Positions 1-64,000 of a stretch of 64,000 nt of DNA are shown here, piece by piece. The notes beneath the pieces are model-generated. The model had not been told where the DNA came from. It worked only from the letters and a program-made list of their open reading frames with translations, and made no database searches. Location: contig NZ_QVNU01000002.1 in assembly GCF_003545715.1 (NCBI RefSeq), positions 1-64,000 of the forward strand, given 5' to 3'. How positions within the stretch are numbered: the stretch's first letter is position 1; each line of letters opens with the position of its first letter. This DNA is from Taibaiella koreensis (lineage in GTDB: Bacteria; Bacteroidota; Bacteroidia; Chitinophagales; Chitinophagaceae). Position numbers and translations under genes: made by a program.

Positions 1-120
1 GGGTAACCCTTCAGGCAGGGTCAGGCTAATTAACTCTAAATAGGGATTGGACAAAACGTTTGGATTTTAGACGCAAAGCAAGTCCTTTTTTTGAAATCCC
101 CCAGATATTCCGCTTGATCC

Positions 121-617
121 ATGATCTTCACCATAAACACGCCCAAGGTATTCAGCCACCGTTCAGGCCGCTATGCGTCCCGACCGGCTTGCCGCGCAGA
201 ATGGTTGGCAAAGACCGCCGGTTGGAACGCGCTGGCTACAAGTCGCAGAAGCAGCTGCAATCGTACCTCTAGAACAATATCCCGGGTATAACCGAGCGCA
301 CAGCGATCTGAACGGACCGGGATGATCTTCACCATAAACAAGCTCAAGGTATTTCAGCCGCCGTTCAGGCCGCGATGCGTCCCGACCGGCTTGCCGCACA
401 GAATGGTTGGCAAAAACCGCCGGTCGGAACGCGCTGGCTACAAGTCGCAGAAGCAGCCGCAATCGTACCTATAGAACAATATCCCGGGTATAACTAAGCG
501 CACAGCGATCTGAACGGACCCGGATGATTTTCACCATAAACACGCTCAAGGTATTCAGCCACCGGTCAGGCCGCTAATGCATCCCGACCGGCTTGCCGCG
601 CAGGGTGGCCCGACGGC
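121..617. repeat. 201-bp tandem repeat, about 2.5 copies
   Basis: Three copies begin at 121, 322 and 524, each opening with ATGAT.TTCACCATAAACA, so the period is 201-202 bp. The first two copies are nearly identical; the third stops near 617 after the segment GACCGGCTTGCCGCGCAG. Each unit contains an inverted repeat, clearest in copy 2, where CCGACCGGC at 382-390 pairs with GCCGGTCGG at 419-427. Open frames across it lack gene-like features and I do not call them. The first 120 bases of the window hold nothing I recognise. A diverged piece of the unit recurs at 43520-43580. Confidence 0.85.
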
Positions 618-634
618 TTGAAAGTCCCAAAAGG

Positions 635-670
635 AAAGTACCCCGGCATGATTCAAGCGGGGTACTTTTT
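635..670. terminator. Bidirectional hairpin terminator
   Basis: AAAGTACCCC at 635-644 pairs with GGGGTACTTT at 659-668, giving a 10-bp stem flanked by A and T runs on both sides, so it can act on either strand. It lies beyond the 3' end of the leftward Cys-rich peptide gene (stop at 752) and just right of the tandem repeat. Confidence 0.75.
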
Positions 671-751
671 TCCAGACCTGATGCACGCTATAACCCTTAT
701 GACCCGGGATAGCGTACAAATGCTGCTAATGGGCCGTCAGGGGGGCAATAA

Positions 752-1030
752 TTAGCCAATACAAGGCTGCAGCTGGGAGCAATTGGGTGGCCAGGTAGGG
801 CAAGTGTTCGTATTGCAGTTGAGCACGGTATCACAATTGTGCTGTGTCTTAAGGCAATCGATCACCGTGCAGGCAATACCACAGGTCGCTTCGCCGGTAC
901 AGCTATAATACTGACATATGGTTACGGTGCCGCCTTTGGCGCCACCGGCAAGGGCTTCACCCCCCGCCTGTAGCGGCGCTATGTTCTTTTTTTTCAATGA
1001 AAGCTTCGCGTTCAGGTGTTTCTTTTTCAT
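752..1030 (-). CDS. Orphan Cys-rich RiPP-like precursor (class I lanthipeptide-type leader)
   Basis: A 92-residue peptide. Residues 1-22 are a basic leader (MKKK, then KLSLKKKNIAPL), followed by a Gly-rich stretch with GG pairs at 23-24, 29-30 and 33-34. The remaining 58 residues hold ten cysteines (39, 44, 50, 54, 59, 66, 72, 77, 84, 90) and many Thr and Ser. This layout matches the Bacteroidota class I lanthipeptide-like or 'natural product precursor' families. The ATG at 1030 is chosen because it starts the KKK leader; the frame is open further upstream only through a TTG. No dehydratase, cyclase or peptidase-transporter gene is near, so the modification is unknown. A second peptide of the same plan lies at 44317-44574. 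It could also be a disulfide-rich secreted peptide. Confidence 0.7.
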   Translation of the reverse strand: MKKKHLNAKLSLKKKNIAPLQAGGEALAGGAKGGTVTICQYYSCTGEATCGIACTVIDCLKTQHNCDTVLNCNTNTCPTWPPNCSQLQPCIG

Positions 1031-1150
1031 TGCGCTTGATGTTTGGTAAGCTACAAAACTCCGGTAAGGCGCTGCAGCTTCCCTGCAGTACAACAACTTT
1101 TAGGGCGGATTTAGCAATACTTATAAACTAATGAAATATTTCGCACCAAA

Positions 1151-1200
1151 TCTTTGTGTTCTTTGCGTACAACTTAGCGTCCTTTGCGGTTAACGAAGAA
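1151..1200. repeat. CTTTGCG-rich intergenic repeat
   Basis: The stretch contains imperfect repeats of CTTTGyGT and TTAGCGTCCTTTGCGGTTAA. From memory, similar intergenic strings recur in many Bacteroidota and other environmental genomes; I cannot confirm that here. It lies between two leftward genes, upstream of the RiPP-like precursor. Confidence 0.4.
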
Positions 1201-1256
1201 TTTTTCCTTTGAAAAAAGGTTTCAACCAAACGGCATTGTATCGGGATACTCAATTT

Positions 1257-1742
1257 TCAATATTTGCCCAGCTGCTTCATCATGCCCAGCTCGTCGGTAA
1301 CGCGCCAATGTTCTACAATACGACCATGGCTGATCTTTTCAATATTGATCTGCTCAACGGCGATGCGCTTACCCGTTGGCGCCATACCAAACAGGTCGCC
1401 GGTATGGGTTCCGGTCATCAGTACTCTCGCTACTACGCGATCTTCCGTTACAATAATATCTTTGATCTCATAGTGAAGATCGGGGAAGGCTTTACGGATC
1501 GCCAATACGATCGGCTTCAAGCCCTGCGGGCCAGGTTCCGGATGGGCCACAGAAGGGGTATGGTTGATATAACCCGCATCAAGTAAAGTATCCAGGGCCT
1601 CCAACCGGCCTTTATTCCAGACTTCATCAAAGTAAATCCGGATCATCCCGCGATTATGATCCAAAGTGCTCTGCTGGGCATACAGAGGACCCGTAATAGC
1701 GGGCACAACAAGCAATGCCAGCAATAAGATACGTTCTTTCAT
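1257..1742 (-). CDS. Secreted SnoaL-like / ester-cyclase family protein
   Basis: A protein of 161 residues from the ATG at 1742. It opens with a signal peptide (MKERILLLALLVVPAITG, cleavage probably after PLYA) followed by a SnoaL-like fold of the NTF2 superfamily. Family marks include the FDEVWNKG segment, a YINHTP motif, GLKPIVLAIRKAFPDLHYEI and a C-terminal EHWRVTDELGMMKQLG. Members include polyketide cyclases but most, like this one, have no known substrate. The signal peptide places it in the periplasm or outside. A TTG at 1754 is an alternative start, but would put four polar residues before the signal peptide. No functional partner is evident nearby. Confidence 0.8.
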   Translation of the reverse strand: MKERILLLALLVVPAITGPLYAQQSTLDHNRGMIRIYFDEVWNKGRLEALDTLLDAGYINHTPSVAHPEPGPQGLKPIVLAIRKAFPDLHYEIKDIIVTEDRVVARVLMTGTHTGDLFGMAPTGKRIAVEQINIEKISHGRIVEHWRVTDELGMMKQLGKY

Positions 1743-1919
1743 TTTTTCCTGCAAAAGAAGTACAAAACAGGGTAGGAAACATTAAAGTAGTTGAAGAATG
1801 GCCGGCAAGGCCTACATAGTCATCTGTAAGCATAAGCTATTTTTAATTGATAGCTTTATTTACAGAACCGATCTCCCATTTCAGAAGAAAGTGTTAACTT
1901 AGGTAAAAGCTATGTATCT

Positions 1920-2090
1920 ATGTGGAGGAGTTTGAGACGGAATGTATTGATTATTGCCGTGCTGGCCGTGGCCAACATTGCCATTATGAAATACAATAAG
2001 ACCCGTTATGAAAGCGACAAAAAGGTGAGCACTTTGATGATTACCGGTGCGGAAGAACCGGCAAGGGATAGCTTATCGCCGAGACCTTAG
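1920..2090 (+). CDS. Small single-pass membrane protein
   Basis: A 56-residue frame starting ATG TGG AGG. After a short basic head (MWRSLRRN) comes one hydrophobic segment (VLIIAVLAVANIAIM), then a basic and polar tail ending in SPRP. A near-consensus -7 box, TAACTTAG, sits at 1895-1902, about 18 bases before the start. It ends 25 bases before a strong hairpin shared with the convergent etfA. I do not recognise the family. The charge pattern and membrane segment make it a plausible real gene; comparative data would decide. Confidence 0.5.
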   Translation: MWRSLRRNVLIIAVLAVANIAIMKYNKTRYESDKKVSTLMITGAEEPARDSLSPRP

Positions 2091-2114
2091 CCGGAATGAG
2101 GCATGTCTTACATG

Positions 2115-2153
2115 CAGACTGGCTATTGCCCTTTGGGAGCAATAGCCAGTCTG
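2115..2153. terminator. Perfect 14-bp hairpin between convergent genes
   Basis: CAGACTGGCTATTG at 2115-2128 pairs perfectly with CAATAGCCAGTCTG at 2140-2153 around an 11-base loop. It lies between the small rightward gene (stop 2090) and the leftward etfA (stop 2222). There is no long T run, so termination is inferred from position and stem strength. Confidence 0.6.
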
Positions 2154-2221
2154 CTGAATACGCATTAAGAATTAAGTTACAAAGGCCATCCAACGATAGC
2201 CTTTGTGCGCCTTTTCGGCAA

Positions 2222-3202
2222 TTAATTATGAGAAGCTTTGAATTTGTTTACTGCTTCTGTAAGCTTGGGCAGCACCTCGAAGGCATCGCCTACTACGCCG
2301 TAGTCTGCTGCCTTAAAGAAGGGCGCTTCCGGATCTTTATTGATCACCACTATCGTTTTGGAGCTGTTGACACCGGCAAGGTGCTGAATGGCACCTGAGA
2401 TGCCTACGGCTATATAAAGATTAGGGCGTATCGTGCCACCGGTTTGTCCCACGTGCTCATGGTGAGGACGCCAGTGTGCATCGGCTACAGGACGGCTGCA
2501 GGCCAGGGTGGCTCCCAGGGCTTTTCCGAGATCTTCCAGGATGCCCCAGTTTTCGGGTCCCTTAAGACCACGACCGCCTGATACTACAAGCTCCGCTTCA
2601 CTCAACGGGATCTCGCCTTTTACTACCTCTTCAGATACTTTTTTGATACCGAAATCGGCATCGCCCAGGTTAAGGTTCAGGGCTTCCACGCTCACGGCGC
2701 CATCTCCTTTGGTTACACCAAAAGTATTGGGCACCAAGGCTATCACTTTAATATCCGAATTGATCTTTACAAAAGCAAAGGCCTTACCGGAGAATACCGT
2801 TTTTTTCACCACGAAACCATTGTCGGTGCTGGGGTAGTCGATAGCGCCCGATACCAGGCCTGCTTTCAACTGGGCCGCTACGATACCGGCAACAGCCTTA
2901 CCGCTTACATTGTAAGAAACAACGATCACCTTGGCATCGCTTTGCTGTGCTGCGGCGGTGATCGCTTTGGCATAAGCCCTGGCGTTGAAGCTATCGAAAC
3001 GGGCATCATTGCCGTGCAGTACTTTGGTGGCGCCATATTGGCCCAACTGGTTCAGCTCATCATTGCTTACGGTGCCCAGCACCACGGCCACTACATCGCC
3101 GCCGCCAATACGCCTGGCGGTTTCTGCAGCATAGTTCACAGTTTCAAAGGCTTTCTTTTTAAAAGAACCTTGTGTATGATCGACAAATACTAATACTGAC
3201 AT
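2222..3202 (-). CDS. etfA: Electron transfer flavoprotein, alpha subunit
   Basis: A 326-residue protein, usual for the family. It holds FAD in the heterodimeric flavoprotein that takes electrons from acyl-CoA and other dehydrogenases and hands them to a quinone oxidoreductase. The N-terminal half (MSVLVFVDHTQGSFKK) is the adenine-nucleotide alpha-hydrolase-like domain. The C-terminal half has the FAD-binding signature GGRGLKGPENW and LYIAVGISGAIQHLAG, then NKDPEAPFF and a final DAFEVLPKLTEAV. It is the second gene of an operon, 44 bases after etfB. No acyl-CoA dehydrogenase is adjacent. Confidence 0.97.
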   Translation of the reverse strand: MSVLVFVDHTQGSFKKKAFETVNYAAETARRIGGGDVVAVVLGTVSNDELNQLGQYGATKVLHGNDARFDSFNARAYAKAITAAAQQSDAKVIVVSYNVSGKAVAGIVAAQLKAGLVSGAIDYPSTDNGFVVKKTVFSGKAFAFVKINSDIKVIALVPNTFGVTKGDGAVSVEALNLNLGDADFGIKKVSEEVVKGEIPLSEAELVVSGGRGLKGPENWGILEDLGKALGATLACSRPVADAHWRPHHEHVGQTGGTIRPNLYIAVGISGAIQHLAGVNSSKTIVVINKDPEAPFFKAADYGVVGDAFEVLPKLTEAVNKFKASHN

Positions 3203-3246
3203 ATCTTTTGAAATTGGGAAATTTGAATTAAGGTTGACGATAGTGG

Positions 3247-3990
3247 TTAGATCACTTTGGCCTGACTGTGCAATGCTTCCACCAGCTCATCCATCTGGTC
3301 CACGGTAAACAGCTTTACACCTGTTTTGGCAGGAGGCATCTCATAAGATACGATCTCAGTAAGTGCATTGGCCGCCACGGGCTCCACTACGTTCAGGGGC
3401 TTGGTACGTGCCGCCATAATACCACGCATGTTGGGGATACGGGCTTCGGCCATACCCTTCTGACAGGAGATAACCATTGGAAGGGGCGCCGTATCGGTTT
3501 CTTCCCCACCTTCAATCTCCCTTTTCACCGTTACGGTTGTACCGTCTACATTGAGACTTGTAGCAAAGCCAATGTAATTGTAATCCAGTGCGCCGGCAAT
3601 AGTAGCACCTACAGAGGCATTGTTATAGTCAATAGACTCTTTACCGGTAAGGATAAGATCATAGTCTTTATCCTTGGCAAAAGCAGCGATCTGGTCGGCT
3701 ACCATAAACGTATCGTGGCTCTCGGCGTTGATACGGAAGGCCTGATCGCCACCCAGGGCCAGGGCCTTGCGCATTACGGCTTCGGCGCCGGCATTGCCTA
3801 CAGTTACCAGGTGTATCTCAGAGGCTGTTCCTGCTTCCTTCAGCTCCAGTGCGCGCACCAGCGCGTACCACTCATCATAGGGATTAATGATGTAAGTGAC
3901 ACCTTGCTCGTTGAACCTGGTATTGTTGTCGGTGAACGCAATTTTAGCCGTAGTGTCCGGAGCCTGGGCAATACAAACAAGTATTTTCAT
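3247..3990 (-). CDS. etfB: Electron transfer flavoprotein, beta subunit
   Basis: A 247-residue protein beginning MKILVCIAQAPDTTAKI, a standard beta-subunit opening. It carries the VTVGNAGAEAVMRKALALGGD and LTGKESIDYNNASVG segments that bind AMP and contact the alpha subunit. It is first in the etfB-etfA operon. About 45 bases upstream is a -7 box (4035-4042), and further up a perfect dyad (4076-4107) that may be an operator. The ATG at 3990 is the only sensible start. Confidence 0.97.
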   Translation of the reverse strand: MKILVCIAQAPDTTAKIAFTDNNTRFNEQGVTYIINPYDEWYALVRALELKEAGTASEIHLVTVGNAGAEAVMRKALALGGDQAFRINAESHDTFMVADQIAAFAKDKDYDLILTGKESIDYNNASVGATIAGALDYNYIGFATSLNVDGTTVTVKREIEGGEETDTAPLPMVISCQKGMAEARIPNMRGIMAARTKPLNVVEPVAANALTEIVSYEMPPAKTGVKLFTVDQMDELVEALHSQAKVI

Positions 3991-4034
3991 TGAACGGAAT
4001 ATTTTTTGCTTAAAATTAAGTAGTGAAATGTGCG

Positions 4035-4042
4035 CAAAGATA
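4035..4042 (-). promoter_or_regulatory. Bacteroidota-type -7 box for etfBA
   Basis: On the minus strand the bases read TATCTTTG, an exact match to TAnnTTTG, 45 bases before the etfB start. A TTG at the -33 position is not clear. Confidence 0.55.
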
Positions 4043-4075
4043 ATTAAGAAATATGATTGGCCGGTAATTTAACTG

Positions 4076-4107
4076 TCAAAAAAATGAACAAACGTTCATT
4101 TTTTTGA
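4076..4107. promoter_or_regulatory. Perfect dyad upstream of etfBA, possible TetR-type operator
   Basis: TCAAAAAAATGAAC at 4076-4089 and GTTCATTTTTTTGA at 4094-4107 are perfect inverted copies around AAAC. The core TGAAC-N4-GTTCA looks like a TetR-family operator. It sits upstream of the etfBA -7 box and between two genes read leftward. The A and T runs also allow a terminator reading, but a separate terminator (4122-4149) already serves the gene to its right. Confidence 0.55.
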
Positions 4108-4121
4108 CCCAGGTACAACAA

Positions 4122-4149
4122 AAAAGGAAGCCTGGTACAGCTTCCTTTT
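4122..4149. terminator. Bidirectional terminator
   Basis: AAAAGGAAGC at 4122-4131 pairs with GCTTCCTTTT at 4140-4149 around an 8-base loop, with flanking A and T runs. It lies 25 bases beyond the stop of the leftward outer-membrane protein gene. Confidence 0.8.
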
Positions 4150-4173
4150 GATATTTTATCACATCAAGGTAGG

Positions 4174-5052
4174 TTACCTGCGTCCGAAAATACGCGGGCA
4201 GGTGGTTTGAATGTATTTTTTCACATTGCCAAAGGCATCGAAATAAATGGTAACAGAAAGACCGGCGGTCCAGTACCAGTCGTTGCGTTTATAATCACCG
4301 CGCTGGAACTGGTAGTTGGGATAGTTACCATCCCATTGGCGGGTTGTATTGCCGCGGTAAGACATGTCTACAGATTTTTGACCTTTATAAGCCAGCAGGG
4401 TATCCATGTTAACATACGAACGGCTTACATCGTCGAGATAGTCGGTAGAGGTATAGCGAAGTCCTACTTCGGCGGAGATCACCAATGTGTTGCCGACAAA
4501 GCATTTTACACCGCCGCCAAATGGAAAAACGGCGTTCACCAGGGGATATACTTTACGGTCGGGATACTGAGGCAGCCCCTGGCCTTCTGTGCTCAGGTTG
4601 CGCAGCACCACTTTATCGTCGTTAGCGTCTTTGGTAAAGGGGCTTCCATAGAAAGCACCGATACCGCCGAAGATATAAGGTGTGAAATGGAATTTCTCCA
4701 TATCGATCGGCAGCAGGTTCAGCTCGATACCGCCATATACTTCTACCAGGTTATTGGCAAAATTCAGGTTACGGCGCTTATTGGCCGCGATCTCGGAAAG
4801 ACTGTCGGCAGCGGTGACCCTGATGTAGGAGGCGCTGAAGCGGAAACCGACACTCGGGTTGATAAAATATTTATAGATGATGCCGCCGCTTGGCTTATAG
4901 GTCCTGCTGTTAGCTGTTCCGGTAGGTATCCATTTGGATTGCAGGTCGCCATAGTAATTGGCTACCCCTCCCCAAATACCGATCTCATGATGCTTTTGAG
5001 CGGAAGCAAATAGTGGAAGGGCAATAAGACAAGAAAGTAATAGTCTTTTCAA
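4174..5052 (-). CDS. Outer-membrane beta-barrel protein (DUF6089-like)
   Basis: A 292-residue protein read from TTG at 5052, where a signal peptide starts (KRLLLSCLIALPLFASAQ). The mature part opens with HHEIGIWGGVANYYGDLQ, typical of the DUF6089 outer-membrane proteins of Bacteroidota. It alternates aromatic beta strands (FRFSASYIRV, FTPYIFGGIGAFYG, LVISAEVGLRYT) and ends near WYWTAGLSVTIYF plus a basic tail. These proteins are predicted small barrels of unknown function. The frame is open for 18 codons upstream to another TTG at 5106, but that would bury the signal peptide, so 5052 is preferred. No ATG start is available. Confidence 0.75.
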   Translation of the reverse strand: MKRLLLSCLIALPLFASAQKHHEIGIWGGVANYYGDLQSKWIPTGTANSRTYKPSGGIIYKYFINPSVGFRFSASYIRVTAADSLSEIAANKRRNLNFANNLVEVYGGIELNLLPIDMEKFHFTPYIFGGIGAFYGSPFTKDANDDKVVLRNLSTEGQGLPQYPDRKVYPLVNAVFPFGGGVKCFVGNTLVISAEVGLRYTSTDYLDDVSRSYVNMDTLLAYKGQKSVDMSYRGNTTRQWDGNYPNYQFQRGDYKRNDWYWTAGLSVTIYFDAFGNVKKYIQTTCPRIFGRR

Positions 5053-5191
5053 GGGAACAATTTTAGTATTTAAAAACACAGCGGCAAGTCCTTCCGGACA
5101 AGCCAATTTAATACACGATTAACAAAAGACGTTACAAATATAATTTTTAGAATCGAAAAACAAAAGCCGGGCTGATATTTTTTTAAACCGC

Positions 5192-5623
5192 TTACGGGCG
5201 AGCCTGCGATAGCAGCCTCTTCCGAAAGTTAATACGCCGGAGGCGCCTCCGGCGTCCGGTTTTCTGTAGCGGTAAGCGCACGGCTCGAAGCCATAGCCAT
5301 GAATACATGGCGGTAATAAAGCCCATCAGAACGAAACCCAGGATCCACATTACTTTCTCTCCACCCTCCAGAAGCGGGTTACGGGCAATAAATACAATGC
5401 CCAACACCCGGTAAAGCATACCACTTAAACCCAATACCGTAGCAGCAATGAATATGCCGGGAGAAAACATGTCTCTGAGCATACTCTCCGGCAGCTGCCC
5501 TGGCGCGACCTTGTGCACTGCTTGTAGCATATCGGTGACCAGATGAATATAATAATAGACAAAAACGCCGAATGACAGCGCGGATAGTACAAAGGCTATG
5601 ACGAAAAGGCGATACAGGCTCAT
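5192..5623 (-). CDS. Small integral membrane protein of unknown function
   Basis: A 143-residue protein with three clear hydrophobic segments: near 5-27, 55-80 and 90-113. The C-terminal 30 residues are very basic (KTGRRRRLRRINFRKR), so this end is probably cytoplasmic by the positive-inside rule. I do not recognise the family. It is read away from the E1 dehydrogenase gene; the two starts are about 107 bases apart. Confidence 0.6.
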   Translation of the reverse strand: MSLYRLFVIAFVLSALSFGVFVYYYIHLVTDMLQAVHKVAPGQLPESMLRDMFSPGIFIAATVLGLSGMLYRVLGIVFIARNPLLEGGEKVMWILGFVLMGFITAMYSWLWLRAVRLPLQKTGRRRRLRRINFRKRLLSQARP

Positions 5624-5703
5624 TGCTTATTTTTTTGGATGCTAATATACGGAAAGCCATCCGGGTCCGGGGAAAAAGAGCTTATGCCCTCTGCTTTTTC
5701 TTT

Positions 5704-5711
5704 TACCTTTG
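5704..5711 (+). promoter_or_regulatory. -7 box for the E1 dehydrogenase gene
   Basis: TACCTTTG matches TAnnTTTG exactly and ends 19 bases before the ATG at 5731, which supports that start over the open frame further upstream. Confidence 0.6.
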
Positions 5712-5730
5712 CGCCAAATTTTTGGAATTT

Positions 5731-7710
5731 ATGCAGTTTTCCCGCGAAGGAATATCGGACGATATGCTGAAAGCGCTTTATACCGCCATCGTAAAGCCCC
5801 GGATGATCGAAGAAAAAATGCTGATCCTGCTGCGCCAGGGCAGGGTAAGCAAATGGTTCAGCGGTATTGGCCAGGAAGCAATCGCTGTTGGCGCTACCAT
5901 GGCGCTGGATGAGGACGAGTATGTAATGCCCTTGCACCGCAACCTGGGTGTATTCACTGTACGCAAAATGCCTTTTTCCAAGCTATTCCTGCAATGGCAG
6001 GGCCGCAAAGAGGGCTACAGCAAGGGGCGTGAGCGCTCTTTCCACTTTGGCAGCAACGAGCACCATATTTGCGGCATGATATCCCATCTGGGACCGCAGC
6101 TGGCTATTGCCGATGGTGTGGCGCTGGCCCATAAGCTTCGTAAGGAAGACAAAGTTTCGCTGGCTTTTTCCGGCGACGGCGGCACCAGCGAAGGCGATTT
6201 TCATGAAGCGCTGAACACTGCTGCCGTATGGGGCCTGCCTGTGATCTTTATGATCGAAAACAACGGCTATGGCCTCAGCACACCCGTCAATGAGCAATTT
6301 GTGTGCCGGCAACTGGCCGACAAAGCGGTTGGCTATGGCATGAAAGGGATCACGATCGACGGCAATAACCTGCTCGAAGTATACCGGACCGTGCAGGAAG
6401 CCCGCGAATACTGCATCAGGGAACAGAAACCGATATTGATCGAAGCGATGACCTTCCGCATGCGCGGTCATGAGGAAGCGAGCGGTACCAAATATGTACC
6501 CAAGGAGCTGTTTGAGGAATGGGGTAAGAAAGACCCGGTAAAGAACTACGAAGATTTCCTGCTGAAAGAAAAGCTGCTGGACGCCGGCGCTATTGAAAAA
6601 ATAAGAGAAACTATCCAACAGGAGATCGAAGAAGGCCTGGAAATCGGCTTTGCTGCGGCCCCCATTGTGCCGGATGTAGCAGAAGAGCTGGCTGATGTTT
6701 ATAAGCCTTTCCGGTCTGTAACCACCGATACTTCGGCAATGGCCCGGAGTGAGAAAAAAATGATACAAGCCCTGAGCGAGGGTATGAAGCAGGCCATGGA
6801 ACGCCATGACAACCTGGTGCTGATGGGACAGGATATCGCCGAATATGGCGGCGCGTTCAAGGTAACCGAAGGATTCGTCGAGCAATTTGGCAAAGCAAGG
6901 GTACGCAATACCCCGTTGTGCGAGAGCGCGATCGTAGGTACGGCGCTTGGCCTTTCCATTAAGGGTTTCAAGTCGATGATGGAAATGCAGTTCGCCGATT
7001 TCGTAACGGTAGGCTTCAACCAGATCATCAACAACCTGGCAAAGATCTATTACCGCTGGGCCCAGCATGCCGATGTGGTGGTGCGCATGCCTACCGGCGG
7101 AGGCGTGGGCGCCGGCCCCTTTCATTCGCAAAGCAATGAGGCGTGGTTTACCCATACCCCAGGCCTCAAGGTGGTTTATCCTTCCACACCGGAAGATGCC
7201 AAAGGCTTGCTGCTGGCGGCATTTGAAGACCCCAACCCGGTTATGTTCTTTGAGCACAAGGCCCTTTACCGCAGTGTGAGCGGCATGGTACCCAGCGACT
7301 ATTATACGATCGAGATCGGAAAGGCCCGCGTGGTGCAAGAAGGCGAGGAGTTAACGATCATTACCTATGGCAGCGGCGTACACTGGGCCATGGATTACGC
7401 CCGCCGGCATCCCGACCGTTCCCTGTATATACTTGACCTGCGTACGCTGCTGCCGCTCGACTATGAAGCTGTGCGTATAGCTGTCGAAGCCACGGGCAAG
7501 GTGCTGCTATTGCACGAGGACACACTTACCGGCGGCATTGGCGGCGAGCTGAGCGCCTGGATCGCCGAGCATTGCTTTGAACGGCTGGACGCTCCCGTAA
7601 TGCGCTGTGCCAGCCTGGATTCGCCAGTGCCTTTCGCCGTGGAGCTGGAGCAGGCCTTCCTGGCCAAAGGGCGGCTGGACGAGGCCATCAATAAGCTGGC
7701 GCAATATTAA
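5731..7710 (+). CDS. Fused E1 alpha-beta subunit of a 2-oxoacid dehydrogenase complex
   Basis: A 659-residue thiamine-diphosphate enzyme that decarboxylates a 2-oxoacid and passes the acyl group to the lipoyl E2. Residues 1 to about 335 are E1-alpha, with the ThDP/Mg motif GDGGTSEGDFHE from residue 148 and the following IENNGYGLSTP, plus MRGHEEASGTKYVP. From about 340 to the end is E1-beta (LMGQDIAEYGGAFKVTEGF, then TPLCESAIVGTALGLSIKG). Alpha and beta are normally separate proteins; the fusion is common in Bacteroidota. Branched-chain 2-oxoacids or pyruvate are both possible substrates; the alpha half looks more like the branched-chain type. E2 and E3 genes are not in this window. Confidence 0.88.
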   Translation: MQFSREGISDDMLKALYTAIVKPRMIEEKMLILLRQGRVSKWFSGIGQEAIAVGATMALDEDEYVMPLHRNLGVFTVRKMPFSKLFLQWQGRKEGYSKGRERSFHFGSNEHHICGMISHLGPQLAIADGVALAHKLRKEDKVSLAFSGDGGTSEGDFHEALNTAAVWGLPVIFMIENNGYGLSTPVNEQFVCRQLADKAVGYGMKGITIDGNNLLEVYRTVQEAREYCIREQKPILIEAMTFRMRGHEEASGTKYVPKELFEEWGKKDPVKNYEDFLLKEKLLDAGAIEKIRETIQQEIEEGLEIGFAAAPIVPDVAEELADVYKPFRSVTTDTSAMARSEKKMIQALSEGMKQAMERHDNLVLMGQDIAEYGGAFKVTEGFVEQFGKARVRNTPLCESAIVGTALGLSIKGFKSMMEMQFADFVTVGFNQIINNLAKIYYRWAQHADVVVRMPTGGGVGAGPFHSQSNEAWFTHTPGLKVVYPSTPEDAKGLLLAAFEDPNPVMFFEHKALYRSVSGMVPSDYYTIEIGKARVVQEGEELTIITYGSGVHWAMDYARRHPDRSLYILDLRTLLPLDYEAVRIAVEATGKVLLLHEDTLTGGIGGELSAWIAEHCFERLDAPVMRCASLDSPVPFAVELEQAFLAKGRLDEAINKLAQY

Positions 7711-7757
7711 AAGAGATTGACCATCCACATATAGGAAACAAGCTATTTCCGGTCCTT

Positions 7758-7802
7758 GAGTCTGTCGAAAGGGCAACGATATTATGGTGCTTCGACAGGC
7801 TC
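7758..7802. repeat. GAGnCTGTCGAA inverted repeat
   Basis: GAGTCTGTCGAA at 7758-7769 faces TTCGACAGGCTC at 7791-7802, with one mismatch in 12. Similar TTCGACAGGCTCAG palindromes are, from memory, widespread intergenic repeats. It lies 48 bases after the E1 stop in a gene-free stretch (7711-8124) and may help end that transcript. Confidence 0.5.
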
Positions 7803-7934
7803 AGCAGCCGTGAGAGAAGGCAGAATGATCCAATGTTTCCCATATGCGGATAGCCAGTTAAAGGAGATAAAAAAAACTGTGAACAGAGCCAGGCGAATCT
7901 TTCTTATGGCTAACAGATAAGGAGGATAATGAGC

Positions 7935-7968
7935 TGGATGAATGATTTCTTTAGAAATCATTCATCCA
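7935..7968. terminator. 15-bp hairpin upstream of the rpmH promoter
   Basis: TGGATGAATGATTTC at 7935-7949 pairs perfectly with GAAATCATTCATCCA at 7954-7968 around TTTA, and TTTATATTTG follows. It insulates the rpmH operon from upstream reading, or is a structured leader. A TATATTTG at 7971-7978 also fits a -7 box but lacks a matching -33 TTG. Confidence 0.55.
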
Positions 7969-8015
7969 TTTATATTTGCAGGCAGCGAAGGGGAGAAAAT
8001 GATTGAAAAATCTTT

Positions 8016-8045
8016 TTGCCATTCAGAAAAATACGCATACCTTTG
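8016..8045 (+). promoter_or_regulatory. Promoter of rpmH-rnpA-yidD
   Basis: TTG at 8016-8018, a 19-base spacer and TACCTTTG at 8038-8045 give a full match to the Bacteroidota sigma-ABfr consensus. It leaves a leader of about 70 bases before rpmH. Confidence 0.8.
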
Positions 8046-8124
8046 CAGTCCTTTTGGAAAAAGGCGTCACACAGATGTCTGACCAGGCAGGAAAAAATTG
8101 CATCATTTTAAGAATTAGCATATT

Positions 8125-8280
8125 ATGAAACGTACTTATCAACCTTCGCGTCGTCGTCGTAAATCAGTTCACGGATTCCGTAAGCGCATGGAAACAGCTA
8201 ACGGACGCAAAGTATTGGCTTCACGCCGCAAGAAAGGCCGTAAGAAGCTGACCGTTTCCGACGAGCTTCGCCTGAAATAA
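8125..8280 (+). CDS. rpmH: 50S ribosomal protein L34
   Basis: A 51-residue, very basic protein starting [20 protein letters not shown], the invariant L34 signature, and continuing [20 protein letters not shown]. The last few residues ([10 protein letters not shown]) form the short C-terminal extension usual in this phylum. It is a small structural protein of the large ribosomal subunit. It heads the conserved rpmH-rnpA-yidD group, 27 bases before rnpA, behind a consensus promoter. Confidence 0.98.
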
Positions 8281-8307
8281 ATCATTAGCTTACTTAATCC
8301 GTTCGTC

Positions 8308-8724
8308 TTGAGTACCCCTAGTATTCATCAACGGTTCACGCTGCAAGCTATCGAGCGATTGAAGCTGCGTAAACAGATTGAGACGCTTTTCCAAACCGGA
8401 GAGGCGTTTTCTGTTTTTCCCCTGAGACTGGTCTTCCGGCTAACCCCGGCCGGAGCGGAAGACATTGCTCCCGTGCGTGCCGGATTTAGCATACCCAAAA
8501 AAAGGATACGCAAAGCTGTGGGCCGTAACCGCATCCGGCGATTGCTCCGGGAAGCCTGGCGCCTGCAAAAGCATACCTTATACCAGGTAATTCCGGAAGG
8601 CAAACAAATGCATCTTTTTCTTATTTACAGCGGCGCCGAAAAGTTTAATTTTGAGGAGGCCTGCACCGTCGTTAAGAAGGCCATCGAGAAGCTTGCCGCC
8701 AAAGTGGCCGCGACCAAACCATGA
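8308..8724 (+). CDS. rnpA: Ribonuclease P protein component
   Basis: A 138-residue protein that helps the RNase P RNA bind and cleave the 5' leader of pre-tRNAs. It has the central [20 protein letters not shown] segment and the RNR motif ([14 protein letters not shown]) that is the family hallmark. The start is TTG at 8308; no ATG lies before the conserved [20 protein letters not shown]. It follows rpmH and overlaps yidD by four bases (ATGA), so the two are probably translationally coupled. The RNA partner gene rnpB is not seen here. Confidence 0.95.
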
Positions 8725-8933
8725 TCAGCAGGTTCTTTATATTCCTCATCCGGCTTTATCAAAAGTTCCTGTCTCCTGTATTGGGAGCACAGTGCCGCTA
8801 TACGCCTACCTGCTCGCAGTATGCCGTTGAGGCCCTCAGGAAATATGGCATTTTTAAAGGCGGATGGCTGGCTTTCCGGCGTATCCTGTCCTGCAATCCC
8901 TGGGGCGGCCATGGTCACGATCCGGTTCCCTGA
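8721..8933 (+). CDS. yidD: Membrane protein insertion efficiency factor YidD
   Basis: A 70-residue protein with an amphipathic, membrane-associating N-terminus ([19 protein letters not shown]) and the family signature with three Cys: [19 protein letters not shown], then [19 protein letters not shown]. It assists YidC/Oxa1 in inserting inner-membrane proteins. The start overlaps the rnpA stop. yidC, often next in other phyla, is absent here. Confidence 0.97.
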
Positions 8934-8995
8934 TCCCGTTCCCGGGTGTTCTTAATTTCACATTCGTTTTTCTGAAAGTTCCGGGGCCTAATTTG

Positions 8996-9003
8996 TACTT
9001 TTG
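8996..9003 (+). promoter_or_regulatory. -7 box of the TauE-type exporter gene
   Basis: TACTTTTG matches TAnnTTTG and ends only six bases before the ATG at 9010, so transcription would begin at or next to the start codon, giving a leaderless or nearly leaderless mRNA. Confidence 0.55.
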
Positions 9004-9009
9004 CCGTAC

Positions 9010-9849
9010 ATGTCTGTCGATCTTTTCTCACTTATCACCTTTATCGGTTCCTTTGCCGCAGGATTATTGGGCGCCCTCACCGGCCTGGGCGGCGGCATTG
9101 TCGTCATTCCGCTACTCTCCCTGCTGCTGCAGGTCGATCTTCATTATGCCATCGGCGCCTCGCTTATATCGGTTATCGCCACCTCTTCAGGCGCGGCTTC
9201 TGCATATGTGAAGGAAGGCATTACCAATATGCGCATCGGCATGTTCCTGGAAATAGCAACCACATTGGGAGCAGTGATTGCAGGCGCTTACCTGACCAAT
9301 TACCTGCCTAAGAATGTGCTGGGCATTATCTTCGGCGCCATTCTCCTGTTTTCCGCCTTTATGTCCATACGCAAAAAGATCAGCCATGAAGATCATGGCC
9401 CTTCCGGCTACTGGGCATCCTTCTTCAAGCTGAACGGCAGCTATCCTACGGCGCAGGGCCCGAGCTTTTACACCGTACGGAATGTGATCGGCGGTTGGTT
9501 CATGATGCTGTTTGCCGGTATTATGTCGGGCCTTCTGGGCATTGGCTCCGGCGCGCTTAAAGTTATTGCCATGGACAACATTATGCGGGTGCCCTTCAAG
9601 GTATCTACTACTACCAGCAATTTCATGATCGGCGTTACGGCCGCTGCCAGTGCTGTTATCTATTTTCAGAAAGGCTATATTGTTCCCGGCATTGCAGCTC
9701 CGGTAATGCTGGGCGTGTTGCTGGGCGCCATGTTGGGCGCCAGGGTGCTGGTACGGGCGCAAACCCAGTGGCTACGCTGGGGATTCGCCGTAGTCGTCAC
9801 CTTTCTCGCAGCGCAAATGATATGGAAAAGCCTTTCCGGAACAGTATAA
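9010..9849 (+). CDS. TauE/SafE-family sulfite or organic-anion exporter
   Basis: A 279-residue integral membrane protein. It has the two-repeat TauE/SafE layout: an N-terminal block with GLLGALTGLGGGIVVIPLLS and a second block with GIMSGLLGIGSGALKVIAMD, each followed by several hydrophobic helices, about eight in all. Family members move sulfite, sulfoacetate or related anions; the substrate cannot be read from sequence. The ATG at 9010 fits the promoter just upstream; a TTG at 9001 lies inside the -7 box and is rejected. Confidence 0.88.
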   Translation: MSVDLFSLITFIGSFAAGLLGALTGLGGGIVVIPLLSLLLQVDLHYAIGASLISVIATSSGAASAYVKEGITNMRIGMFLEIATTLGAVIAGAYLTNYLPKNVLGIIFGAILLFSAFMSIRKKISHEDHGPSGYWASFFKLNGSYPTAQGPSFYTVRNVIGGWFMMLFAGIMSGLLGIGSGALKVIAMDNIMRVPFKVSTTTSNFMIGVTAAASAVIYFQKGYIVPGIAAPVMLGVLLGAMLGARVLVRAQTQWLRWGFAVVVTFLAAQMIWKSLSGTV

Positions 9850-9954
9850 AGGCTGGACCGGCGGCACAAAATTTACCTATATTTACAGAGCGGGTATTGG
9901 CCTATGGCTATACCCCGTCACGACTCATCTTTCACATTCAAAAACACAAGCACT

Positions 9955-10479
9955 ATGTTGTCAAAAACGATGCAGGAGGCGCTCAATAACCAGGTTGCTA
10001 TGGAGGCCGAATCTTCACAGGCTTATCTCGCTATGGCTTCCTGGGCCGAGATACAGCCCGGTCTCGATGGGATCACCGACTTCTTCTATAAGCAATCTGA
10101 CGAAGAGCGGATCCATATGCTCAAGCTGATACGCTTCATCAACGAGCGGGGCGGCTTTGCTGTAGTACCACCGCTACCCCAGCCTAATATTACTTTCCAG
10201 TCGCTGAAACGGGTATTTGAAGAGCTGCTCAAGCACGAGCTGAAAGTATCGGAAAGCATCAACGATATTGTTGATTTGTCGCTTAAGGAAAAGGACTTTT
10301 CCACACACAACTTCCTTCAATGGTATGTTTCCGAGCAACTGGAAGAAGAAAGGCTGGCCCGCACGCTCAACGACAAGCTTGAGCTGGTAGGCGATGACAA
10401 AGGCGGTATCTATCTTTTCGACCGCGATATTATGCTGTTCCGCACTGCCGCAGCCAAGGATAAAACTGCCGGTGCCTGA
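9955..10479 (+). CDS. ftnA: Non-haem ferritin
   Basis: A 174-residue iron-storage protein of the bacterial ferritin (FtnA) type, which oxidises Fe(II) at a di-iron site and stores it inside a 24-subunit shell. The four-helix bundle carries ligand motifs MEAESSQAYLAMASW (helix A), QSDEERIHMLKLIRFINERG (helix B) and QWYVSEQLEEERLARTL (helix D). The ATG at 9955 begins the canonical MLSKTMQEALNNQ; earlier frame sequence is not ferritin-like. TATATTTAC near 9880 is close to a -7 box. It is convergent with the short-chain dehydrogenase, with a gap of eight bases. Confidence 0.95.
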   Translation: MLSKTMQEALNNQVAMEAESSQAYLAMASWAEIQPGLDGITDFFYKQSDEERIHMLKLIRFINERGGFAVVPPLPQPNITFQSLKRVFEELLKHELKVSESINDIVDLSLKEKDFSTHNFLQWYVSEQLEEERLARTLNDKLELVGDDKGGIYLFDRDIMLFRTAAAKDKTAGA

Positions 10480-10487
10480 GGCTACGG

Positions 10488-11237
10488 CTAATTGCCGGCT
10501 TTATAGATACTGTTGGCCTGCTGTGTGCAGGTGATGGTAAGATCATTGATACATACATGCGGGGGAAGCGTAGCGCAGTAATACACTGTATCGGCTATAT
10601 CCTCCGCACGTAACGCTTCAAAGCCGTTATATACCTGCCCTGCCTTCGCGCCATCCCCTTTAAACCGTACCAGCGAGAACTCCGTTTCGGCCATTCCGGG
10701 ATTAATCGAAGTCACCTTGATGCGGTGGGGCAGCAAATCGATACGCGTACTCTGGCTTATCGCGTCAACTGCAAACTTGGTGGCGCAGTACACATTACCA
10801 TTCTGGTAAACGACTTTGCCGGCTGTAGAGCCGATATTGATAATGTGACCCGAGCGCTGCCGCCGCATCAGCGGCGCAATGGCGCGCGTCACATACAGCA
10901 ATCCTTTTATATTGGTATCGATCATGTCGTCCCAGTCTTCCGTATCCCCTTCATCGATGCTGTTTGCACCCAGGGCCAGCCCGGCGTTATTGACCAATAC
11001 ATCAACCCCATGCCACTCCTGCTCTACCGCTGCCGCCAGGGCATTTACGCTTTGCTTGTCCCGCACATCGAGCCCGGTGGTTTTCACAATTATTCCGTTC
11101 TGCTGTAAGTCCTGCTGTAAAGCATCCAGGCGTTCCGTTCTCCTGCCTGTGATCCATAATTCGTTTCCGGGCAGGGCAAATTTTTCTGCAATAGCTTTTC
11201 CAAATCCGGAAGTGGCTCCGGTGATCAATACTTTCAT
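10488..11237 (-). CDS. Short-chain dehydrogenase/reductase, YdfG-like
   Basis: A 249-residue NAD(P)-dependent oxidoreductase of the classical SDR family. It has the cofactor motif GATSGFG at residues 7-13, ITGRRTERLDAL (Arg pair suggesting NADP), NNAG, and the catalytic Ser-Tyr-Lys set in IINIGSTAG and YCATK. It closely resembles the YdfG group, which acts on 3-hydroxy acids such as L-allo-threonine, but substrate cannot be assigned. It is read leftward and follows the surface-protein gene by 33 bases, with no terminator seen between them. Confidence 0.88.
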   Translation of the reverse strand: MKVLITGATSGFGKAIAEKFALPGNELWITGRRTERLDALQQDLQQNGIIVKTTGLDVRDKQSVNALAAAVEQEWHGVDVLVNNAGLALGANSIDEGDTEDWDDMIDTNIKGLLYVTRAIAPLMRRQRSGHIINIGSTAGKVVYQNGNVYCATKFAVDAISQSTRIDLLPHRIKVTSINPGMAETEFSLVRFKGDGAKAGQVYNGFEALRAEDIADTVYYCATLPPHVCINDLTITCTQQANSIYKAGN

Positions 11238-11270
11238 CGGTAAGTTTAAGTGTTATTGATTGAAGCGGGC

Positions 11271-13196
11271 TTAACGGATCAGTGTAATGTCTCCTTTCTT
11301 GGTGACTTTGGTCCCATCGGCGGCCGTTGCGTTCAGCACCCAGAAATAGGTACCCACGTCGACCACTTTTCCGTTCTGACGACCGTCCCATGCCGGGTAG
11401 TTATCATTGACTGTTCCATACACCTGCTGGCCGTAGCGGTTAAATATGCGGAAAAAATTAATGCGGGAAAAACCCACGATACGGGGCATCAGCACATCGT
11501 TAATACCATCACCGTTGGGCGAAAACGCGTTGGGGACAAAGATCTGGCCGTAGCTAACCACCCATATCGTTATCGTATCGTTGGCCCGGCAGCCCTCTTC
11601 GCTCGTACCATGTAAAACATAGGTATAATGCCCCGTATCGGGAAAAGTAACTGAGGGGTTGGCGATATTGGGGTTATTGAGAAAATCTGTAGGGGTCCAT
11701 TGATAGAACTGGCTTCCTGTACCATTGAGCGTATAAGGGTAGCCCAGCACAATGATCGTATCGTTGCCGGCAAAAGGATCGAAATAAGGCATCGGCAAAG
11801 TTTTGGTCACCACATCACGGCATCCCAGGCGGCTTTTTGAAGAAAGGGTAACTTGCTGTGGGCCACCCGGCTTGGCATATACATGAACAGGGTTTTGATC
11901 GGTAGAAGTACTGCCGTCGCCAAGACTCCAGTCCCATTTCACCACGGGGGGATAGGTAGCCGTAGAACGATCGTTGAATTGTATGGCCTCACCCGGGCAC
12001 AACTTGCCTGCCCAATCGAAATCGGCATGATACTCGGGATATATTTTCACCAGACGACTAATGCTGTCGGGGCAGGTACTGCCGGCGTTTACAGTAAGCC
12101 GTACAACATAGGTTCCGGTATCGGGATATGTAAACGTAGGCTCAAAATCGGTGGAGGTGGCGCCAGGAACACCAAATTCCCAGAGATAGCTGAAGCCACC
12201 GGTACTCAGGTTCACAAAATGGACGGTAAATCCTTTACATTCCACTGTGTAGGTGTTTGGCTCATCGGGAAGCTCAGGGATATTGGCGACTACCGCTTTG
12301 GAACAATTGGTGACCACAAACTGCACATCGCGGGAAACCGTATTGATCACTGATCCATTACGCCACTCGTCCACACATACGGTAACAACAAAACGCCCCA
12401 TCGCATTGGGCGTACCGGTCATAAGACCGGTAACGGGGTTGACCTGCAGGGGCGGAATACCCGACATAGGCATTGCGGCGCTATAAGGCGGCAGGTAGCT
12501 GACCGAATTATTGGCCGGTGTGGGGTCCATAGCTGCGCCATAAGGCTTGGCGTCGGTGGTAGAGCCGCCGGGGCGTGCAGAACACAGCCGGTAGCTAAGC
12601 GAATCTCCATCGGGGTCGCTTGCAGAGAAATCATAGACCAAAGGATTATTGGCACAGATGATCTGCGGCGGAAAATTTTTGAATACAGCGCTGTTATTGG
12701 GACAGGAGCCGGAAGTGAACGGCGGAATGGTCGCATAGTAGGTTACGCCTACATTACCTGGCGTAACGATATTGTTGATCGAGGCGTTGCGGCAGCAACG
12801 CTCGTATACGATCGTATAGCCTACATTGGTCGCAGGCAGGTTTACTCTGAAGCGGAACACCTGTTTACGCATACAGGTATTGGGATAATTATTGATGCAG
12901 GCATTACTGAAGTTGGGATTAACAATCTCGGTCGAAATCGCCGACACGCTGTCGGCCCTGACCAGGCTGCTACCGGAAAAAATCGAATAAAAAGCCGGAT
13001 TGTCCTGAGCCAGGGCGCCCGGCTCACCATAGAGACAGTCCTGGAACAGTGTAATCGTAATTTCAAAATTATTGCCCCCGAGACACCGATAGGTGACATC
13101 GCCTCCGATCATATGCGAAGCATGGGTTATAACCGGGAAACAGACAGCCAGAAATACAATAATGGCCCCATACCATCTTCTTAAATGCTTGCTCAT
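11271..13196 (-). CDS. Secreted multi-domain surface protein with PKD-like and gliding-motility C-terminal domains
   Basis: A 641-residue protein. A signal peptide (WYGAIIVFLAVCFPVITHAS) is followed by a Cys-rich N-terminal region beginning HMIGGDVTYRCLGGNNFEI. Two PKD-like repeats follow, recognised by FSYLWEFG...FTYPDTGTYVVRLTV and KWDWSLGDGSTSTDQNPVHVY. The C-terminus (FVPNAFSPNGDGINDV...FRIFNRYGQQVY...GDITLIR) is the gliding-motility-associated C-terminal domain that directs type IX secretion and is cleaved or anchored at the surface. The role is probably adhesion or a cell-surface structure. It is divergent from a second protein of the same class at 13553. Confidence 0.88.
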   Translation of the reverse strand: MSKHLRRWYGAIIVFLAVCFPVITHASHMIGGDVTYRCLGGNNFEITITLFQDCLYGEPGALAQDNPAFYSIFSGSSLVRADSVSAISTEIVNPNFSNACINNYPNTCMRKQVFRFRVNLPATNVGYTIVYERCCRNASINNIVTPGNVGVTYYATIPPFTSGSCPNNSAVFKNFPPQIICANNPLVYDFSASDPDGDSLSYRLCSARPGGSTTDAKPYGAAMDPTPANNSVSYLPPYSAAMPMSGIPPLQVNPVTGLMTGTPNAMGRFVVTVCVDEWRNGSVINTVSRDVQFVVTNCSKAVVANIPELPDEPNTYTVECKGFTVHFVNLSTGGFSYLWEFGVPGATSTDFEPTFTYPDTGTYVVRLTVNAGSTCPDSISRLVKIYPEYHADFDWAGKLCPGEAIQFNDRSTATYPPVVKWDWSLGDGSTSTDQNPVHVYAKPGGPQQVTLSSKSRLGCRDVVTKTLPMPYFDPFAGNDTIIVLGYPYTLNGTGSQFYQWTPTDFLNNPNIANPSVTFPDTGHYTYVLHGTSEEGCRANDTITIWVVSYGQIFVPNAFSPNGDGINDVLMPRIVGFSRINFFRIFNRYGQQVYGTVNDNYPAWDGRQNGKVVDVGTYFWVLNATAADGTKVTKKGDITLIR

Positions 13197-13244
13197 TTAT
13201 ATCACACGTCTTTTCTGTTAAGCCTTGAATAGCCGTACCTACAA

Positions 13245-13252
13245 CAAAGGTA
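13245..13252 (-). promoter_or_regulatory. -7 box of the leftward surface-protein gene
   Basis: TACCTTTG on the minus strand, 48 bases before the ATG at 13196. The rest of the 356-base divergent gap (13197-13552) shows only AT-rich stretches; I could not place a convincing promoter for the rightward gene. Confidence 0.55.
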
Positions 13253-13552
13253 AGACACTAACAATAATTAAAACCGTTGGTTCTATAAAGATAAGGCCTA
13301 AGATCGAACAAAAGTATACCGGCTGACAGGTATCTGTGATCAGCGCCACGATTTCATTGTGAAAATTTGCCAATTTTCCACCCAACCTTTCTTTTTTTTA
13401 GCGGGTCATTTCTTAGGTTGGCACAGCAACTGTTTTGCAAAAGAAGGGAATTGTCTCCCCAAATTAACCGGATATTATCTTTAATTACGTTATCTTGTAG
13501 CCACCATAACGATGAGCACCGTCAGTCTAAGACCAAATATTATTATCTTTTT

Positions 13553-15808
13553 ATGAAAAAACTGCTACTCTTATCCTTTGTCGTTCTGTCCTATTTCAAT
13601 GCCCGTTCGCAGATCACTGTATCCGACGGACAAACTGCCCAGCAACTTGCCGAGATGCTGGTAGGTCAGGGGGTACAAATATCCAATCCTACGATCAACG
13701 GCACCTGCCCCGGCACAGCCCGCGGCAAATTTGACTTTACAGGCCCCAGCCTTATCGGCATCGATAGCGGTATTGTGCTTACCTGTGGCCGGGTGGTAAC
13801 CTCCGGCACCAACTTTGGCGTGAATGCCACCTACAATGATTTTGCCAACAATCAATTTTCTACAGGCTTTCCCGGCGCTCCCGGAGATGACGACCTGACC
13901 GCCCTTGCCAATCAATACACGGGCGCAGTTACAGGGACCAATGATGCCTGTGTGCTGGAATTTGACTTTATTCCTTCGGGCGATACGGTAAAATTTGATT
14001 ATGTATTTGCCTCCGAAGAGTACAACTGCCCTACCTGTAATGGTTTTGGCTGGAACTACAATTGCAGCATCAACGACGTTTTCGGCTTTTTCATATCCGG
14101 TCCCGGCTATGCCACCCCCACCAATATTGCCCTGGTGCCCGGCACCAATGTGATGGTAGGTGTAAGTACGGTTAACGACGGTGTTCCCGGCTTCCCCAAT
14201 ACACCAGATCCCTGTTTTGCCAATACCTTTGGCGCAGGCCCTTATACCGGTTTTTACAATAGCAATGCCGGCGGCACTGTGATCTCTTATACCGGCTATA
14301 CCGACGTATTCACCGCTGTGGCCAAAGTACAACCCTGTATGAGTTATCATTTGAAGCTGGCTATAGCCGACTATAGCGATGCTTCCTACGATTCCGGTGT
14401 ATTTATCAAAGCCGGCAGTCTCATGACGACCAAGGTAAAACTGACCCCCGCTACCGGTGGCGGTCAGAATAACGAGAAGGCCCACTCCGTAAGGGGCTGT
14501 AAGCCTGCCAAAATAGCTTTCGGACGCAGCACCTGCGACTCCACAGTATCCCTTACCTATCAGCTGCAGCTCGGTGGTACTGCTGTAAATGGCGTGGATT
14601 ATGCTACCCTGCCCAACACCTTTACCATTCCTGCCAATACCAATACCGACACAATGATCATCCAGGCGAAGAATGTGCAATATCCTTCTGGTAACCCTTT
14701 ATTTGTAACTGTCGGTGTTTACAACCCCGATTCTGTTGCAGCCGGTGCACCCAATCCGCCTATCGTATCCCGTGATACCGTATGGATCTATGATTCGCTT
14801 TATGTGAATATTCCTACCGATCCCATGGTGAAATGCCCCAGGGATACTTTCCGGATCAATAGCGAAATGGCCGCAGGCCTTAACTACTCCTGGTCGCCCG
14901 CTGCACTGATCCTGGATCCCAGCCTGCAGAACATCAAGACAGTACCTTCGGTAACAACACCTTATAAGATCACGGTGACCCAGCCCGGCGCCCCGGCCAC
15001 CTGTCCACCAGTAAGCCGCACTTATGTAGCTGTGGTCGAGCCTATACCACAAATAACGTTGGTTAAAGAGCGTACCGAGTGTCTGCCCGATTCGCTCAAT
15101 ATCAACCTGTACGCTGAACCCGGCAATATTAACTATACCTGGAGCTGGACGCCGGCCGATTACCTGAGAGACGATTTCTCGCCCAACAATAAGTTCTACG
15201 CGGCGCCAGGCGACTACAAATATGTGGTTACGGCCACAACGCCGGTAGCGCATTGCAGCAATAAGGACAGCATGCTGATCCATGTGGTGCCTCCCTTCGA
15301 ATTTGAGTCGGTGACCCCGGTGGATACAACGATTCATTATGGCGACCAGATCAAGCTAAGCTCCAGGAGCGAAGCGATCTACTGGCAATGGGATCCGGTG
15401 ACCTACCTGAGCGATGCGCTGGCCAGGGAGCCATTGGCAACGCCGCTGGAAGACATGCAATACAGGCTTATTGGCATGAACCAATATGGCTGTACCGATA
15501 CGGCGCTTGTAAAGATCAAGGTGGAATACGATACCCGCAGCGGCATGCCCAATGCCTTCTCTCCCAATGGAGACGGTATGAATGATGTGTTCAAGATCCA
15601 GAACCTGCGCTTCGACAAAATGACCGAGTTCAGGATATTCAACCGCTGGGGACGCCAGGTATTTGAGACCAACATACCGACTAAGGGTTGGGATGGTACG
15701 ATAAACGGCAAACCCGCAGCGCCCGATGTATATTATTATTTAATCAAGCTCACATTGCCCGGCGGTGTACCCAAGGTATTGAAAGGCGATGTGACCCTGG
15801 TAAGGTAA
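13553..15808 (+). CDS. Secreted choice-of-anchor L protein with type IX secretion C-terminal domain
   Basis: A 751-residue protein from the ATG at 13553, which starts a clean signal peptide (MKKLLLLSFVVLSYFNARSQ). Residues about 20-290 match the choice-of-anchor L domain: TAQQLAEMLVGQGVQISNP, then FDFIPSGDTVKFDYVFASEEY and DVFGFFISGPGY. A Calx-beta-like block and two Ig/PKD-like blocks follow. The end (MPNAFSPNGDGMNDVFKI...FRIFNRWGRQVFE...LKGDVTLVR) is the gliding-motility C-terminal signal for type IX secretion. The open frame runs 62 codons further upstream but that part has no secretion signal. The protein is probably a large surface adhesin. Confidence 0.88.
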   Translation: MKKLLLLSFVVLSYFNARSQITVSDGQTAQQLAEMLVGQGVQISNPTINGTCPGTARGKFDFTGPSLIGIDSGIVLTCGRVVTSGTNFGVNATYNDFANNQFSTGFPGAPGDDDLTALANQYTGAVTGTNDACVLEFDFIPSGDTVKFDYVFASEEYNCPTCNGFGWNYNCSINDVFGFFISGPGYATPTNIALVPGTNVMVGVSTVNDGVPGFPNTPDPCFANTFGAGPYTGFYNSNAGGTVISYTGYTDVFTAVAKVQPCMSYHLKLAIADYSDASYDSGVFIKAGSLMTTKVKLTPATGGGQNNEKAHSVRGCKPAKIAFGRSTCDSTVSLTYQLQLGGTAVNGVDYATLPNTFTIPANTNTDTMIIQAKNVQYPSGNPLFVTVGVYNPDSVAAGAPNPPIVSRDTVWIYDSLYVNIPTDPMVKCPRDTFRINSEMAAGLNYSWSPAALILDPSLQNIKTVPSVTTPYKITVTQPGAPATCPPVSRTYVAVVEPIPQITLVKERTECLPDSLNINLYAEPGNINYTWSWTPADYLRDDFSPNNKFYAAPGDYKYVVTATTPVAHCSNKDSMLIHVVPPFEFESVTPVDTTIHYGDQIKLSSRSEAIYWQWDPVTYLSDALAREPLATPLEDMQYRLIGMNQYGCTDTALVKIKVEYDTRSGMPNAFSPNGDGMNDVFKIQNLRFDKMTEFRIFNRWGRQVFETNIPTKGWDGTINGKPAAPDVYYYLIKLTLPGGVPKVLKGDVTLVR

Positions 15809-15834
15809 CTCCCGCAAACATCAAAAATGAAACC

Positions 15835-15864
15835 AGCGGCCGGATCAGTTCCGGCCGCTTTTTT
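15835..15864 (+). terminator. Rho-independent terminator after the surface-protein gene
   Basis: AGCGGCCGG at 15835-15843 pairs with CCGGCCGCT at 15851-15859, followed by TTTTT. It lies 26 bases after the stop at 15808 and separates that gene from rpsA. Confidence 0.88.
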
Positions 15865-15902
15865 GGGGGCAAAAAAAAATTTTTCTCATTACAAAAAATC
15901 AT

Positions 15903-15938
15903 TACCTTTGCAGGCCAAAATTTCTTATAAAAAGGAGG
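15903..15938 (+). promoter_or_regulatory. rpsA -7 box and strong Shine-Dalgarno
   Basis: TACCTTTG at 15903-15910 is a consensus -7 box. AAGGAGG at 15932-15938 is a full Shine-Dalgarno, eight bases before a TTG start at 15947. This fixes the rpsA start. I saw no comparable Shine-Dalgarno before the other genes I inspected here. Confidence 0.8.
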
Positions 15939-15946
15939 ACTTTAAC

Positions 15947-17761
15947 TTGGAAGAAAACCTAATTGTTAACACTCAAAACAACGCGCATGACGATTTCGAT
16001 TGGAACGTCGATAAGCGCAACGTAGCTTCTTATCCCAAAGAAGTACGCGAACAGCTTGAAAAAAGCTACGAAGGAACCTTCAAAACCATCCAGGAATCTG
16101 AACTGATCCAGGGTACGATTGTAGGTCTTACAAAAACCGATGCTATTGTAAACATTGGTTTTAAATCAGACGGTCTGGTATCACTGAACGAGTTCCGTGA
16201 TATTCCCAACCTGAAAATCGGCGACGAGATCGAAGTTCTGGTTCTGGAAAAAGAAGACCGTGATGGTCAGCTGAGCCTCAGCCGCCGCCAGGCGCGCCAG
16301 GTACGCAGCTGGCAGAATGTGGTGGATTATTTCAAATCCGGCGAAGTGGTTACCGGTACAATTACTTCCAAAACCAAAGGCGGCCTTATTGTGGACGTTA
16401 ATGGTCTGGAAACCTTCCTGCCCGGCTCACAGATCGACGTTAAGCCTGTTACAGACTACGATCAATATGTGGGTAAGACCATGGACTTCAAGGTAGTAAA
16501 AATTAATGAGCAGATCCGCAATGCCGTGGTATCTCACAAGGCGCTTATCGAAAGCGACCTGGAGCAACAGCGTGGCGAGATCATGTCCAAACTGGAGAAA
16601 GGCCAGGTGCTCGAAGGAACCATCAAAAATGTTACCGATTTCGGTGCATTCGTGGATCTGGGCGGCGTAGACGGCCTGCTCTATATTACCGATATCAGCT
16701 GGGGTCGTATCTCTCACCCGAACGAAGTGCTGAGCAACGGCCAGAAACTGAACGTTGTGGTACTTGACTTCGATGATGAGAAAAAACGTATCAGCCTCGG
16801 TCTGAAACAATTGACTCCTCACCCCTGGGATAACCTGCCTGAAGAGATCCAGGAAGGCGCTACCGTAAAGGGCAAAGTAGTGAATATCGAAGATTATGGT
16901 GCATTCCTCGAAGTGCTGCCCGGCGTAGAAGGCCTGGTACACGTATCAGAGATCACCTGGAGCAGCCAGCCGATCAATGCCAAGGAATTCTTCAAGATGG
17001 CTGATGAGTACAGCGCAAGGGTTGTGACCCTCGACAAAGAGGAGCGCAAAATGAGCCTGTCTATCAAGCAGCTGACCGATGATCCCTGGGGCGCTATCGA
17101 GGAGAAATTCCCCATCGACAGCCGTCACAAAGGCATCGTGAAGAACATTACTCCTTATGGTGTATTCGTAGAGCTGGAAACCGGCATTGGCGGCATGATC
17201 CATATCAGCGACCTGAGCTGGACCAAGCGTTACAACCACCCCAGCGAGTTTACCAAAGTCGGCGACCAGATCGAGGTAAGCATCCTGAGCATCGATAAGG
17301 AAAACCGCAAGTTGTCCCTCGGACACAAGCAACTGGAAGATGATCCCTGGAACACTTTCGAAAGTGTATTCCCCATCGGCTCTCATCATGAAGGTACCGT
17401 GATCCGTAAAGATGACAAAGGCGCTGTTGTACAGCTGCAATATGGCCTGGAAGCATTTGCTCCTGCCCGTCACCTGCGTAAGGAAGACGAAGGCACTGTA
17501 AGTTTGGACGAAACGCTGCCTTTCGTGATCATCGAGTTTGATCGCAACGACAAGCGCATCATGGTATCACACAGCAAGGTTTGGGAACAATCCAGGGCCG
17601 ACGAAAGGGAAGCTGAGCACAAAGCCAACCAGGCCGATGCTGAGAACACCAAGAAAGCGGTTAAAAACATCCAGTCCAAAGTAGAAAAAGCTACACTGGG
17701 CGATCTGGGTGCACTGGCCGACCTGAAAAACAAAATGAAGAACGAAGAAGAAGGAAAATAA
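15947..17761 (+). CDS. rpsA: 30S ribosomal protein S1
   Basis: A 604-residue protein made of six S1 (OB-fold) RNA-binding repeats, the full bacterial S1 number. Repeats are visible as ELIQGTIVGLTKTDAIVNIG, GEVVTGTITSKTKGGLIVDV, GQVLEGTIKNVTDFGAFVDL, GATVKGKVVNIEDYGAFLEV, RHKGIVKNITPYGVFVELET and HHEGTVIRKDDKGAVVQL. The C-terminal 50 residues are charged and coiled. S1 helps the 30S subunit bind and unfold mRNA, which matters in a phylum that mostly does not use Shine-Dalgarno pairing. The TTG at 15947 is chosen for the Shine-Dalgarno spacing; the frame upstream runs through the previous gene's terminator. Confidence 0.95.
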   Translation: MEENLIVNTQNNAHDDFDWNVDKRNVASYPKEVREQLEKSYEGTFKTIQESELIQGTIVGLTKTDAIVNIGFKSDGLVSLNEFRDIPNLKIGDEIEVLVLEKEDRDGQLSLSRRQARQVRSWQNVVDYFKSGEVVTGTITSKTKGGLIVDVNGLETFLPGSQIDVKPVTDYDQYVGKTMDFKVVKINEQIRNAVVSHKALIESDLEQQRGEIMSKLEKGQVLEGTIKNVTDFGAFVDLGGVDGLLYITDISWGRISHPNEVLSNGQKLNVVVLDFDDEKKRISLGLKQLTPHPWDNLPEEIQEGATVKGKVVNIEDYGAFLEVLPGVEGLVHVSEITWSSQPINAKEFFKMADEYSARVVTLDKEERKMSLSIKQLTDDPWGAIEEKFPIDSRHKGIVKNITPYGVFVELETGIGGMIHISDLSWTKRYNHPSEFTKVGDQIEVSILSIDKENRKLSLGHKQLEDDPWNTFESVFPIGSHHEGTVIRKDDKGAVVQLQYGLEAFAPARHLRKEDEGTVSLDETLPFVIIEFDRNDKRIMVSHSKVWEQSRADEREAEHKANQADAENTKKAVKNIQSKVEKATLGDLGALADLKNKMKNEEEGK

Positions 17762-17794
17762 TTCCGGAAACCCGTTTTAAAGTAGGTAAAAATG

Positions 17795-17825
17795 AACCCG
17801 CCCTGTTTAAACAGGGCGGGTTTTT
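17795..17825 (+). terminator. rpsA terminator
   Basis: AACCCGCCCTGTTT at 17795-17808 and AAACAGGGCGGGTT at 17809-17822 form a perfect palindrome followed by a T run, 33 bases after the rpsA stop. Confidence 0.92.
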
Positions 17826-17949
17826 ATTTCGCAGGATGGGGTTTGCTAATACTGAGCAGAACATCTTAGCTTCGGCGCAATGCCTTCGTCTTTGCCTGGC
17901 AGTACATTCTTTACCTCGTTATGTTCGCAGCATCATCGTCGCTGTGTTT

Positions 17950-18105
17950 TCAATCCACCCTGCCGGGACCGGTACTGCCATCGTAGGTTACCAGCAACAA
18001 CCGTTCCTGAATATCCGGGTAAAAAATAAGGTTATTTGCTTCTGTTATCCGGTATTCCTCTTTAATACGCAATGCCAGTAAACCGGCTATAGAAAAAGTA
18101 AACAT
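17950..18105 (-). CDS. Possible 51-residue hypothetical protein or gene remnant
   Basis: A short frame starting ATG at 18105 within the otherwise empty interval between rpsA and the next lipoprotein gene. The translation (MFTFSIAGLLALRIKEEYRI, ending PDIQERLLLVTYDGSTGPGRVD) has balanced, protein-like composition. It begins abruptly after an in-frame stop. It could be the last part of a decayed gene or a genuine small protein. I recognise no family. Confidence 0.25.
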   Translation of the reverse strand: MFTFSIAGLLALRIKEEYRITEANNLIFYPDIQERLLLVTYDGSTGPGRVD

Positions 18106-18218
18106 TCCTCTTGTTCATCGCCTTTATCAGAGTGGAGATAAGCGAAGACCGTGCCGACGGGCGAAACTTTGCATTGCTGCCCTATCCTGCCAGCCGACAC
18201 GGAACAGGACGACTTCCC

Positions 18219-18962
18219 TTAGTCTTTACCCGGTTGTATATTCTTAGCCTCACTGCTTGTAGTATAATCATCACCGCCTTCGATCACCATATCGAATTTG
18301 ATGCTGCCTCCGTTGCCGCTTGATGGCACTACACTCTTCACCCGGATAAAACCACGAACCGTATTGTTCAGCTGGATCATATAAATTTCTCCATTGCCCG
18401 GAACAACAAAGCTGCCGGCCGACAGATCCGTCTCGCCCCCGTTGAAGTAGACAAACCGGCTATTGAAATCGCTCCAGCTACGGCTTGAAGCCAATGCTTC
18501 AAATTCGCTCAGGCTCATATACGTTCCGTTTCTATAAGCACGGTCGATTTCCCCGGTATTCAGATTGGCTTGCGCCCAATGATCGATACCGCCTGGATTT
18601 TGTACAAACAGCCGATTGGTTTCAATGTCGGTGTATGCCGACGCGCTACGTCCGTTCCCCGGAAAAGTAAACACTACATAATTGGCGCCATATTGTGTAT
18701 AGTACATCATTGACAAAAATTCCTGTTGGGTTTGTGCTTCCCCTACAGCTACCACTTGTCCGTTCTGGGTTTTCAGGAAATGTCCGATGCCATGGTTTTC
18801 CTGGTCGCCCAACATGACGTCTTTATACACTTTAACCCAGTGTTGCTTTTCGGCAGGAGGCGCAGGAGCGGCATCGCTTTTTTTATTACAGGAAGAGAAG
18901 ATACCTGCTGCTGTCAGGAGCAACATAGTACCGAGGGACGATTTGAAGAAAATTGTTTTCAT
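18219..18962 (-). CDS. Uncharacterised lipoprotein
   Basis: A 247-residue protein with a lipoprotein signal: a hydrophobic stretch (GTMLLLTAAGIF) then the lipobox FSSC, with the Cys at residue 25 as the lipidated residue, followed by NKKSDAAPAPP. The body is mostly polar with predicted beta strands (ANYVVFTFPGNGR, RFVYFNGGE, GEIYMIQLNN, GGSIKFDMVIEGG). I do not recognise the family. Its promoter region carries a 12-bp direct repeat at 21-bp spacing, of the kind bound by LytTR regulators, and a LytTR gene lies 2.4 kb away. Confidence 0.7.
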   Translation of the reverse strand: MKTIFFKSSLGTMLLLTAAGIFSSCNKKSDAAPAPPAEKQHWVKVYKDVMLGDQENHGIGHFLKTQNGQVVAVGEAQTQQEFLSMMYYTQYGANYVVFTFPGNGRSASAYTDIETNRLFVQNPGGIDHWAQANLNTGEIDRAYRNGTYMSLSEFEALASSRSWSDFNSRFVYFNGGETDLSAGSFVVPGNGEIYMIQLNNTVRGFIRVKSVVPSSGNGGSIKFDMVIEGGDDYTTSSEAKNIQPGKD

Positions 18963-18998
18963 GCGTTTGCATTTTTATGATTAAAAGGGTTTGCAGGT

Positions 18999-19006
18999 CA
19001 AAAGTA
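18999..19006 (-). promoter_or_regulatory. -7 box of the lipoprotein gene
   Basis: TACTTTTG on the minus strand matches TAnnTTTG, 36 bases before the ATG at 18962. No good -33 TTG is present, which fits a promoter that needs an activator. Confidence 0.55.
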
Positions 19007-19031
19007 TCCCCGACAGCGTAAGGGGCTAACG

Positions 19032-19064
19032 ATAATCGCCGAATGGCATTTTATAATCGCCGAA
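19032..19064 (-). promoter_or_regulatory. Tandem 12-bp sites at 21-bp period, probable LytTR binding sites
   Basis: ATAATCGCCGAA occurs at 19032-19043 and again at 19053-19064, exactly 21 bp apart, two helical turns. On the minus strand each reads TTCGGCGATTAT, the distal one preceded by CG and the proximal one by CA. LytTR-domain activators bind pairs of about 9-bp direct repeats at this spacing, directly upstream of the promoter, which is where these lie relative to the -7 box at 18999-19006. Confidence 0.6.
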
Positions 19065-19093
19065 CGATCATTTCATCATAATTATGACCTGCA

Positions 19094-19114
19094 AAGGGCC
19101 GGTAACCGGCCCTT
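19094..19114. terminator. Hairpin after the LytTR-kinase operon
   Basis: AAGGGCCGG and CCGGCCCTT form a tight 9-bp stem around three bases. It is about 160 bases beyond the kinase stop at 19272. It probably shields the lipoprotein promoter from readthrough. The rest of this 309-base gap shows nothing else I recognise. Confidence 0.55.
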
Positions 19115-19271
19115 CCGGGTGGTATCCTTTATTATAGACCGGCGGATGGAAATATGTTCTTGCCAGGATGTAAGCAGGCCCAGGGCAACAAGAAGAAGAT
19201 AATAAAGAAGGGGTATCGTTGAAGTGAAATAAATATTCACGGCACGAAAGATGGCCGGCAAAGAAACACCA

Positions 19272-21395
19272 TTAATGCAGGGGGATGCTTAGCACAACTT
19301 TCGTTCCTGTTGTGCCATCTGCAGCAAACCATAAGCCGATGCCTGCTTTCCCGGCCAGTTCGTGTACCAGCTTTAGCCCAAGACCGGACAAGGAGGTATA
19401 GTCTTCCTTAGCCGTCAGCACCCTTTCATAATCCAGCTGGGTAAAGCTATCCCCTTTATTAGTTATGAAAAGTAGTCCGCAACCGGCTTTTTGCTCATAA
19501 CCTATCTGCACACTGCCATGAGCAGGTGCAGCCTTAACTGCATTCTGAAGTAGGTTCCTGAGAATTGTTTGTAGAAAATAAGGATCGGTTTGTACCGTTG
19601 TATTATCCGGTATATCGCCAATCACGCTTATGTGCCTGGCCTCCATATTCAGGCGTAGCAAAGCGAAGCATTGATCCAGCAAAGGTTTTAGCGTAGTGGG
19701 CTGTTTATCGGGAACAAAGGCATTCATTTGCGTTTTGGACCAAAGCAGGAGGTCCTCCATGGTTTCCAGAAGCGAGCCGGTAGCCATTTGTATCTTATCG
19801 CTTAAACGGGTCTTTTGCGCCTCAGTCAGCCGGTCCGGATCAAGCTGCTGCAATTTCAGGAACTGGTATACCTGGTTGATAGGCGACCGCAGATCGTGAC
19901 TGATAATGCCAAACAACCGGGCTTTGGTACGGTTAGCTTCTTCAAGTTCATTATTCATTTGTCCCAGCTTCCTGTTTTTATCATCCAGCACATCGGCAGT
20001 CCGCTTTTTGTTACGATAAATGATCATGAGCAGCAAAGCCACTAATCCTGACAAGGAAAGCCCTGCGATGAGCCAGAGCCTTTGCCTGCCGGCGTAGGCA
20101 AGTTGTATCTTCTGACCTTCTATTTGCTGCTGCTTGTCTTTGTTCTGGTATCTTGCTTCGGCGTTGGCAATACTTTGCTTCGCGGCCTGGGTGGTAATAG
20201 AATCATGTATGGGATCGTATTTGCGATAGTATTCATAAGCTTGCTGCCACTGCCCCAGCGCGCCATAACACTGGGCCATGGTCTGTAATAAATAGGCATA
20301 GGTTTCTTTACTTTGATCACGGCAAAAAGGCTCTGCGGCCCGGAGCAAAGGCAACGCTTTGGCATATTCCCCCCGAAAGACCAATACCCGGCCCATCATG
20401 AAATTCACTTCTGCGGTATATACCTCATCCTTCAGGCCGGCAACAAGCTTACGGGCCCTGCTTACATATATCCAGGCATTCCCCGTGTCTTTATGTTGCA
20501 GATAATAATCTGTAAAAGAAAGATCGACCGCTACACGCTGATACCATTGATCAGCAACAGGATTTTGTTCAGTACCCATTTGCGTCAGGCTATCATAATA
20601 TAGCTTTGAGGCGGCCATATCATCTAAACCCAGTGAAGCCGCTATTATGGTGCTATAATAATGGACCACACCACTTTTGTAATCATAAAAGTAGGGACGC
20701 GCCTGTCTTATATATTCCAATGCCTTTGCGGGCTGCTCCATTGCCAGATAAGCTTCCCCTACAGCAATAAAGGCCACGCCGTAATTGGCGGTATCATCAC
20801 CTGAAAACTTACCCTGCTTCATCAGCCGGGTCGATATATCCAGATCAGACAATTTATACTGCACTGCCTTTTCATACATACCCAATTCATTATAGTAGGT
20901 AGCCAGGTGTGTATAAAGATCAGACTTGATGACATCGGAGTGCGTGGTGTCTAAAATGTATTGTACCTGCAGCGCCGTTTTGTCCCTTTTATCTGCATAT
21001 CCGGGTGTATTGGAATAAAGCAGCAGCAACTGGTTTAAAGCCGATCTTATCTTCTGAGCATCACGCCCTTCCCTGGCATAATAAAGAGATAGTTCCATAT
21101 AGTGTATCGCGCTGTCGTTACCTGCAGTAATGCCCCAATAACCAGAACCGATGTAAAATGAAAAACGGGTCAAATGATAAAAATCACCAGAAGGAGATAA
21201 ATGCAGTCCCAGGCGCGCTACTGTTATCATATCGGCCGCAGGACCCTCTCTTAAACCACCACACGCTGTCAGTAAGGCTTCCAGCTTTGCCTGGATAGTC
21301 TTGTACCCGGAAAGATCGGGAACAGGATTTCCCTTTTGCCCCCGCAAAGCAAAAGAGAACAACAACAACGATACAATCAGGGATTTCCGTAGCAT
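19272..21395 (-). CDS. TPR-containing sensor histidine kinase
   Basis: A 707-residue kinase. A signal peptide (KSLIVSLLLFSFALRGQ) leads into a periplasmic sensor of tetratricopeptide-type helical repeats to about residue 430. A transmembrane helix follows (LWLIAGLSLSGLVALLLMII), a short coiled coil, and the histidine kinase core. The H box is IISHDLRSPI with the phospho-accepting His at residue 500; the N box is LRNLLQNAVKAAP and a G box is LSGLGLKLVHELAG. Its gene follows the LytTR response regulator by seven bases, so the two form one leftward operon and a likely cognate pair. The stimulus is unknown. Confidence 0.9.
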   Translation of the reverse strand: MLRKSLIVSLLLFSFALRGQKGNPVPDLSGYKTIQAKLEALLTACGGLREGPAADMITVARLGLHLSPSGDFYHLTRFSFYIGSGYWGITAGNDSAIHYMELSLYYAREGRDAQKIRSALNQLLLLYSNTPGYADKRDKTALQVQYILDTTHSDVIKSDLYTHLATYYNELGMYEKAVQYKLSDLDISTRLMKQGKFSGDDTANYGVAFIAVGEAYLAMEQPAKALEYIRQARPYFYDYKSGVVHYYSTIIAASLGLDDMAASKLYYDSLTQMGTEQNPVADQWYQRVAVDLSFTDYYLQHKDTGNAWIYVSRARKLVAGLKDEVYTAEVNFMMGRVLVFRGEYAKALPLLRAAEPFCRDQSKETYAYLLQTMAQCYGALGQWQQAYEYYRKYDPIHDSITTQAAKQSIANAEARYQNKDKQQQIEGQKIQLAYAGRQRLWLIAGLSLSGLVALLLMIIYRNKKRTADVLDDKNRKLGQMNNELEEANRTKARLFGIISHDLRSPINQVYQFLKLQQLDPDRLTEAQKTRLSDKIQMATGSLLETMEDLLLWSKTQMNAFVPDKQPTTLKPLLDQCFALLRLNMEARHISVIGDIPDNTTVQTDPYFLQTILRNLLQNAVKAAPAHGSVQIGYEQKAGCGLLFITNKGDSFTQLDYERVLTAKEDYTSLSGLGLKLVHELAGKAGIGLWFAADGTTGTKVVLSIPLH

Positions 21396-21402
21396 AAGCT
21401 AT

Positions 21403-22119
21403 TTAAAGAATTAAAGCACGCAACGCTTTACGATACGTTTTACTTACCGGAAGCAGGATATCATTATAAATGGCAACTTCATGCCCGCTGACCTTTTGAA
21501 TTTTATCAATGGCTACCGCATAACTCCGATGCACACGCAGAAAGCGCTTCAACGGCAACTGCTCCAGGAACCGGGAGAGGTTGACCAAGGTCATATACTG
21601 TTTTCCGTCCAATACCAGCTTGGTATAATCCTGCATGGCCTCCAGGTAAACAATATCACCTACGGGCAACCGCACCTGGTCGTGTCCCTGCTTAATCGTG
21701 ATGGTCTCCTCGCTCACAATAACATCGTAAGCCGCAGATTTTTGCTTTAACTCCCAATATTCAGTGATCTTTTGCACGGTGTGGGCAAACCGCGCTTCTG
21801 TAGGCGGCTTAAGAATGTAATCCAGGGCGGATAGCTCAAAGCCCTCGATCGCAAAATCGGGATAGGAAGTAATCAATACCGCCATGGGTACAATATCCCG
21901 TACCGTTCTCAGCAACTCAATACCTGTAGCGCCGGGCATCTCCACATCCAGGAAAACCAATTGTGGTTTCAGCGACTTAATTCCTTCCAGGGCTTCCAGC
22001 GCGTGTTCATAGCTTCCGGCAAGGCTGAGTGAGGGATAGTTTGCCGCAAGCATTTCAATCATGATACGATCTACCTCGTTATCATCTACAATAAGATAGC
22101 GTATGTGGGGAAAACTCAT
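21403..22119 (-). CDS. LytTR-family response regulator
   Basis: A 238-residue two-domain regulator. The receiver domain occupies residues 5 to about 125, with the acidic pair Asp12-Asp13, phospho-acceptor Asp58 in LVFLDVEMPG and the conserved Lys in YILKPP. The LytTR DNA-binding domain follows from about 140, with DIVYLEAMQDYTKLVL and LPLKRFLRVHRSYAVAIDKI. These regulators bind direct repeats rather than palindromes. It is first in an operon with the TPR kinase. The ATG at 22119 starts MSFPHIRYLIVDDNE; a TTG ten codons upstream is less likely. Its probable target lies at 19032-19064. Confidence 0.92.
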   Translation of the reverse strand: MSFPHIRYLIVDDNEVDRIMIEMLAANYPSLSLAGSYEHALEALEGIKSLKPQLVFLDVEMPGATGIELLRTVRDIVPMAVLITSYPDFAIEGFELSALDYILKPPTEARFAHTVQKITEYWELKQKSAAYDVIVSEETITIKQGHDQVRLPVGDIVYLEAMQDYTKLVLDGKQYMTLVNLSRFLEQLPLKRFLRVHRSYAVAIDKIQKVSGHEVAIYNDILLPVSKTYRKALRALIL

Positions 22120-22239
22120 GGTATCCGGGTATTTTATAGGGTCTTTCAAAAGTATTCAAATTTTTACTATAAAAAAATAAGGAACAAACCAGCCAAACGC
22201 AATATCTTGCAACGTTTTTGCACCCGACCATCAGGACCT

Positions 22240-23670
22240 ATGAAACGTTACAAAAACCTACTCTTCTACGTCATTACCGTTGCCGCCGCGATCGTGCTGA
22301 TCTGGATGACCATTGACCAGGGCAGCCTGCTTCAGTCGGGCAAAAACATCCCCTCCCTTATCGAGAGCAAACGACCAACCGGCCAGCCATTTACCGCAGT
22401 GCTCAAGGCCAATGTACAGGCCCCGCTAACGATCCTGCTGCTGCAAATCACTACGATACTTGTCGCCGGCCGCCTTATGGGTTATATCTGCCGAAGGCTC
22501 AAGCAACCTGCTGTTATTGGTGAAATGATCGCCGGAATATTGCTGGGCACTTCCTTTCTGGGTCATTACCTGCCCGGCGTATCTCATTTCCTGTTCCCGC
22601 CCCAGTCGCTGGGCACGCTCAACCTGCTCAGCCAGGTGGGTCTCGTATTGTTCATGTTCATTGTAGGCCTGGAGCTGGACCTGGGCTTGCTTAAGGGCAA
22701 GACCAATACGGCCGTGGTGATCAGCCATGCCAGCATCGTCGCTCCCTTTACTCTGGGAGTAGGCCTGGCTTACTTCACGTATAGCAAGCATGCGCCACAG
22801 GGTGTGCAGTTCTTGTCTTACGCACTCTTCGTCGGCATTTCTATGAGCATTACCGCCTTTCCGGTGCTGGCCAGGATCATTCAGGAACGGAAGCTGGCCA
22901 AGACCAACCTGGGTACGCTTGCCATTACCTGCGCTGCTGCCGACGACGTAACAGCGTGGTGCATCCTGGCCCTGGTGATCGCAGTGGTAAAAGCCGGCAG
23001 CATCTGGAGCGCTACCTATACCATACTGCTGTCGGTTGCGTATGTATTGCTGATGCTGAAAGTGGTAAAACCATTACTAAGCAAGCCGATGAAGCAACAG
23101 GAAGCGGCTAAGATACCCGCCGGGGTGCTGGCCATATACCTCATCGTGCTCATTGCCTCTGCTTATCTTACCGACGCCATAGGCATCCATGCCTTGTTTG
23201 GCGCATTTATGGCAGGCATTGTGATGCCTGCCGATATGCGTATCCGCAACTTTATTATTGAAAAAATAGAGAGCGTCGCTTTGTTCCTGCTGCTTCCTTT
23301 ATTCTTCGTCTCCACCGGCCTGCGCACTGAGATAGGCCTGCTCAACAGTACCGGTTTATGGTTGCTATGCCTGCTGGTGATCGTGATTGCCGTTGTGGCC
23401 AAGTTTGGCGTCAGCGCCCTTGCGGCCCGGTTTACCGGTCAGAGCTGGAGCGAAAGCCTCAAACTGGGTGCTTTAATGAATACACGCGGCCTTACCGAGC
23501 TGGTTGTGCTTAATATCGGCTACGACCTGGGGGTAATCACACCACAGGTCTTTACCATATTGGTGATTATGGCCCTGGTTACTACCGTGATGACCGGCCC
23601 CCTGCTGGACCTGATCCATAAAATTTACAAAAACGAAACAGCTGGTCACCCGATAGGGTCAGCTGTCTGA
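22240..23670 (+). CDS. CPA2-type cation:proton antiporter
   Basis: A 476-residue integral membrane protein. An N-terminal helix (NLLFYVITVAAAIVLIWM) and a short periplasmic stretch precede a Na+/H+ exchanger domain of about 12 helices. Marks include KQPAVIGEMIAGILLGTSFLG, GLVLFMFIVGLELDL, SITAFPVLARII and CAAADDVTAWCILA, with the paired Asp residues essential in this fold. The ion (Na+ or K+) cannot be read. The ATG at 22240 starts the first helix; the open frame upstream overlaps the divergent LytTR promoter region. The stop is five bases before the next gene, so the two are probably cotranscribed. Confidence 0.92.
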   Translation: MKRYKNLLFYVITVAAAIVLIWMTIDQGSLLQSGKNIPSLIESKRPTGQPFTAVLKANVQAPLTILLLQITTILVAGRLMGYICRRLKQPAVIGEMIAGILLGTSFLGHYLPGVSHFLFPPQSLGTLNLLSQVGLVLFMFIVGLELDLGLLKGKTNTAVVISHASIVAPFTLGVGLAYFTYSKHAPQGVQFLSYALFVGISMSITAFPVLARIIQERKLAKTNLGTLAITCAAADDVTAWCILALVIAVVKAGSIWSATYTILLSVAYVLLMLKVVKPLLSKPMKQQEAAKIPAGVLAIYLIVLIASAYLTDAIGIHALFGAFMAGIVMPADMRIRNFIIEKIESVALFLLLPLFFVSTGLRTEIGLLNSTGLWLLCLLVIVIAVVAKFGVSALAARFTGQSWSESLKLGALMNTRGLTELVVLNIGYDLGVITPQVFTILVIMALVTTVMTGPLLDLIHKIYKNETAGHPIGSAV

Positions 23671-23675
23671 CGATT

Positions 23676-26600
23676 ATGCGGGCATTGTTCACATCCCTAT
23701 ACGATTACCTGGCAAAGCACAAAACACTATACTGGCTTTGTTTCATCTCTCTGTTTGTCCTTTGTATCCTTGGCGCTACCCGCATCCGCTTTGTCGACGA
23801 TATCAATAAGATGATCCCGCACGATCCTTCGATCGAGGCTATGAACGAAGTGCTGAACAAGACCAGGACCGGGGAGCAGATCATCTTTAGCTTATCCTTT
23901 GGCGACAGCACAATCAGCGATCCCGACAGCCTGATCAGGGCCAGCACGGCGCTGGAGCGGGATCTGGCGCAAACAGGAAAGGGATATATCAAAGCAATAC
24001 AGGCGCAGATCGACGAAGAAAAAGAACAGCAATTCTCCACACTGGCCCTCCAATACCTGCCCTTGCTGCTGGAAGCACAAGACTATCGTACCATCGATTC
24101 TCTTATACAACCCGCACAGCTCAAAGCTACCCTGGCCAAGGAGCATAAATTACTGCTTTCTCCGGCGGGCATGGTCGCCAAACAATGGATCGCCCAGGAT
24201 CCCGCAGGGATCATTCCCATTGCCTTCCGTAAGCTGCAATCGCTGCAGTTTGATCCCGGCTATGAGCTATACAACGGCTATATCTTCAGCCGGGACGGCA
24301 AGCGGTTGACCTTTCTGCTGGACCTGAGCTACCCGGCCTCCGCAACAGGAAGAAATGCGGTCTTCTTCGAAAAAACCGACCGGCTCCTGGCACAATGGCA
24401 AAAAGAACGACCCGGCCTGCACATCAGCTATTTCGGCGGGCCGGCCGTAGCGGCGGGCAATGCCGTACAAATGCGGACCGACACGATACTCACGCTCAGC
24501 ATCACTATTGTATTGCTGCTGGCGCTGACCTTCTATGTATTCCGGCGTAAACGGGCGCCCTTCCTGCTCATGGTGCCGGTTGTATTCGGCGCAGTATTCG
24601 GCCTGGCCATAACGGCACTGGTACAAGGTAGCGTTTCGATAATTGCCCTGGGTGCCGGGGCCATTATCCTCGGTATTGCGATCGATTTTTCGGTGCACTT
24701 CATGAGCCATGCCCGCAGCCATCCCGATATGCGTGAAAATGTGCGTACGCTGGTATTCCCGCTCACGCTGGGCGCTATTACCACTGTGGGCGCCTTCCTC
24801 GCGCTCCGGTTTGCCAATGCGCCCCTGCTGCAGGATCTTGGCCTGTTTGCAGCCGCCAGCCTCACAGGTGCTTCTTTGTTCACGCTGATCTTCCTGCCGC
24901 ATTTGTTGAAAGGGCAGGCAGATCGCATCAGCCATACGCCATCCAAGCCCAATTGGATCGACAAGCTGGCGAAGCTACGGCCGGAAGGCAATAAATGGCT
25001 GCTGGCATTGGTACTATGTGCTACGCCCGTACTCTGGTATTTTGCCCGGAAGGTACAATTCGACGGCGACCTCATGCACCTTAACTACATGTCGCCCCGG
25101 CTGAAAACGGCCCAGGACGAGCTCAACAGGAACAACACTTATGCGCTGAGCTCGGTATTTGTGGTGGCAAAGGATAGGAGTGCCGAGGGCGCTGCGCAAA
25201 AACTGGAAACGATCGCTGCAACCACCGCAAAGCTGCAGGCAGATGGCCACATACGCAATAGTCTGAACCCCACCCTGCTCCTCCCCTCAGAACAGGAACA
25301 GCGCCGCCGGCTGCAACGATGGCATGCCTTTTGGAGTGGGGAGCGGAAGAACAGGACCTGGACGGCGGTACAGGAAGCAGCCGCTGCAGAAGGCTTCAGC
25401 CCCGGGGCCTTCGACGGATTCCGGCAGATGCTGCAGCAGGAGTACACCTTGTTTGACACGGCTGCCCGCAACTTCTTGCTGCAATTATTCCCCAACAGCA
25501 TCAATGAAAAAGACGGCCTGCATTACGCCATAGCGGCCCTTAAGGTGACACCCGGCGCCCGGAAAGATGTGCTGCAGGCGTTTTCCAATAACCACACTAT
25601 TGCCGCGACCGATAAGCAGGCGGTATCGGAACGGTTGCTGGCCCTGCTGCAGCAGGATTTCAACAAGCTGCTGCTTTATTCGGGGCTGCTGGTATTCCTG
25701 GCCTTGCTTATCGCTTATGGCCGTATAGAGCTGGCGCTGATCTCCTTCCTACCTATGGCCCTCACCTGGGTATGGATACTGGGCATCATGAGCCTGCTGG
25801 GCCTGCAATTCAACATTGTCAATATCATCATCTCGACGTTGATCTTCGGGCTGGGCGACGATTACAGCATCTTTATGATGGATAGCCTGATGGAAAAATA
25901 CCGGACCGGCGAAAGCAAGATCAGCCATGCCCGCTCGGCCGTGTACCTGTCTGTACTTACCACCCTCATTGGTCTCGGCACGCTTATTTTTGCCAGGCAT
26001 CCGGCCCTGCATTCCATCGCCGTGATCGCCATGCTGGGCTTGCTTAGCGTGGTTTTCGTATCGCAGGTGCTGCAACCCTTCCTGTTCAACTTCATGATAC
26101 AACGCAGGGCCGACAAGGGCTTTATGCCCTTTACCTTATGGAGCTTGTGCAAATCAACATTCTCTTTCCTGTACTTTTTTACCGGCTGCCTGCTGGTTAC
26201 CCTGGCCGGTATCGTCCTCATCAGCCTGAGGCCTTTTGGTAAAGCGCGGAGCAAATATATCTTCCACTATTTCCTCAGCAAGTATACGGGCAGCGTGATG
26301 TACATCATGACCAATGTAGCCAAGAAGGTATTCCGTAACGGAGAGACCTTCAGCAAGCCCGCCATTTATATCGCCAACCATTCCTCCTTCCTCGACATCC
26401 TGCTCACAACCATGCTGCACCCCAAAATGGTACTGCTGACCAACCGCTGGGTATGGCGTTCCCCGGTGTTCGGCAAGATCGTGCGCATGGCGGAATACTA
26501 CCCGGTGGCCGATGGCGCAGAGGATAGCATAGAACCCTTGCGCGACCTTGTACAGCGGGGTTACGGGATCATAGTATTTCCGGAAGGCACCCGCTCCTAT

Positions 26601-27584
26601 GACGACACGATACACCGCTTCCACAAAGGCGCCTTCTATATTGCCGAGCAACTGCAGCTGGATGTGGTACCCCTGGTATTGCACGGCGTGCATTATACCA
26701 TGCAGAAAGGTGATTTCCTGCTTAAGGATGGCACAACCACCCTGAAGCTGCATCCGCATATCGCCCCTGGCGATACGGCTTTCGGAGAAGGATACAGCCA
26801 GCGTGCCAAAATGATCAGCCGTCATTTCCGCAAGCTGTTCGCTGCAGAAAAAGCAGCCAACGAAACGCCCAAATATTTCCGGGAGCAGATCATCAAGGGC
26901 AATATATACAAAGGCCCTGTGCTGGAATGGTATTGCCGCATTAAAACGAAGCTGGAACATAACTACGAGCCCTTCCATAGCCTGCTGCCCCTTACAGGCC
27001 TCTTCTACGACCTGGGTTGCGGCTACGGTTTCATGACCTATATGTTGCACTGGGCGTCGGAAGACAGGCAGTTTATTGGCGTGGATTATGATGAGGACAA
27101 GATCGTGGCTGCGCAGCATCATTATCTGCGGGAGAAAGCCCGTAAGCTTCATCACCGCAAGCACAGAAAGCTACAAACATCCATACCCGCCCCGCCAGGC
27201 GCCGAGCCCCTGATCCGTTTCGAGCAGGCCGACATTACCCGATACGCGCTGCAACCCTGTCAGGGCATCATCATCAGCGATGTGCTGCATTACCTGTTAC
27301 CGGAGCAGCAACGGGCAGTTTTGGACAAATGCTATGCCGCCCTGGATCCGGGCGGCGTACTCATCCTGCGCGACGGCGTCGAAGAGCTGGAGGCACGGCA
27401 CGAAGGCACCAAGCGTACAGAGATGTGGTCGACAAAGATCCTGGGCTTCAATAAAACACAGAACGGACTGCACTTTCTGAGCCGGACCTTCATCGAGCGC
27501 TGGGCTGCAGAAAGGTCTATGAGCGTTGAGATATTGGACCTGACAAAGAAGACAAGCAACCTCATTTTCGTACTCCGTAAGTAA
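23676..27584 (+). CDS. Three-domain fusion: MMPL exporter, PlsC-like acyltransferase and SAM methyltransferase
   Basis: A 1302-residue protein. Residues 1 to about 850 are an RND/MMPL lipid exporter: two periplasmic loops and two membrane blocks with GAGAIILGIAIDFSVHFMSH and IFGLGDDYSIFMMDSLMEKY. From about 880 to 1060 is a 1-acylglycerol-phosphate-type acyltransferase with NHSSFLD from residue 901 (NHX4D) and FPEGTRS at 968-974. From about 1105 to the end is a class I methyltransferase with DLGCGYGF at 1112-1119 and GVDYDEDKI. MMPL exporters and acyltransferases are neighbours in flexirubin and aryl-polyene clusters; here three activities share one chain. A role in making and exporting an acylated, methylated lipid is inferred. 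Confidence 0.88.
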   Translation: MRALFTSLYDYLAKHKTLYWLCFISLFVLCILGATRIRFVDDINKMIPHDPSIEAMNEVLNKTRTGEQIIFSLSFGDSTISDPDSLIRASTALERDLAQTGKGYIKAIQAQIDEEKEQQFSTLALQYLPLLLEAQDYRTIDSLIQPAQLKATLAKEHKLLLSPAGMVAKQWIAQDPAGIIPIAFRKLQSLQFDPGYELYNGYIFSRDGKRLTFLLDLSYPASATGRNAVFFEKTDRLLAQWQKERPGLHISYFGGPAVAAGNAVQMRTDTILTLSITIVLLLALTFYVFRRKRAPFLLMVPVVFGAVFGLAITALVQGSVSIIALGAGAIILGIAIDFSVHFMSHARSHPDMRENVRTLVFPLTLGAITTVGAFLALRFANAPLLQDLGLFAAASLTGASLFTLIFLPHLLKGQADRISHTPSKPNWIDKLAKLRPEGNKWLLALVLCATPVLWYFARKVQFDGDLMHLNYMSPRLKTAQDELNRNNTYALSSVFVVAKDRSAEGAAQKLETIAATTAKLQADGHIRNSLNPTLLLPSEQEQRRRLQRWHAFWSGERKNRTWTAVQEAAAAEGFSPGAFDGFRQMLQQEYTLFDTAARNFLLQLFPNSINEKDGLHYAIAALKVTPGARKDVLQAFSNNHTIAATDKQAVSERLLALLQQDFNKLLLYSGLLVFLALLIAYGRIELALISFLPMALTWVWILGIMSLLGLQFNIVNIIISTLIFGLGDDYSIFMMDSLMEKYRTGESKISHARSAVYLSVLTTLIGLGTLIFARHPALHSIAVIAMLGLLSVVFVSQVLQPFLFNFMIQRRADKGFMPFTLWSLCKSTFSFLYFFTGCLLVTLAGIVLISLRPFGKARSKYIFHYFLSKYTGSVMYIMTNVAKKVFRNGETFSKPAIYIANHSSFLDILLTTMLHPKMVLLTNRWVWRSPVFGKIVRMAEYYPVADGAEDSIEPLRDLVQRGYGIIVFPEGTRSYDDTIHRFHKGAFYIAEQLQLDVVPLVLHGVHYTMQKGDFLLKDGTTTLKLHPHIAPGDTAFGEGYSQRAKMISRHFRKLFAAEKAANETPKYFREQIIKGNIYKGPVLEWYCRIKTKLEHNYEPFHSLLPLTGLFYDLGCGYGFMTYMLHWASEDRQFIGVDYDEDKIVAAQHHYLREKARKLHHRKHRKLQTSIPAPPGAEPLIRFEQADITRYALQPCQGIIISDVLHYLLPEQQRAVLDKCYAALDPGGVLILRDGVEELEARHEGTKRTEMWSTKILGFNKTQNGLHFLSRTFIERWAAERSMSVEILDLTKKTSNLIFVLRK

Positions 27585-27591
27585 GCCCCGC

Positions 27592-28641
27592 TTAGCGTGC
27601 GGTCATCAGACGGGTGTTTTCCACTTTCATCATAAAATAAGGGAATGCAGCTGACGGCTTCTCCATAAGCATTACAAAGGGCTTATCGAAGAGTAGCAAC
27701 TTAGGCGCTGGTTGTTGCACTACAGGTCCGGGAGCAGCCGACCCTGCTGCCAGCACCGCCTCACTTTCCACTTTAGCGCCGTATTCATCGAGAAGCAGCG
27801 CCGTGCGCTGACCTGCTTTCTGGATGCGCAAGGGGCGCTGCTCTCCTTGTAGGATACGGCCAACAAGCGTTGTATAGGCAGCATGTATATTGAAACAAAG
27901 CCGGGGAACGGAGAGGCGGTCGCCCTTGTTGAGCGTGTATTTCCAGGCCTCTTCCGTTATCTGCATTTCCTCGGCGCCCTGTGCTATTGCCTTGCCAATT
28001 GCGGCATACATACCGGAGAGCGGCGTTTCCTGCTCAAAGCCGCGGGCGAGTATCAGACGGTCGTTGCTGCTGCGGGTACGAAGTTCTACAATAAAGTGCT
28101 CATCATCCTTATAATACAGGATCAGTACCTGCTCCGACAATTGACCGGAATAATCACGCATGCCGAAGCCTTTTACATGCTGCCCGAGAAAGGTAAGATC
28201 TGCAATTGTATCAAAGGGCATTTCAAAAGCGACGGTACGTTTAAAGGCCGTTTGAATACTGATCATCTCGCCCGACACGGCAACGTCCTTGTCATACTCG
28301 CCCTCGTCAAGCGTATTTTTCCAGGAGCTGGAAGTATGGATCAGTTGAAGTATGGGCTCCCCGGCCGGTACCGAAAGATGCCCGTGCTGGGTTTCCCTTA
28401 GCGCGTCCCAGGTATAAAGGAAAGCCGGGGTATAAACGACATTAAGACCCGGTGTGAACGGCTCTTCCATCGTGGTCACAAAAACGGTGCGGTCTGCCCC
28501 GGTCAGTTCCGTTACCGGTGGCAGGCTATGTTCATCGACAGGGGGCTTCTTCTTTTCCGCCGGCCGGCTATCCGGGTTTCGTTCATTGCATTGTACAAAG
28601 AGTACTGACAGGAGGGCTAAGGCAAGACATTTGTTTTTCAT
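27592..28641 (-). CDS. Lipoprotein resembling a divergent serpin
   Basis: A 349-residue protein with a lipoprotein signal (CLALALLSVLFVQC, Cys at residue 18) and a charged linker. The second half recalls a serpin: GDRLSVPRLCFNIHAAYTTL sits like strand 2C to 3C, ALLLDEYGAKVESEAVLAAG like strand 5A and the reactive-loop hinge, and LLLFDKPFVMLMEKPSAA followed by FPYFMMKVEN like the conserved end HPFLFFI....ILFMGRV. The classic Ala-rich hinge is altered, so inhibitory activity is doubtful. The match is by eye and only moderate. It is convergent with the lipid fusion gene, with seven bases between the stops. Confidence 0.5.
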   Translation of the reverse strand: MKNKCLALALLSVLFVQCNERNPDSRPAEKKKPPVDEHSLPPVTELTGADRTVFVTTMEEPFTPGLNVVYTPAFLYTWDALRETQHGHLSVPAGEPILQLIHTSSSWKNTLDEGEYDKDVAVSGEMISIQTAFKRTVAFEMPFDTIADLTFLGQHVKGFGMRDYSGQLSEQVLILYYKDDEHFIVELRTRSSNDRLILARGFEQETPLSGMYAAIGKAIAQGAEEMQITEEAWKYTLNKGDRLSVPRLCFNIHAAYTTLVGRILQGEQRPLRIQKAGQRTALLLDEYGAKVESEAVLAAGSAAPGPVVQQPAPKLLLFDKPFVMLMEKPSAAFPYFMMKVENTRLMTAR

Positions 28642-28781
28642 GGGATAGAGAGATGATTGATATTGATAATGTCACCAGCCACGCGATTATTACCTGTCCC
28701 GGCTAAAAAAGAAGGTTGCTGTTCAAACGAAGAAAGCAGACCTTGTAGTCTGCGTTCAACTGTAATGCCAATAGGATGCCG

Positions 28782-29735
28782 CTAGTGCACAATAAACACT
28801 TTGCCGCCGGGGTTGAATTGCCTTCTCAGCGAATCGATCAGCTTAGTGGTATCTGCAATACCATTCACCGGCATAACCACATAAAAGCTGGCCGAATCCG
28901 GCGCATACAGCTCGACACTGTTGCCATACGATTTCAGCTTGGCAACCCTGCTTTCGGCTTTATCCCTGGTGGGATATTGCTGCAATACGACCTTATAGCT
29001 GCCATCGGCAGATGCTACAGGGGCTGTTGTTGGTGTTGTTGGTGTTGCTGTGTCGCTCACCGGCGGTGTTGTGGTAACCGCAGCTGTCGCAGTATCATTC
29101 GTGGCCGAGGCTTCCTGCTGGGAGACTGGTGTCTCCTTATTTTTATTCAGGTATATGATCAGGTAAGCAATACCGCCTACCACTGCCAGCAGGATCACGA
29201 TCAAAGCTATGATCTTGCCCCAGTTTACCGAGGGGGCTTTGTACTCGATCTCTTCATCTGCCTTGGGCTCCCGTATCGTGGTGCGCTCGATGATATTACT
29301 GATGGCTTCTTCCTTTTTCTGGGTTACTGCAGGGCTGTTCCGGAAGAAAGGAATGGCCTTGCCTTCAATCTGCAGCTGGGGATCAGTGACGAAATGGATA
29401 CTTTCGTTGGCGCCGCCGGTAAACTTGCCGATACCAGGTATGATCACCTCGCGTCCCTCCCGCAGATCCATGCGCGCGCGGGCACAAAAATCCTTCAGGT
29501 GGTTGGCAGCATGAGCAATACTGATGCGTTCGTTGTTGGCGATGAAATTGGCAAAGGAATCATCGATTGAACCTCCGGCCTGGCGGTATTTCACTTCGTA
29601 GACAGGCGCAGTCATCTTCTGTGTTTCCTTATCATATACAGAAGGCCGCTTTTCTATCTGAAGGCTCCCGATCCCCGGCATGAAACAATATTCATTTTTC
29701 AGGAGAAACAATCCTACATAGTTGGCTATATCCAT
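28782..29735 (-). CDS. HU-like domain / SPOR domain membrane protein
   Basis: A 317-residue protein. Residues 1 to about 135 resemble the two HU-like domains of CCDC81-type bacterial proteins: MDIANYVGLFLLKNEYCFMPGIGSL and EGREVIIPGIGKFTGG. A transmembrane helix (IIALIVILLAVVGGIAYLII) is near residue 185, then a Thr/Ala/Pro-rich linker and a C-terminal SPOR domain (GSYKVVLQQYPTRDKAES...YVVMPVNG). SPOR domains bind denuded peptidoglycan at division sites. The N-terminus would lie in the cytoplasm and SPOR in the periplasm. The ATG at 29735 is preferred over an upstream in-frame start. It is last in an operon with the barrel and TPR genes. Confidence 0.85.
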   Translation of the reverse strand: MDIANYVGLFLLKNEYCFMPGIGSLQIEKRPSVYDKETQKMTAPVYEVKYRQAGGSIDDSFANFIANNERISIAHAANHLKDFCARARMDLREGREVIIPGIGKFTGGANESIHFVTDPQLQIEGKAIPFFRNSPAVTQKKEEAISNIIERTTIREPKADEEIEYKAPSVNWGKIIALIVILLAVVGGIAYLIIYLNKNKETPVSQQEASATNDTATAAVTTTPPVSDTATPTTPTTAPVASADGSYKVVLQQYPTRDKAESRVAKLKSYGNSVELYAPDSASFYVVMPVNGIADTTKLIDSLRRQFNPGGKVFIVH

Positions 29736-29798
29736 TTCAATTACAATGTTGTATGCTGTAAAGTTTTTTTGCAAAAAATTCGGTTCCCGGCAACAGAC

Positions 29799-31451
29799 CT
29801 AGAATTTAAACCGCAGACCGCCTATAATGTTGAATCCGTAAGCCTGGTATTGGTTCCAACGCTCGTACTTTGTGCCCAATATATTATTCAATTGTAAAAA
29901 TATAGATAAACGGGGAATTATATTGTATTCGGCTCCCGCGCTCAGGTCGAAAAAGCCAGGTAGCTTATGACTATCGCCATTCCGCTCGAGCGCATAGATG
30001 CCATCCCAGAAGTCGGCATTGATATTGATGTGCAGCTGCTGCATGGGATGGATGTACATATTGCCTCCCAGTCGCAGCATAGGTTCATGAAATGCTTTGT
30101 CGAAGGTCGTAGTCTTGTAAAAATTGTACCAGGTGCCGCTGGCGCTGAGGCCGAATATATTCCCTACCTGATAACGGATAAAGGCGTCCAGGCTGATGGC
30201 CTGCACTTTACTGTCGTACACCACTGCAAACTGCTTGCCGTCCTCGCTCAATGCATAGTCGTTAACAAACAAGGCCTGGTCTTTCCATTGCCGCCAGCTC
30301 ACTGTACCACCGAAAGACACATGCTGCGCCAGCGCGCTTTCGAAGCCGCCGTATACCTGGTCGGTTTTCGATTGCTTTACATCGTAGATATTGTATAGGA
30401 ATGGATTCTTGGCACTCAGCTGTTGGTAGGTATTCTGCACAAGGTCGCCCTTCCAGCCCGCTACCAGCGCCAGGCCGCTATTGAACAGATTGGCCTTCAG
30501 ACGCAGATCGGGCAACAGATAGCAGGTATTGTCCTTACCCCAGGTGGGGCTTACGCCGATATGGATATTGGTATTACTGAAATGAACGTCCAATGCGGGA
30601 TTTACCTGGATCAGGTTATTCCCGATGTTTGAAGAATCATTCTTGAACTGCGTAAAATTCCCCCTTACGCCGAGCGAAAAGCTCAGCGTGGAATCGATAG
30701 CAACACTGGCCGGCACATCGAAAGCGAAGGTGCGTTCCTTAGCATTGAATTTGTCGCTGTACATACCGAAATCCAGTGTGGGCTTGTACCATATATTCCA
30801 GCGATTGGCCGTTGTATTTTCGGCCCCTATACGGACATTGCCTCCGGTAAAAACCTGTTTGATACCGTTCTTAGCGTATTCAAAACTATCGTGGTCATAG
30901 CCATAATAGGTATAGCCACGGCGCAGCACGTTCAATTCGGCACTCAGCGCATGTCCTCCTGTATAGTATTTCCCGGCGGCATCGAAGCCCGTACGGGACG
31001 ATTGCTGATTGGTAAGCGGACCTTTCTGCGACAGGTGGGAAAAGTGAAAGCTGGTTTCATATTCTTCCGAACGCAGGCTGCCTACTCCTGCATCCACATA
31101 GATAGAGCTCAGGTTGCCAAAGCCGGCCTTCAGATAATTCTGGAAAGGCATCAGGCGGTCCTGCCGGCCCAGGGCCAGCGGCCGTATCGGTACCGAATGA
31201 TAAGTATAGCTAAGTGTTTGCTGCGGCACCTCGTACTGGAAGCGGGGACGTGAGGTATCGATATTGGGCAGCGTAGGCGTGATCACCGGCTTTACCGGCT
31301 TGGCGATCTCCGGCTTATAAGATTGTGTAATCTCGATGGTCTGCCCGGCTATTGTGGTATCGTTTCTTCGCTGCTGGGCCCTGGCCGGCATAGCAGCCAG
31401 CGCCAAAGCTCCGGCGGCAAGTAAAGGAATATATCTGCAGATCAGGTTCAT
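29799..31451 (-). CDS. Outer-membrane beta-barrel protein, TonB-receptor-like
   Basis: A 550-residue protein with a signal peptide (YIPLLAAGALALAAMPARAQ). No plug domain is visible; a short periplasmic stretch (ITQSYKPEIAKPVKPVITP) leads to many amphipathic beta strands, ending with LSIFLQLNNILGTKYERWNQ and a C-terminal GLRFKF, typical of TonB-dependent receptor barrels ending in Phe. It starts 28 bases after the TPR gene. In Bacteroidota such plug-less barrels often pair with a TPR protein. The transported or bound partner is unknown. Confidence 0.8.
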   Translation of the reverse strand: MNLICRYIPLLAAGALALAAMPARAQQRRNDTTIAGQTIEITQSYKPEIAKPVKPVITPTLPNIDTSRPRFQYEVPQQTLSYTYHSVPIRPLALGRQDRLMPFQNYLKAGFGNLSSIYVDAGVGSLRSEEYETSFHFSHLSQKGPLTNQQSSRTGFDAAGKYYTGGHALSAELNVLRRGYTYYGYDHDSFEYAKNGIKQVFTGGNVRIGAENTTANRWNIWYKPTLDFGMYSDKFNAKERTFAFDVPASVAIDSTLSFSLGVRGNFTQFKNDSSNIGNNLIQVNPALDVHFSNTNIHIGVSPTWGKDNTCYLLPDLRLKANLFNSGLALVAGWKGDLVQNTYQQLSAKNPFLYNIYDVKQSKTDQVYGGFESALAQHVSFGGTVSWRQWKDQALFVNDYALSEDGKQFAVVYDSKVQAISLDAFIRYQVGNIFGLSASGTWYNFYKTTTFDKAFHEPMLRLGGNMYIHPMQQLHININADFWDGIYALERNGDSHKLPGFFDLSAGAEYNIIPRLSIFLQLNNILGTKYERWNQYQAYGFNIIGGLRFKF

Positions 31452-31479
31452 TAATAAATGGGGTTAAGCGATTCAAGCA

Positions 31480-34400
31480 TTATTCTTCTGTCAGTTTGGA
31501 TTTTGCCTTTTCCAGGGTCTTTAGTTTCTCAAGCTTCTGGTTGGCCTCATCCCTTATATCCTTATCCTTGTTGTTTTTGATAATACTTTGCAACGTTGCC
31601 TTGGCATTGAAGTAGTCCTTTTGCTCGATAAGGATATCGGCGATCAGCATATAGGACCGAACGACCCAGTAATCGGAGCCGCCTGCAGCCTGCGCGGCAT
31701 AGCTGGCCTGGGCTTCCGCCTCTTTAAGCTGCTTCTGGGCCAACAATATTTCAGCAAGGCGATAGCGGGCTTCCGCGCTGGCCTCGCCTATGTTTTTCTT
31801 ATCGATTACCTGGTACAGCGCTTTGGCATCGTCCAGCTTCCCGTTACGCTGCAAAGCTTTTGCCTTGTACAGCTGGGCCTCATTCAGCAAGCCGCTGTTC
31901 ACCTCAGGAAGAGCAATCAGCGTATCGGCATAGGCATCGGCTGCCGCATAGCTTTGCTGCTCAAACGATGACCGCAGCAGCCCGGCGTAAGCCTTTTGCA
32001 AGTTGGTATTGTCCATCGCAGCATTACGCAGGACTGTATAATATTTTTGTGCGGCGGCATAGTCCTTGTTGCGGAAGGTAATATCTGCAGCGCGGGCAGC
32101 AGCCTCGTCGGCAAAATCGCTCCAGCCACTGCTGACCACAGCCTCAAAATCGGCAAGGGCATTGGTCTGGTCCTTCATCTGGTAGTAGGACTCACCGCGG
32201 TAATAATGCGCTTTTGTAGCCATACCTCCTTTGGGAAACTGACCCAGATATTTGCTAAAGGCCAGGGTGGCCTTGCTCCAGTTGCCGTTACCATATTCGG
32301 TTTCTGCAACGGCATAAAAAGTATTTTCTACGCCGGCATTATCCTGTGCCGGCATATTATTCTCTTTCAGGAAAGCGGCATAAGCCTCTGGCTGACCGGT
32401 AGCGATGTACAGGTTCCGGAGCGCCTCCAGTGCGACATTCCGGTCAGTTGCAGCCGGATAATCGGCTATATATTTTTTCAGAGCGGCAATTGCTTCCTCA
32501 TTACGATTGGCCTCCTGGTAAGCATAAGCCAGCTTGAGCATGGCTTTAGCTTTCAGGTTGTCGTTTATAGCGCCGTTGCCCGTTACAGATTGCAGCAAAG
32601 TAATGGCTTCTGCGTAGCGGTCCAGTTCCAGGTAAGATACGGCCAGCTCGTATTGCGCATCATTCTTGTAGTCGGAAGCCGGGGTTTTGCTCACGATGCC
32701 CTGGAGCAGGTTGATCTTCTCCTCCTGCTTATCCTGCAGTCCAAGAATAAGCGCCTTTTGGTAACGGGCATAATCGGGATTACCGGCATTACCTGCAATC
32801 GCCTTATCATAAAGCTGGGCAGCTTTATCAAATTCTTTCTGCATAAACATGGCATCCGCCTCACGTACCACGGCATCGGAGATCAGCTGGCTGTTGGTGC
32901 CATCGTTGCTTTTTTGCGCCTGGGAAAAAGCGTCACGGGCATTACCGAAGTTTTCCGTCTCCAGCTCGGCATAGCCTATGTTGAGGTTAGCATTCTGTAT
33001 AGTCGCTTGCGGACTTATCCGCCGAACACTTTCTTCCTGACCCTTCGTCCTGTCCAGGAAGGTTTTGCTGTATTGCACTGCTTGCGGATAACGCTTTTCC
33101 CGGTAAGCGATATCACCTTTCCAGAAATAGGCGATCGCTTCATAGACGGGGCTGATCGGTTGCTGCAAGGTCAGGCTCAGCACACTGTCGGCAGTGTAGT
33201 ATTGGCTGTTCTGCATCAATTGCAGGGCGCGACCCAATCCTACCTGCTGGTACACCGCCCAGGTCGCATTGTCTTTTACGGCCATATCGCTCATGATGGC
33301 AAATGCCTCGCTGTAGTTACTGCTTTTGGCCAGCAGACCAGTCAAGAGTTTCTGTGCTTCTGTAGTGAAGGCAGAATTGGGATACTGCTTCAGAAAATCG
33401 TACAGCTTGCGGGTGGCAATGCTCTCGCTGCCAAGCTCGTAAGAAAGCTTGGCATACAGGAACGCTGAGGCTTCTTTTTGCGAAGCATTAAAATCCATAT
33501 CGGCACAAATTCCGAAAGCATTCCGGGCGCCCTTTTTGTCTCCGGTCTTCAGATAGCAATCCCCCAACAAGTACATCGCTGTTTGGCCCAGCGAATCCTG
33601 GGCGTTGCTCAGGGGCTGGAATTTTTCGATCGCCTGCGGCCATTTTTCCAGCCGGTAGTAAGCATAAGCCAGCTCATACAGTTCTTCTTTCCTTATCTTC
33701 TCCGAATTGTCGTAGTAGTATTCGAAGTAGGGCAGCGCTTCCTTGAATTTCTTTTGTTCAAACAAGGTTTGCCCCGTCAGCAGGCGCATTTCCTTATCGT
33801 AGAATAGCTTTTCCTTTTTGCGCAGGTAACGGTTGGACAATACAAGCACCTCTTCATATTTACCCTGAAAGTAGAGTATCTCCGCTTCATAGTAAGGTAC
33901 GATATCCTTGTATGCTTCCTGGTTATGGATACGTTCAAAGCTTTTCATGGCTTCGTCGTAGCTCTTGTCGTTGTAGGCCAGCAGACCGTAGTAGTAGTTG
34001 CCGGCATCGTAGTATTTGTTGTCCGGCAGTTCCTTAATCACGGCAAACAACGGCTTTGATTTATCGAAGTCCCGTTCATTGAAATAGCAGTAAGCCAGCT
34101 CAAACTTGGCATCGGCAATCTCGCTGTTGCTCAGATTATCGATACCGGCAAGCTCATAGTTTTGGATCGCAGCCGGGAGATTGTTGTGCTGGAAGTAATA
34201 TTGCGCCAGGGCAAAGGCGGCACGCTGCCGGTAAACCGGGTTTACGGTCGTGCCGATATAGTCGGTGATCTCTTCAACGGCATGGTAAGCATTAGCCTTC
34301 AGGTTGCTCAGGGCCAAGATATATTTTGCCTGCTGTATAGACAGCAGCAGGGTCTCTTTATTCAGACTTTCGGTTGGTTGGAAAGGTTGTTTCAAAAAGT

Positions 34401-34587
34401 CGGTTACGGAAGCCGCGGCCAGCACATAATGCTCCTGTTGGAATTGTTCCACGCCATGCTTTAGCAGGGCATACTCGCTACGATTACTTACCGGTACCTG
34501 GGCCAGAGTGTCGGGAGCGGACAAGGTGAAGGAGATGACCGAAAGGATACCGGAATATAAAAAAAGGCGTTTCAAAGATGCGCTCAT
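31480..34587 (-). CDS. Giant periplasmic tetratricopeptide-repeat protein
   Basis: A 1035-residue protein, nearly all TPR helices after a signal sequence (GILSVISFTLSAPDTLAQ). TPR-type units are plain throughout, for example FALAQYYFQHNNLPAAIQNY, YEEAILYFQGKYEEVLVL-like blocks and AMLKLAYAYQEANRNEEAIA, with no catalytic domain. The C-terminus is Lys-rich (KLEKLKTLEKAKSKLTEE). It is first in the operon with the barrel and SPOR genes and probably acts as a periplasmic scaffold with them. A -7 box lies 72 bases upstream. Confidence 0.85.
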   Translation of the reverse strand: MSASLKRLFLYSGILSVISFTLSAPDTLAQVPVSNRSEYALLKHGVEQFQQEHYVLAAASVTDFLKQPFQPTESLNKETLLLSIQQAKYILALSNLKANAYHAVEEITDYIGTTVNPVYRQRAAFALAQYYFQHNNLPAAIQNYELAGIDNLSNSEIADAKFELAYCYFNERDFDKSKPLFAVIKELPDNKYYDAGNYYYGLLAYNDKSYDEAMKSFERIHNQEAYKDIVPYYEAEILYFQGKYEEVLVLSNRYLRKKEKLFYDKEMRLLTGQTLFEQKKFKEALPYFEYYYDNSEKIRKEELYELAYAYYRLEKWPQAIEKFQPLSNAQDSLGQTAMYLLGDCYLKTGDKKGARNAFGICADMDFNASQKEASAFLYAKLSYELGSESIATRKLYDFLKQYPNSAFTTEAQKLLTGLLAKSSNYSEAFAIMSDMAVKDNATWAVYQQVGLGRALQLMQNSQYYTADSVLSLTLQQPISPVYEAIAYFWKGDIAYREKRYPQAVQYSKTFLDRTKGQEESVRRISPQATIQNANLNIGYAELETENFGNARDAFSQAQKSNDGTNSQLISDAVVREADAMFMQKEFDKAAQLYDKAIAGNAGNPDYARYQKALILGLQDKQEEKINLLQGIVSKTPASDYKNDAQYELAVSYLELDRYAEAITLLQSVTGNGAINDNLKAKAMLKLAYAYQEANRNEEAIAALKKYIADYPAATDRNVALEALRNLYIATGQPEAYAAFLKENNMPAQDNAGVENTFYAVAETEYGNGNWSKATLAFSKYLGQFPKGGMATKAHYYRGESYYQMKDQTNALADFEAVVSSGWSDFADEAAARAADITFRNKDYAAAQKYYTVLRNAAMDNTNLQKAYAGLLRSSFEQQSYAAADAYADTLIALPEVNSGLLNEAQLYKAKALQRNGKLDDAKALYQVIDKKNIGEASAEARYRLAEILLAQKQLKEAEAQASYAAQAAGGSDYWVVRSYMLIADILIEQKDYFNAKATLQSIIKNNKDKDIRDEANQKLEKLKTLEKAKSKLTEE

Positions 34588-34658
34588 TCAAAGCTCGAAT
34601 TTAACGTAAAACAGTGTATCTTACTGAATATTAGATTTTAATCTTTTTTGAAATGCAG

Positions 34659-34666
34659 CAAAGATA
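34659..34666 (-). promoter_or_regulatory. -7 box of the TPR-barrel-SPOR operon
   Basis: TATCTTTG on the minus strand, an exact TAnnTTTG match, 72 bases before the ATG at 34587. It lies in the 246-base divergent gap; TATATTTA near 34800 could serve the rightward lipoprotein gene. Confidence 0.55.
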
Positions 34667-34833
34667 AAGAAATGGACCCTGAGTTTTGTGTAACCAAAAT
34701 ATAAAGATTTGTTAGCCTGGGAAGGCCCCGCAATGGTCACCAACGCGTCAAAATCGATACTTACAAGAGGCGCTCAGGCACGCTTTATGGAATTCATCAG
34801 TATATTTACAACTATGCTAAAAAATACATCTCT

Positions 34834-35388
34834 ATGCGATCATTCATTTTGCTGCTACTGACGCTCCCCTTGTTCCTGTTTTCCTGCAAAAGCGGCTTTG
34901 AGCACAACCGTGCCGGCATGGAAAAGCTCAACAAGGAACTGAAAGAGGAATTTAACGCCAATGCCTGGTATACCAGCATCGAGCTGGCCAACAGTGGCGG
35001 ATCGGACGATGTGGTTACAGTAGACCTCACCAAAGACCCCAATTCGCTGAAGCAGGAGCAATGGTCGCAATTTCACGGTTTCTGGGACAAAAAGGCCGAT
35101 ATAACCTTATCCATACAGGGCGCAGCGCCCAAGTCCTTCATGTTCCAGCTGGACAAAGAGATAAGCCTGGGCAAGCTGGGCGACCTCATGGACGTCTCCC
35201 GCAAGCAATTGGCCGCAAAAGGAGCCGATGATGCGCAGGTTATCCTGGCGCAAATTAAAGCCAGCCAGCAGATGAATACGAAAGAAGAAGGGATCTATTA
35301 CGCAATATCTTTCGAAAGCAAGAAGCAGAACAAAAGCTACAATTTTGTCTACAATCTCGACGGCAGCCTCAGGAAACTGAATGAATAG
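34834..35388 (+). CDS. Uncharacterised lipoprotein
   Basis: A 184-residue protein with a lipoprotein signal: SFILLLLTLPLFLFSC, Cys at residue 18. The mature part is a mix of charged helices and beta strands, ending in a block YNFVYNLDGSLRKLNE that resembles the strand-turn of PepSY-like or beta-propeller repeats without being diagnostic. I recognise no family. It is convergent with the glycosyltransferase gene, the stops being 24 bases apart, and divergent from the TPR operon. Confidence 0.7.
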   Translation: MRSFILLLLTLPLFLFSCKSGFEHNRAGMEKLNKELKEEFNANAWYTSIELANSGGSDDVVTVDLTKDPNSLKQEQWSQFHGFWDKKADITLSIQGAAPKSFMFQLDKEISLGKLGDLMDVSRKQLAAKGADDAQVILAQIKASQQMNTKEEGIYYAISFESKKQNKSYNFVYNLDGSLRKLNE

Positions 35389-35411
35389 CGCCTGTCACAA
35401 GCCTTTGTCCG

Positions 35412-36605
35412 TTATAAGGCGGCATAACGCTCCAGCAATGCCGCAATAAGCCGCTTCCGGTCGTATTTCTCCTCCATCAGCTGTCGCGCCGCCGCGCCCA
35501 ATTCCTGTATTTTACCTGGTTGCCGGACCAGTTCAGCTATCCGCTGTACAAAATCTTCCGGTGTATGGGCCAGCATAACATGCTCGCCATCCTGCGCTTC
35601 AATACCCTCAAGGCCCATTGGTGTGGTAACAATGGTCTTCCCCATCGCCATACCCTGGAAGATCTTGATCCGTACGCCGCCGCCCGACAGCAAGGGCACA
35701 ACGAGTATGCTTTTGTCCCGTTCAAAGGCCAGCGCATCAGGCACTTCGCCCAGGACTGTTACCTGAGGCGCCTTCAGGCGCAAATAACGCTCCGGCATAT
35801 TACGGCCTGCCAGGTAGAGTGTTGTTCCCGGCAGGTGCTTGCGCACCAGGGGCATTACTTTTTCCAGCAACCAGTCGACACTCTCCTGGTTGGGCAGCCA
35901 ATCCATAGCACCAATATGGTACAGGCTTAGCGGCTGGCTATCCGAGGGACAATAGGGCACTTTGTCCACCTCAATGCCGAAGGGATGAAGGAACATCGGT
36001 TGCTCAGTACCCAGAGCCTTGTACAGGCGGGCATCTTCGCGGGAAATAGGTAGTATAAGGTCGTAATCCTGCAGGTGCTGCAGCTCAAATTGCTTCAATC
36101 GCCGGGTGAGCAATTTCAGGTAGGCTTTCTTCAAAGGGTTGCGGGCCCGGGCAGCCAGGCGCTCCCAGATGCGGTACTCGATATTATGCTGCCGGATACT
36201 GATCTTTGCCTTGCTGTATTGCCTTATCACATTGACATAAGGAACCACATACAGGCCCTCCAGCTGCACCACATCAAACGTTTCCCGCTGCAGCAGCCGG
36301 ATCAGCGCCTGTTCGTACTCCGGCGAAATAAAGCGATCGATATTGTAGGAGGTGTCTTTGAACAGGTTCAGCAAGGCATCCAGTGGCTTAATGTGGTTAT
36401 CGACTTTTATCGCTTCGAAATGGTCCAGCTCCCCGTACAGCGGCGGCAAGGCTGCGGTATCGACCCAATGCCGTGTGGTATTCATCGCCAGCATGCTGAG
36501 CGATACGCCTGCCTGCAGAAAGCCTTCGGTATAGTAGTGAATGCCGATGCTGCCCCCGTCGTTGAGGGGATAAGGTATCCGGTTGACCAGCTGCAGGATC
36601 TTCAT
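35412..36605 (-). CDS. Glycosyltransferase, GT4-like
   Basis: A 397-residue GT-B fold enzyme. The N-terminal acceptor domain starts MKILQLVNRIPYPLNDGGSI, with the Gly-rich turn of the family. The C-terminal donor domain has LYHIGAMDWLPNQESVDWLL, TLYLAGRNMPERY and VPLLSGGGVRIKIFQGMAMG followed by PMGLEGIEAQDG, which bind a nucleotide sugar. It would transfer a sugar to a polysaccharide or lipid at the inner membrane; donor and acceptor are unknown. No other polysaccharide genes are adjacent. It is divergent from sufS. Confidence 0.85.
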   Translation of the reverse strand: MKILQLVNRIPYPLNDGGSIGIHYYTEGFLQAGVSLSMLAMNTTRHWVDTAALPPLYGELDHFEAIKVDNHIKPLDALLNLFKDTSYNIDRFISPEYEQALIRLLQRETFDVVQLEGLYVVPYVNVIRQYSKAKISIRQHNIEYRIWERLAARARNPLKKAYLKLLTRRLKQFELQHLQDYDLILPISREDARLYKALGTEQPMFLHPFGIEVDKVPYCPSDSQPLSLYHIGAMDWLPNQESVDWLLEKVMPLVRKHLPGTTLYLAGRNMPERYLRLKAPQVTVLGEVPDALAFERDKSILVVPLLSGGGVRIKIFQGMAMGKTIVTTPMGLEGIEAQDGEHVMLAHTPEDFVQRIAELVRQPGKIQELGAAARQLMEEKYDRKRLIAALLERYAAL

Positions 36606-36669
36606 AGGCAGATAAAGAAACGATATGACATTTGGCGCTGCAAGATAACGATTCCCTTTCCCTTTTGCC

Positions 36670-36677
36670 TAACTTTG
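36670..36677 (+). promoter_or_regulatory. -7 box of sufS
   Basis: TAACTTTG matches TAnnTTTG, 69 bases before the sufS ATG. A small GCAGGC/GCCTGC inverted repeat follows in the leader near 36691-36711. Confidence 0.55.
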
Positions 36678-36745
36678 CAGCGGCGCCACAGGCAGGCATG
36701 GTGAGCCTGCTGCCGGCACAACATCATTTCTTAAAATAAAACAAT

Positions 36746-37978
36746 ATGTCTGCAACGACAAAACTGGATATAGCCAAAATAAGGGCAGATTTCCCCCTGC
36801 TGCAAACAGAGGTCTATGGCAGGCCGGTAGTGTATTTCGACAACGGTGCCACAACGCAGAAACCGCTCCCTGTGCTACAGGCCCTGGAAGAGTATTATCG
36901 CAGCTACAACAGCAATGTGCATCGTGGCGTTCATTTTTTGAGTCAGAAGGCGACAGACGGCCAGGAGGCTGCCCGCAGGAAAGTAGCGCAATTTATCAAT
37001 GCCCGGCATGATCACGAGATCATCTTTACCCGTGGCACTACGGAAAGCATTAACCTGGTGGCATATTCTTTTGGCAAAAGGTTTCTGCAACCCGGCGACG
37101 AGATCATTATTTCTGCCATGGAGCATCATTCCAATATCGTTCCCTGGCAGCTGGCCTGTGAGGATCGCGGAGCGGTGCTCAAAGTGGTTCCGATGGACGC
37201 CAACGGCGACCTGATGCTGGACGAGTATGAAAAGCTGTTTTCGGAAAAAACGAAGATCGTAGCGCTTACCTGGGTCTCCAATTCGTTGGGCACCGTGAAT
37301 CCCGTGCAGGAGCTTGTTGCCAGGGCGCATGCCCGTCAGGTACCGGTACTGCTCGATGCGGCACAGGCGATACAGCATACGCCTGTTGATGTACAGTCGC
37401 TGGACGTGGATTTCCTGGTATTCAGCGGGCACAAGATCTATGCACCTACGGGTGTAGGCGTATTGTACGGCAAAGAAAGCCTGCTGAACGAGATGCCGCC
37501 CTACCAGGGCGGCGGCTCAATGATCAAGCAGGTGACTTTTGCCAAAACCACATGGGCCGACCTGCCTTTTAAGTTTGAAGCCGGCACGCCCGATGTATCG
37601 GGCATCATAGGCCTGGGCGCCGCGCTGGATTATGTGAACGAGATCGGGCTGGAAGCCATCATAGAAGCCGAGCATGAGCTGATGCAATATGCCTCGGAGC
37701 GGCTGCAAACAATTCCAGGGCTGCGCATCATCGGCCAGCCAAAAGAAAAAGCCGGCACCATTTCTTTCCTGGTGGAAGGCATACATCCTTTCGACCTGGG
37801 CGAGCTGCTGGACAAGCAAAGCATAGCTGTACGCACCGGTCACCATTGCTGCCAGCCGGTAATGGAATTTTTCAATATACCCGGCACGGTACGAGCATCC
37901 TTCTCCTTTTACAATACCAAAGAAGAAGTGGATCGCCTGGTGGAAGGCATTAAAAAAAGCGCAGCGATGCTGGGGTAA
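36746..37978 (+). CDS. sufS: Cysteine desulfurase, SufS type
   Basis: A 410-residue PLP enzyme that takes sulfur from cysteine as a persulfide and leaves alanine, feeding iron-sulfur cluster assembly. Marks are FDNGATTQKP, the PLP-stacking ISAMEHHSN, LLDAAQAIQH, the Schiff-base lysine Lys230 in FSGHKIYAPTG and the catalytic Cys368 in RTGHHCCQP, the type II (SufS/CsdA) signature. The adjacent Cys369 replaces the usual Ala. Length fits the family. Other suf genes are not in this window, unlike the usual sufBCDS order, so it may serve a separate desulfurase role. Confidence 0.95.
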   Translation: MSATTKLDIAKIRADFPLLQTEVYGRPVVYFDNGATTQKPLPVLQALEEYYRSYNSNVHRGVHFLSQKATDGQEAARRKVAQFINARHDHEIIFTRGTTESINLVAYSFGKRFLQPGDEIIISAMEHHSNIVPWQLACEDRGAVLKVVPMDANGDLMLDEYEKLFSEKTKIVALTWVSNSLGTVNPVQELVARAHARQVPVLLDAAQAIQHTPVDVQSLDVDFLVFSGHKIYAPTGVGVLYGKESLLNEMPPYQGGGSMIKQVTFAKTTWADLPFKFEAGTPDVSGIIGLGAALDYVNEIGLEAIIEAEHELMQYASERLQTIPGLRIIGQPKEKAGTISFLVEGIHPFDLGELLDKQSIAVRTGHHCCQPVMEFFNIPGTVRASFSFYNTKEEVDRLVEGIKKSAAMLG

Positions 37979-38229
37979 ATAACGGGTTGGCAGGTGGAAA
38001 GTGGGCAATGGAAGTGTCAGCGATGAGAAAGCAGGTAATGGGCAATGGGCCGTCAGATAATTGATGGTTAGTGGCGGTTAAGTAATTTCCAGCGGGATGG
38101 GAAGCTTGCCTGCATCGACGCCCATATGAATATAATTCCTGTGCGTGATACTGTTATTTGGGGAATTACTGATCTTTGCCAACTAACGATTGCCACTGAT
38201 AATTGCTCATTACAGACAAGACGCTCCAC

Positions 38230-40332
38230 ATGTACCAATCCGAAGACGAACAGCGCCTTTCCCTCTGGGCCAAAGAGCTGCTGGGCCATACCGACACGGA
38301 AATCCCTTCTGAAAAGATAGACCGCCTGCGGGCAGTGATCAATTACAACGACTGGAAATATTATGTGCAGGACAACCCCGTACTGGCCGACGCCGAATAC
38401 GATGCCCTGTTCCGCCAGCTGAAAGATATCGAGGCCGCTCATCCCGATCTTGTGAGCGCCGACTCGCCCACACAACGCATTGCCCTGGGCCTGAGCGAAC
38501 AGTTTAATGCCGTCGCACACCTGGTACCGATGCTCAGCCTGGAAAATTCCTATAACGCCAACGACTTGAGAGAATGGGACCGCCGTTGCCGCGAAGGCGC
38601 GAAGGTGGACCACATCGAGTATACGGTCGAACCTAAGTATGACGGCGCCGGCATTTCGCTGTATTTCGAGGACGATAAGCTGGTGCGGGGCGCGACGCGC
38701 GGCGATGGTATCATGGGCGAAGACATTACCCCCAATATACGGCAGATCAAATCGATCCCGCTTTCGGCGCCCTTGTCGAAGCAGCATGTCCAGTCGCTGG
38801 AAATAAGAGGCGAGGTAATCATACACAAGGAAACCTTTAAGAAATACAACGAGCAAAGGGTGGCCGAAGGCCTGGCCCCATTGGCCAATCCGCGCAATGC
38901 CGCTTCGGGCACCTTGCGTATGCTCGATCCCAGGGAGGTTGCCAAAAGAGGCCTCAGCGCTGTGCTGTACCATGTGAGCTACCATACCACAGAGAACAAC
39001 CAACCCGATCCTGAAGTGCTCACTACCCACTACGGCACACTGGAATGGCTGTACAGTATGGGCTTCAACTCACCGGTAAAGAGCATGAAGCGCTGCAACA
39101 CCATAGATGAGGTGATCGATTATTGCCTCGACTTTGAGCAGCATCGCGATGATCTGCCTTTTGAGATCGACGGCATGGTGGTCAAGATCAACCACCTGGA
39201 CATACAGGATCAACTGGGCATGACCACCCATCACCCACGCTGGGCCATAGCCTATAAATTCAAAGCCCGGCAGGCCACCAGCAAATTGCAGCGTGTAGAA
39301 TTCCAGGTGGGCCGCACCGGCAGCATTACCCCGGTAGCCAAGATCGATCCCGTACCCATCGGCGGTGTTACGGTAACCAGCGTATCCCTGTTCAATGAAG
39401 AAGTGATCAAAGAGAAAGACCTCAAGATCGGTGATACCGTGCTGGTGGAACGTGCCGGCGATGTGATCCCTTATATCGTCAAATCGAATCCAGAGCTGCG
39501 CGACGGTACCGAGCAGGAGATCATTTTTCCCCGTCAATGCCCTGTTTGTTCCGAAGATCTCTTTAAGCCCGAAGGCGAGGCTGCCTGGCGCTGCATCAAC
39601 CTTAGCTGTCCGGCACAGGTGGTAGAGCGTATTATCCATTTTGCTTCGAAAGACGCCATGGACATCCGTAGCCTGGGTGATGCCAATATCCGCCGTTTCT
39701 ACGAGATGGGTCTGTTGAAAGATATTGCCGGCATTTATAAGATCGACTTCGATGCCATACGACAGCTGGATAAGTTTGGTGAAAAATCGGTGGTGAACCT
39801 GCAACAGGCTATTGAAAAGTCCAAGCAGCAATCGCTCAACCGGCTTATATTCGGTTTGGGTATCCGCTATGTGGGAGAAACGACAGCCAAGACGCTGGCC
39901 AATGCCATCGACCATCTTCAGGATTTTGCATCCTGGTCGGTTGAACAACTGTGTACCCTGGAAGATATTGGCCCCAAAGTGGCCGGTTCGGTACACCAGT
40001 TTTTCCAGACACATGAAAATGTCCATCTGCTGAATGAGCTGGAGGCCCTGGGCCTCACGCTCACCAACACGCATAAGCGCAATGCCGCTACTGAAGACGG
40101 CGCCCTTAGCGGCAAGACCTTCCTGTTTACCGGCACACTATCCCATTTCAAGCGTAACGACGCCGAAGTTATGGTGGAAGAACGCGGCGGTAAATTGCTC
40201 AGCGGTGTCAGCAGCAAGCTCAATTACCTTATCGTGGGAGAAGATGCCGGATCCAAGCTGGAAAAGGCCAAAAAGCTGGGTACGGTGAAAGTGCTCACCG
40301 AGCAGGAGTTCCTGGAACTCATTAAAGAATAA
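38230..40332 (+). CDS. ligA: NAD-dependent DNA ligase
   Basis: A 700-residue enzyme that seals nicks with NAD+. Domains run in the standard order: the Ia and adenylation domain with Lys136 in KYDGAG as the AMP-accepting residue; the OB fold (VGRTGSITPVAKIDPV); a four-Cys zinc finger (CPVCSEDLF...CINLSC); helix-hairpin-helix repeats (LIFGLGIRYVGETTAKTL); and a C-terminal BRCT domain (GKTFLFTGTLSHFKR). The ATG at 38230 is preferred to a TTG at 38203. The 251 bases between sufS and ligA hold only a G-rich, low-complexity stretch. Confidence 0.98.
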   Translation: MYQSEDEQRLSLWAKELLGHTDTEIPSEKIDRLRAVINYNDWKYYVQDNPVLADAEYDALFRQLKDIEAAHPDLVSADSPTQRIALGLSEQFNAVAHLVPMLSLENSYNANDLREWDRRCREGAKVDHIEYTVEPKYDGAGISLYFEDDKLVRGATRGDGIMGEDITPNIRQIKSIPLSAPLSKQHVQSLEIRGEVIIHKETFKKYNEQRVAEGLAPLANPRNAASGTLRMLDPREVAKRGLSAVLYHVSYHTTENNQPDPEVLTTHYGTLEWLYSMGFNSPVKSMKRCNTIDEVIDYCLDFEQHRDDLPFEIDGMVVKINHLDIQDQLGMTTHHPRWAIAYKFKARQATSKLQRVEFQVGRTGSITPVAKIDPVPIGGVTVTSVSLFNEEVIKEKDLKIGDTVLVERAGDVIPYIVKSNPELRDGTEQEIIFPRQCPVCSEDLFKPEGEAAWRCINLSCPAQVVERIIHFASKDAMDIRSLGDANIRRFYEMGLLKDIAGIYKIDFDAIRQLDKFGEKSVVNLQQAIEKSKQQSLNRLIFGLGIRYVGETTAKTLANAIDHLQDFASWSVEQLCTLEDIGPKVAGSVHQFFQTHENVHLLNELEALGLTLTNTHKRNAATEDGALSGKTFLFTGTLSHFKRNDAEVMVEERGGKLLSGVSSKLNYLIVGEDAGSKLEKAKKLGTVKVLTEQEFLELIKE

Positions 40333-40346
40333 ATTACTAGACCTTG

Positions 40347-40388
40347 TATAGCAGCGCGCTTTTCCTACCGGAAAGGCGCGCTGCTATA
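40347..40388. terminator. 19-bp hairpin after ligA
   Basis: TATAGCAGCGCGCTTTTCC at 40347-40365 faces its complement at 40370-40388 with a single G-T pair, around TACC. It begins 15 bases after the ligA stop. There is no clear T run. The following 170 bases hold TAACTTTA at 40478-40485, a near -7 box for uvrA. Confidence 0.65.
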
Positions 40389-40559
40389 GTAATATACAAA
40401 AAATACCGCGTATATCCATGCGGGACGGCTAATGGCCAGATCAAACAAAAAAATATCGCGCTGCCACAGGCATATCGTAACTTTACGTTCCTGGAACTTT
40501 TAAGTTCCGCAACGATGGGTTTCCCCTGGAAACCTATATTCATTCAAGCAAAATAATCC

Positions 40560-43391
40560 ATGCCAGCAACAGGAGCCCCTCCGAAGAAAAGAGCCAAAAC
40601 GACAGCAGCAGCACCAGAGCAGGACGCCATTGTGATACAAGGTGCGCGCATGCACAACCTGAAAAATATTACCGTTTCGATCCCCCGCAACAAGCTTGTG
40701 GTGGTCACGGGTGTATCCGGTTCGGGCAAGTCGTCCCTGACCATGGATACTTTATTCGCCGAAGGCCAGCGCCGCTATGCAGAAAGCCTGAGCGCCTACG
40801 CCCGCCAGTTCCTGATGCGTATGGACAAGCCCGATGTCGATTTTATCAAAGGCATTTGCCCGGCCATAGCTATCGAGCAAAAGGTGACCACGCGTACCCC
40901 ACGGTCTACCGTAGGCTCGATGACCGAGCTGCAGGATTACCTGCGTCTTCTCTATGCACGCGTGGGGCGGACCTATTCTCCCGTCTCAGGCAAAGAAGTG
41001 AAGAAAGACGACGTAACCGATGTGGTGGATTTTATTAAAAGTATGCCTTCCGGGACTAAGATACAGATCATGGTGCCTTTCCGTACGCTGAGCGGCCGTA
41101 GTGCAGCGGAAGAGATGAATATCCTGCTGCAGAAGGGCTTTTCAAGGATCTATGTGCAGGAAAAGAAAAATGCGGCCGGCGAGGTAGTCCGTATCGAGGA
41201 TGTGCTGGAAAATGACGCCCTGATGCCGGGTACCAAGGCGCAGATCTACCTGTTGATCGACCGTATCGTTGCTAAAGATGACTTTGATGAGGACGACTTG
41301 CACCGTATTGCCGACTCTGTACAAACGGCATTTTACGAGAGTGATGGCGAATGTCTGCTTGAGACCGGCGGCGCCAAGCTGCATACCTTCAACAACCGCT
41401 TTGAGGCCGACGGCATGACCTTCGAGGAGCCCAGCCCCAATTTCTTTTCCTTCAACAACCCTTATGGTGCCTGCCCCGTATGCGAAGGTTTCGGACAGGT
41501 GCTGGGTATCGACGAGGACCTGGTGATCCCCGACAAGGGACTCAGCGTCTATGAAGATGCTGTAGTCTGCTGGAAGGGAGAAAAGATGTCGGAATGGAAA
41601 GACTCATTCATTCGTACGGAAGGCAAAAAAGGCTTTCCTATACACAAGCCGGTATCGGACCTGAACGCAGAGCAAAGTACCGTACTGCAAAAATGGATCG
41701 ACGATTTTTTCAAAATGGTGGAGCAGAACCTGTACAAGATCCAGTACCGTGTGATGCAGGCCCGCTACCGCGGCCGCACCAAATGCCCTACCTGCAACGG
41801 TACCCGCCTGAGACCCGATGCCTTGTATGTAAAGATCAACGGCGAGCACATTGCTGCCTTAAGCGACATGCCGGTATCGGATCTCAATACCTGGTTTGAG
41901 CGCATCAAGCTTACGCCGCATGAGCAAACCATCGCTACCCGTATCCTCATAGAGATCAACCAAAGGCTAAAAACCTTACTGGATGTGGGCTTGAACTATC
42001 TTACACTTAACCGCCTGGCCAATTCGCTTTCCGGCGGTGAAAGCCAGCGTATACAGCTGACCAAATTCCTGGGCAGCAACCTTACCGATTCGTTATATAT
42101 ACTGGATGAGCCCAGCATAGGCTTACATCCCAGGGATACCGCCCGGCTGATCAAAGTGCTGAAGCATTTACGCGACCTCAACAATACGGTAGTGGTGGTA
42201 GAGCACGATGAGATGATGATGGAAGAAGCCGACTACATTATCGACATGGGGCCATTAGCGTCACATCTGGGTGGTGAAGTGATTGCCAGCGGCAGCTATC
42301 CCGAAATACTGAAAGCCCCCAAAAGCCTTACCGGCCAATATCTTTCCGGTGCGCTCAGGGTGATCAGCCGCAAAGAGACGCAGAAGCCCGTTAAACGCAG
42401 AGCGATACAGTTTATTAAGCTGGAAGGCTGCCGGCAACATAACCTCAAGAACATTGATGTTGCTTTCCCGCTGAATATGCTGTGCGTGGTGACCGGTGTC
42501 AGTGGATCGGGCAAGACCACGCTCGTAAAACAGACCCTGTATCCCGCGCTGATGAAGCATTTCGGCGAGGGTACCGACCGGCCGGGGCTACACCGTTCGC
42601 TTGGCGGCGACCTCAAGAGCATCGCCCAGGTGGAAATGGTGGACCAGAACCCCATAGGCAAGTCGAGCCGCAGCAATCCGGTAACTTATATCAAAGCTTA
42701 CGACGAGATCCGCAACCTTTTTGCCAAACAAAGAATAGCGAAGATGCGGGGTTTCCAGCCCAAGCATTTTTCCTTCAACGTAGACGGCGGCCGCTGTGAT
42801 ACCTGCAAAGGCGAGGGCGAGGTGATCGTGGAAATGCAGTTCCTGGCCGATGTGCACCTGCTGTGCGAAAGCTGTAAGGGCAAACGTTTTAAAGACGAGG
42901 TGCTGGAAGTGACCTATCGTGAAAAGAGCATCCACGATGTACTGGAGATGAGCGTAGATGAGGCGATCGATTTCTTTAAAGACGAGAAAGTGCTGGCCCA
43001 GAGGCTGCAGCCCTTAAGCGACGTGGGACTGGGCTATGTAAAACTGGGTCAGTCGAGCAATACCCTTAGCGGTGGAGAAGCGCAGCGCGTTAAGCTCGCC
43101 TCTTTCCTGGGCAGGGGCGTCACCAAAGAAAAGATCCTGTTCATTTTTGACGAGCCTACTACTGGTCTGCACTTTCATGACATCAACAAACTGCTGCGTT
43201 CGTTCAACGAACTCATCGAGCACGGTCATTCCATTATCGTAATCGAGCACAATACCGATGTGATCCGTAATGCCGACTGGCTTATCGACATTGGGCCGGA
43301 AGGCGGCGCCGGTGGCGGACAGCTTCTGTACAGCGGCGAGCCGGACGGCATCAAGCAGGTAAAAGAGAGCCATACGGCGCAGTACTTATAA
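40560..43391 (+). CDS. uvrA: Excinuclease ABC subunit A
   Basis: A 943-residue DNA-damage-recognition ATPase of nucleotide excision repair; it loads UvrB at the lesion. Two ABC modules are present: Walker A motifs [10 protein letters not shown] and [10 protein letters not shown], signature motifs [11 protein letters not shown] and [11 protein letters not shown], and Walker B regions [14 protein letters not shown] and [14 protein letters not shown]. Zinc-binding Cys pairs are seen in [10 protein letters not shown] and CPTCNGTRL and in [10 protein letters not shown]...CESCKGKRF. The N-terminal 20 residues are an Ala/Lys/Pro-rich extension. Full length; a strong terminator follows. Confidence 0.98.
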
Positions 43392-43412
43392 ACATAAGCG
43401 GCAATTGCCCTA

Positions 43413-43477
43413 AAAAGGCTCAAGCCTGTTGCATGGAGCGATCCGGCGTGCAAACAGGCTTGAGCCTTTTATTTTTT
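43413..43477 (+). terminator. uvrA terminator, 18-bp stem
   Basis: AAAAGGCTCAAGCCTGTT at 43413-43430 is a perfect inverted match to 43453-43470, followed by ATTTTTTG. The 22-base loop contains its own GCATG/GTGC pairing. It is 21 bases past the uvrA stop. Confidence 0.9.
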
Positions 43478-43519
43478 GTTACACTCCGGCTACATCGGCC
43501 ATGAAACAGATGCTGCCTC

Positions 43520-43580
43520 CCACCGTTCAAACCGCTATCGCGTTCTGACCGGCAAGCCGTGCCACCGCAGACAATGTCAT
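43520..43580. repeat. Diverged copy of part of the 201-bp repeat
   Basis: Shares CCACCGTTCA, CCGCTAT, GACCGGC and CGCAGA-AATG, in the same order and nearly the same spacing, with the repeat unit at 156-206. It lies 108 bases before the Cys-domain gene and about 740 bases before the second RiPP-like precursor. The rest of the gap between uvrA and 43688 shows nothing else. Confidence 0.5.
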
Positions 43581-43687
43581 GCGGCATGATGAAAAACAGG
43601 AAAGTGTTTTCCCTGGCAAAAAAATATCCGGTTCCCTTGTGGAATTTGGTTTGTGATCTCATCCTGTTGTTATAAAAGCTTAAGAAC

Positions 43688-44239
43688 ATGAATAACAGCA
43701 TCCATATTCCGAAACCCTGTCATGAGAACTGGGACAATATGTTACGGGAAGAGCAGGGCAGGCATTGCCTGAGCTGCTGCAAGACCGTAGTCGATTTTTC
43801 CACCTGGGACAACGAAAGCATCCTGGCCTACCTGCAGAACAAAAATGGCGAAAGGGTTTGCGGACGCTTTAATGCGGAACAAGTAGCAAGCGTGCCGGCG
43901 CCTTCACAACAGGAATTGCTGCAGGGTGTATTCCGCTCGGCAATGCCGCTGCTGCGCAAAATAGCTGCCGTGATCGTGCTTTACTTTGGCCTGGGCAGTG
44001 TGCAGGAAACGCATGCTCAGAAGGTAGTAGGTAAGATTAAAGTAACCCAACAACCACAACAGCAGCTCCTGGGCGAACCGGCAGTAATGCAGCCGGCGGA
44101 TACCGCTAAACCTCAAGCTGTGCCACAGGTTGATACCTTTAAGCCGCAAATCATGGGTATGATAAGGATGCCAGATCCTGCGCCGAAGAATCAGCCTAAG
44201 AAGAAAGTGTCTACAACGGCGAAGAAGCCTACCCGGTAA
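43688..44239 (+). CDS. Membrane protein with N-terminal Cys-motif domain
   Basis: A 183-residue protein. Residues 1-65 are a small Cys domain (HIPKPCHENWDNM, RHCLSCCKTVVDFSTWD, ERVCGRF), with Cys at 11, 27, 30, 31 and 58; this N-terminal module recurs, from memory, in many Bacteroidota membrane proteins, and the CxxC plus outlying Cys could bind a metal. A hydrophobic segment (LRKIAAVIVLYFGLGSV) is near residues 92-108, then AQ like a signal-peptide end. The tail is Gln/Pro/Lys-rich (KNQPKKKVSTTAKKPTR). The Cys domain would face the cytoplasm. It is 77 bases before the RiPP-like gene in the same direction. No known function. Confidence 0.65.
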   Translation: MNNSIHIPKPCHENWDNMLREEQGRHCLSCCKTVVDFSTWDNESILAYLQNKNGERVCGRFNAEQVASVPAPSQQELLQGVFRSAMPLLRKIAAVIVLYFGLGSVQETHAQKVVGKIKVTQQPQQQLLGEPAVMQPADTAKPQAVPQVDTFKPQIMGMIRMPDPAPKNQPKKKVSTTAKKPTR

Positions 44240-44316
44240 CCGGTAAACAAATATGCCCGGGATAGGGTATTGATCAGCCTGGAGAAAAACTTCAGCTTTG
44301 CTTGAAACACCTTTTT

Positions 44317-44574
44317 ATGAAGAAAAAACAAGTAAGCCTGAAGAAACTAACGCTAAACAAACAGGTGATCAGCAAACTGGACCGTAAGCACATCCTGGGT
44401 GGCGGTACGTTTTTCCGCTGCAGCGACGACAACCCTATCCCTCCGATAGATGTCACTCTAAACGCAGGTTGCCAGTTTGATACCGTCGGATGCCCTGGCC
44501 CTTCGGATGGGGGAACCTGCGATTGGGTCACCAACTGCATTTGCGATTCGATCGTTACCTGCCAGGTTTGCTAA
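44317..44574 (+). CDS. Second orphan Cys-rich RiPP-like precursor
   Basis: An 85-residue peptide with the same plan as the one at 752-1030. The leader runs MKKKQVSLKKLTLNKQVISK, then LDRKHILGGG at 21-30, and the tail of 55 residues has eight cysteines (35, 52, 59, 68, 74, 76, 82, 85) and ends in Cys. The leader is a good match to Bacteroidota class I lanthipeptide-type precursors (KKLxLNKxxIxxL, then GG). The ATG at 44317 begins the KKK leader; a TTG at 44302 adds five residues. CAGCTTTG, one base off a -7 box, lies 16 bases upstream. A terminator follows at 44605. No modification genes are seen. Confidence 0.72.
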   Translation: MKKKQVSLKKLTLNKQVISKLDRKHILGGGTFFRCSDDNPIPPIDVTLNAGCQFDTVGCPGPSDGGTCDWVTNCICDSIVTCQVC

Positions 44575-44604
44575 TGCTCACTACGAAAACAAGCTTTACT
44601 AAAG

Positions 44605-44628
44605 GAGCCCGGCAACGGGCTCTTTTTT
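44605..44628 (+). terminator. Terminator after the RiPP-like gene
   Basis: GAGCCCG at 44605-44611, loop GCAA, CGGGCTC at 44616-44622, then TTTTTT. A compact intrinsic terminator, 30 bases after the stop at 44574, between convergent genes. Confidence 0.9.
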
Positions 44629-44651
44629 ATACCATATATCCGGCGATAGCA

Positions 44652-45869
44652 TCAATGCAGTGTCCAGCCCAGCAACAGCCAGCCCAGCACGATGAGCGGC
44701 GCCGGTATACGGGTGAATTGCAGCAGGCAGAAGGTGATGATGACGACCACTAAGCTCATGAAGTCGAAGCCCGTCCTGTTGATCTCCATAAAAAGGATGA
44801 TGCCCGAAGCCCATATCACACCTACGATCACGGCATTGATGCCTTCCAGCGAACGGTAGATCACCACATGCTGCTTGAGGTTCTGGTATACAGGAAAAAG
44901 AAAAAGGAGCAATAAGGTGCTCGGCAGAAAGATGGCGATGATGCTGACCAGGCAGCCTGCGGCCTGCCAGACCGGTCCAAACTTGCTCATAGCCAAACCA
45001 CCCACGAAGGCGCAAACGGAGAACACCGGCCCCGGCATGGCCTGTACCAGGCCGAAGCCGGTCATGAGTTCGCCCGGCGTCATATAAGGCGTAAAGCCAC
45101 GCTTGGCAGGCAGGCTCACAAACTGTACCAGCATCATAGGGATCAGCGCCTGCCCTCCACCAAATACGATGCTGCCGAAACGGTAAAAATTCTCGAACAG
45201 GTTTACGATACGGCGGTGCTCCCATTGCTGGTGACGGGCGATCTCGCTGACCACACCAGCGGCTATAAACACCAATGCAAATACCAGCAGGTTGATCCAC
45301 TTGACCGGCTTGGGTTTTTCTACCTTGTTTACAATGCGTTTATTGCTGAAATTGGTAAGAATGCCGGCAATCAAGAGCAATACGGGGAAAAGCCAAGGCG
45401 ATCGTATGAGCACCGTGAGTATGCCTCCACCGATCATAATCGCCAGCGTCATTTTATTGGATACGCTGCGCTGCATCATGTTGATGGCGGCATAACAGAC
45501 AAAGCCTACTGACATAGGCCGTACATACAGGAAAAGATTTTGCTGTATGGACTTTGTATCGAGAAAATAGACGAGGAAAGAAAAAGCCGACATCAGCAAG
45601 GTTGCCGGCAATATCCATATGAGCAGCGTAACGATGGCTAGCGGAATACCGCCACGCTTCCACCCGATCAGCATCACGGTCTGCGTAGACGAGGGGCCGG
45701 GCAGCATCTGGCAAAAGGAATTGTATTCGATCAGTTCTTCCTCGGTTACATCTTTCCGCTTACGCACAAAGGTCTTTACCATCATACCAATATGCCCCTG
45801 CGGTCCGCCGAAGGCCGTAAGCGAATAGGCGAAGACTGCCTTGAGGAAAGGGATATGGCGCAGGAACAT
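44652..45869 (-). CDS. chrA: Chromate-type anion transporter
   Basis: A 405-residue membrane protein with both halves of the chromate transporter (CHR) family. The first half has LTAFGGPQGHIGMMVKTFV and FCQMLPGPSSTQTVMLIG; the second repeats it as FGGGQALIPMMLVQFV and GLVQAMPGPVFSVCAFVGG. Long-chain CHR proteins export chromate and related anions in some species, but many are untested. No chromate regulator (chrB) is adjacent. The stop is 78 bases from the RiPP-like gene and the start is 29 bases after the hydrolase stop, so the two leftward genes may be cotranscribed. Confidence 0.88.
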   Translation of the reverse strand: MFLRHIPFLKAVFAYSLTAFGGPQGHIGMMVKTFVRKRKDVTEEELIEYNSFCQMLPGPSSTQTVMLIGWKRGGIPLAIVTLLIWILPATLLMSAFSFLVYFLDTKSIQQNLFLYVRPMSVGFVCYAAINMMQRSVSNKMTLAIMIGGGILTVLIRSPWLFPVLLLIAGILTNFSNKRIVNKVEKPKPVKWINLLVFALVFIAAGVVSEIARHQQWEHRRIVNLFENFYRFGSIVFGGGQALIPMMLVQFVSLPAKRGFTPYMTPGELMTGFGLVQAMPGPVFSVCAFVGGLAMSKFGPVWQAAGCLVSIIAIFLPSTLLLLFLFPVYQNLKQHVVIYRSLEGINAVIVGVIWASGIILFMEINRTGFDFMSLVVVIITFCLLQFTRIPAPLIVLGWLLLGWTLH

Positions 45870-45897
45870 GTAGGGAAATAAGCTAAAAGATGTTTGT

Positions 45898-46737
45898 TTA
45901 AAGCGCTGCTAAACGGATTACATCCCCGGAACGAATGCCTTTGTCGGTCTGCTGCAGGTTGCACAGCTCGTTTTTATAATCATGTTCAAAGAACAGCAGC
46001 CAGTCGCCGGATGCAGCTTCAGCCAATAAACGTTTCTTCTCATTAAGCGTGTCCAGCGGGCGCATATCGTAGCCCATGATCCAGGGCAAGGGAATATGAT
46101 GCATGCTGGGCAAAAGGTCCGCCGCATACAATATCGTTTTGTCTTTATAGCGGATCTGCGGCAGCATCATGGCTTCGGTATGTCCCTGCACATAACGGAT
46201 ACGGAAACCAGGCAGCCACTCCTCTCCTTCTCTGGTCTCAACAAACTGTAGCTGTCCACTTTCTTCCAGGGGCAATATATTCTCTTTAAGGAAGGAAGCT
46301 TTCTCCCGGTCATTAGGATGAACGGCCCAGTCCCAATGTGCTTTATTGCTCCAGTAGGTAGCATTTCTGAAAGTAGGCACCAGGCGGTCCCCTTCTCTTT
46401 TAACGGCGCCGCCCACATGATCGAAATGCAGGTGGGTAAGGAATACATCGGTGATATCGTCCATCGAAAAACCTTTGGCCTGTATCGAACGTTCCAGGGT
46501 GTCGTCGCCATGCAGGTAATAATGCCCGAAGAATTTTTCATCCTGCTTGTTGCCAATACCCGTATCTACCAGGATCAGCCGGCCATCGTGTTCCACCAGC
46601 AGACAACGCATGGCCCAGGAGCACATATTGCTTTCATCGGCAGGGTTGACCTTATTCCACAAAGACTTGGGCACTACGCCATGCATGGCGCCGCCGTCGA
46701 GCTTGAACAGTCCGGTATCGATCGTATACAGTTGCAT
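45898..46737 (-). CDS. Metallo-beta-lactamase-fold hydrolase
   Basis: A 279-residue protein with the metal-binding motif THLHFDHVGG, followed by an acidic/His ligand in VRYVQGHTEAMML and the strand-terminal ILYAADLLPSMHHIPLP. The N-terminus (MQLYTIDTGLFKLDGGAMHG) and CSWAMRCLLVEHDGRLILVDTGIG match the group that includes quorum-quenching lactonases and many uncharacterised members, so the substrate is not assigned. It is read leftward after ftsZ with a terminator between. Confidence 0.85.
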   Translation of the reverse strand: MQLYTIDTGLFKLDGGAMHGVVPKSLWNKVNPADESNMCSWAMRCLLVEHDGRLILVDTGIGNKQDEKFFGHYYLHGDDTLERSIQAKGFSMDDITDVFLTHLHFDHVGGAVKREGDRLVPTFRNATYWSNKAHWDWAVHPNDREKASFLKENILPLEESGQLQFVETREGEEWLPGFRIRYVQGHTEAMMLPQIRYKDKTILYAADLLPSMHHIPLPWIMGYDMRPLDTLNEKKRLLAEAASGDWLLFFEHDYKNELCNLQQTDKGIRSGDVIRLAAL

Positions 46738-46818
46738 AAAGATGAGCGTGTTTTGAGAGGTTAAAAGTAGTAAATAGATAAGGGTGCGCCAAGTTTATCA
46801 TACCTCTTGATAAAAGGC

Positions 46819-46844
46819 AAGGCGTCCCGAAAACAGGACGCCTT
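46819..46844. terminator. Hairpin after ftsZ
   Basis: AAGGCGTCC at 46819-46827 pairs with GGACGCCTT at 46836-46844. It lies 27 bases beyond the ftsZ stop and closes the division cluster; the better T run is in the plus direction. Confidence 0.7.
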
Positions 46845-46870
46845 TTGTTAGCCATATAGCGGATCAGTCA

Positions 46871-48511
46871 CTAATCCGGTTTCTTTCCATCAAGGAAAGT
46901 GTTGATGGTGCTGATATTCCCTTGCTTACCGTCTTTGTCGGCATTGATGGAATATCCGGACAAAAAGTTATCCGAAGAGTTCACCGTATTGTCGAGGTTG
47001 GTCTGGCGACGCATATAAGCCGGCACATTTTCAACCTCGCTGGCGTTTTCAGTACCCTGAACATTGAAGCTCATACGGCGCAGGCGGTCGGCACGCTCTT
47101 CCAACGCCTTCTTTTGCTCTTCAAAGCGACGTTGTTCTTCTATCTCATCGGCAGTAAGGTAGCGATCGCCGCGTTTAGCTGCTTCCTGTTGTACGGGCGG
47201 CTCTTCGTTCTTAATGATCAACTCTAGTTCCGGCGCCTTATATTCCTGAGGCTTTGGTTCCGGTGCTGCTACTTTGGGCTCTTCCATTTTGGGCAACTCC
47301 AGGTTTAACGTAGTCCTGACCTCTGCTACAGGAGCGGGTTCCGGCAGGGGGGCAGGAGCTGGGGCTGGCGCCTGGTAGTAAGCGGTAGGCGCTTCTACCA
47401 GTACCGGAGCCATAGGATCGGCTGCAGGCTTGGGCATTTCAGGAGCCTTGGCTTCCACCAGCGCTTCTGCACCGGCCTGGCCCAGCGGCACGATGATCTT
47501 TTCCTGTACCGGCTGCTTGCGGTCGAGAATATCGGTATTGATCTCGTGATGATGAAAACCGGTAGCGATAATGGTTACGGCTATATTCTCTTCCAGGTTG
47601 GGATCGTGTCCCATACCAAGAATGATGTCGCAGGTATTGCCGGCCTGTTGCTGTACGTAGCCCTGGATGATCTCCAACTCGTCGAGCGTGTGCTCGTGAT
47701 TGCCTGCTGCAGAGGTAACGTTAAGCAGTATCCACTGAGCGCCTTCAATCTCGCTGTCGTTCAACAGGGGAGAGCTCAACGCTTCTTCTACCGCCTGGCG
47801 TGCACGGCCTTCGCCGCTCGCCATAGCGCTGCCGAGAATGGCCACGCCTCCGCTCTTCATTACGGTCTGCACATCGTTGAAGTCAAGGTTTACTTTACCG
47901 TCGACAGTGATGAGGTCCGTGATGCATTTCGCTGCGGTAGCCAGCACATTGTCGGCCTTGGAGAATGCCTGTGTAAAGGGCAGGTTGCCGTATTGCTGAC
48001 GCAGCTTATCGTTGGAAATAATAAGGATAGTATCCACATGCTCCCTCATGGAGGCAATACCGTCCTGGGCCTGCTTAAGCCGCTTGCGGCCTTCGTAGGC
48101 AAAGGGCGTGGTTACAATACCAACAGTAAGAATACCCAGCTCCCGGCAAACCTTGGCGATGATGGGTGCACCGCCGGTACCGGTACCGCCGCCCATGCCC
48201 GCAGTAATAAAGGCCATGCGCGTGTTTACCTTCAGTATCTTGGATATTTCGTCTACCGACTCTTCTCCCGCCTGTTTACCAATCTCGGGATTGGCGCCGG
48301 CGCCGAGTCCTTGTGTCAGGTGTGGTCCCAGCTGTATCTTGTTGGGTACCGGGCTCTGGGCAAGGGCCTGGGAGTCTGTATTGCAGACGATGAAATCCAC
48401 ACCGTCAATGCCTAAATTGTACATGTAGTTTACCGCGTTGCCGCCGCCGCCGCCCACACCGATCACCTTAATGATCGATGATTGATTTTTAGGGATTTCA
48501 AAGTGTATCAT
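46871..48511 (-). CDS. ftsZ: Cell division protein FtsZ
   Basis: A 546-residue tubulin homologue that polymerises with GTP into the Z ring. The GTPase domain occupies about residues 10-320: GVGGGGGNAVNYMY, the tubulin signature GMGGGTGTGGAPIIAKV and the T7 region NLDFNDVQTVM. The C-terminal half is a long Pro/Ala linker (PAPAPAPLPEPAPVAE) and a basic block, then VPAYMRRQ. The end (STINTFLDGKKPD) is the probable partner-binding peptide. It is about 150 residues longer than E. coli FtsZ, as usual in this phylum. It is last in the dcw order; a 145-base gap precedes it. Confidence 0.98.
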   Translation of the reverse strand: MIHFEIPKNQSSIIKVIGVGGGGGNAVNYMYNLGIDGVDFIVCNTDSQALAQSPVPNKIQLGPHLTQGLGAGANPEIGKQAGEESVDEISKILKVNTRMAFITAGMGGGTGTGGAPIIAKVCRELGILTVGIVTTPFAYEGRKRLKQAQDGIASMREHVDTILIISNDKLRQQYGNLPFTQAFSKADNVLATAAKCITDLITVDGKVNLDFNDVQTVMKSGGVAILGSAMASGEGRARQAVEEALSSPLLNDSEIEGAQWILLNVTSAAGNHEHTLDELEIIQGYVQQQAGNTCDIILGMGHDPNLEENIAVTIIATGFHHHEINTDILDRKQPVQEKIIVPLGQAGAEALVEAKAPEMPKPAADPMAPVLVEAPTAYYQAPAPAPAPLPEPAPVAEVRTTLNLELPKMEEPKVAAPEPKPQEYKAPELELIIKNEEPPVQQEAAKRGDRYLTADEIEEQRRFEEQKKALEERADRLRRMSFNVQGTENASEVENVPAYMRRQTNLDNTVNSSDNFLSGYSINADKDGKQGNISTINTFLDGKKPD

Positions 48512-48656
48512 ATGCTACTGTTGTTTTAATGTTGTCGCCATTCCGTACAGAATGTTGATCGATGGGTTAGTAATTAATGGTTTTGCACCGGTCTTTTTTT
48601 ATGACGCTTTATATTGACGGCCGGAACCTTCTTCTTCCCGGGCCGGAATACGGTTG

Positions 48657-50090
48657 TTATTCCATCTTCTGATCTTCGGGCTCTTCAAAGAAGCTCATGA
48701 AGCCGTTCTTGATCTGGTTGAAGACTTTTTTTATGGTTTCGGAACGCTTATTGTTCCGCTCCTGCTTTTCGAGGCGTTGTTCGGGTGTTTCATAAACAGC
48801 TGCTGCAGGCTCTTCCACATGCTTTTCCGCTTTTGGCAGTTCCATCTTGATGAATACGTCCTTTGAAGGTGTTTCCTTCGCAATACCGATCTCTTTATTG
48901 CTGCTGTTGAAGTTCAGCTTACCGGTCTCGAAGTCGGAGTATCCCCGCAGGATGAGGCCGATACAGGTCGCGTACATGGGATGATTCAACGCTTCATGAT
49001 GACCACCGGCCAGGTGTTCGTTGGGCTGCCCTATGCGGGCGCCAAGGCCTGTCTTATATTCTGTCAGCTGGATCAGGTGGTTCAGCTGGCTACCCCCACC
49101 GGTAAGGATGATGCCACCGAAGAGGCGCTTATCCAGGTTCACCTGCTTCAGGTGATACATTACATAGTCAAGTATTTCCTCGGTACGGGCCTGGATAATA
49201 TGGGCCAGATTCCGCACGGAGATCTCTTTGGGCGGTAAGCCCCGCAGACCCGGGATGGTGATGTAAGCATTGGTCTTCGCTTCATCGGCCAGCGCCATGC
49301 CAAATTGCACCTTCATGGCTTCTGCCTGCGCCCGCAGCACACCCAGTCCCTGACGGATATCATTCGTAATGTTGGTGCCGGCGTAAGGAATCACCGCAGT
49401 ATGCTGCAATATGCCATCATAAAACACAGCCATATCGGTAGTACCACCGCCTATATCGACGATAGCCACACCCGCTTCCAGGTCTTCATTGTTCATTACC
49501 GCGGCTGCCGAAGCCAGGGGCTGCAATACCAGGTCGTTGGTCTTCAGACCCGATTTATCTACACAGCGCTTGATGTTTCGGATCGCATTGCGATCGCCGG
49601 TAACGATATGAAAATTGGCGCCAACCTTGACTCCGCTCATACCAATCGGATCCAGGATATTGGGCGTATTGTCGATCATAAAATCCTGCGGGATGATGTC
49701 GATGATCTGGTCGCCAGCAGGGATATAGGTCTTATACTGATCTTTGATCAGCATGTCAATGTCTTCCTTAGTAATCTCTTCGTCGGTCATAGAACGCACC
49801 CGGTCACCCCTGGTCTGCAGGCTCTTGATGTGCTGGCCGGCGATACCGACATACACCTCATTGATCTCCAGGTTAGGGTTGGACTGGACACACTTATCTA
49901 TGGCCTGCTCAATAGAGCGGATACATTGTTCTATATTCAGCACCACCCCATGACTTACGCCGGCAGAATCGGCTTTGCCGAAGCCCAGTATCTCCAGTTT
50001 TCCGAATTCATTTTTGCGACCGGCGATCGCTACCACTTTGGTAGTACCTATATCAAGGCCGACGATGATGGGTTGTTCTTTTCTATTCAT
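48657..50090 (-). CDS. ftsA: Cell division protein FtsA
   Basis: A 477-residue actin-like ATPase that ties FtsZ to the membrane and recruits later division proteins. The actin fold shows VGLDIGTTKVVAIAGRKN, the FtsA-specific 1C region (VYVGIAGQHIKSLQTRG), VDIGGGTTDMAVF and GGIILTGGGSQLNHL. The C-terminus (SETIKKVFNQIKNGFMSFFE) includes the amphipathic membrane-targeting helix, with a short acidic end. It follows ftsQ by 19 bases. Confidence 0.97.
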   Translation of the reverse strand: MNRKEQPIIVGLDIGTTKVVAIAGRKNEFGKLEILGFGKADSAGVSHGVVLNIEQCIRSIEQAIDKCVQSNPNLEINEVYVGIAGQHIKSLQTRGDRVRSMTDEEITKEDIDMLIKDQYKTYIPAGDQIIDIIPQDFMIDNTPNILDPIGMSGVKVGANFHIVTGDRNAIRNIKRCVDKSGLKTNDLVLQPLASAAAVMNNEDLEAGVAIVDIGGGTTDMAVFYDGILQHTAVIPYAGTNITNDIRQGLGVLRAQAEAMKVQFGMALADEAKTNAYITIPGLRGLPPKEISVRNLAHIIQARTEEILDYVMYHLKQVNLDKRLFGGIILTGGGSQLNHLIQLTEYKTGLGARIGQPNEHLAGGHHEALNHPMYATCIGLILRGYSDFETGKLNFNSSNKEIGIAKETPSKDVFIKMELPKAEKHVEEPAAAVYETPEQRLEKQERNNKRSETIKKVFNQIKNGFMSFFEEPEDQKME

Positions 50091-50109
50091 AACGATTACT
50101 TCTAAAAAA

Positions 50110-51279
50110 TTAACGATTACCGGAATGCTTACCTGGGTAAATGTATTTCGGTGTTTGCGTTTGGGGGTTTTTATGATTGTCCTTTGTTTCCTTTTTCTTC
50201 TCTTTTGTCCTGGCCGCCGCCTGCAAAGCGGGCTTTGCTTTTGCCTGCTGTATCCGTGTCTGGGCTGCCTTCACGGGCACAGGCTTATGAACCGGCTTAG
50301 GCAGCACTACTATTGTTGCTGATGGTTTAGCAGGCTGCACTGTTGGTTTTACCGTGACAGGCTTTGCTGTGGTTACTGCAGGCTTAACAGCTGCAGCCGT
50401 CGTTGCAGCAGGCTTAACGTCTGCCGCCGTTGCACCCGGCGCGGTGGCCGGCACGTCCATCGGTATCTGCGCCGTATCGGTAACCCGGGGTGGCACCCAA
50501 CCCATCGAAGGGCTGGCAACAACCTGGCCTTTGTAACGGGCGTCGAGTATCGTATAGCGGTCCCAGCCTATTTTGTTCGATACATTCTTGTAGAAAGCCA
50601 GCAGGTTGCCCAGCTTTTCTTCCAGCCGGGTCGTGTCGCCCAGCAATATACGCTGGTCGCCTATAAGCGGGATCACGACAAAAGTCTGGCCCGGCTGCAC
50701 TTCTATTTGCGTCACCTGGGCCTGCCAGAAACTGTCCCTGCCGATTACCTCACTCATCCTGGCGATCTTATGTAGCAAGAGCCGGTTGGCGCTGTCCTGC
50801 CGCGTTACCGGCACATTGGTAAAAACAGGAGCTGCGTAGGCATAGCCGGCGCTCACGGGCATGGTATGCAATGCGCTGTCCATATAATAGCTGGCCCCGT
50901 TCACATCAAAGATGCGGGCAACGGGATCGCGCTGGGTAATATTTACCTGCAGCACCTGCCGGCTATCGACATAGATCTCTGCATTAGCTACCCAGGGATT
51001 GGTACGGGCAATCCGTTCCATCTGCTCCAGGTCGAGGTCTGCGATCGAGGTCTGCGCCAGACGGATATTCCTGTTGCTGAGCAACAAGGTTTCAATGTCT
51101 TTCCGCTGCAGGAAGCTATATTCTTTATCGTCGTTCAGATGTACTTCGAGTCCATTAATATGCTTGCTGCTTTGCTTACGCGACGCAGCCACCAATGCGA
51201 CCATAAAAATGGCAACGAGTAGCGCTCCCACCGAGAAGCGGATCACTTTTTTGGTCGATATGTTCCTTTGTTCGCTCAT
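50110..51279 (-). CDS. ftsQ: Cell division protein FtsQ, with a long basic tail
   Basis: A 389-residue bitopic protein linking the septal synthase to the ring. A cytoplasmic head precedes a helix (VIRFSVGALLVAIFMVALVA) and a POTRA/FtsQ beta domain (YSFLQRKDIETLLLSNRNI...WVANAEIYVDSRQVLQVNI). From about residue 275 to 389 the protein becomes an Ala/Pro/Thr/Lys-rich tail ending in very basic residues. E. coli FtsQ is 276 residues, so the tail is an unusual extension. The start overlaps the murC stop by four bases (ATGA). Confidence 0.9.
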   Translation of the reverse strand: MSEQRNISTKKVIRFSVGALLVAIFMVALVAASRKQSSKHINGLEVHLNDDKEYSFLQRKDIETLLLSNRNIRLAQTSIADLDLEQMERIARTNPWVANAEIYVDSRQVLQVNITQRDPVARIFDVNGASYYMDSALHTMPVSAGYAYAAPVFTNVPVTRQDSANRLLLHKIARMSEVIGRDSFWQAQVTQIEVQPGQTFVVIPLIGDQRILLGDTTRLEEKLGNLLAFYKNVSNKIGWDRYTILDARYKGQVVASPSMGWVPPRVTDTAQIPMDVPATAPGATAADVKPAATTAAAVKPAVTTAKPVTVKPTVQPAKPSATIVVLPKPVHKPVPVKAAQTRIQQAKAKPALQAAARTKEKKKETKDNHKNPQTQTPKYIYPGKHSGNR

Positions 51280-52661
51280 GCTTCGCTATCCTGCGCTTGT
51301 TTGATCCGGTCAAGGATCGCCTCCTTTATAGGTATTACCAACTTGTCGATATCACCGGCGCCTGCTGTGATCAGTAGCTCCAGCGGCGCTGTAGCCGCAT
51401 AGCGTACCAGCCCTTCCTTCGATAACACGGTATGATTGGGATTAGCCATCAAGCCGGCAATCGTATCAATGGTTACACCCGGCATCGACTTTTCCCTGGC
51501 CGGGTAAATATCGAGAAGCAACACTTCATCTGCCAGGTCCAGGCTATGGGCAAACCCTTCGGCAAAATCCCGGGTGCGGCTGAAAAGATGCGGCTGAAAT
51601 GCCACCACACAACGCTTATCAGGGAATAAAGTTTTAGCGCTTTTGATCAATGCCGCCAACTCCTCCGGATGATGCGCATAATCGTCGATATAGGTAACCT
51701 GCTCATTTCTCACAATGTATTCAAACCGGCGCCTGACACCTTTAAAGCCGGCTATCGCCTGCCTGATGAGCGCATCGTCGATCTCCAATTGCTTCGCCAC
51801 CGATATGGCAACCACACAGTTCTCTACATTGTGCATACCACCGATATTCAGCCGTAGCTGCGGCAGGTACCAGCCGGGGCCATGTACATCGAAGTCGTAG
51901 CCACCATCGCGTATCTGCACATTACCGGCATAGGCTCCGGCAGCATCGTTCTGAAGGCTGTAGGTATGCTTGTGGGCCGCCTGCAGCTTATCGCCATGCT
52001 TTAAACCATGCTTACTCCACAGCGTACCCTCCGGTTTGATGTTCCTGGTATATTGTACAAAGGCATCTTCCAGTGCAGTAATGTCACCATATATATCGAG
52101 GTGGTCGGCATCCATGGCCGTCAGCACCGCAATATCCGGCCATAGCTTCAGGAAGCTACGGTCATATTCATCGGCTTCGATCACCGCTACATTCCGCTCA
52201 TTGCCCCAATAATTGGTATTATAGTTGGTCGCGATCCCACCCAGGAAAGCATTACAGCCGTAGCCCGTTTCTCTCAGCAGGTAAGCAATCATAGTGCTGA
52301 TAGTGGTTTTACCGTGCGTACCGGCGACGGTAATGGCAAACATGCTTTCGGTAATCCATTGCAATACATCGGACCGCTTGAACACCGGATAGTTATGCTG
52401 GCGATACCAGTTCAGCTCTCCGTGATCGGCCGGCACTGCCGGCGTGTACACGACCAGCTCCGCCTTCTGATCAAGCAGGTTGCTATCATCAGCATAATGA
52501 ATATCCATTCCTTCGGCAGCCAGCCTGAGCGTTAGCTCTGTTTCAGTACGATCGTAGCCGCTTACCCTGGCGCCCCGTTCTTTAAAGAAACGGGCCAGGG
52601 CGCTCATACCGATGCCGCCGATACCGATGAAATAGATAGTTTTTATATTTGCGATGTTCAT
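51276..52661 (-). CDS. murC: UDP-N-acetylmuramate--L-alanine ligase
   Basis: A 461-residue Mur ligase that adds L-Ala to UDP-MurNAc, the first peptide step of peptidoglycan synthesis. The N-terminal UDP-binding GIGGIGMSALARFFKERG, the ATP loop VAGTHGKTTISTMIAYLL and the C-terminal DDYAHHPEE with FQPHLFSRT are the standard motifs. It precedes ftsQ with a four-base overlap and follows murG by 17 bases. Confidence 0.98.
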   Translation of the reverse strand: MNIANIKTIYFIGIGGIGMSALARFFKERGARVSGYDRTETELTLRLAAEGMDIHYADDSNLLDQKAELVVYTPAVPADHGELNWYRQHNYPVFKRSDVLQWITESMFAITVAGTHGKTTISTMIAYLLRETGYGCNAFLGGIATNYNTNYWGNERNVAVIEADEYDRSFLKLWPDIAVLTAMDADHLDIYGDITALEDAFVQYTRNIKPEGTLWSKHGLKHGDKLQAAHKHTYSLQNDAAGAYAGNVQIRDGGYDFDVHGPGWYLPQLRLNIGGMHNVENCVVAISVAKQLEIDDALIRQAIAGFKGVRRRFEYIVRNEQVTYIDDYAHHPEELAALIKSAKTLFPDKRCVVAFQPHLFSRTRDFAEGFAHSLDLADEVLLLDIYPAREKSMPGVTIDTIAGLMANPNHTVLSKEGLVRYAATAPLELLITAGAGDIDKLVIPIKEAILDRIKQAQDSEA

Positions 52662-52678
52662 TGTCGTGTTCCTTAATG

Positions 52679-53773
52679 CTATAATTGGCCGCTGATCCCG
52701 ATCACTTTTCGCGCAATCCGTTCATCGGCGTCTTTAATACCATGTTTCACAATATTGGCCGCCATAATCTGTTGCATACTCTCATCCTCCAGCAAGGTCT
52801 GCAGCTTACGCACCAGTTCTGTCTGGGTTTCGTTATCCTTTACCATCATCGCGGCGTTATGCTCCACCAGGGCCAGGGCATTGCTGGTCTGATGATCTTC
52901 GGCAGCGAAAGGATAAGGCACGAAGATCACAGGCTTTCCGGCGATACACAGCTCTGCGCTGGCCAGGGCCCCCGCTCTTGACACCACAATATCTGCTGCT
53001 GCATAGGCATATTCCATATTGCGAAGAAATTCCTGCGCGATCATTCTCTTACCCAGGGATTCAGTCACTTTTTTTGCCTGATCGATGAACAGCTTTCCGG
53101 TCTGCCAGATAAGCTGTACTTCCCAGCCGGCGATTTCTTGTATATGCTGCGCTATGGCCTGGTTGATGCTCCTCGCGCCGAGGCTGCCTCCTACCACCAG
53201 TATTGTCTTCCGTTCCTGGCTGAGCCCGAAAGCAGCCAGGCCTTCCTCCCTGCTGATATTTGACTGCGCTATGCTGGCCCGTACAGGGTTGCCAGTGATC
53301 ATAATCCTGTCTGCAGGAAAAAACCGCTCCATACCTTCATAGGCTACACATATCGCTTTTGCTTTTTTGCCCAGGATCTTATTACTTTTCCCTGCAAAGG
53401 AATTCTGCTCCTGGATCAGAGTTGGAATACCTTTCGCCTGTGCTGCATAGAGCATGGGAAAGCTGGCAAAACCGCCCACACCTACTACGACATCCGGCGC
53501 AAAATCGCTGATCACTTTATTGGCCTGCTGCCGGCTTTTCCACAACTTGAAGGGTAGCGCCAGGTTCTTCAGCAGGTTGCTCCGGTTGAAGCCGGCGATA
53601 TCCAGCCCCACGATCCGGAAACCTTCCTGCGGGATCTTCTCCATTTCCATTTTACCATTCGCTCCCACAAACAGAAGCTCCGTTCCGGGCTGCAGCCTTT
53701 GTAACGCATGGCCAATAGCCACCGCCGGGAAAATGTGCCCGCCTGTACCACCGCCTGCTATTACTACTTTCAT
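52679..53773 (-). CDS. murG: Lipid II-forming GlcNAc transferase MurG
   Basis: A 364-residue GT28 enzyme on the inner face of the membrane that adds GlcNAc to lipid I. Motifs are the N-terminal AGGGTGGHIFPAVAIGHAL, VVGGSLGARSINQAI, and the donor site SRAGALASAELCIAGKPVIF. It follows ftsW by 117 bases. That gap carries only a T-rich low-complexity stretch with repeated CATTTTT. Confidence 0.98.
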   Translation of the reverse strand: MKVVIAGGGTGGHIFPAVAIGHALQRLQPGTELLFVGANGKMEMEKIPQEGFRIVGLDIAGFNRSNLLKNLALPFKLWKSRQQANKVISDFAPDVVVGVGGFASFPMLYAAQAKGIPTLIQEQNSFAGKSNKILGKKAKAICVAYEGMERFFPADRIMITGNPVRASIAQSNISREEGLAAFGLSQERKTILVVGGSLGARSINQAIAQHIQEIAGWEVQLIWQTGKLFIDQAKKVTESLGKRMIAQEFLRNMEYAYAAADIVVSRAGALASAELCIAGKPVIFVPYPFAAEDHQTSNALALVEHNAAMMVKDNETQTELVRKLQTLLEDESMQQIMAANIVKHGIKDADERIARKVIGISGQL

Positions 53774-53890
53774 AAATATTAATTCAAAAGGTAAATTCTA
53801 AAGTTTAAAAGGTAGCTATCCATTCAATTGCGCCTGCACTACCATTACATACCTCACCTGTTTTTACTTTTCATTTTTCATTTTTACTTT

Positions 53891-55048
53891 TTAATTCTTA
53901 ACGGCTTCACTTCCTTCCATCTCATCGACATAGCGGCTTACACTGAGTATAATCCCTATCGCTATGCTGTTGAACCATATCGACGAACCGCCCATGCTCA
54001 CCAGTGGCAGGGTTAGTCCCGTTACCGGCACCAGGTGCACATTTACTGCCATATTCATCAGCGCCTGGAATACAAGCGTAAAGCTTAGACCAACTGCCAG
54101 GAAAGCACCGAAAGCATAGGGGCAACGCCTGAAAATAAGAATGCTGCGCCATAGGAAAAGCAGGTAAACGCCAATCAATACTGAGGCACCTATAATACCA
54201 TACTCTTCTATAATGATGGCAAAGATGAAATCGGAATAAGGGTGGGGCAGGAAATCCCTGGCCCAGCTTTTGCCCGGTCCGCGGCCGGTAATACCGCCAC
54301 TGGCGATCGCGATCTTTGCCTGGGTGATCTGGTAATTGCTATCGCCGTCCTTGTCGTCGGTGCCCTTGCCCATGTAGTTCTCAATACGCTTTTCCCAGGT
54401 AGCGCCACGTCCTACACCCAGCGCCTTCGACACCATGAACAGCATAAGCACGCCAACAAGCCCTACCCCAGCCAGCAGCATGATATGTTTGATATCTACC
54501 CTGCCGATGAAAAACAAAATACAGCAGGTCAATCCCAGCAGTAAGGCCGTCGACAGGTTGGCCGGCGCTATCAGGCCACAAATGATGAGCACCGGTATCA
54601 ATACGGGCAAAAATCCCTTTTTAAAATCCTTGATCACTTTCTGCTTGACGCTGAGCTGCCGGGCCAGGAACATGAAGATAGCCAGGCGGGCCAGGTCGGA
54701 GGTTTGGAAAGTAAGGTTGATCAAGGGTAAGCGTATCCAGCGCGAGCCTTCGTTCAGCTTGGTTCCGAAGAACAGCGTATAGATCAGCAGCGGAATACAG
54801 ATCAGGAACAGCATCACCGAGAAGCGCGCAAACTTAGTGTAGTTGATCCGGTGCACCACGAAGATGATGCCCAGGCCGGCTACAAGCACGCCCAGCTGCT
54901 TTACCATGTAAAAGCCCGAGCTCTTATCCATGCGCCAGGCCAGCGAACCCGTGGCGGAATATACGGCAAGCAGGCTCAGCAACGATAGTACCAATACTAC
55001 CGACCAGATAACCTTATCTCCCTTTATTCTTTGCAGTACCTGCTGCAT
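53891..55048 (-). CDS. ftsW: Septal peptidoglycan polymerase FtsW
   Basis: A 385-residue SEDS glycosyltransferase of about ten helices that polymerises lipid II at the septum with the FtsI transpeptidase. Conserved SEDS loops are FGTKLNEGSRWIRLPL, the catalytic-region GGITGRGPGKSWARDFLP with HPYSDFIFAIIIEEYGIIG, and GLTLPLVSMGGSS near the end. The gap before the start carries a heptamer repeat (55055-55124). Confidence 0.96.
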   Translation of the reverse strand: MQQVLQRIKGDKVIWSVVLVLSLLSLLAVYSATGSLAWRMDKSSGFYMVKQLGVLVAGLGIIFVVHRINYTKFARFSVMLFLICIPLLIYTLFFGTKLNEGSRWIRLPLINLTFQTSDLARLAIFMFLARQLSVKQKVIKDFKKGFLPVLIPVLIICGLIAPANLSTALLLGLTCCILFFIGRVDIKHIMLLAGVGLVGVLMLFMVSKALGVGRGATWEKRIENYMGKGTDDKDGDSNYQITQAKIAIASGGITGRGPGKSWARDFLPHPYSDFIFAIIIEEYGIIGASVLIGVYLLFLWRSILIFRRCPYAFGAFLAVGLSFTLVFQALMNMAVNVHLVPVTGLTLPLVSMGGSSIWFNSIAIGIILSVSRYVDEMEGSEAVKN

Positions 55049-55054
55049 GGTTTG

Positions 55055-55124
55055 GATATTAGATGTTAGATATTAGACCTTAGATACTAGATATTAGGCC
55101 TTAGATATTAGATATTAGATATTA
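55055..55124. repeat. Heptamer tandem repeat GATATTA, ten units
   Basis: Ten back-to-back 7-bp units fill 55055-55124. Six are exactly GATATTA; the variants are GATGTTA, GACCTTA, GATACTA and GGCCTTA. It lies in the 90-base gap between the murD stop side (55139) and the ftsW start (55048), seven bases upstream of ftsW. Confidence 0.92.
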
Positions 55125-55138
55125 GATTCCGGAAGGAT

Positions 55139-56497
55139 TTACAATTCTCTTACGGCCTGCTTGAATTGCGTTCCCCTGTCTTCATAGTTTTTAAAGAGGT
55201 CGAAGCTGGCGCAGCCCGGCGACAGCAACACAACATCACCTTTCTCGGCCAGCGCATAAGCCGCTTTTACTGCATCGACGGCGCTTCCCGTATCAACAAT
55301 ATTCTTGATCACATGCTCAAACGCCTTGTGTATGGGTGCATTGTCTACGCCCATGCAAACAATCGCCCTCACCTTTTCCTGTACCAGGTCCATGATCTCA
55401 TTGTAGTCATTACCCTTGTCTTGTCCACCCAGGATCAGCACCACCGGCTGCTTCATGCTTTCCAATGCAAACCATACTGAGTTGAGATTAGTCCCTTTGC
55501 TATCGTTAATAAAGTCTACGCCCCTTATCGTCGCTACGAATTCAAGCCTGTGCTCCAATCCTTCAAAAGTGGAGAAGCTTTCCCTGATCTTTTCCTTCCG
55601 GATGCCTGAAGCCATGGCTGAAATTCCAGCTGCCATTGAATTATATTGGTTGTGCCGGCCTTTCAAGGCCAGGTCGTGTATAGATAAATTCGTATCGTCA
55701 CCCCGATACCTCAGGTGCATTTCTTCATCTTTCATAAAAGCTCCGTCGTCCTGGGTCAGATTGTGTTCGCTCATCGTTATAGGTATAATTTTCGGTTTAA
55801 ATATATGTTGTGTCAAATAGGCCCCGATCGCGGGATCATCCACATTGACGACCAGCAGGTCTTCTGCTGTCTGGTTCCTGGCTATTCTGAATTTCGAGTT
55901 GACATATCGTTCAAATTGGTACTCATAACGATCCAGGTGGTCGGGCGTAATGTTCAGCAGTACACCTATCTCCGGCCTGAAGGTCTGGATATCGTCCAGC
56001 TGGAAGCTGCTGATCTCCATTACATACCATGCCGTTGGCTTTTGGGCGACCTGCTTTGCAAAGCTGATCCCGATATTGCCCACCATGGATACATCCAGGC
56101 CCGCACTCTTCAGCAGGTAATACAACAGGCTCGTCGTGGTGCTTTTCCCGTTACTTCCCGTAATCGCAATGATCTTTCCTTCTCCTTTGTACCAGTAGCC
56201 AAACTCTATCTCAGAAATGATCTCCTTGCCTGCCGTCCTCAATGCTTTGATCAAAGGTGCTTTTTCGGGGATACCGGGACTCTTGATAATAAGATCGGCC
56301 GCCATGATCCGCTCTGTATCGTGCCCGCCTTCTTCAAAAGCAATGTCTTCGGCCTCCAGCTCTTTCCGGTATTGCTCCTTTATCTTCCCGTTATCCGATA
56401 CAAACACCGGGAGCCCTTGTTGCTTTGCCAGTATAGCCGCACCATTCCCGCTTTCCCCTGCACCCAGCACTACAATACTGTTATATGTCCGCTGCAT
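55139..56497 (-). CDS. murD: UDP-N-acetylmuramoyl-L-alanine--D-glutamate ligase
   Basis: A 452-residue Mur ligase adding D-Glu. The N-terminal SIVVLGAGESGNGAAILAKQ, ATP loop AITGSNGKSTTTSLLYYLL, the NITPDHLDRY segment and the C-terminal LLSPGCASFDLFKNYEDRG are the family motifs. It follows mraY by nine bases. Confidence 0.97.
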   Translation of the reverse strand: MQRTYNSIVVLGAGESGNGAAILAKQQGLPVFVSDNGKIKEQYRKELEAEDIAFEEGGHDTERIMAADLIIKSPGIPEKAPLIKALRTAGKEIISEIEFGYWYKGEGKIIAITGSNGKSTTTSLLYYLLKSAGLDVSMVGNIGISFAKQVAQKPTAWYVMEISSFQLDDIQTFRPEIGVLLNITPDHLDRYEYQFERYVNSKFRIARNQTAEDLLVVNVDDPAIGAYLTQHIFKPKIIPITMSEHNLTQDDGAFMKDEEMHLRYRGDDTNLSIHDLALKGRHNQYNSMAAGISAMASGIRKEKIRESFSTFEGLEHRLEFVATIRGVDFINDSKGTNLNSVWFALESMKQPVVLILGGQDKGNDYNEIMDLVQEKVRAIVCMGVDNAPIHKAFEHVIKNIVDTGSAVDAVKAAYALAEKGDVVLLSPGCASFDLFKNYEDRGTQFKQAVREL

Positions 56498-56506
56498 GTT
56501 CTTCTT

Positions 56507-57778
56507 TTATTGAATTTTCAAAGACACGACGCTCACTACCACCAATATGATCCCTATGATCCAGAAACGGGTAACGATCTTACTTTCATGATAGCCCAGC
56601 TTCTGGTAGTGGTGATGCAATGGCGACATTTTGAAAACGCGGCGGCCCTCGCCGTACTTCTTCTTGGTATACTTAAAATAGCTCACCTGTATCATTACCG
56701 AGAGGTTCTCCACGATGAAGACGCCGCAAATGATGGGCACCAGCAACTCCTTACGCACAATGATCGCCAGCGAAGCAATAATGCCACCGAGCGCCAGACT
56801 CCCGGTATCGCCCATAAATACCTGCGCCGGGTAAGAATTGTACCATAGGAACCCGATACAAGCTCCAACGAAAGCACCGACGAAAATCGACAGTTCGCCC
56901 AGGTTGGGAATATGCATTATATTGAGATAGCCGGCAAACACATAGTTGCCCGATACGTAAGCAAACACACCGAAAGCGAGGCCGGCAATGGCCGAGGTCC
57001 CGGTGGCCAGCCCATCGATGCCATCCGTAATATTGGCCCCATTGGATATCCCGGTAATGATCAGGATCACAAACAGGATATAGATCGTAGGCGTGAGCCA
57101 ACCTACGGCCCCCTGGCCGAAAATAGAGGCTATCTTGGCATAACTCAGCTCATGGTTCTTGGAAAAAGGCACTGTGGTCACTGCTGCCTGCACCTGCACA
57201 TAGGTGTGCAGATTGCCCTGCTCATCCATGCGTGTGTATGGCTCGCCGGCCAATGTCTCTGCACTATTGTTCAGTATGGGCTGCCCGCTACGGATCTCCC
57301 GCGTGGTTACTACATGCTGGTTGTAATACATAGTAAAGCCTATGATGATCCCGAGGCCCACCTGACCCAGTATCTTAAAACGGCCTGCCAGACCTTCCTT
57401 ATTTTTCCTGAACACTTTGATATAGTCGTCAAGGAAACCTATAAGGCCCAGCCATACCGTTGAGAGCACCATCATGAGAATGTACACGTTCCCGATACGG
57501 GCAAACAAAAGTGTCGGCAGCAGGATACCGGCTATAATGATGAGTCCGCCCATAGTAGGTGTACCCCGCTTGCTTTCTTCGCCCTGCAGGCCAAGATCGC
57601 GGATGGTCTCTCCTATCTGCTTGCGTTGCAGGAAGCGTATCAGCCGCTTACCGAATATGAGTGTGATCACCAGCGACAACACCACAGCCATACCTGCACG
57701 AAAGGTGATGTATTGAAATAATCCGGCTCCGGATAGTCCAAACTCATCTCTTAAGTATTTGAATAAATAGTACAGCAT
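56507..57778 (-). CDS. mraY: Phospho-MurNAc-pentapeptide transferase
   Basis: A 423-residue integral enzyme that moves phospho-MurNAc-pentapeptide to undecaprenyl phosphate, making lipid I. It has about ten helices and the catalytic loops [46 protein letters not shown] and [11 protein letters not shown]. It is about 60 residues longer than E. coli MraY because of a loop near residues 165-230 (around [20 protein letters not shown]), common in this phylum. Confidence 0.98.
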
Positions 57779-57810
57779 GTAACCTTGTGTTTATAAAAAA
57801 TGCTTTTGTC

Positions 57811-59274
57811 TTATTTTTCGAGCAGGATAAACATTTCCTGCAGCACTTCCTTATCGTCGAAATGGTGGCGTACACCCTTTATTTCCTGGTACGTTTCGTG
57901 CCCTTTCCCCGCTACCAGGATCACATCCTCTTCATGCGCCAGGGAACAGGCTGTTTTAATGGCTTCCCGGCGATCGCTGATCCGCAGGGTTTTTTTCTTC
58001 TGGGCATAACTAAGCCCGCTTTCCATATCGTTCAGTATCGCTTCCGGATCCTCACTCCTGGGATTGTCGGAGGTCAGGATCACCTTATCGCTATGCTCAC
58101 AGGCTACTTCGGCCATTACCGGACGCTTGGTCTTATCCCGGTCACCACCACAGCCCACCACAGTGATCAGCTGGCGTTGACCACCAAACTGCCTGATCGT
58201 TGCCAGCACATTCAGCAGTGCGTCGGGCGTATGGGCGTAGTCGATAATACCCAGCAGCCGTTCATTAACCGACCGGTAGGTATCGAATCGCCCCGGAGCG
58301 CCTTTCATATCGCTTAGCAGCGCCAGCACTTCCATCTTATCGGCGCCCATAAGCTCCGCAGCGCCATATACTGCCAGCAGGTTATAGGCATTGAACAGCC
58401 CGCTCATACGGAAGTGCACATCGGTTTTATTGATGGTCATCTGCAAGCCGTCCAGATCGTTCTCCAGCACTTTGCCTTTAAAGTCGGCCGGTACCCGCAA
58501 TGAATAAGTCTTTCGTTCCGCTTTGGTATTCTGCAGCATTACCATACCCCGTTTGTCGTCGGCATTGGTAAGGGCAAAAGCATGTTTGTCCAGTCCGTCA
58601 AAGAACAGCTTTTTCACACGGATGTATTCGTCGAAGGTTGCATGGTAATCCAGGTGATCGTGCGTAATGTTGGTAAAGATGCCGCCATCGAACCGGATAC
58701 CAGCGATGCGATGCTGGTGTATGGCGTGCGAGCTCACTTCCATGAACACATGGCTGCAACCCGTATCGGCCATCTGCCGGAACAGGCCCTGCAGGCTTAC
58801 CGGGTCGGGCGTGGTATGTGTGGCCGGTACTACCTTTCCACCAATATGATTTTCCACGGTCGAGATCAGTCCACAGGTATAGCCCAATGCAGTGTACAAC
58901 TTGTAGAGCAAGGTAGCCACGGTTGTTTTCCCATTGGTACCGGTGACGCCTATTACGGTCATACCGGCCGAAGGCACGTCGTAAAAGGCTGCCGCCACCA
59001 GGCCTACCACCGCTGCCGTATGCGTTACCTGCACATAAGTTACCGCAGGCGACAGTGTTGCCGGCAGCACTTCACATATGATAGCTATGGCACCTGCTGC
59101 TATCACCTGATCGATATATTGATGCCCGTCGGTAAGGGTTCCCTTTTGTGCAAAGAACAGGGTGCCTTCGCCTGCTTTGCGGGAATCCAGCGTAAGGGAT
59201 TGCACCTGTACATCGCTGTTACCGGCGACCTGCAGCACTTTTATTCCCTCCACTATTTCCTTAAGGCTTTTCAT
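57811..59274 (-). CDS. murE: UDP-MurNAc-tripeptide ligase MurE, meso-diaminopimelate type
   Basis: A 487-residue Mur ligase that adds the third amino acid. The ATP loop GVTGTNGKTTVATLLYKLY, the carbamylated-Lys region and FTNITHDHLDYHATFDEY are typical. The substrate motif DNPRSEDP points to meso-diaminopimelate rather than lysine. It follows ftsI by 19 bases. Confidence 0.97.
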   Translation of the reverse strand: MKSLKEIVEGIKVLQVAGNSDVQVQSLTLDSRKAGEGTLFFAQKGTLTDGHQYIDQVIAAGAIAIICEVLPATLSPAVTYVQVTHTAAVVGLVAAAFYDVPSAGMTVIGVTGTNGKTTVATLLYKLYTALGYTCGLISTVENHIGGKVVPATHTTPDPVSLQGLFRQMADTGCSHVFMEVSSHAIHQHRIAGIRFDGGIFTNITHDHLDYHATFDEYIRVKKLFFDGLDKHAFALTNADDKRGMVMLQNTKAERKTYSLRVPADFKGKVLENDLDGLQMTINKTDVHFRMSGLFNAYNLLAVYGAAELMGADKMEVLALLSDMKGAPGRFDTYRSVNERLLGIIDYAHTPDALLNVLATIRQFGGQRQLITVVGCGGDRDKTKRPVMAEVACEHSDKVILTSDNPRSEDPEAILNDMESGLSYAQKKKTLRISDRREAIKTACSLAHEEDVILVAGKGHETYQEIKGVRHHFDDKEVLQEMFILLEK

Positions 59275-59293
59275 CTGTATTGATTTAGCTCAA

Positions 59294-61381
59294 TTATCCC
59301 AATTGTATATGTATCTTTTGTCCTTTCACGATACGGTTTCCGGCTGGAACCGATTGTGATACTACCTTACCATTGCCGCTGATGCTTACCTGGAGCCCCG
59401 AGTTTTCGAGCAGGAACAAGGCATCACGCAATCCCATACCATTCACATCGGGTACTATATCTTTTACGACCGCTGTTTTGTGCAGCGTATACCTGCCACT
59501 GGAATCGGCCTGCAGGTTAACGATACCATTCCATCCGGCTGCAGCAGGAGCGGTAAATCCCAATGCCGCCATCGCCTCATTCAAGTGACCGCCTGTGCTT
59601 TTTTTCGCTACCAGCGGCCTTTGCTTTACCAGCGAATCGGCTTGCGCCTTCCAGCCTCCGATATGGCTGGCATATAGCTTATCAGCAATGGTCTTGAACA
59701 CCGGTGCGCCCACCACAGCGCCATAGTACGCACCATGCGGTGTTGAGCGAACCACGACGGTTATCGTATACTGAGGGTTCTCATAGGGAAAATAGCCTAC
59801 AAAGGAACCCTGACGCACACCGTCTGCATAGGAAATACCTTTATCGGCCACCTGCGCTGTACCGGTCTTACCGGCTGCCGTATAATAAGGCGATTTAATA
59901 CCCTTGGCCGTTCCTTCTTCTACTACAGCCCGCATGGCTTGCTGCATCTGCCTTACGGTCGTGGGCTTGCCAATGCTGGGCACCAGCACCGTGGGTTGAA
60001 ACTCCTGTACCGGCAATCCATACTCCTGTATCGCGCTTACCAGGTAGGGCTTCATCATTTTACCATTATTGGCCACAGCATTGTACACCATACAAGTATG
60101 CAGCGGTGTGATCAGGCTTTCGTAACCATAGCCGATCCAGGGCAGGGACGTCACTTTGTTCCAGCTCTGGCTCTTTGTGGTTTTGATCGTAGGCCCCCGT
60201 TCTCCCGCAAGGTCAATACCGGTTCGCTTATTCAGCTGCAGGTATTGCAGATGCCTGATGTATTTCATCGGGTCGTTGTGATAATATTGGTTGACCAGCT
60301 TGGCAAAGGCCACATTCGAAGAAAGGGCAAATGCTTTTTTGATGCTGATCACGCCTAATCCGTGGTGGTCGTCGACTACCCGCTGGTTGCCAAACACAGC
60401 CACACCACCCTGTGCGTTCACATTATCGTTGATGGTTACATATCCGTCTTCCAGCAAAGAATAAAGGGACATCAGCTTAAAGGTTGATCCCGGTTCCGTG
60501 GGAATCATGGCATAGTTGAAATCTTCCCAATAGCTGCCATCGGACTGTCTGCCCAGGTTGGCCAGAGCCCTTATCTTTCCCGTCTTTACCTCCATCACGA
60601 TAGCCGTACCATATTGGCAATTGTTCTTTGTAAGCACATCCAGCAGGGCATGCTCGGCTGCGTCCTGTATATTGATGTCGATGGTTGTGACAATATCACG
60701 GCCATTGACCGGGTCTACCTCCGAGCCCTCGATCGGCATCCAGGTACCACCGGTTACTTTACGAATGATACGCGTGCCTTCTTTGCCACAGAGTATCGAA
60801 TCGTATTTCATTTCCAGCCCGATATTGTCGGCATTTTCACGCCACAGACCTATTGTACGATAAGCCAGCATACCGTAAGGGTTTACCCGCCGGGAACGCG
60901 GCTCAGCAATAAAGCCGCCTTTATTCTTGCCTTTACTGAATAAAGGAAAATTCCGAGCAGCCTGGTACTGGTAGTACTGTGCATTCTTCTTCATGAGCCA
61001 GTACCGCTCCTGGTTCTGGAAAGCGCCTTTGAGCTGTCGCTTGTAATCCTCTGCCGGAGCCTCGCCAAATAGCTTTGCCATGCATTGCGACAAGGTATCC
61101 AGGTAATACTTAAAAGTATCTTTATTGATGGCCTTAAAATCGACACGCAGATCAAACTGTGGTATCGTGGAAGAAAGCAACGTGCCATCCTCGCTATAGA
61201 TATTGCCCCGTTCCGGATAGAGTGTTTCTTTCTTGGTATGGGCCTTCTCGGCCTGCGCACGCAGTGTTTTCCCCTCGCTTACCTGGATCATGAGCGCCTT
61301 GACGATAATAGCCGCCGCCAGCAGCACGATCCCCGTAAAGGAAAGGTACACCCTGAATCGTATGTCGCGTTTTACATCCAT
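59294..61381 (-). CDS. ftsI: Septal transpeptidase FtsI (PBP3) with one PASTA domain
   Basis: A 695-residue class B penicillin-binding protein that cross-links septal peptidoglycan with FtsW. One N-terminal helix (FTGIVLLAAAIIVKALMI) leads to the dimerisation region (LYPERGNIYSEDGTLL). The transpeptidase has the active Ser299 in STFK, SSN in FALSSNVAFAK and KTG with Lys505 in AGKTGTAQ. The last 60 residues are a single PASTA domain (VPDVNGMGLRDALFLLENSG), which may bind peptidoglycan. It follows the ftsL-like gene by 21 bases. Confidence 0.96.
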   Translation of the reverse strand: MDVKRDIRFRVYLSFTGIVLLAAAIIVKALMIQVSEGKTLRAQAEKAHTKKETLYPERGNIYSEDGTLLSSTIPQFDLRVDFKAINKDTFKYYLDTLSQCMAKLFGEAPAEDYKRQLKGAFQNQERYWLMKKNAQYYQYQAARNFPLFSKGKNKGGFIAEPRSRRVNPYGMLAYRTIGLWRENADNIGLEMKYDSILCGKEGTRIIRKVTGGTWMPIEGSEVDPVNGRDIVTTIDINIQDAAEHALLDVLTKNNCQYGTAIVMEVKTGKIRALANLGRQSDGSYWEDFNYAMIPTEPGSTFKLMSLYSLLEDGYVTINDNVNAQGGVAVFGNQRVVDDHHGLGVISIKKAFALSSNVAFAKLVNQYYHNDPMKYIRHLQYLQLNKRTGIDLAGERGPTIKTTKSQSWNKVTSLPWIGYGYESLITPLHTCMVYNAVANNGKMMKPYLVSAIQEYGLPVQEFQPTVLVPSIGKPTTVRQMQQAMRAVVEEGTAKGIKSPYYTAAGKTGTAQVADKGISYADGVRQGSFVGYFPYENPQYTITVVVRSTPHGAYYGAVVGAPVFKTIADKLYASHIGGWKAQADSLVKQRPLVAKKSTGGHLNEAMAALGFTAPAAAGWNGIVNLQADSSGRYTLHKTAVVKDIVPDVNGMGLRDALFLLENSGLQVSISGNGKVVSQSVPAGNRIVKGQKIHIQLG

Positions 61382-61402
61382 CTGATCGTTCTAAACCGTT
61401 GC

Positions 61403-61861
61403 CTAATCTTCTTTTTCTGTTGTTGCCGGTACTTTTACTCTGATCTCGAAGGCCGGCTTGTCGAGCGGCTTCAATCCTATAGCGGCTGCCTTGGGTATCA
61501 ATTGCGTCTCGGAGGTTTGGTACATCAACCGCGACTGGATATCCATATAGCGCCAGCGCAATTCTTTCAGCTCTTTACTCTTGCTATTAATGTTACGCGT
61601 CAGCGAGATCGCTCTGTTATTATTGGTAATATACAGGATACACAACAAGGTCAGGAACATGAGGTAGGGCATATTGCGCACAATTCCCTGGTAAGAAATG
61701 CGCTCCACTATATCCTTCCAACTGCTCCAGCGGCCCGGTTGCGACGGCCTGGGGGTAGCTTGCGGCGCCGGATCGGGCGCCACTGCCACAGGTGCTTCTT
61801 CCTGTACCGCTACGACCTCGGCTTCCGATTCGGCAATGCTATTGAGTCTGTTGCTGCTCAC
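61403..61861 (-). CDS. ftsL: FtsL-like division protein
   Basis: A 152-residue bitopic protein between rsmH and ftsI, the ftsL position. A long Pro/Ala/Glu-rich cytoplasmic head precedes a helix (MPYLMFLTLLCILYIT) and a periplasmic coiled coil (ISLTRNINSKSKELKELRWR), as in FtsL, which pairs with FtsB and FtsQ. Sequence conservation is low, so the name rests on position and architecture. The acidic tail ends in EKED. Confidence 0.85.
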   Translation of the reverse strand: MSSNRLNSIAESEAEVVAVQEEAPVAVAPDPAPQATPRPSQPGRWSSWKDIVERISYQGIVRNMPYLMFLTLLCILYITNNNRAISLTRNINSKSKELKELRWRYMDIQSRLMYQTSETQLIPKAAAIGLKPLDKPAFEIRVKVPATTEKED

Positions 61862-61908
61862 CTTATGATGACATTTCTTGTATATGATAAACTTGTCCCG
61901 TCCCGGCC

Positions 61909-62817
61909 TTATACTCTTTCTGCAATTCTCAGCCTGGCACTGCGTGACCGGTTGTTGGCTTTCAATTCCTCCTCCGACGGCGATACATCCTTCAATACTT
62001 TAAACGGGCGCTCGGTCCGGCTTCGGCCAAAAGGATCTGTATCCGCTTCAGGTTCCAGCGTTCCCTGCTTCATGAACTGCTTCACCATCCGGTCTTCCAG
62101 CGAATGGAAGGTGATCACCGCCAGCCGTCCTCCTGGTTTCAGGCATCTTGGGGTCTGCTCCAGGAAGTTCTGCAATACACCCAGCTCATCATTCACTTCT
62201 ATGCGCAGCGCCTGGAACACCTGTGCCAGGTAGCGATTGGGATTTCCCTTGATACAACCGGCGATCATATCTTTAAAGCCGTCGATCGTATGCACCGCCA
62301 TTTTCTTACGACCCTCCACTATCGTTTTCGCCAGGGTACGGGCATTGCGGACTTCGCCGTATTGCTCCAGGATCTTGTGCAGCTTTGCTTCGGGATAATC
62401 CCTTATGAGATCTGCCGCAGTAAAATCGCTGCGCTCATCCATCCGCATATCCAGCGGCGCATCGAAGCGGATAGAAAAACCACGCTCAGCCGTATCAAAC
62501 TGAAAAGAGCTTACACCCAGGTCCACCAGTATACCGTCTACTTCAGGCGCCCCATGCAATTGCAGGAAACGGCGCAGGTAACGGAAATTCTCTTTTACCA
62601 GCAATATCCTTCCGTCATCGGGCAGGTTCTGCCAGGCATCCTTGTCGTGGTCAAAAACGATCAGCCTTCCCTTGGGGCCCAACCGGCTCAGTATTTCCCG
62701 GCTGTGGCCACCGCCACCGAAAGTGCCATCAACATAAATACCCGCCTCTTGTATGTTCAGGGCATCGACCGCTTCACGAAGCAATACGGAAGTATGATAA
62801 TGCAATGGCTCTGTCAT
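61909..62817 (-). CDS. rsmH: 16S rRNA (cytosine-1402 N4)-methyltransferase
   Basis: A 302-residue SAM enzyme that methylates C1402 in the ribosomal P site. Motifs are HTSVLLREAVDAL, the SAM loop YVDGTFGGGGHSREIL, GILVDLGVSSFQFD, ERGFSIRFDAPLDMRMD and the C-terminal RLAVITFHSLEDRMVK. It starts 54 bases after the mraZ stop, the standard second gene of the dcw cluster. Confidence 0.98.
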   Translation of the reverse strand: MTEPLHYHTSVLLREAVDALNIQEAGIYVDGTFGGGGHSREILSRLGPKGRLIVFDHDKDAWQNLPDDGRILLVKENFRYLRRFLQLHGAPEVDGILVDLGVSSFQFDTAERGFSIRFDAPLDMRMDERSDFTAADLIRDYPEAKLHKILEQYGEVRNARTLAKTIVEGRKKMAVHTIDGFKDMIAGCIKGNPNRYLAQVFQALRIEVNDELGVLQNFLEQTPRCLKPGGRLAVITFHSLEDRMVKQFMKQGTLEPEADTDPFGRSRTERPFKVLKDVSPSEEELKANNRSRSARLRIAERV

Positions 62818-62871
62818 GATTCGGCTTGTCGGCTAAAGAAAAGACCTGGCTGGTTGTCTGCTATGGGTATA

Positions 62872-63336
62872 CTACTGGAAGGGATCCATAAAACTGTTAC
62901 CGAATACACTGTTGGCCAGCTCCGTGAGGTTGGCGCTTTGTTGCCTGATGTGCTCGTAATAGGTATCTTTATCCCAAATTTCCACTTTGTTGTCTACTGC
63001 CAGAAATACCAGGTCCTTTTTGAGGCCCGCAAATTCCTGTAAGGGTTTGGGGATCAGCAAACGACCTGCTGCATCCAGCTCTACCCGGTTGGCGCCGCCC
63101 AGCAATACCCTTTTGAGTGTGCTGGCCTGGCTGTTGAATTCATTAAGCTTTCCCAGCTTCGCGGCAAATTGCTCCCAGCTTTTTTCGGGATATAGTGTAA
63201 CGATATTGTTCAAACCCCTGCTGATAATGAAGCAGGTATCTTCCCCCTCCGGCAATTGCTTGCGGAAGCCGGAAGGCACCAGAACGCGTCCTTTGGCGTC
63301 CATCGATACTTCATATTCTCCTAAAAGGCTTGTCAT
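62872..63336 (-). CDS. mraZ: Transcriptional regulator MraZ
   Basis: A 154-residue DNA-binding protein, first gene of the dcw cluster. Its two AbrB-like repeats carry the DxxGR motif: MDAKGRVLVPSGFRKQLPEG near residues 12-31 and DAAGRLLIPKPLQEF near 90-104. In E. coli and others MraZ forms rings and represses its own operon by binding short direct repeats at the promoter; such repeats are visible here at 63353-63392. Confidence 0.97.
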   Translation of the reverse strand: MTSLLGEYEVSMDAKGRVLVPSGFRKQLPEGEDTCFIISRGLNNIVTLYPEKSWEQFAAKLGKLNEFNSQASTLKRVLLGGANRVELDAAGRLLIPKPLQEFAGLKKDLVFLAVDNKVEIWDKDTYYEHIRQQSANLTELANSVFGNSFMDPFQ

Positions 63337-63352
63337 TACAGGCTTTGATGCT

Positions 63353-63392
63353 ATTCAAACACAAAATAACACAATTTCCCACAATTTACCAC
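63353..63392 (-). promoter_or_regulatory. Probable MraZ operator: four 10-bp direct repeats
   Basis: On the minus strand, units start every 10 bp with GTG: GTGGTAAATT, GTGGGAAATT, GTGTTATTTT and GTGTTTGAAT. The first two differ at one base. They end 17 bases before the mraZ ATG. The known E. coli MraZ boxes are TGGGN repeats at the same 10-bp spacing. A clean -7 box is not evident; TTATTTTG inside unit three is one base off. Confidence 0.7.
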
Positions 63393-63449
63393 TTGTATTT
63401 ATTGGGATTTTTTTCCACATATTAAAAAGGCCGAAAGGCAAGCCTGCAT

Positions 63450-63457
63450 TATCTTTG
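63450..63457 (+). promoter_or_regulatory. -7 box, possibly of the haemoglobin gene
   Basis: TATCTTTG matches TAnnTTTG on the plus strand, 145 bases before the globin ATG at 63603. The long leader and lack of a -33 TTG leave the assignment open. Confidence 0.4.
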
Positions 63458-63602
63458 CATTAATTGCTGCGCATTTTGGCTAAATAACTGTGGATAAACA
63501 GATTCACAATGTGCAAAACCCCAGTTTGATTGTGATTTACGACTTGAAATCAGTCAGCAATAGCGAAAATTTTGTGCATTATTTCTCAACTCAAGGATCA
63601 TT

Positions 63603-63998
63603 ATGGCACCAGCAGATATACAAAACAGGGAAGATATCGAGCTTCTGGTCAATGAATTCTACACCAAAGTGCGCGAAGATGCGCTGATTGGCCCCTTGTT
63701 CCAGGCTACTATCGCCTCCAAATGGCCGGAGCACTTATCAAAAATGTATGCTTTCTGGGAAACCGTATTGCTTGATCGCCATACTTACTCAGGTGCACCA
63801 TTCATGCCGCATGCGCGGTTACCGCTGGAACCAGAGCATTTTGAGCGTTGGCTGCAATTGTTTGACCGTACACTGGATACGCATTTTGCAGGGCCTGTGG
63901 CCGATGATGCCAGGGCGCGGGCATCCAAAATGGCTGTTATGTTCCAAGCCAAACTCGAATACCTGAAGGAACATGGCTCATTCAAACCGCTTTTCTAA
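63603..63998 (+). CDS. Group III truncated haemoglobin
   Basis: A 131-residue globin of the short 2-on-2 type. It has the group III pattern: DIELLVNEFYTKVREDALIG, ATIASKWPEHLSKMYAFWET, YSGAPFMPHARLPLEPEHFERWLQLF, with the His residues of this block as candidates for the proximal haem ligand, and FQAKLEYL at the end. Such proteins bind oxygen or nitric oxide, possibly for protection. The ATG at 63603 fits the family's short N-terminus. The stop (TAA at 63996-63998) is two bases from the window end. Confidence 0.92.
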   Translation: MAPADIQNREDIELLVNEFYTKVREDALIGPLFQATIASKWPEHLSKMYAFWETVLLDRHTYSGAPFMPHARLPLEPEHFERWLQLFDRTLDTHFAGPVADDARARASKMAVMFQAKLEYLKEHGSFKPLF

Positions 63999-64000
63999 TG

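Follow-up and report, generated by a model that had tools for sequence, protein, structure and literature searches.

A short gene at positions 44317–44574 (forward strand) of the window, as we call the whole 64,000-nucleotide stretch of Taibaiella koreensis DNA analysed here, raises the question of what its cysteine-rich product is and which enzymes would mature it. The gene encodes an 85-residue peptide (MKKKQVSLKKLTLNKQVISKLDRKHILGGGTFFRC...VTCQVC) whose eight Cys residues all lie C-terminal to a GGG. The Lys-rich leader (residues 1–29, 44317–44403) ends in GG, after which it would be cleaved, followed by the third G. Residues 1–23 match the “class I lanthipeptide” profile NF038153 at 24.6 bits (curated cut-off, 22), and the translation contains LTLNKQVISKL (44347–44379, forward strand), an instance of the LxLxKx5L motif that excerpts of PMC7268733 describe for Bacteroidetes class I LanAs. 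A longer frame could start at TTG 44302; the profile match begins at the ATG. Profile score, motif and double-Gly end together place the leader in type L1a, and the core (44404–44571, forward strand; from translation and spacing analysis) agrees with this type in having eight Cys, nine Ser/Thr, enough of which are N-terminal to Cys, and two Ser/Thr-x4-Cys pairs. These pairs, Thr47–Cys52 and Ser63–Cys68, are the likeliest rings as judged from the residue spacing, and both spacings recur in the T. helva orthologue. A Pfam scan of the peptide up to E 10 gave zero matches, the leader is not of the Nif11 type, and no structural family in Pfam or NCBIfam was matched that would make the Cys tail a conserved structural protein, an objection foreseen in the preliminary description. 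The RiPP-like precursor proposed there is thus confirmed, and what the gene encodes is very probably the not yet modified form of a secreted peptide that bears rings.

The gene is flanked upstream by a small protein (43688–44239; no Pfam match over cut-off) and downstream by a chromate transporter (44652–45869). As first described, it has its own terminator, an intrinsic hairpin followed by U’s at 44601–44626 (forward strand; −18.3 kcal/mol, z −5.3, 0 of 200 shuffles as good). A simple consensus scan for terminators did not list this hairpin, in our opinion because the stem takes up the U’s. Upstream, a weak promoter −7-like box, CAGCTTTG (44293–44300, forward strand), was read from the sequence 17–24 nt before the ATG; its first base departs from TAnnTTTG, which we take to be the −7 consensus. 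A pattern search also returned the dyad CTGGAGAAAAACTTCAG (44279–44295, forward strand, at −38), which has the pattern of the promoter dyad of other precursors but is out of register. We rejected it as the shared promoter dyad: TTTG follows after 1 nt, compared with 14 nt at 16 of the 17 sites that have TTTG, and the dyad is probably a different element. The gene carries neither this promoter dyad nor the pseudoknot described below in register.

A second precursor of the family lies in the window at 752–1030 (reverse strand; 92 residues by translation, NF038153 match of 24.1 bits). The two peptides had been credited with a single plan; they do share the leader and the GGG layout, whereas the number of Cys differs, with ten at 752–1030 against eight at 44317–44574. 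The claim that unrelated tails follow a common leader was borne out, each core being unlike the other and unlike most of the set described below. Two similar stretches (ctgaacggacc...cttcaccataaac) at window positions 308 and 510, 202 bases apart, adjoin the 752–1030 precursor.

When the window’s own genome (5.94 Mb in 24 contigs, 99.65% complete) was searched with NF038153, 129 matches were found at E up to 10; 90 of them reach at least 22 bits alone and three more do so with in-frame neighbours. The 44317–44574 leader ranks 57th of the 129. None of 14 control genomes had a match over the cut-off, and five had a weaker one at E up to 10. After the reading frames were inspected, 127 of the 129 were retained as precursor-like peptides, distributed over 12 contigs and 86 loci; number 126, presumably a protease-like protein given its HExxH, and number 106, which stops after 26 residues, were left out. 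Numbers 86 (one core Cys), 120 (two) and 115 (odd start) are atypical members of the retained set. GG falls at residues 18–42 in 125 of the 127 precursors, the strict leader motif is present in 107, and Ser/Thr are at least as numerous as Cys in 123. Fifty-eight precursors are solitary, with no other within 5 kb. The leader similarity noted between the two window peptides holds over the 127 paralogues, where leaders have a median pairwise identity of 0.44, as against 0.21 after shuffling, and cores one of 0.26, as against 0.24; it is weaker in the T. helva orthologue of 44317–44574, whose leader scores 15.8 bits on NF038153 and thus falls below the cut-off.

Thioether rings link Ser/Thr to Cys, with the Ser/Thr first in most known lanthipeptides, so a one-sided spacing at −5 would be expected from selection for rings. 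In the 127 precursors, Ser/Thr occupied the position −5 from Cys at a frequency of 0.37 versus 0.229 expected (z 9.6, 0 of 1000 shuffles), with no excess at +5 (0.202 versus 0.228 expected); a smaller excess was seen at +2 and a shortage at +1. The −5 enrichment recurred in 81 precursors of T. helva and T. chishuiensis (0.384 versus 0.223, 0 of 1000 shuffles), a set that counts one L166 gene twice through two in-frame starts, and in 54 cores from relatives, none more than 50% identical to the present set (0.398 versus 0.218, 0 of 1000).

The class I enzymes LanB (two genes) and LanC (four genes) are both encoded in the genome, as is one full C39 exporter (PCAT). One LanB is full-length with both Pfam halves and forms an operon with PCAT, a C39-peptidase ABC exporter, and HlyD; a precursor lies about 1 kb away. 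This operon is on the same contig as 44317–44574 at a distance of 262 kb, so the clustering with LanB/LanC that is usual, though not defining, for such precursors is not seen here. The other LanB (L124:8703-11471, 922 residues) is on a different contig, next to RteC and a LytTR response regulator, with the nearest listed precursor about 20 kb away. Each of the four LanC-like proteins (402–444 residues, a single Pfam domain at E 0.01) has the zinc motifs WCYG and CHG and a precursor within about 2 kb. In addition to the one full PCAT, a second C39 match falls in a 164-residue frame. Since no LanC adjoins the LanB–PCAT operon, enzyme pairing is not fixed by position, and both LanB stay candidates.

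By analogy with the class II prochlorosins, maturation of dispersed class I precursors in trans would be the best reading of this arrangement. We consider it likely, and with good confidence, that 44317–44574 is a free-standing precursor of the class I lanthipeptide type, belonging to a set of about 127 spread through the genome, with a leader read by a far-off LanB and maturation in trans. The conserved leader would be bound by the distant LanB, most likely the full-length enzyme of the LanB–PCAT–HlyD operon on the same contig, which would dehydrate core Ser/Thr with glutamyl-tRNA as the reagent. One of the four unlinked LanC would then close the thioether rings, most commonly Ser/Thr-x4-Cys, and PCAT would cleave after GG and export the product, whatever activity it may have. 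That one distant enzyme set might serve many cores had been suggested at the outset, together with a comparison of leader hits and LanB/C positions; this comparison gave about 127 dispersed precursors sharing a leader and few enzymes, with 10 of 127 within 10 kb of a LanB, LanC or PCAT gene, from which we infer action in trans.

Co-occurrence across the family is consistent with such a partnership. Among 147 family genomes, 10 have leaders (E up to 0.001), 20 have LanB and 23 have LanC; both enzymes occur in 9 of the 10 leader genomes (hypergeometric 2e-8 for LanB, a value that ignores relatedness). In the tenth, G140 (2.5 Mb, 130 contigs), neither LanB nor LanC was found. Large sets are confined to the genus, where three of four genomes hold at least 88, at least 62 and 46 leaders at E up to 0.001; the eight leader genomes outside it have one to seven each. 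In the sister species G101, of the same genus, searches for the leader (E up to 0.001), LanB and LanC all came back empty. In G036 and G071, leaders lie within about 20 kb of a LanB on a single contig.

These observations also bear on the improbable alternative that the tails are secreted without modification, rich in disulphides, and have nothing more in common than an export leader of the GG type. Cys-rich cores behind a double-glycine site would suit PCAT export without modification, and the same genome has further peptides with leaders of the GG type. However, the Cys number is even in just 62 of the 127 precursors, so disulphides are not favoured, and the Ser/Thr-to-Cys spacing is one-sided at −5. 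Moreover, the leaders accompany LanB and LanC in nine of ten genomes, with the sister species devoid of all three, and curation assigns this leader family to the class I lanthipeptides.

Comparison with relatives shows how the gene itself has evolved. At the same site T. helva has an orthologue of 83 residues with eight Cys, in which AG replaces GG and which has a hairpin of its own. Amino acid identity is 0.54 in the leader and 0.53 in the core, against 0.97 for the neighbouring transporter, and omega is 0.49 for the leader and 0.22 for the core; purifying selection has therefore acted on the gene between the two species in which it occurs. In T. chishuiensis the gene is absent from this site, which thus turns over. 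A peptide pattern that misses even the T. helva orthologue had zero matches in 18 more distant loci (L129–L146). Twelve other orthologue pairs, taken at 62% identity or more, a choice that favours low omega, had a median core omega of 0.06 (nine computable, none above 1) by a crude pairwise method in which several rows had a saturated or non-computable dS; the Cys number was equal in 10 of the 12. Diversifying selection on the cores is unsupported, omega being below 1 in every computable orthologue pair. Core divergence is between paralogues, not fast within orthologues.

Somewhat less probable still than unmodified export is that most lone precursors are decaying copies and that only the few adjoining LanB or LanC function. 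The 58 solitary precursors, the 10 that lie near an enzyme and the broken copies (number 106, and one T. helva copy that stops after 22 residues) would fit such decay. Yet 127 of the 128 precursor-like matches are open, omega is below 1 for 44317–44574 as for the nine computable pre-selected pairs, and terminator-like sites follow 70 of the 127 precursors compared with 30 of 381 random positions, a lenient control because most of those positions are coding. Use of the leader by some other kind of modifying enzyme, be it radical SAM, ATP-grasp or another, is least probable of all, for although the genome has other peptide families, such as a microviridin precursor, and the genome-wide enzyme search covered LanB, LanC and C39, the GG radical-SAM RiPP leader profile TIGR04149 is absent among the matches of either window peptide up to E 10 (HMMER filters drop most weak matches), and the leaders occur with LanB/LanC in nine of ten genomes and within about 20 kb of LanB in G036 and G071.

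Several points weigh against maturation in trans of 44317–44574 as a class I precursor: its leader ranks midway among the matches and, in the comparison with T. helva, is no better conserved than its core; the T. helva orthologue falls below the cut-off with AG; T. chishuiensis lacks the gene at this site; and G140 has leaders with neither LanB nor LanC found.

Subsets of the other precursors carry upstream elements, one of them a pseudoknot RNA. Ahead of the start of 16 of the 127 precursors we found the arrangement GCYGAACA–P2–AnGGC(G)–insert–AAGACA–P2', a covarying H-type pseudoknot located just before the start codon (loci within L042–L124, e.g. L072:4112-4166 and L084:3939-3987). P1 was paired in all cells of these 16 sequences and P2 in 86%, with two-sided changes in all seven P2 pairs; the sequences were picked by eye, partly for pairing, and the pairing counts lean that way. 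Covariation reached 0.459 versus 0.263 in shuffled alignments (0 of 500) and fell to 0.10–0.21 when the pairing was slid, while the number of pair types in this set was not above shuffles (203 of 500 as high). In 48 matches (38 distinct) aligned to a model of P2 alone, P1, absent from the model, was paired in all cells and whole-element covariation was 0.501 versus 0.267 shuffled (0 of 500); the number of double-change pairs in this set was reached by 41 of 500 shuffles. In Rfam, 13 loci had no match at the gathering threshold, and nothing covered the element in searches of one element to E 5 and of eight further loci to E 1.

At E up to 1 the model matches in each of the three genus genomes that carry leaders (21, 16 and 13 places) and nowhere in G101. 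A short peptide of the GG-leader type follows 49 of these 50 places (21 of 21 here, 16 of 16 in T. chishuiensis and 12 of 13 in T. helva), a count in which 16 of the 21 here are so by construction, one T. helva peptide is truncated and two places were judged by coordinates alone; the exception, G001 C32 (18.4 bits), has no such peptide. In the ten best matches of each genome, the start codon lies 7–20 nt past the end of the model. Nine of the 49 peptides, five of them here, have other, non-lanthipeptide leaders ending in GG as judged by reading, and two of these nine, tried by profile, reached no NCBIfam cut-off. Beyond the genus, matches at E up to 0.05 turned up in 7 of the 147 family genomes sampled; two of these (in G119 and G108) precede GG-leader-like peptides and the other five look like chance. 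The pseudoknot was also seen ahead of other GG-ending leaders, many with an ESL..KF-like start, at L194, L195, L238, L239, L240, L242, L245 and L246 and, in other genera, at L187 and L188. At L157 in T. helva it is kept before a peptide that stops after 22 residues.

The second element is the promoter dyad CTGNA-N7-TNCAG, present within 120 nt of the start in 31 of the 127 precursors versus 0.5 expected. TTTG follows 17 of the 31 and lies exactly 14 nt on in 16, the exception being 44317–44574; we set aside this out-of-register copy and C16:208280, which is inside a pseudoknot, and kept 29. The 752–1030 precursor has the form CTGCA-N7-TGCAG at 1072–1088 (reverse strand, by pattern search), with TTTG 14 nt on. 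Genome-wide, ACTGCA-N3-8-TGCAGT occurs at 16 sites and its reversed control at none. Thirteen of these sites precede listed precursors; the remaining three lie before a microviridin precursor, before a 486-residue protein, and, with a six-base spacer, where neither side has a precursor. The microviridin precursor under the dyad (L197:4293-4505; 48 bits, cut-off 26) stands alone. A genus-wide role of the dyad is unsupported, as 3 of 81 precursors of relatives match it, two in register (both in T. helva) and the third inside a pseudoknot.

Pinensins and Pedobacter lusitanus PedA15 are made from clustered genes. They are likewise Bacteroidota class I lanthipeptides, and the excerpts of PMC7268733 and PMC12328550 yielded no large dispersed set for them. 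Published work, consulted in parts of PMC7268733, PMC10352776, PMC10783134, PMC9576775, PMC12328550 and PMC9993889, already covers class I lanthipeptides of Bacteroidota, their leader motif and their production in E. coli. The present precursors resemble the Bacteroidetes class I precursors of NF038153 and of the excerpted text of Walker et al. 2020 (PMC7268733) in leader motif, GG end, C39 exporter and LanB/LanC class. That survey, as its excerpts describe it, was limited to seven genes around a LanC-domain protein, whereas here about 127 precursors were found, mostly far from enzymes. With the prochlorosins and synechococsins, as portrayed in portions of PMC10783134, they share many scattered precursors, similar leaders, varied cores and few enzymes. 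The same portions give up to 83 precursors in one genome and assign those systems to class II, with LanM and Nif11-type leaders, in contrast to the class I LanB and LanC and the L1a leader of Taibaiella. In one open full-text library, which leaves most subscription papers outside, we found no dispersed class I set of such size and no RNA before such genes. The peptide at 44317–44574 thus belongs to a known class, and its gene arrangement is a new variant.

We lean towards viewing Taibaiella as a class I counterpart of the prochlorosin producers, with about 127 precursors (more than the 83 in the consulted portions of PMC10783134) that a single exporter, four LanC and one or two LanB would serve. 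Subsets of these precursors would stand under dispersed upstream elements. One such element would be a pseudoknot RNA of the H type, so far undescribed, which lies directly ahead of the start codon in GG-leader-type peptides belonging to several unrelated kinds and could be a riboswitch or an RNA that regulates exported peptides. If this is true, the four LanC and one or two LanB would accept more than 100 natural cores. The set would then offer a ready-made way to test which substrates class I enzymes tolerate and what ring rules they follow, at a scale that, as far as we found, has so far been open to class II enzymes only. Mining confined to the surroundings of the enzymes would miss most of these precursors. 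The −5 Ser/Thr rule would lead to concrete ring predictions, and the pseudoknot RNA would provide a handle on the timing of peptide production.
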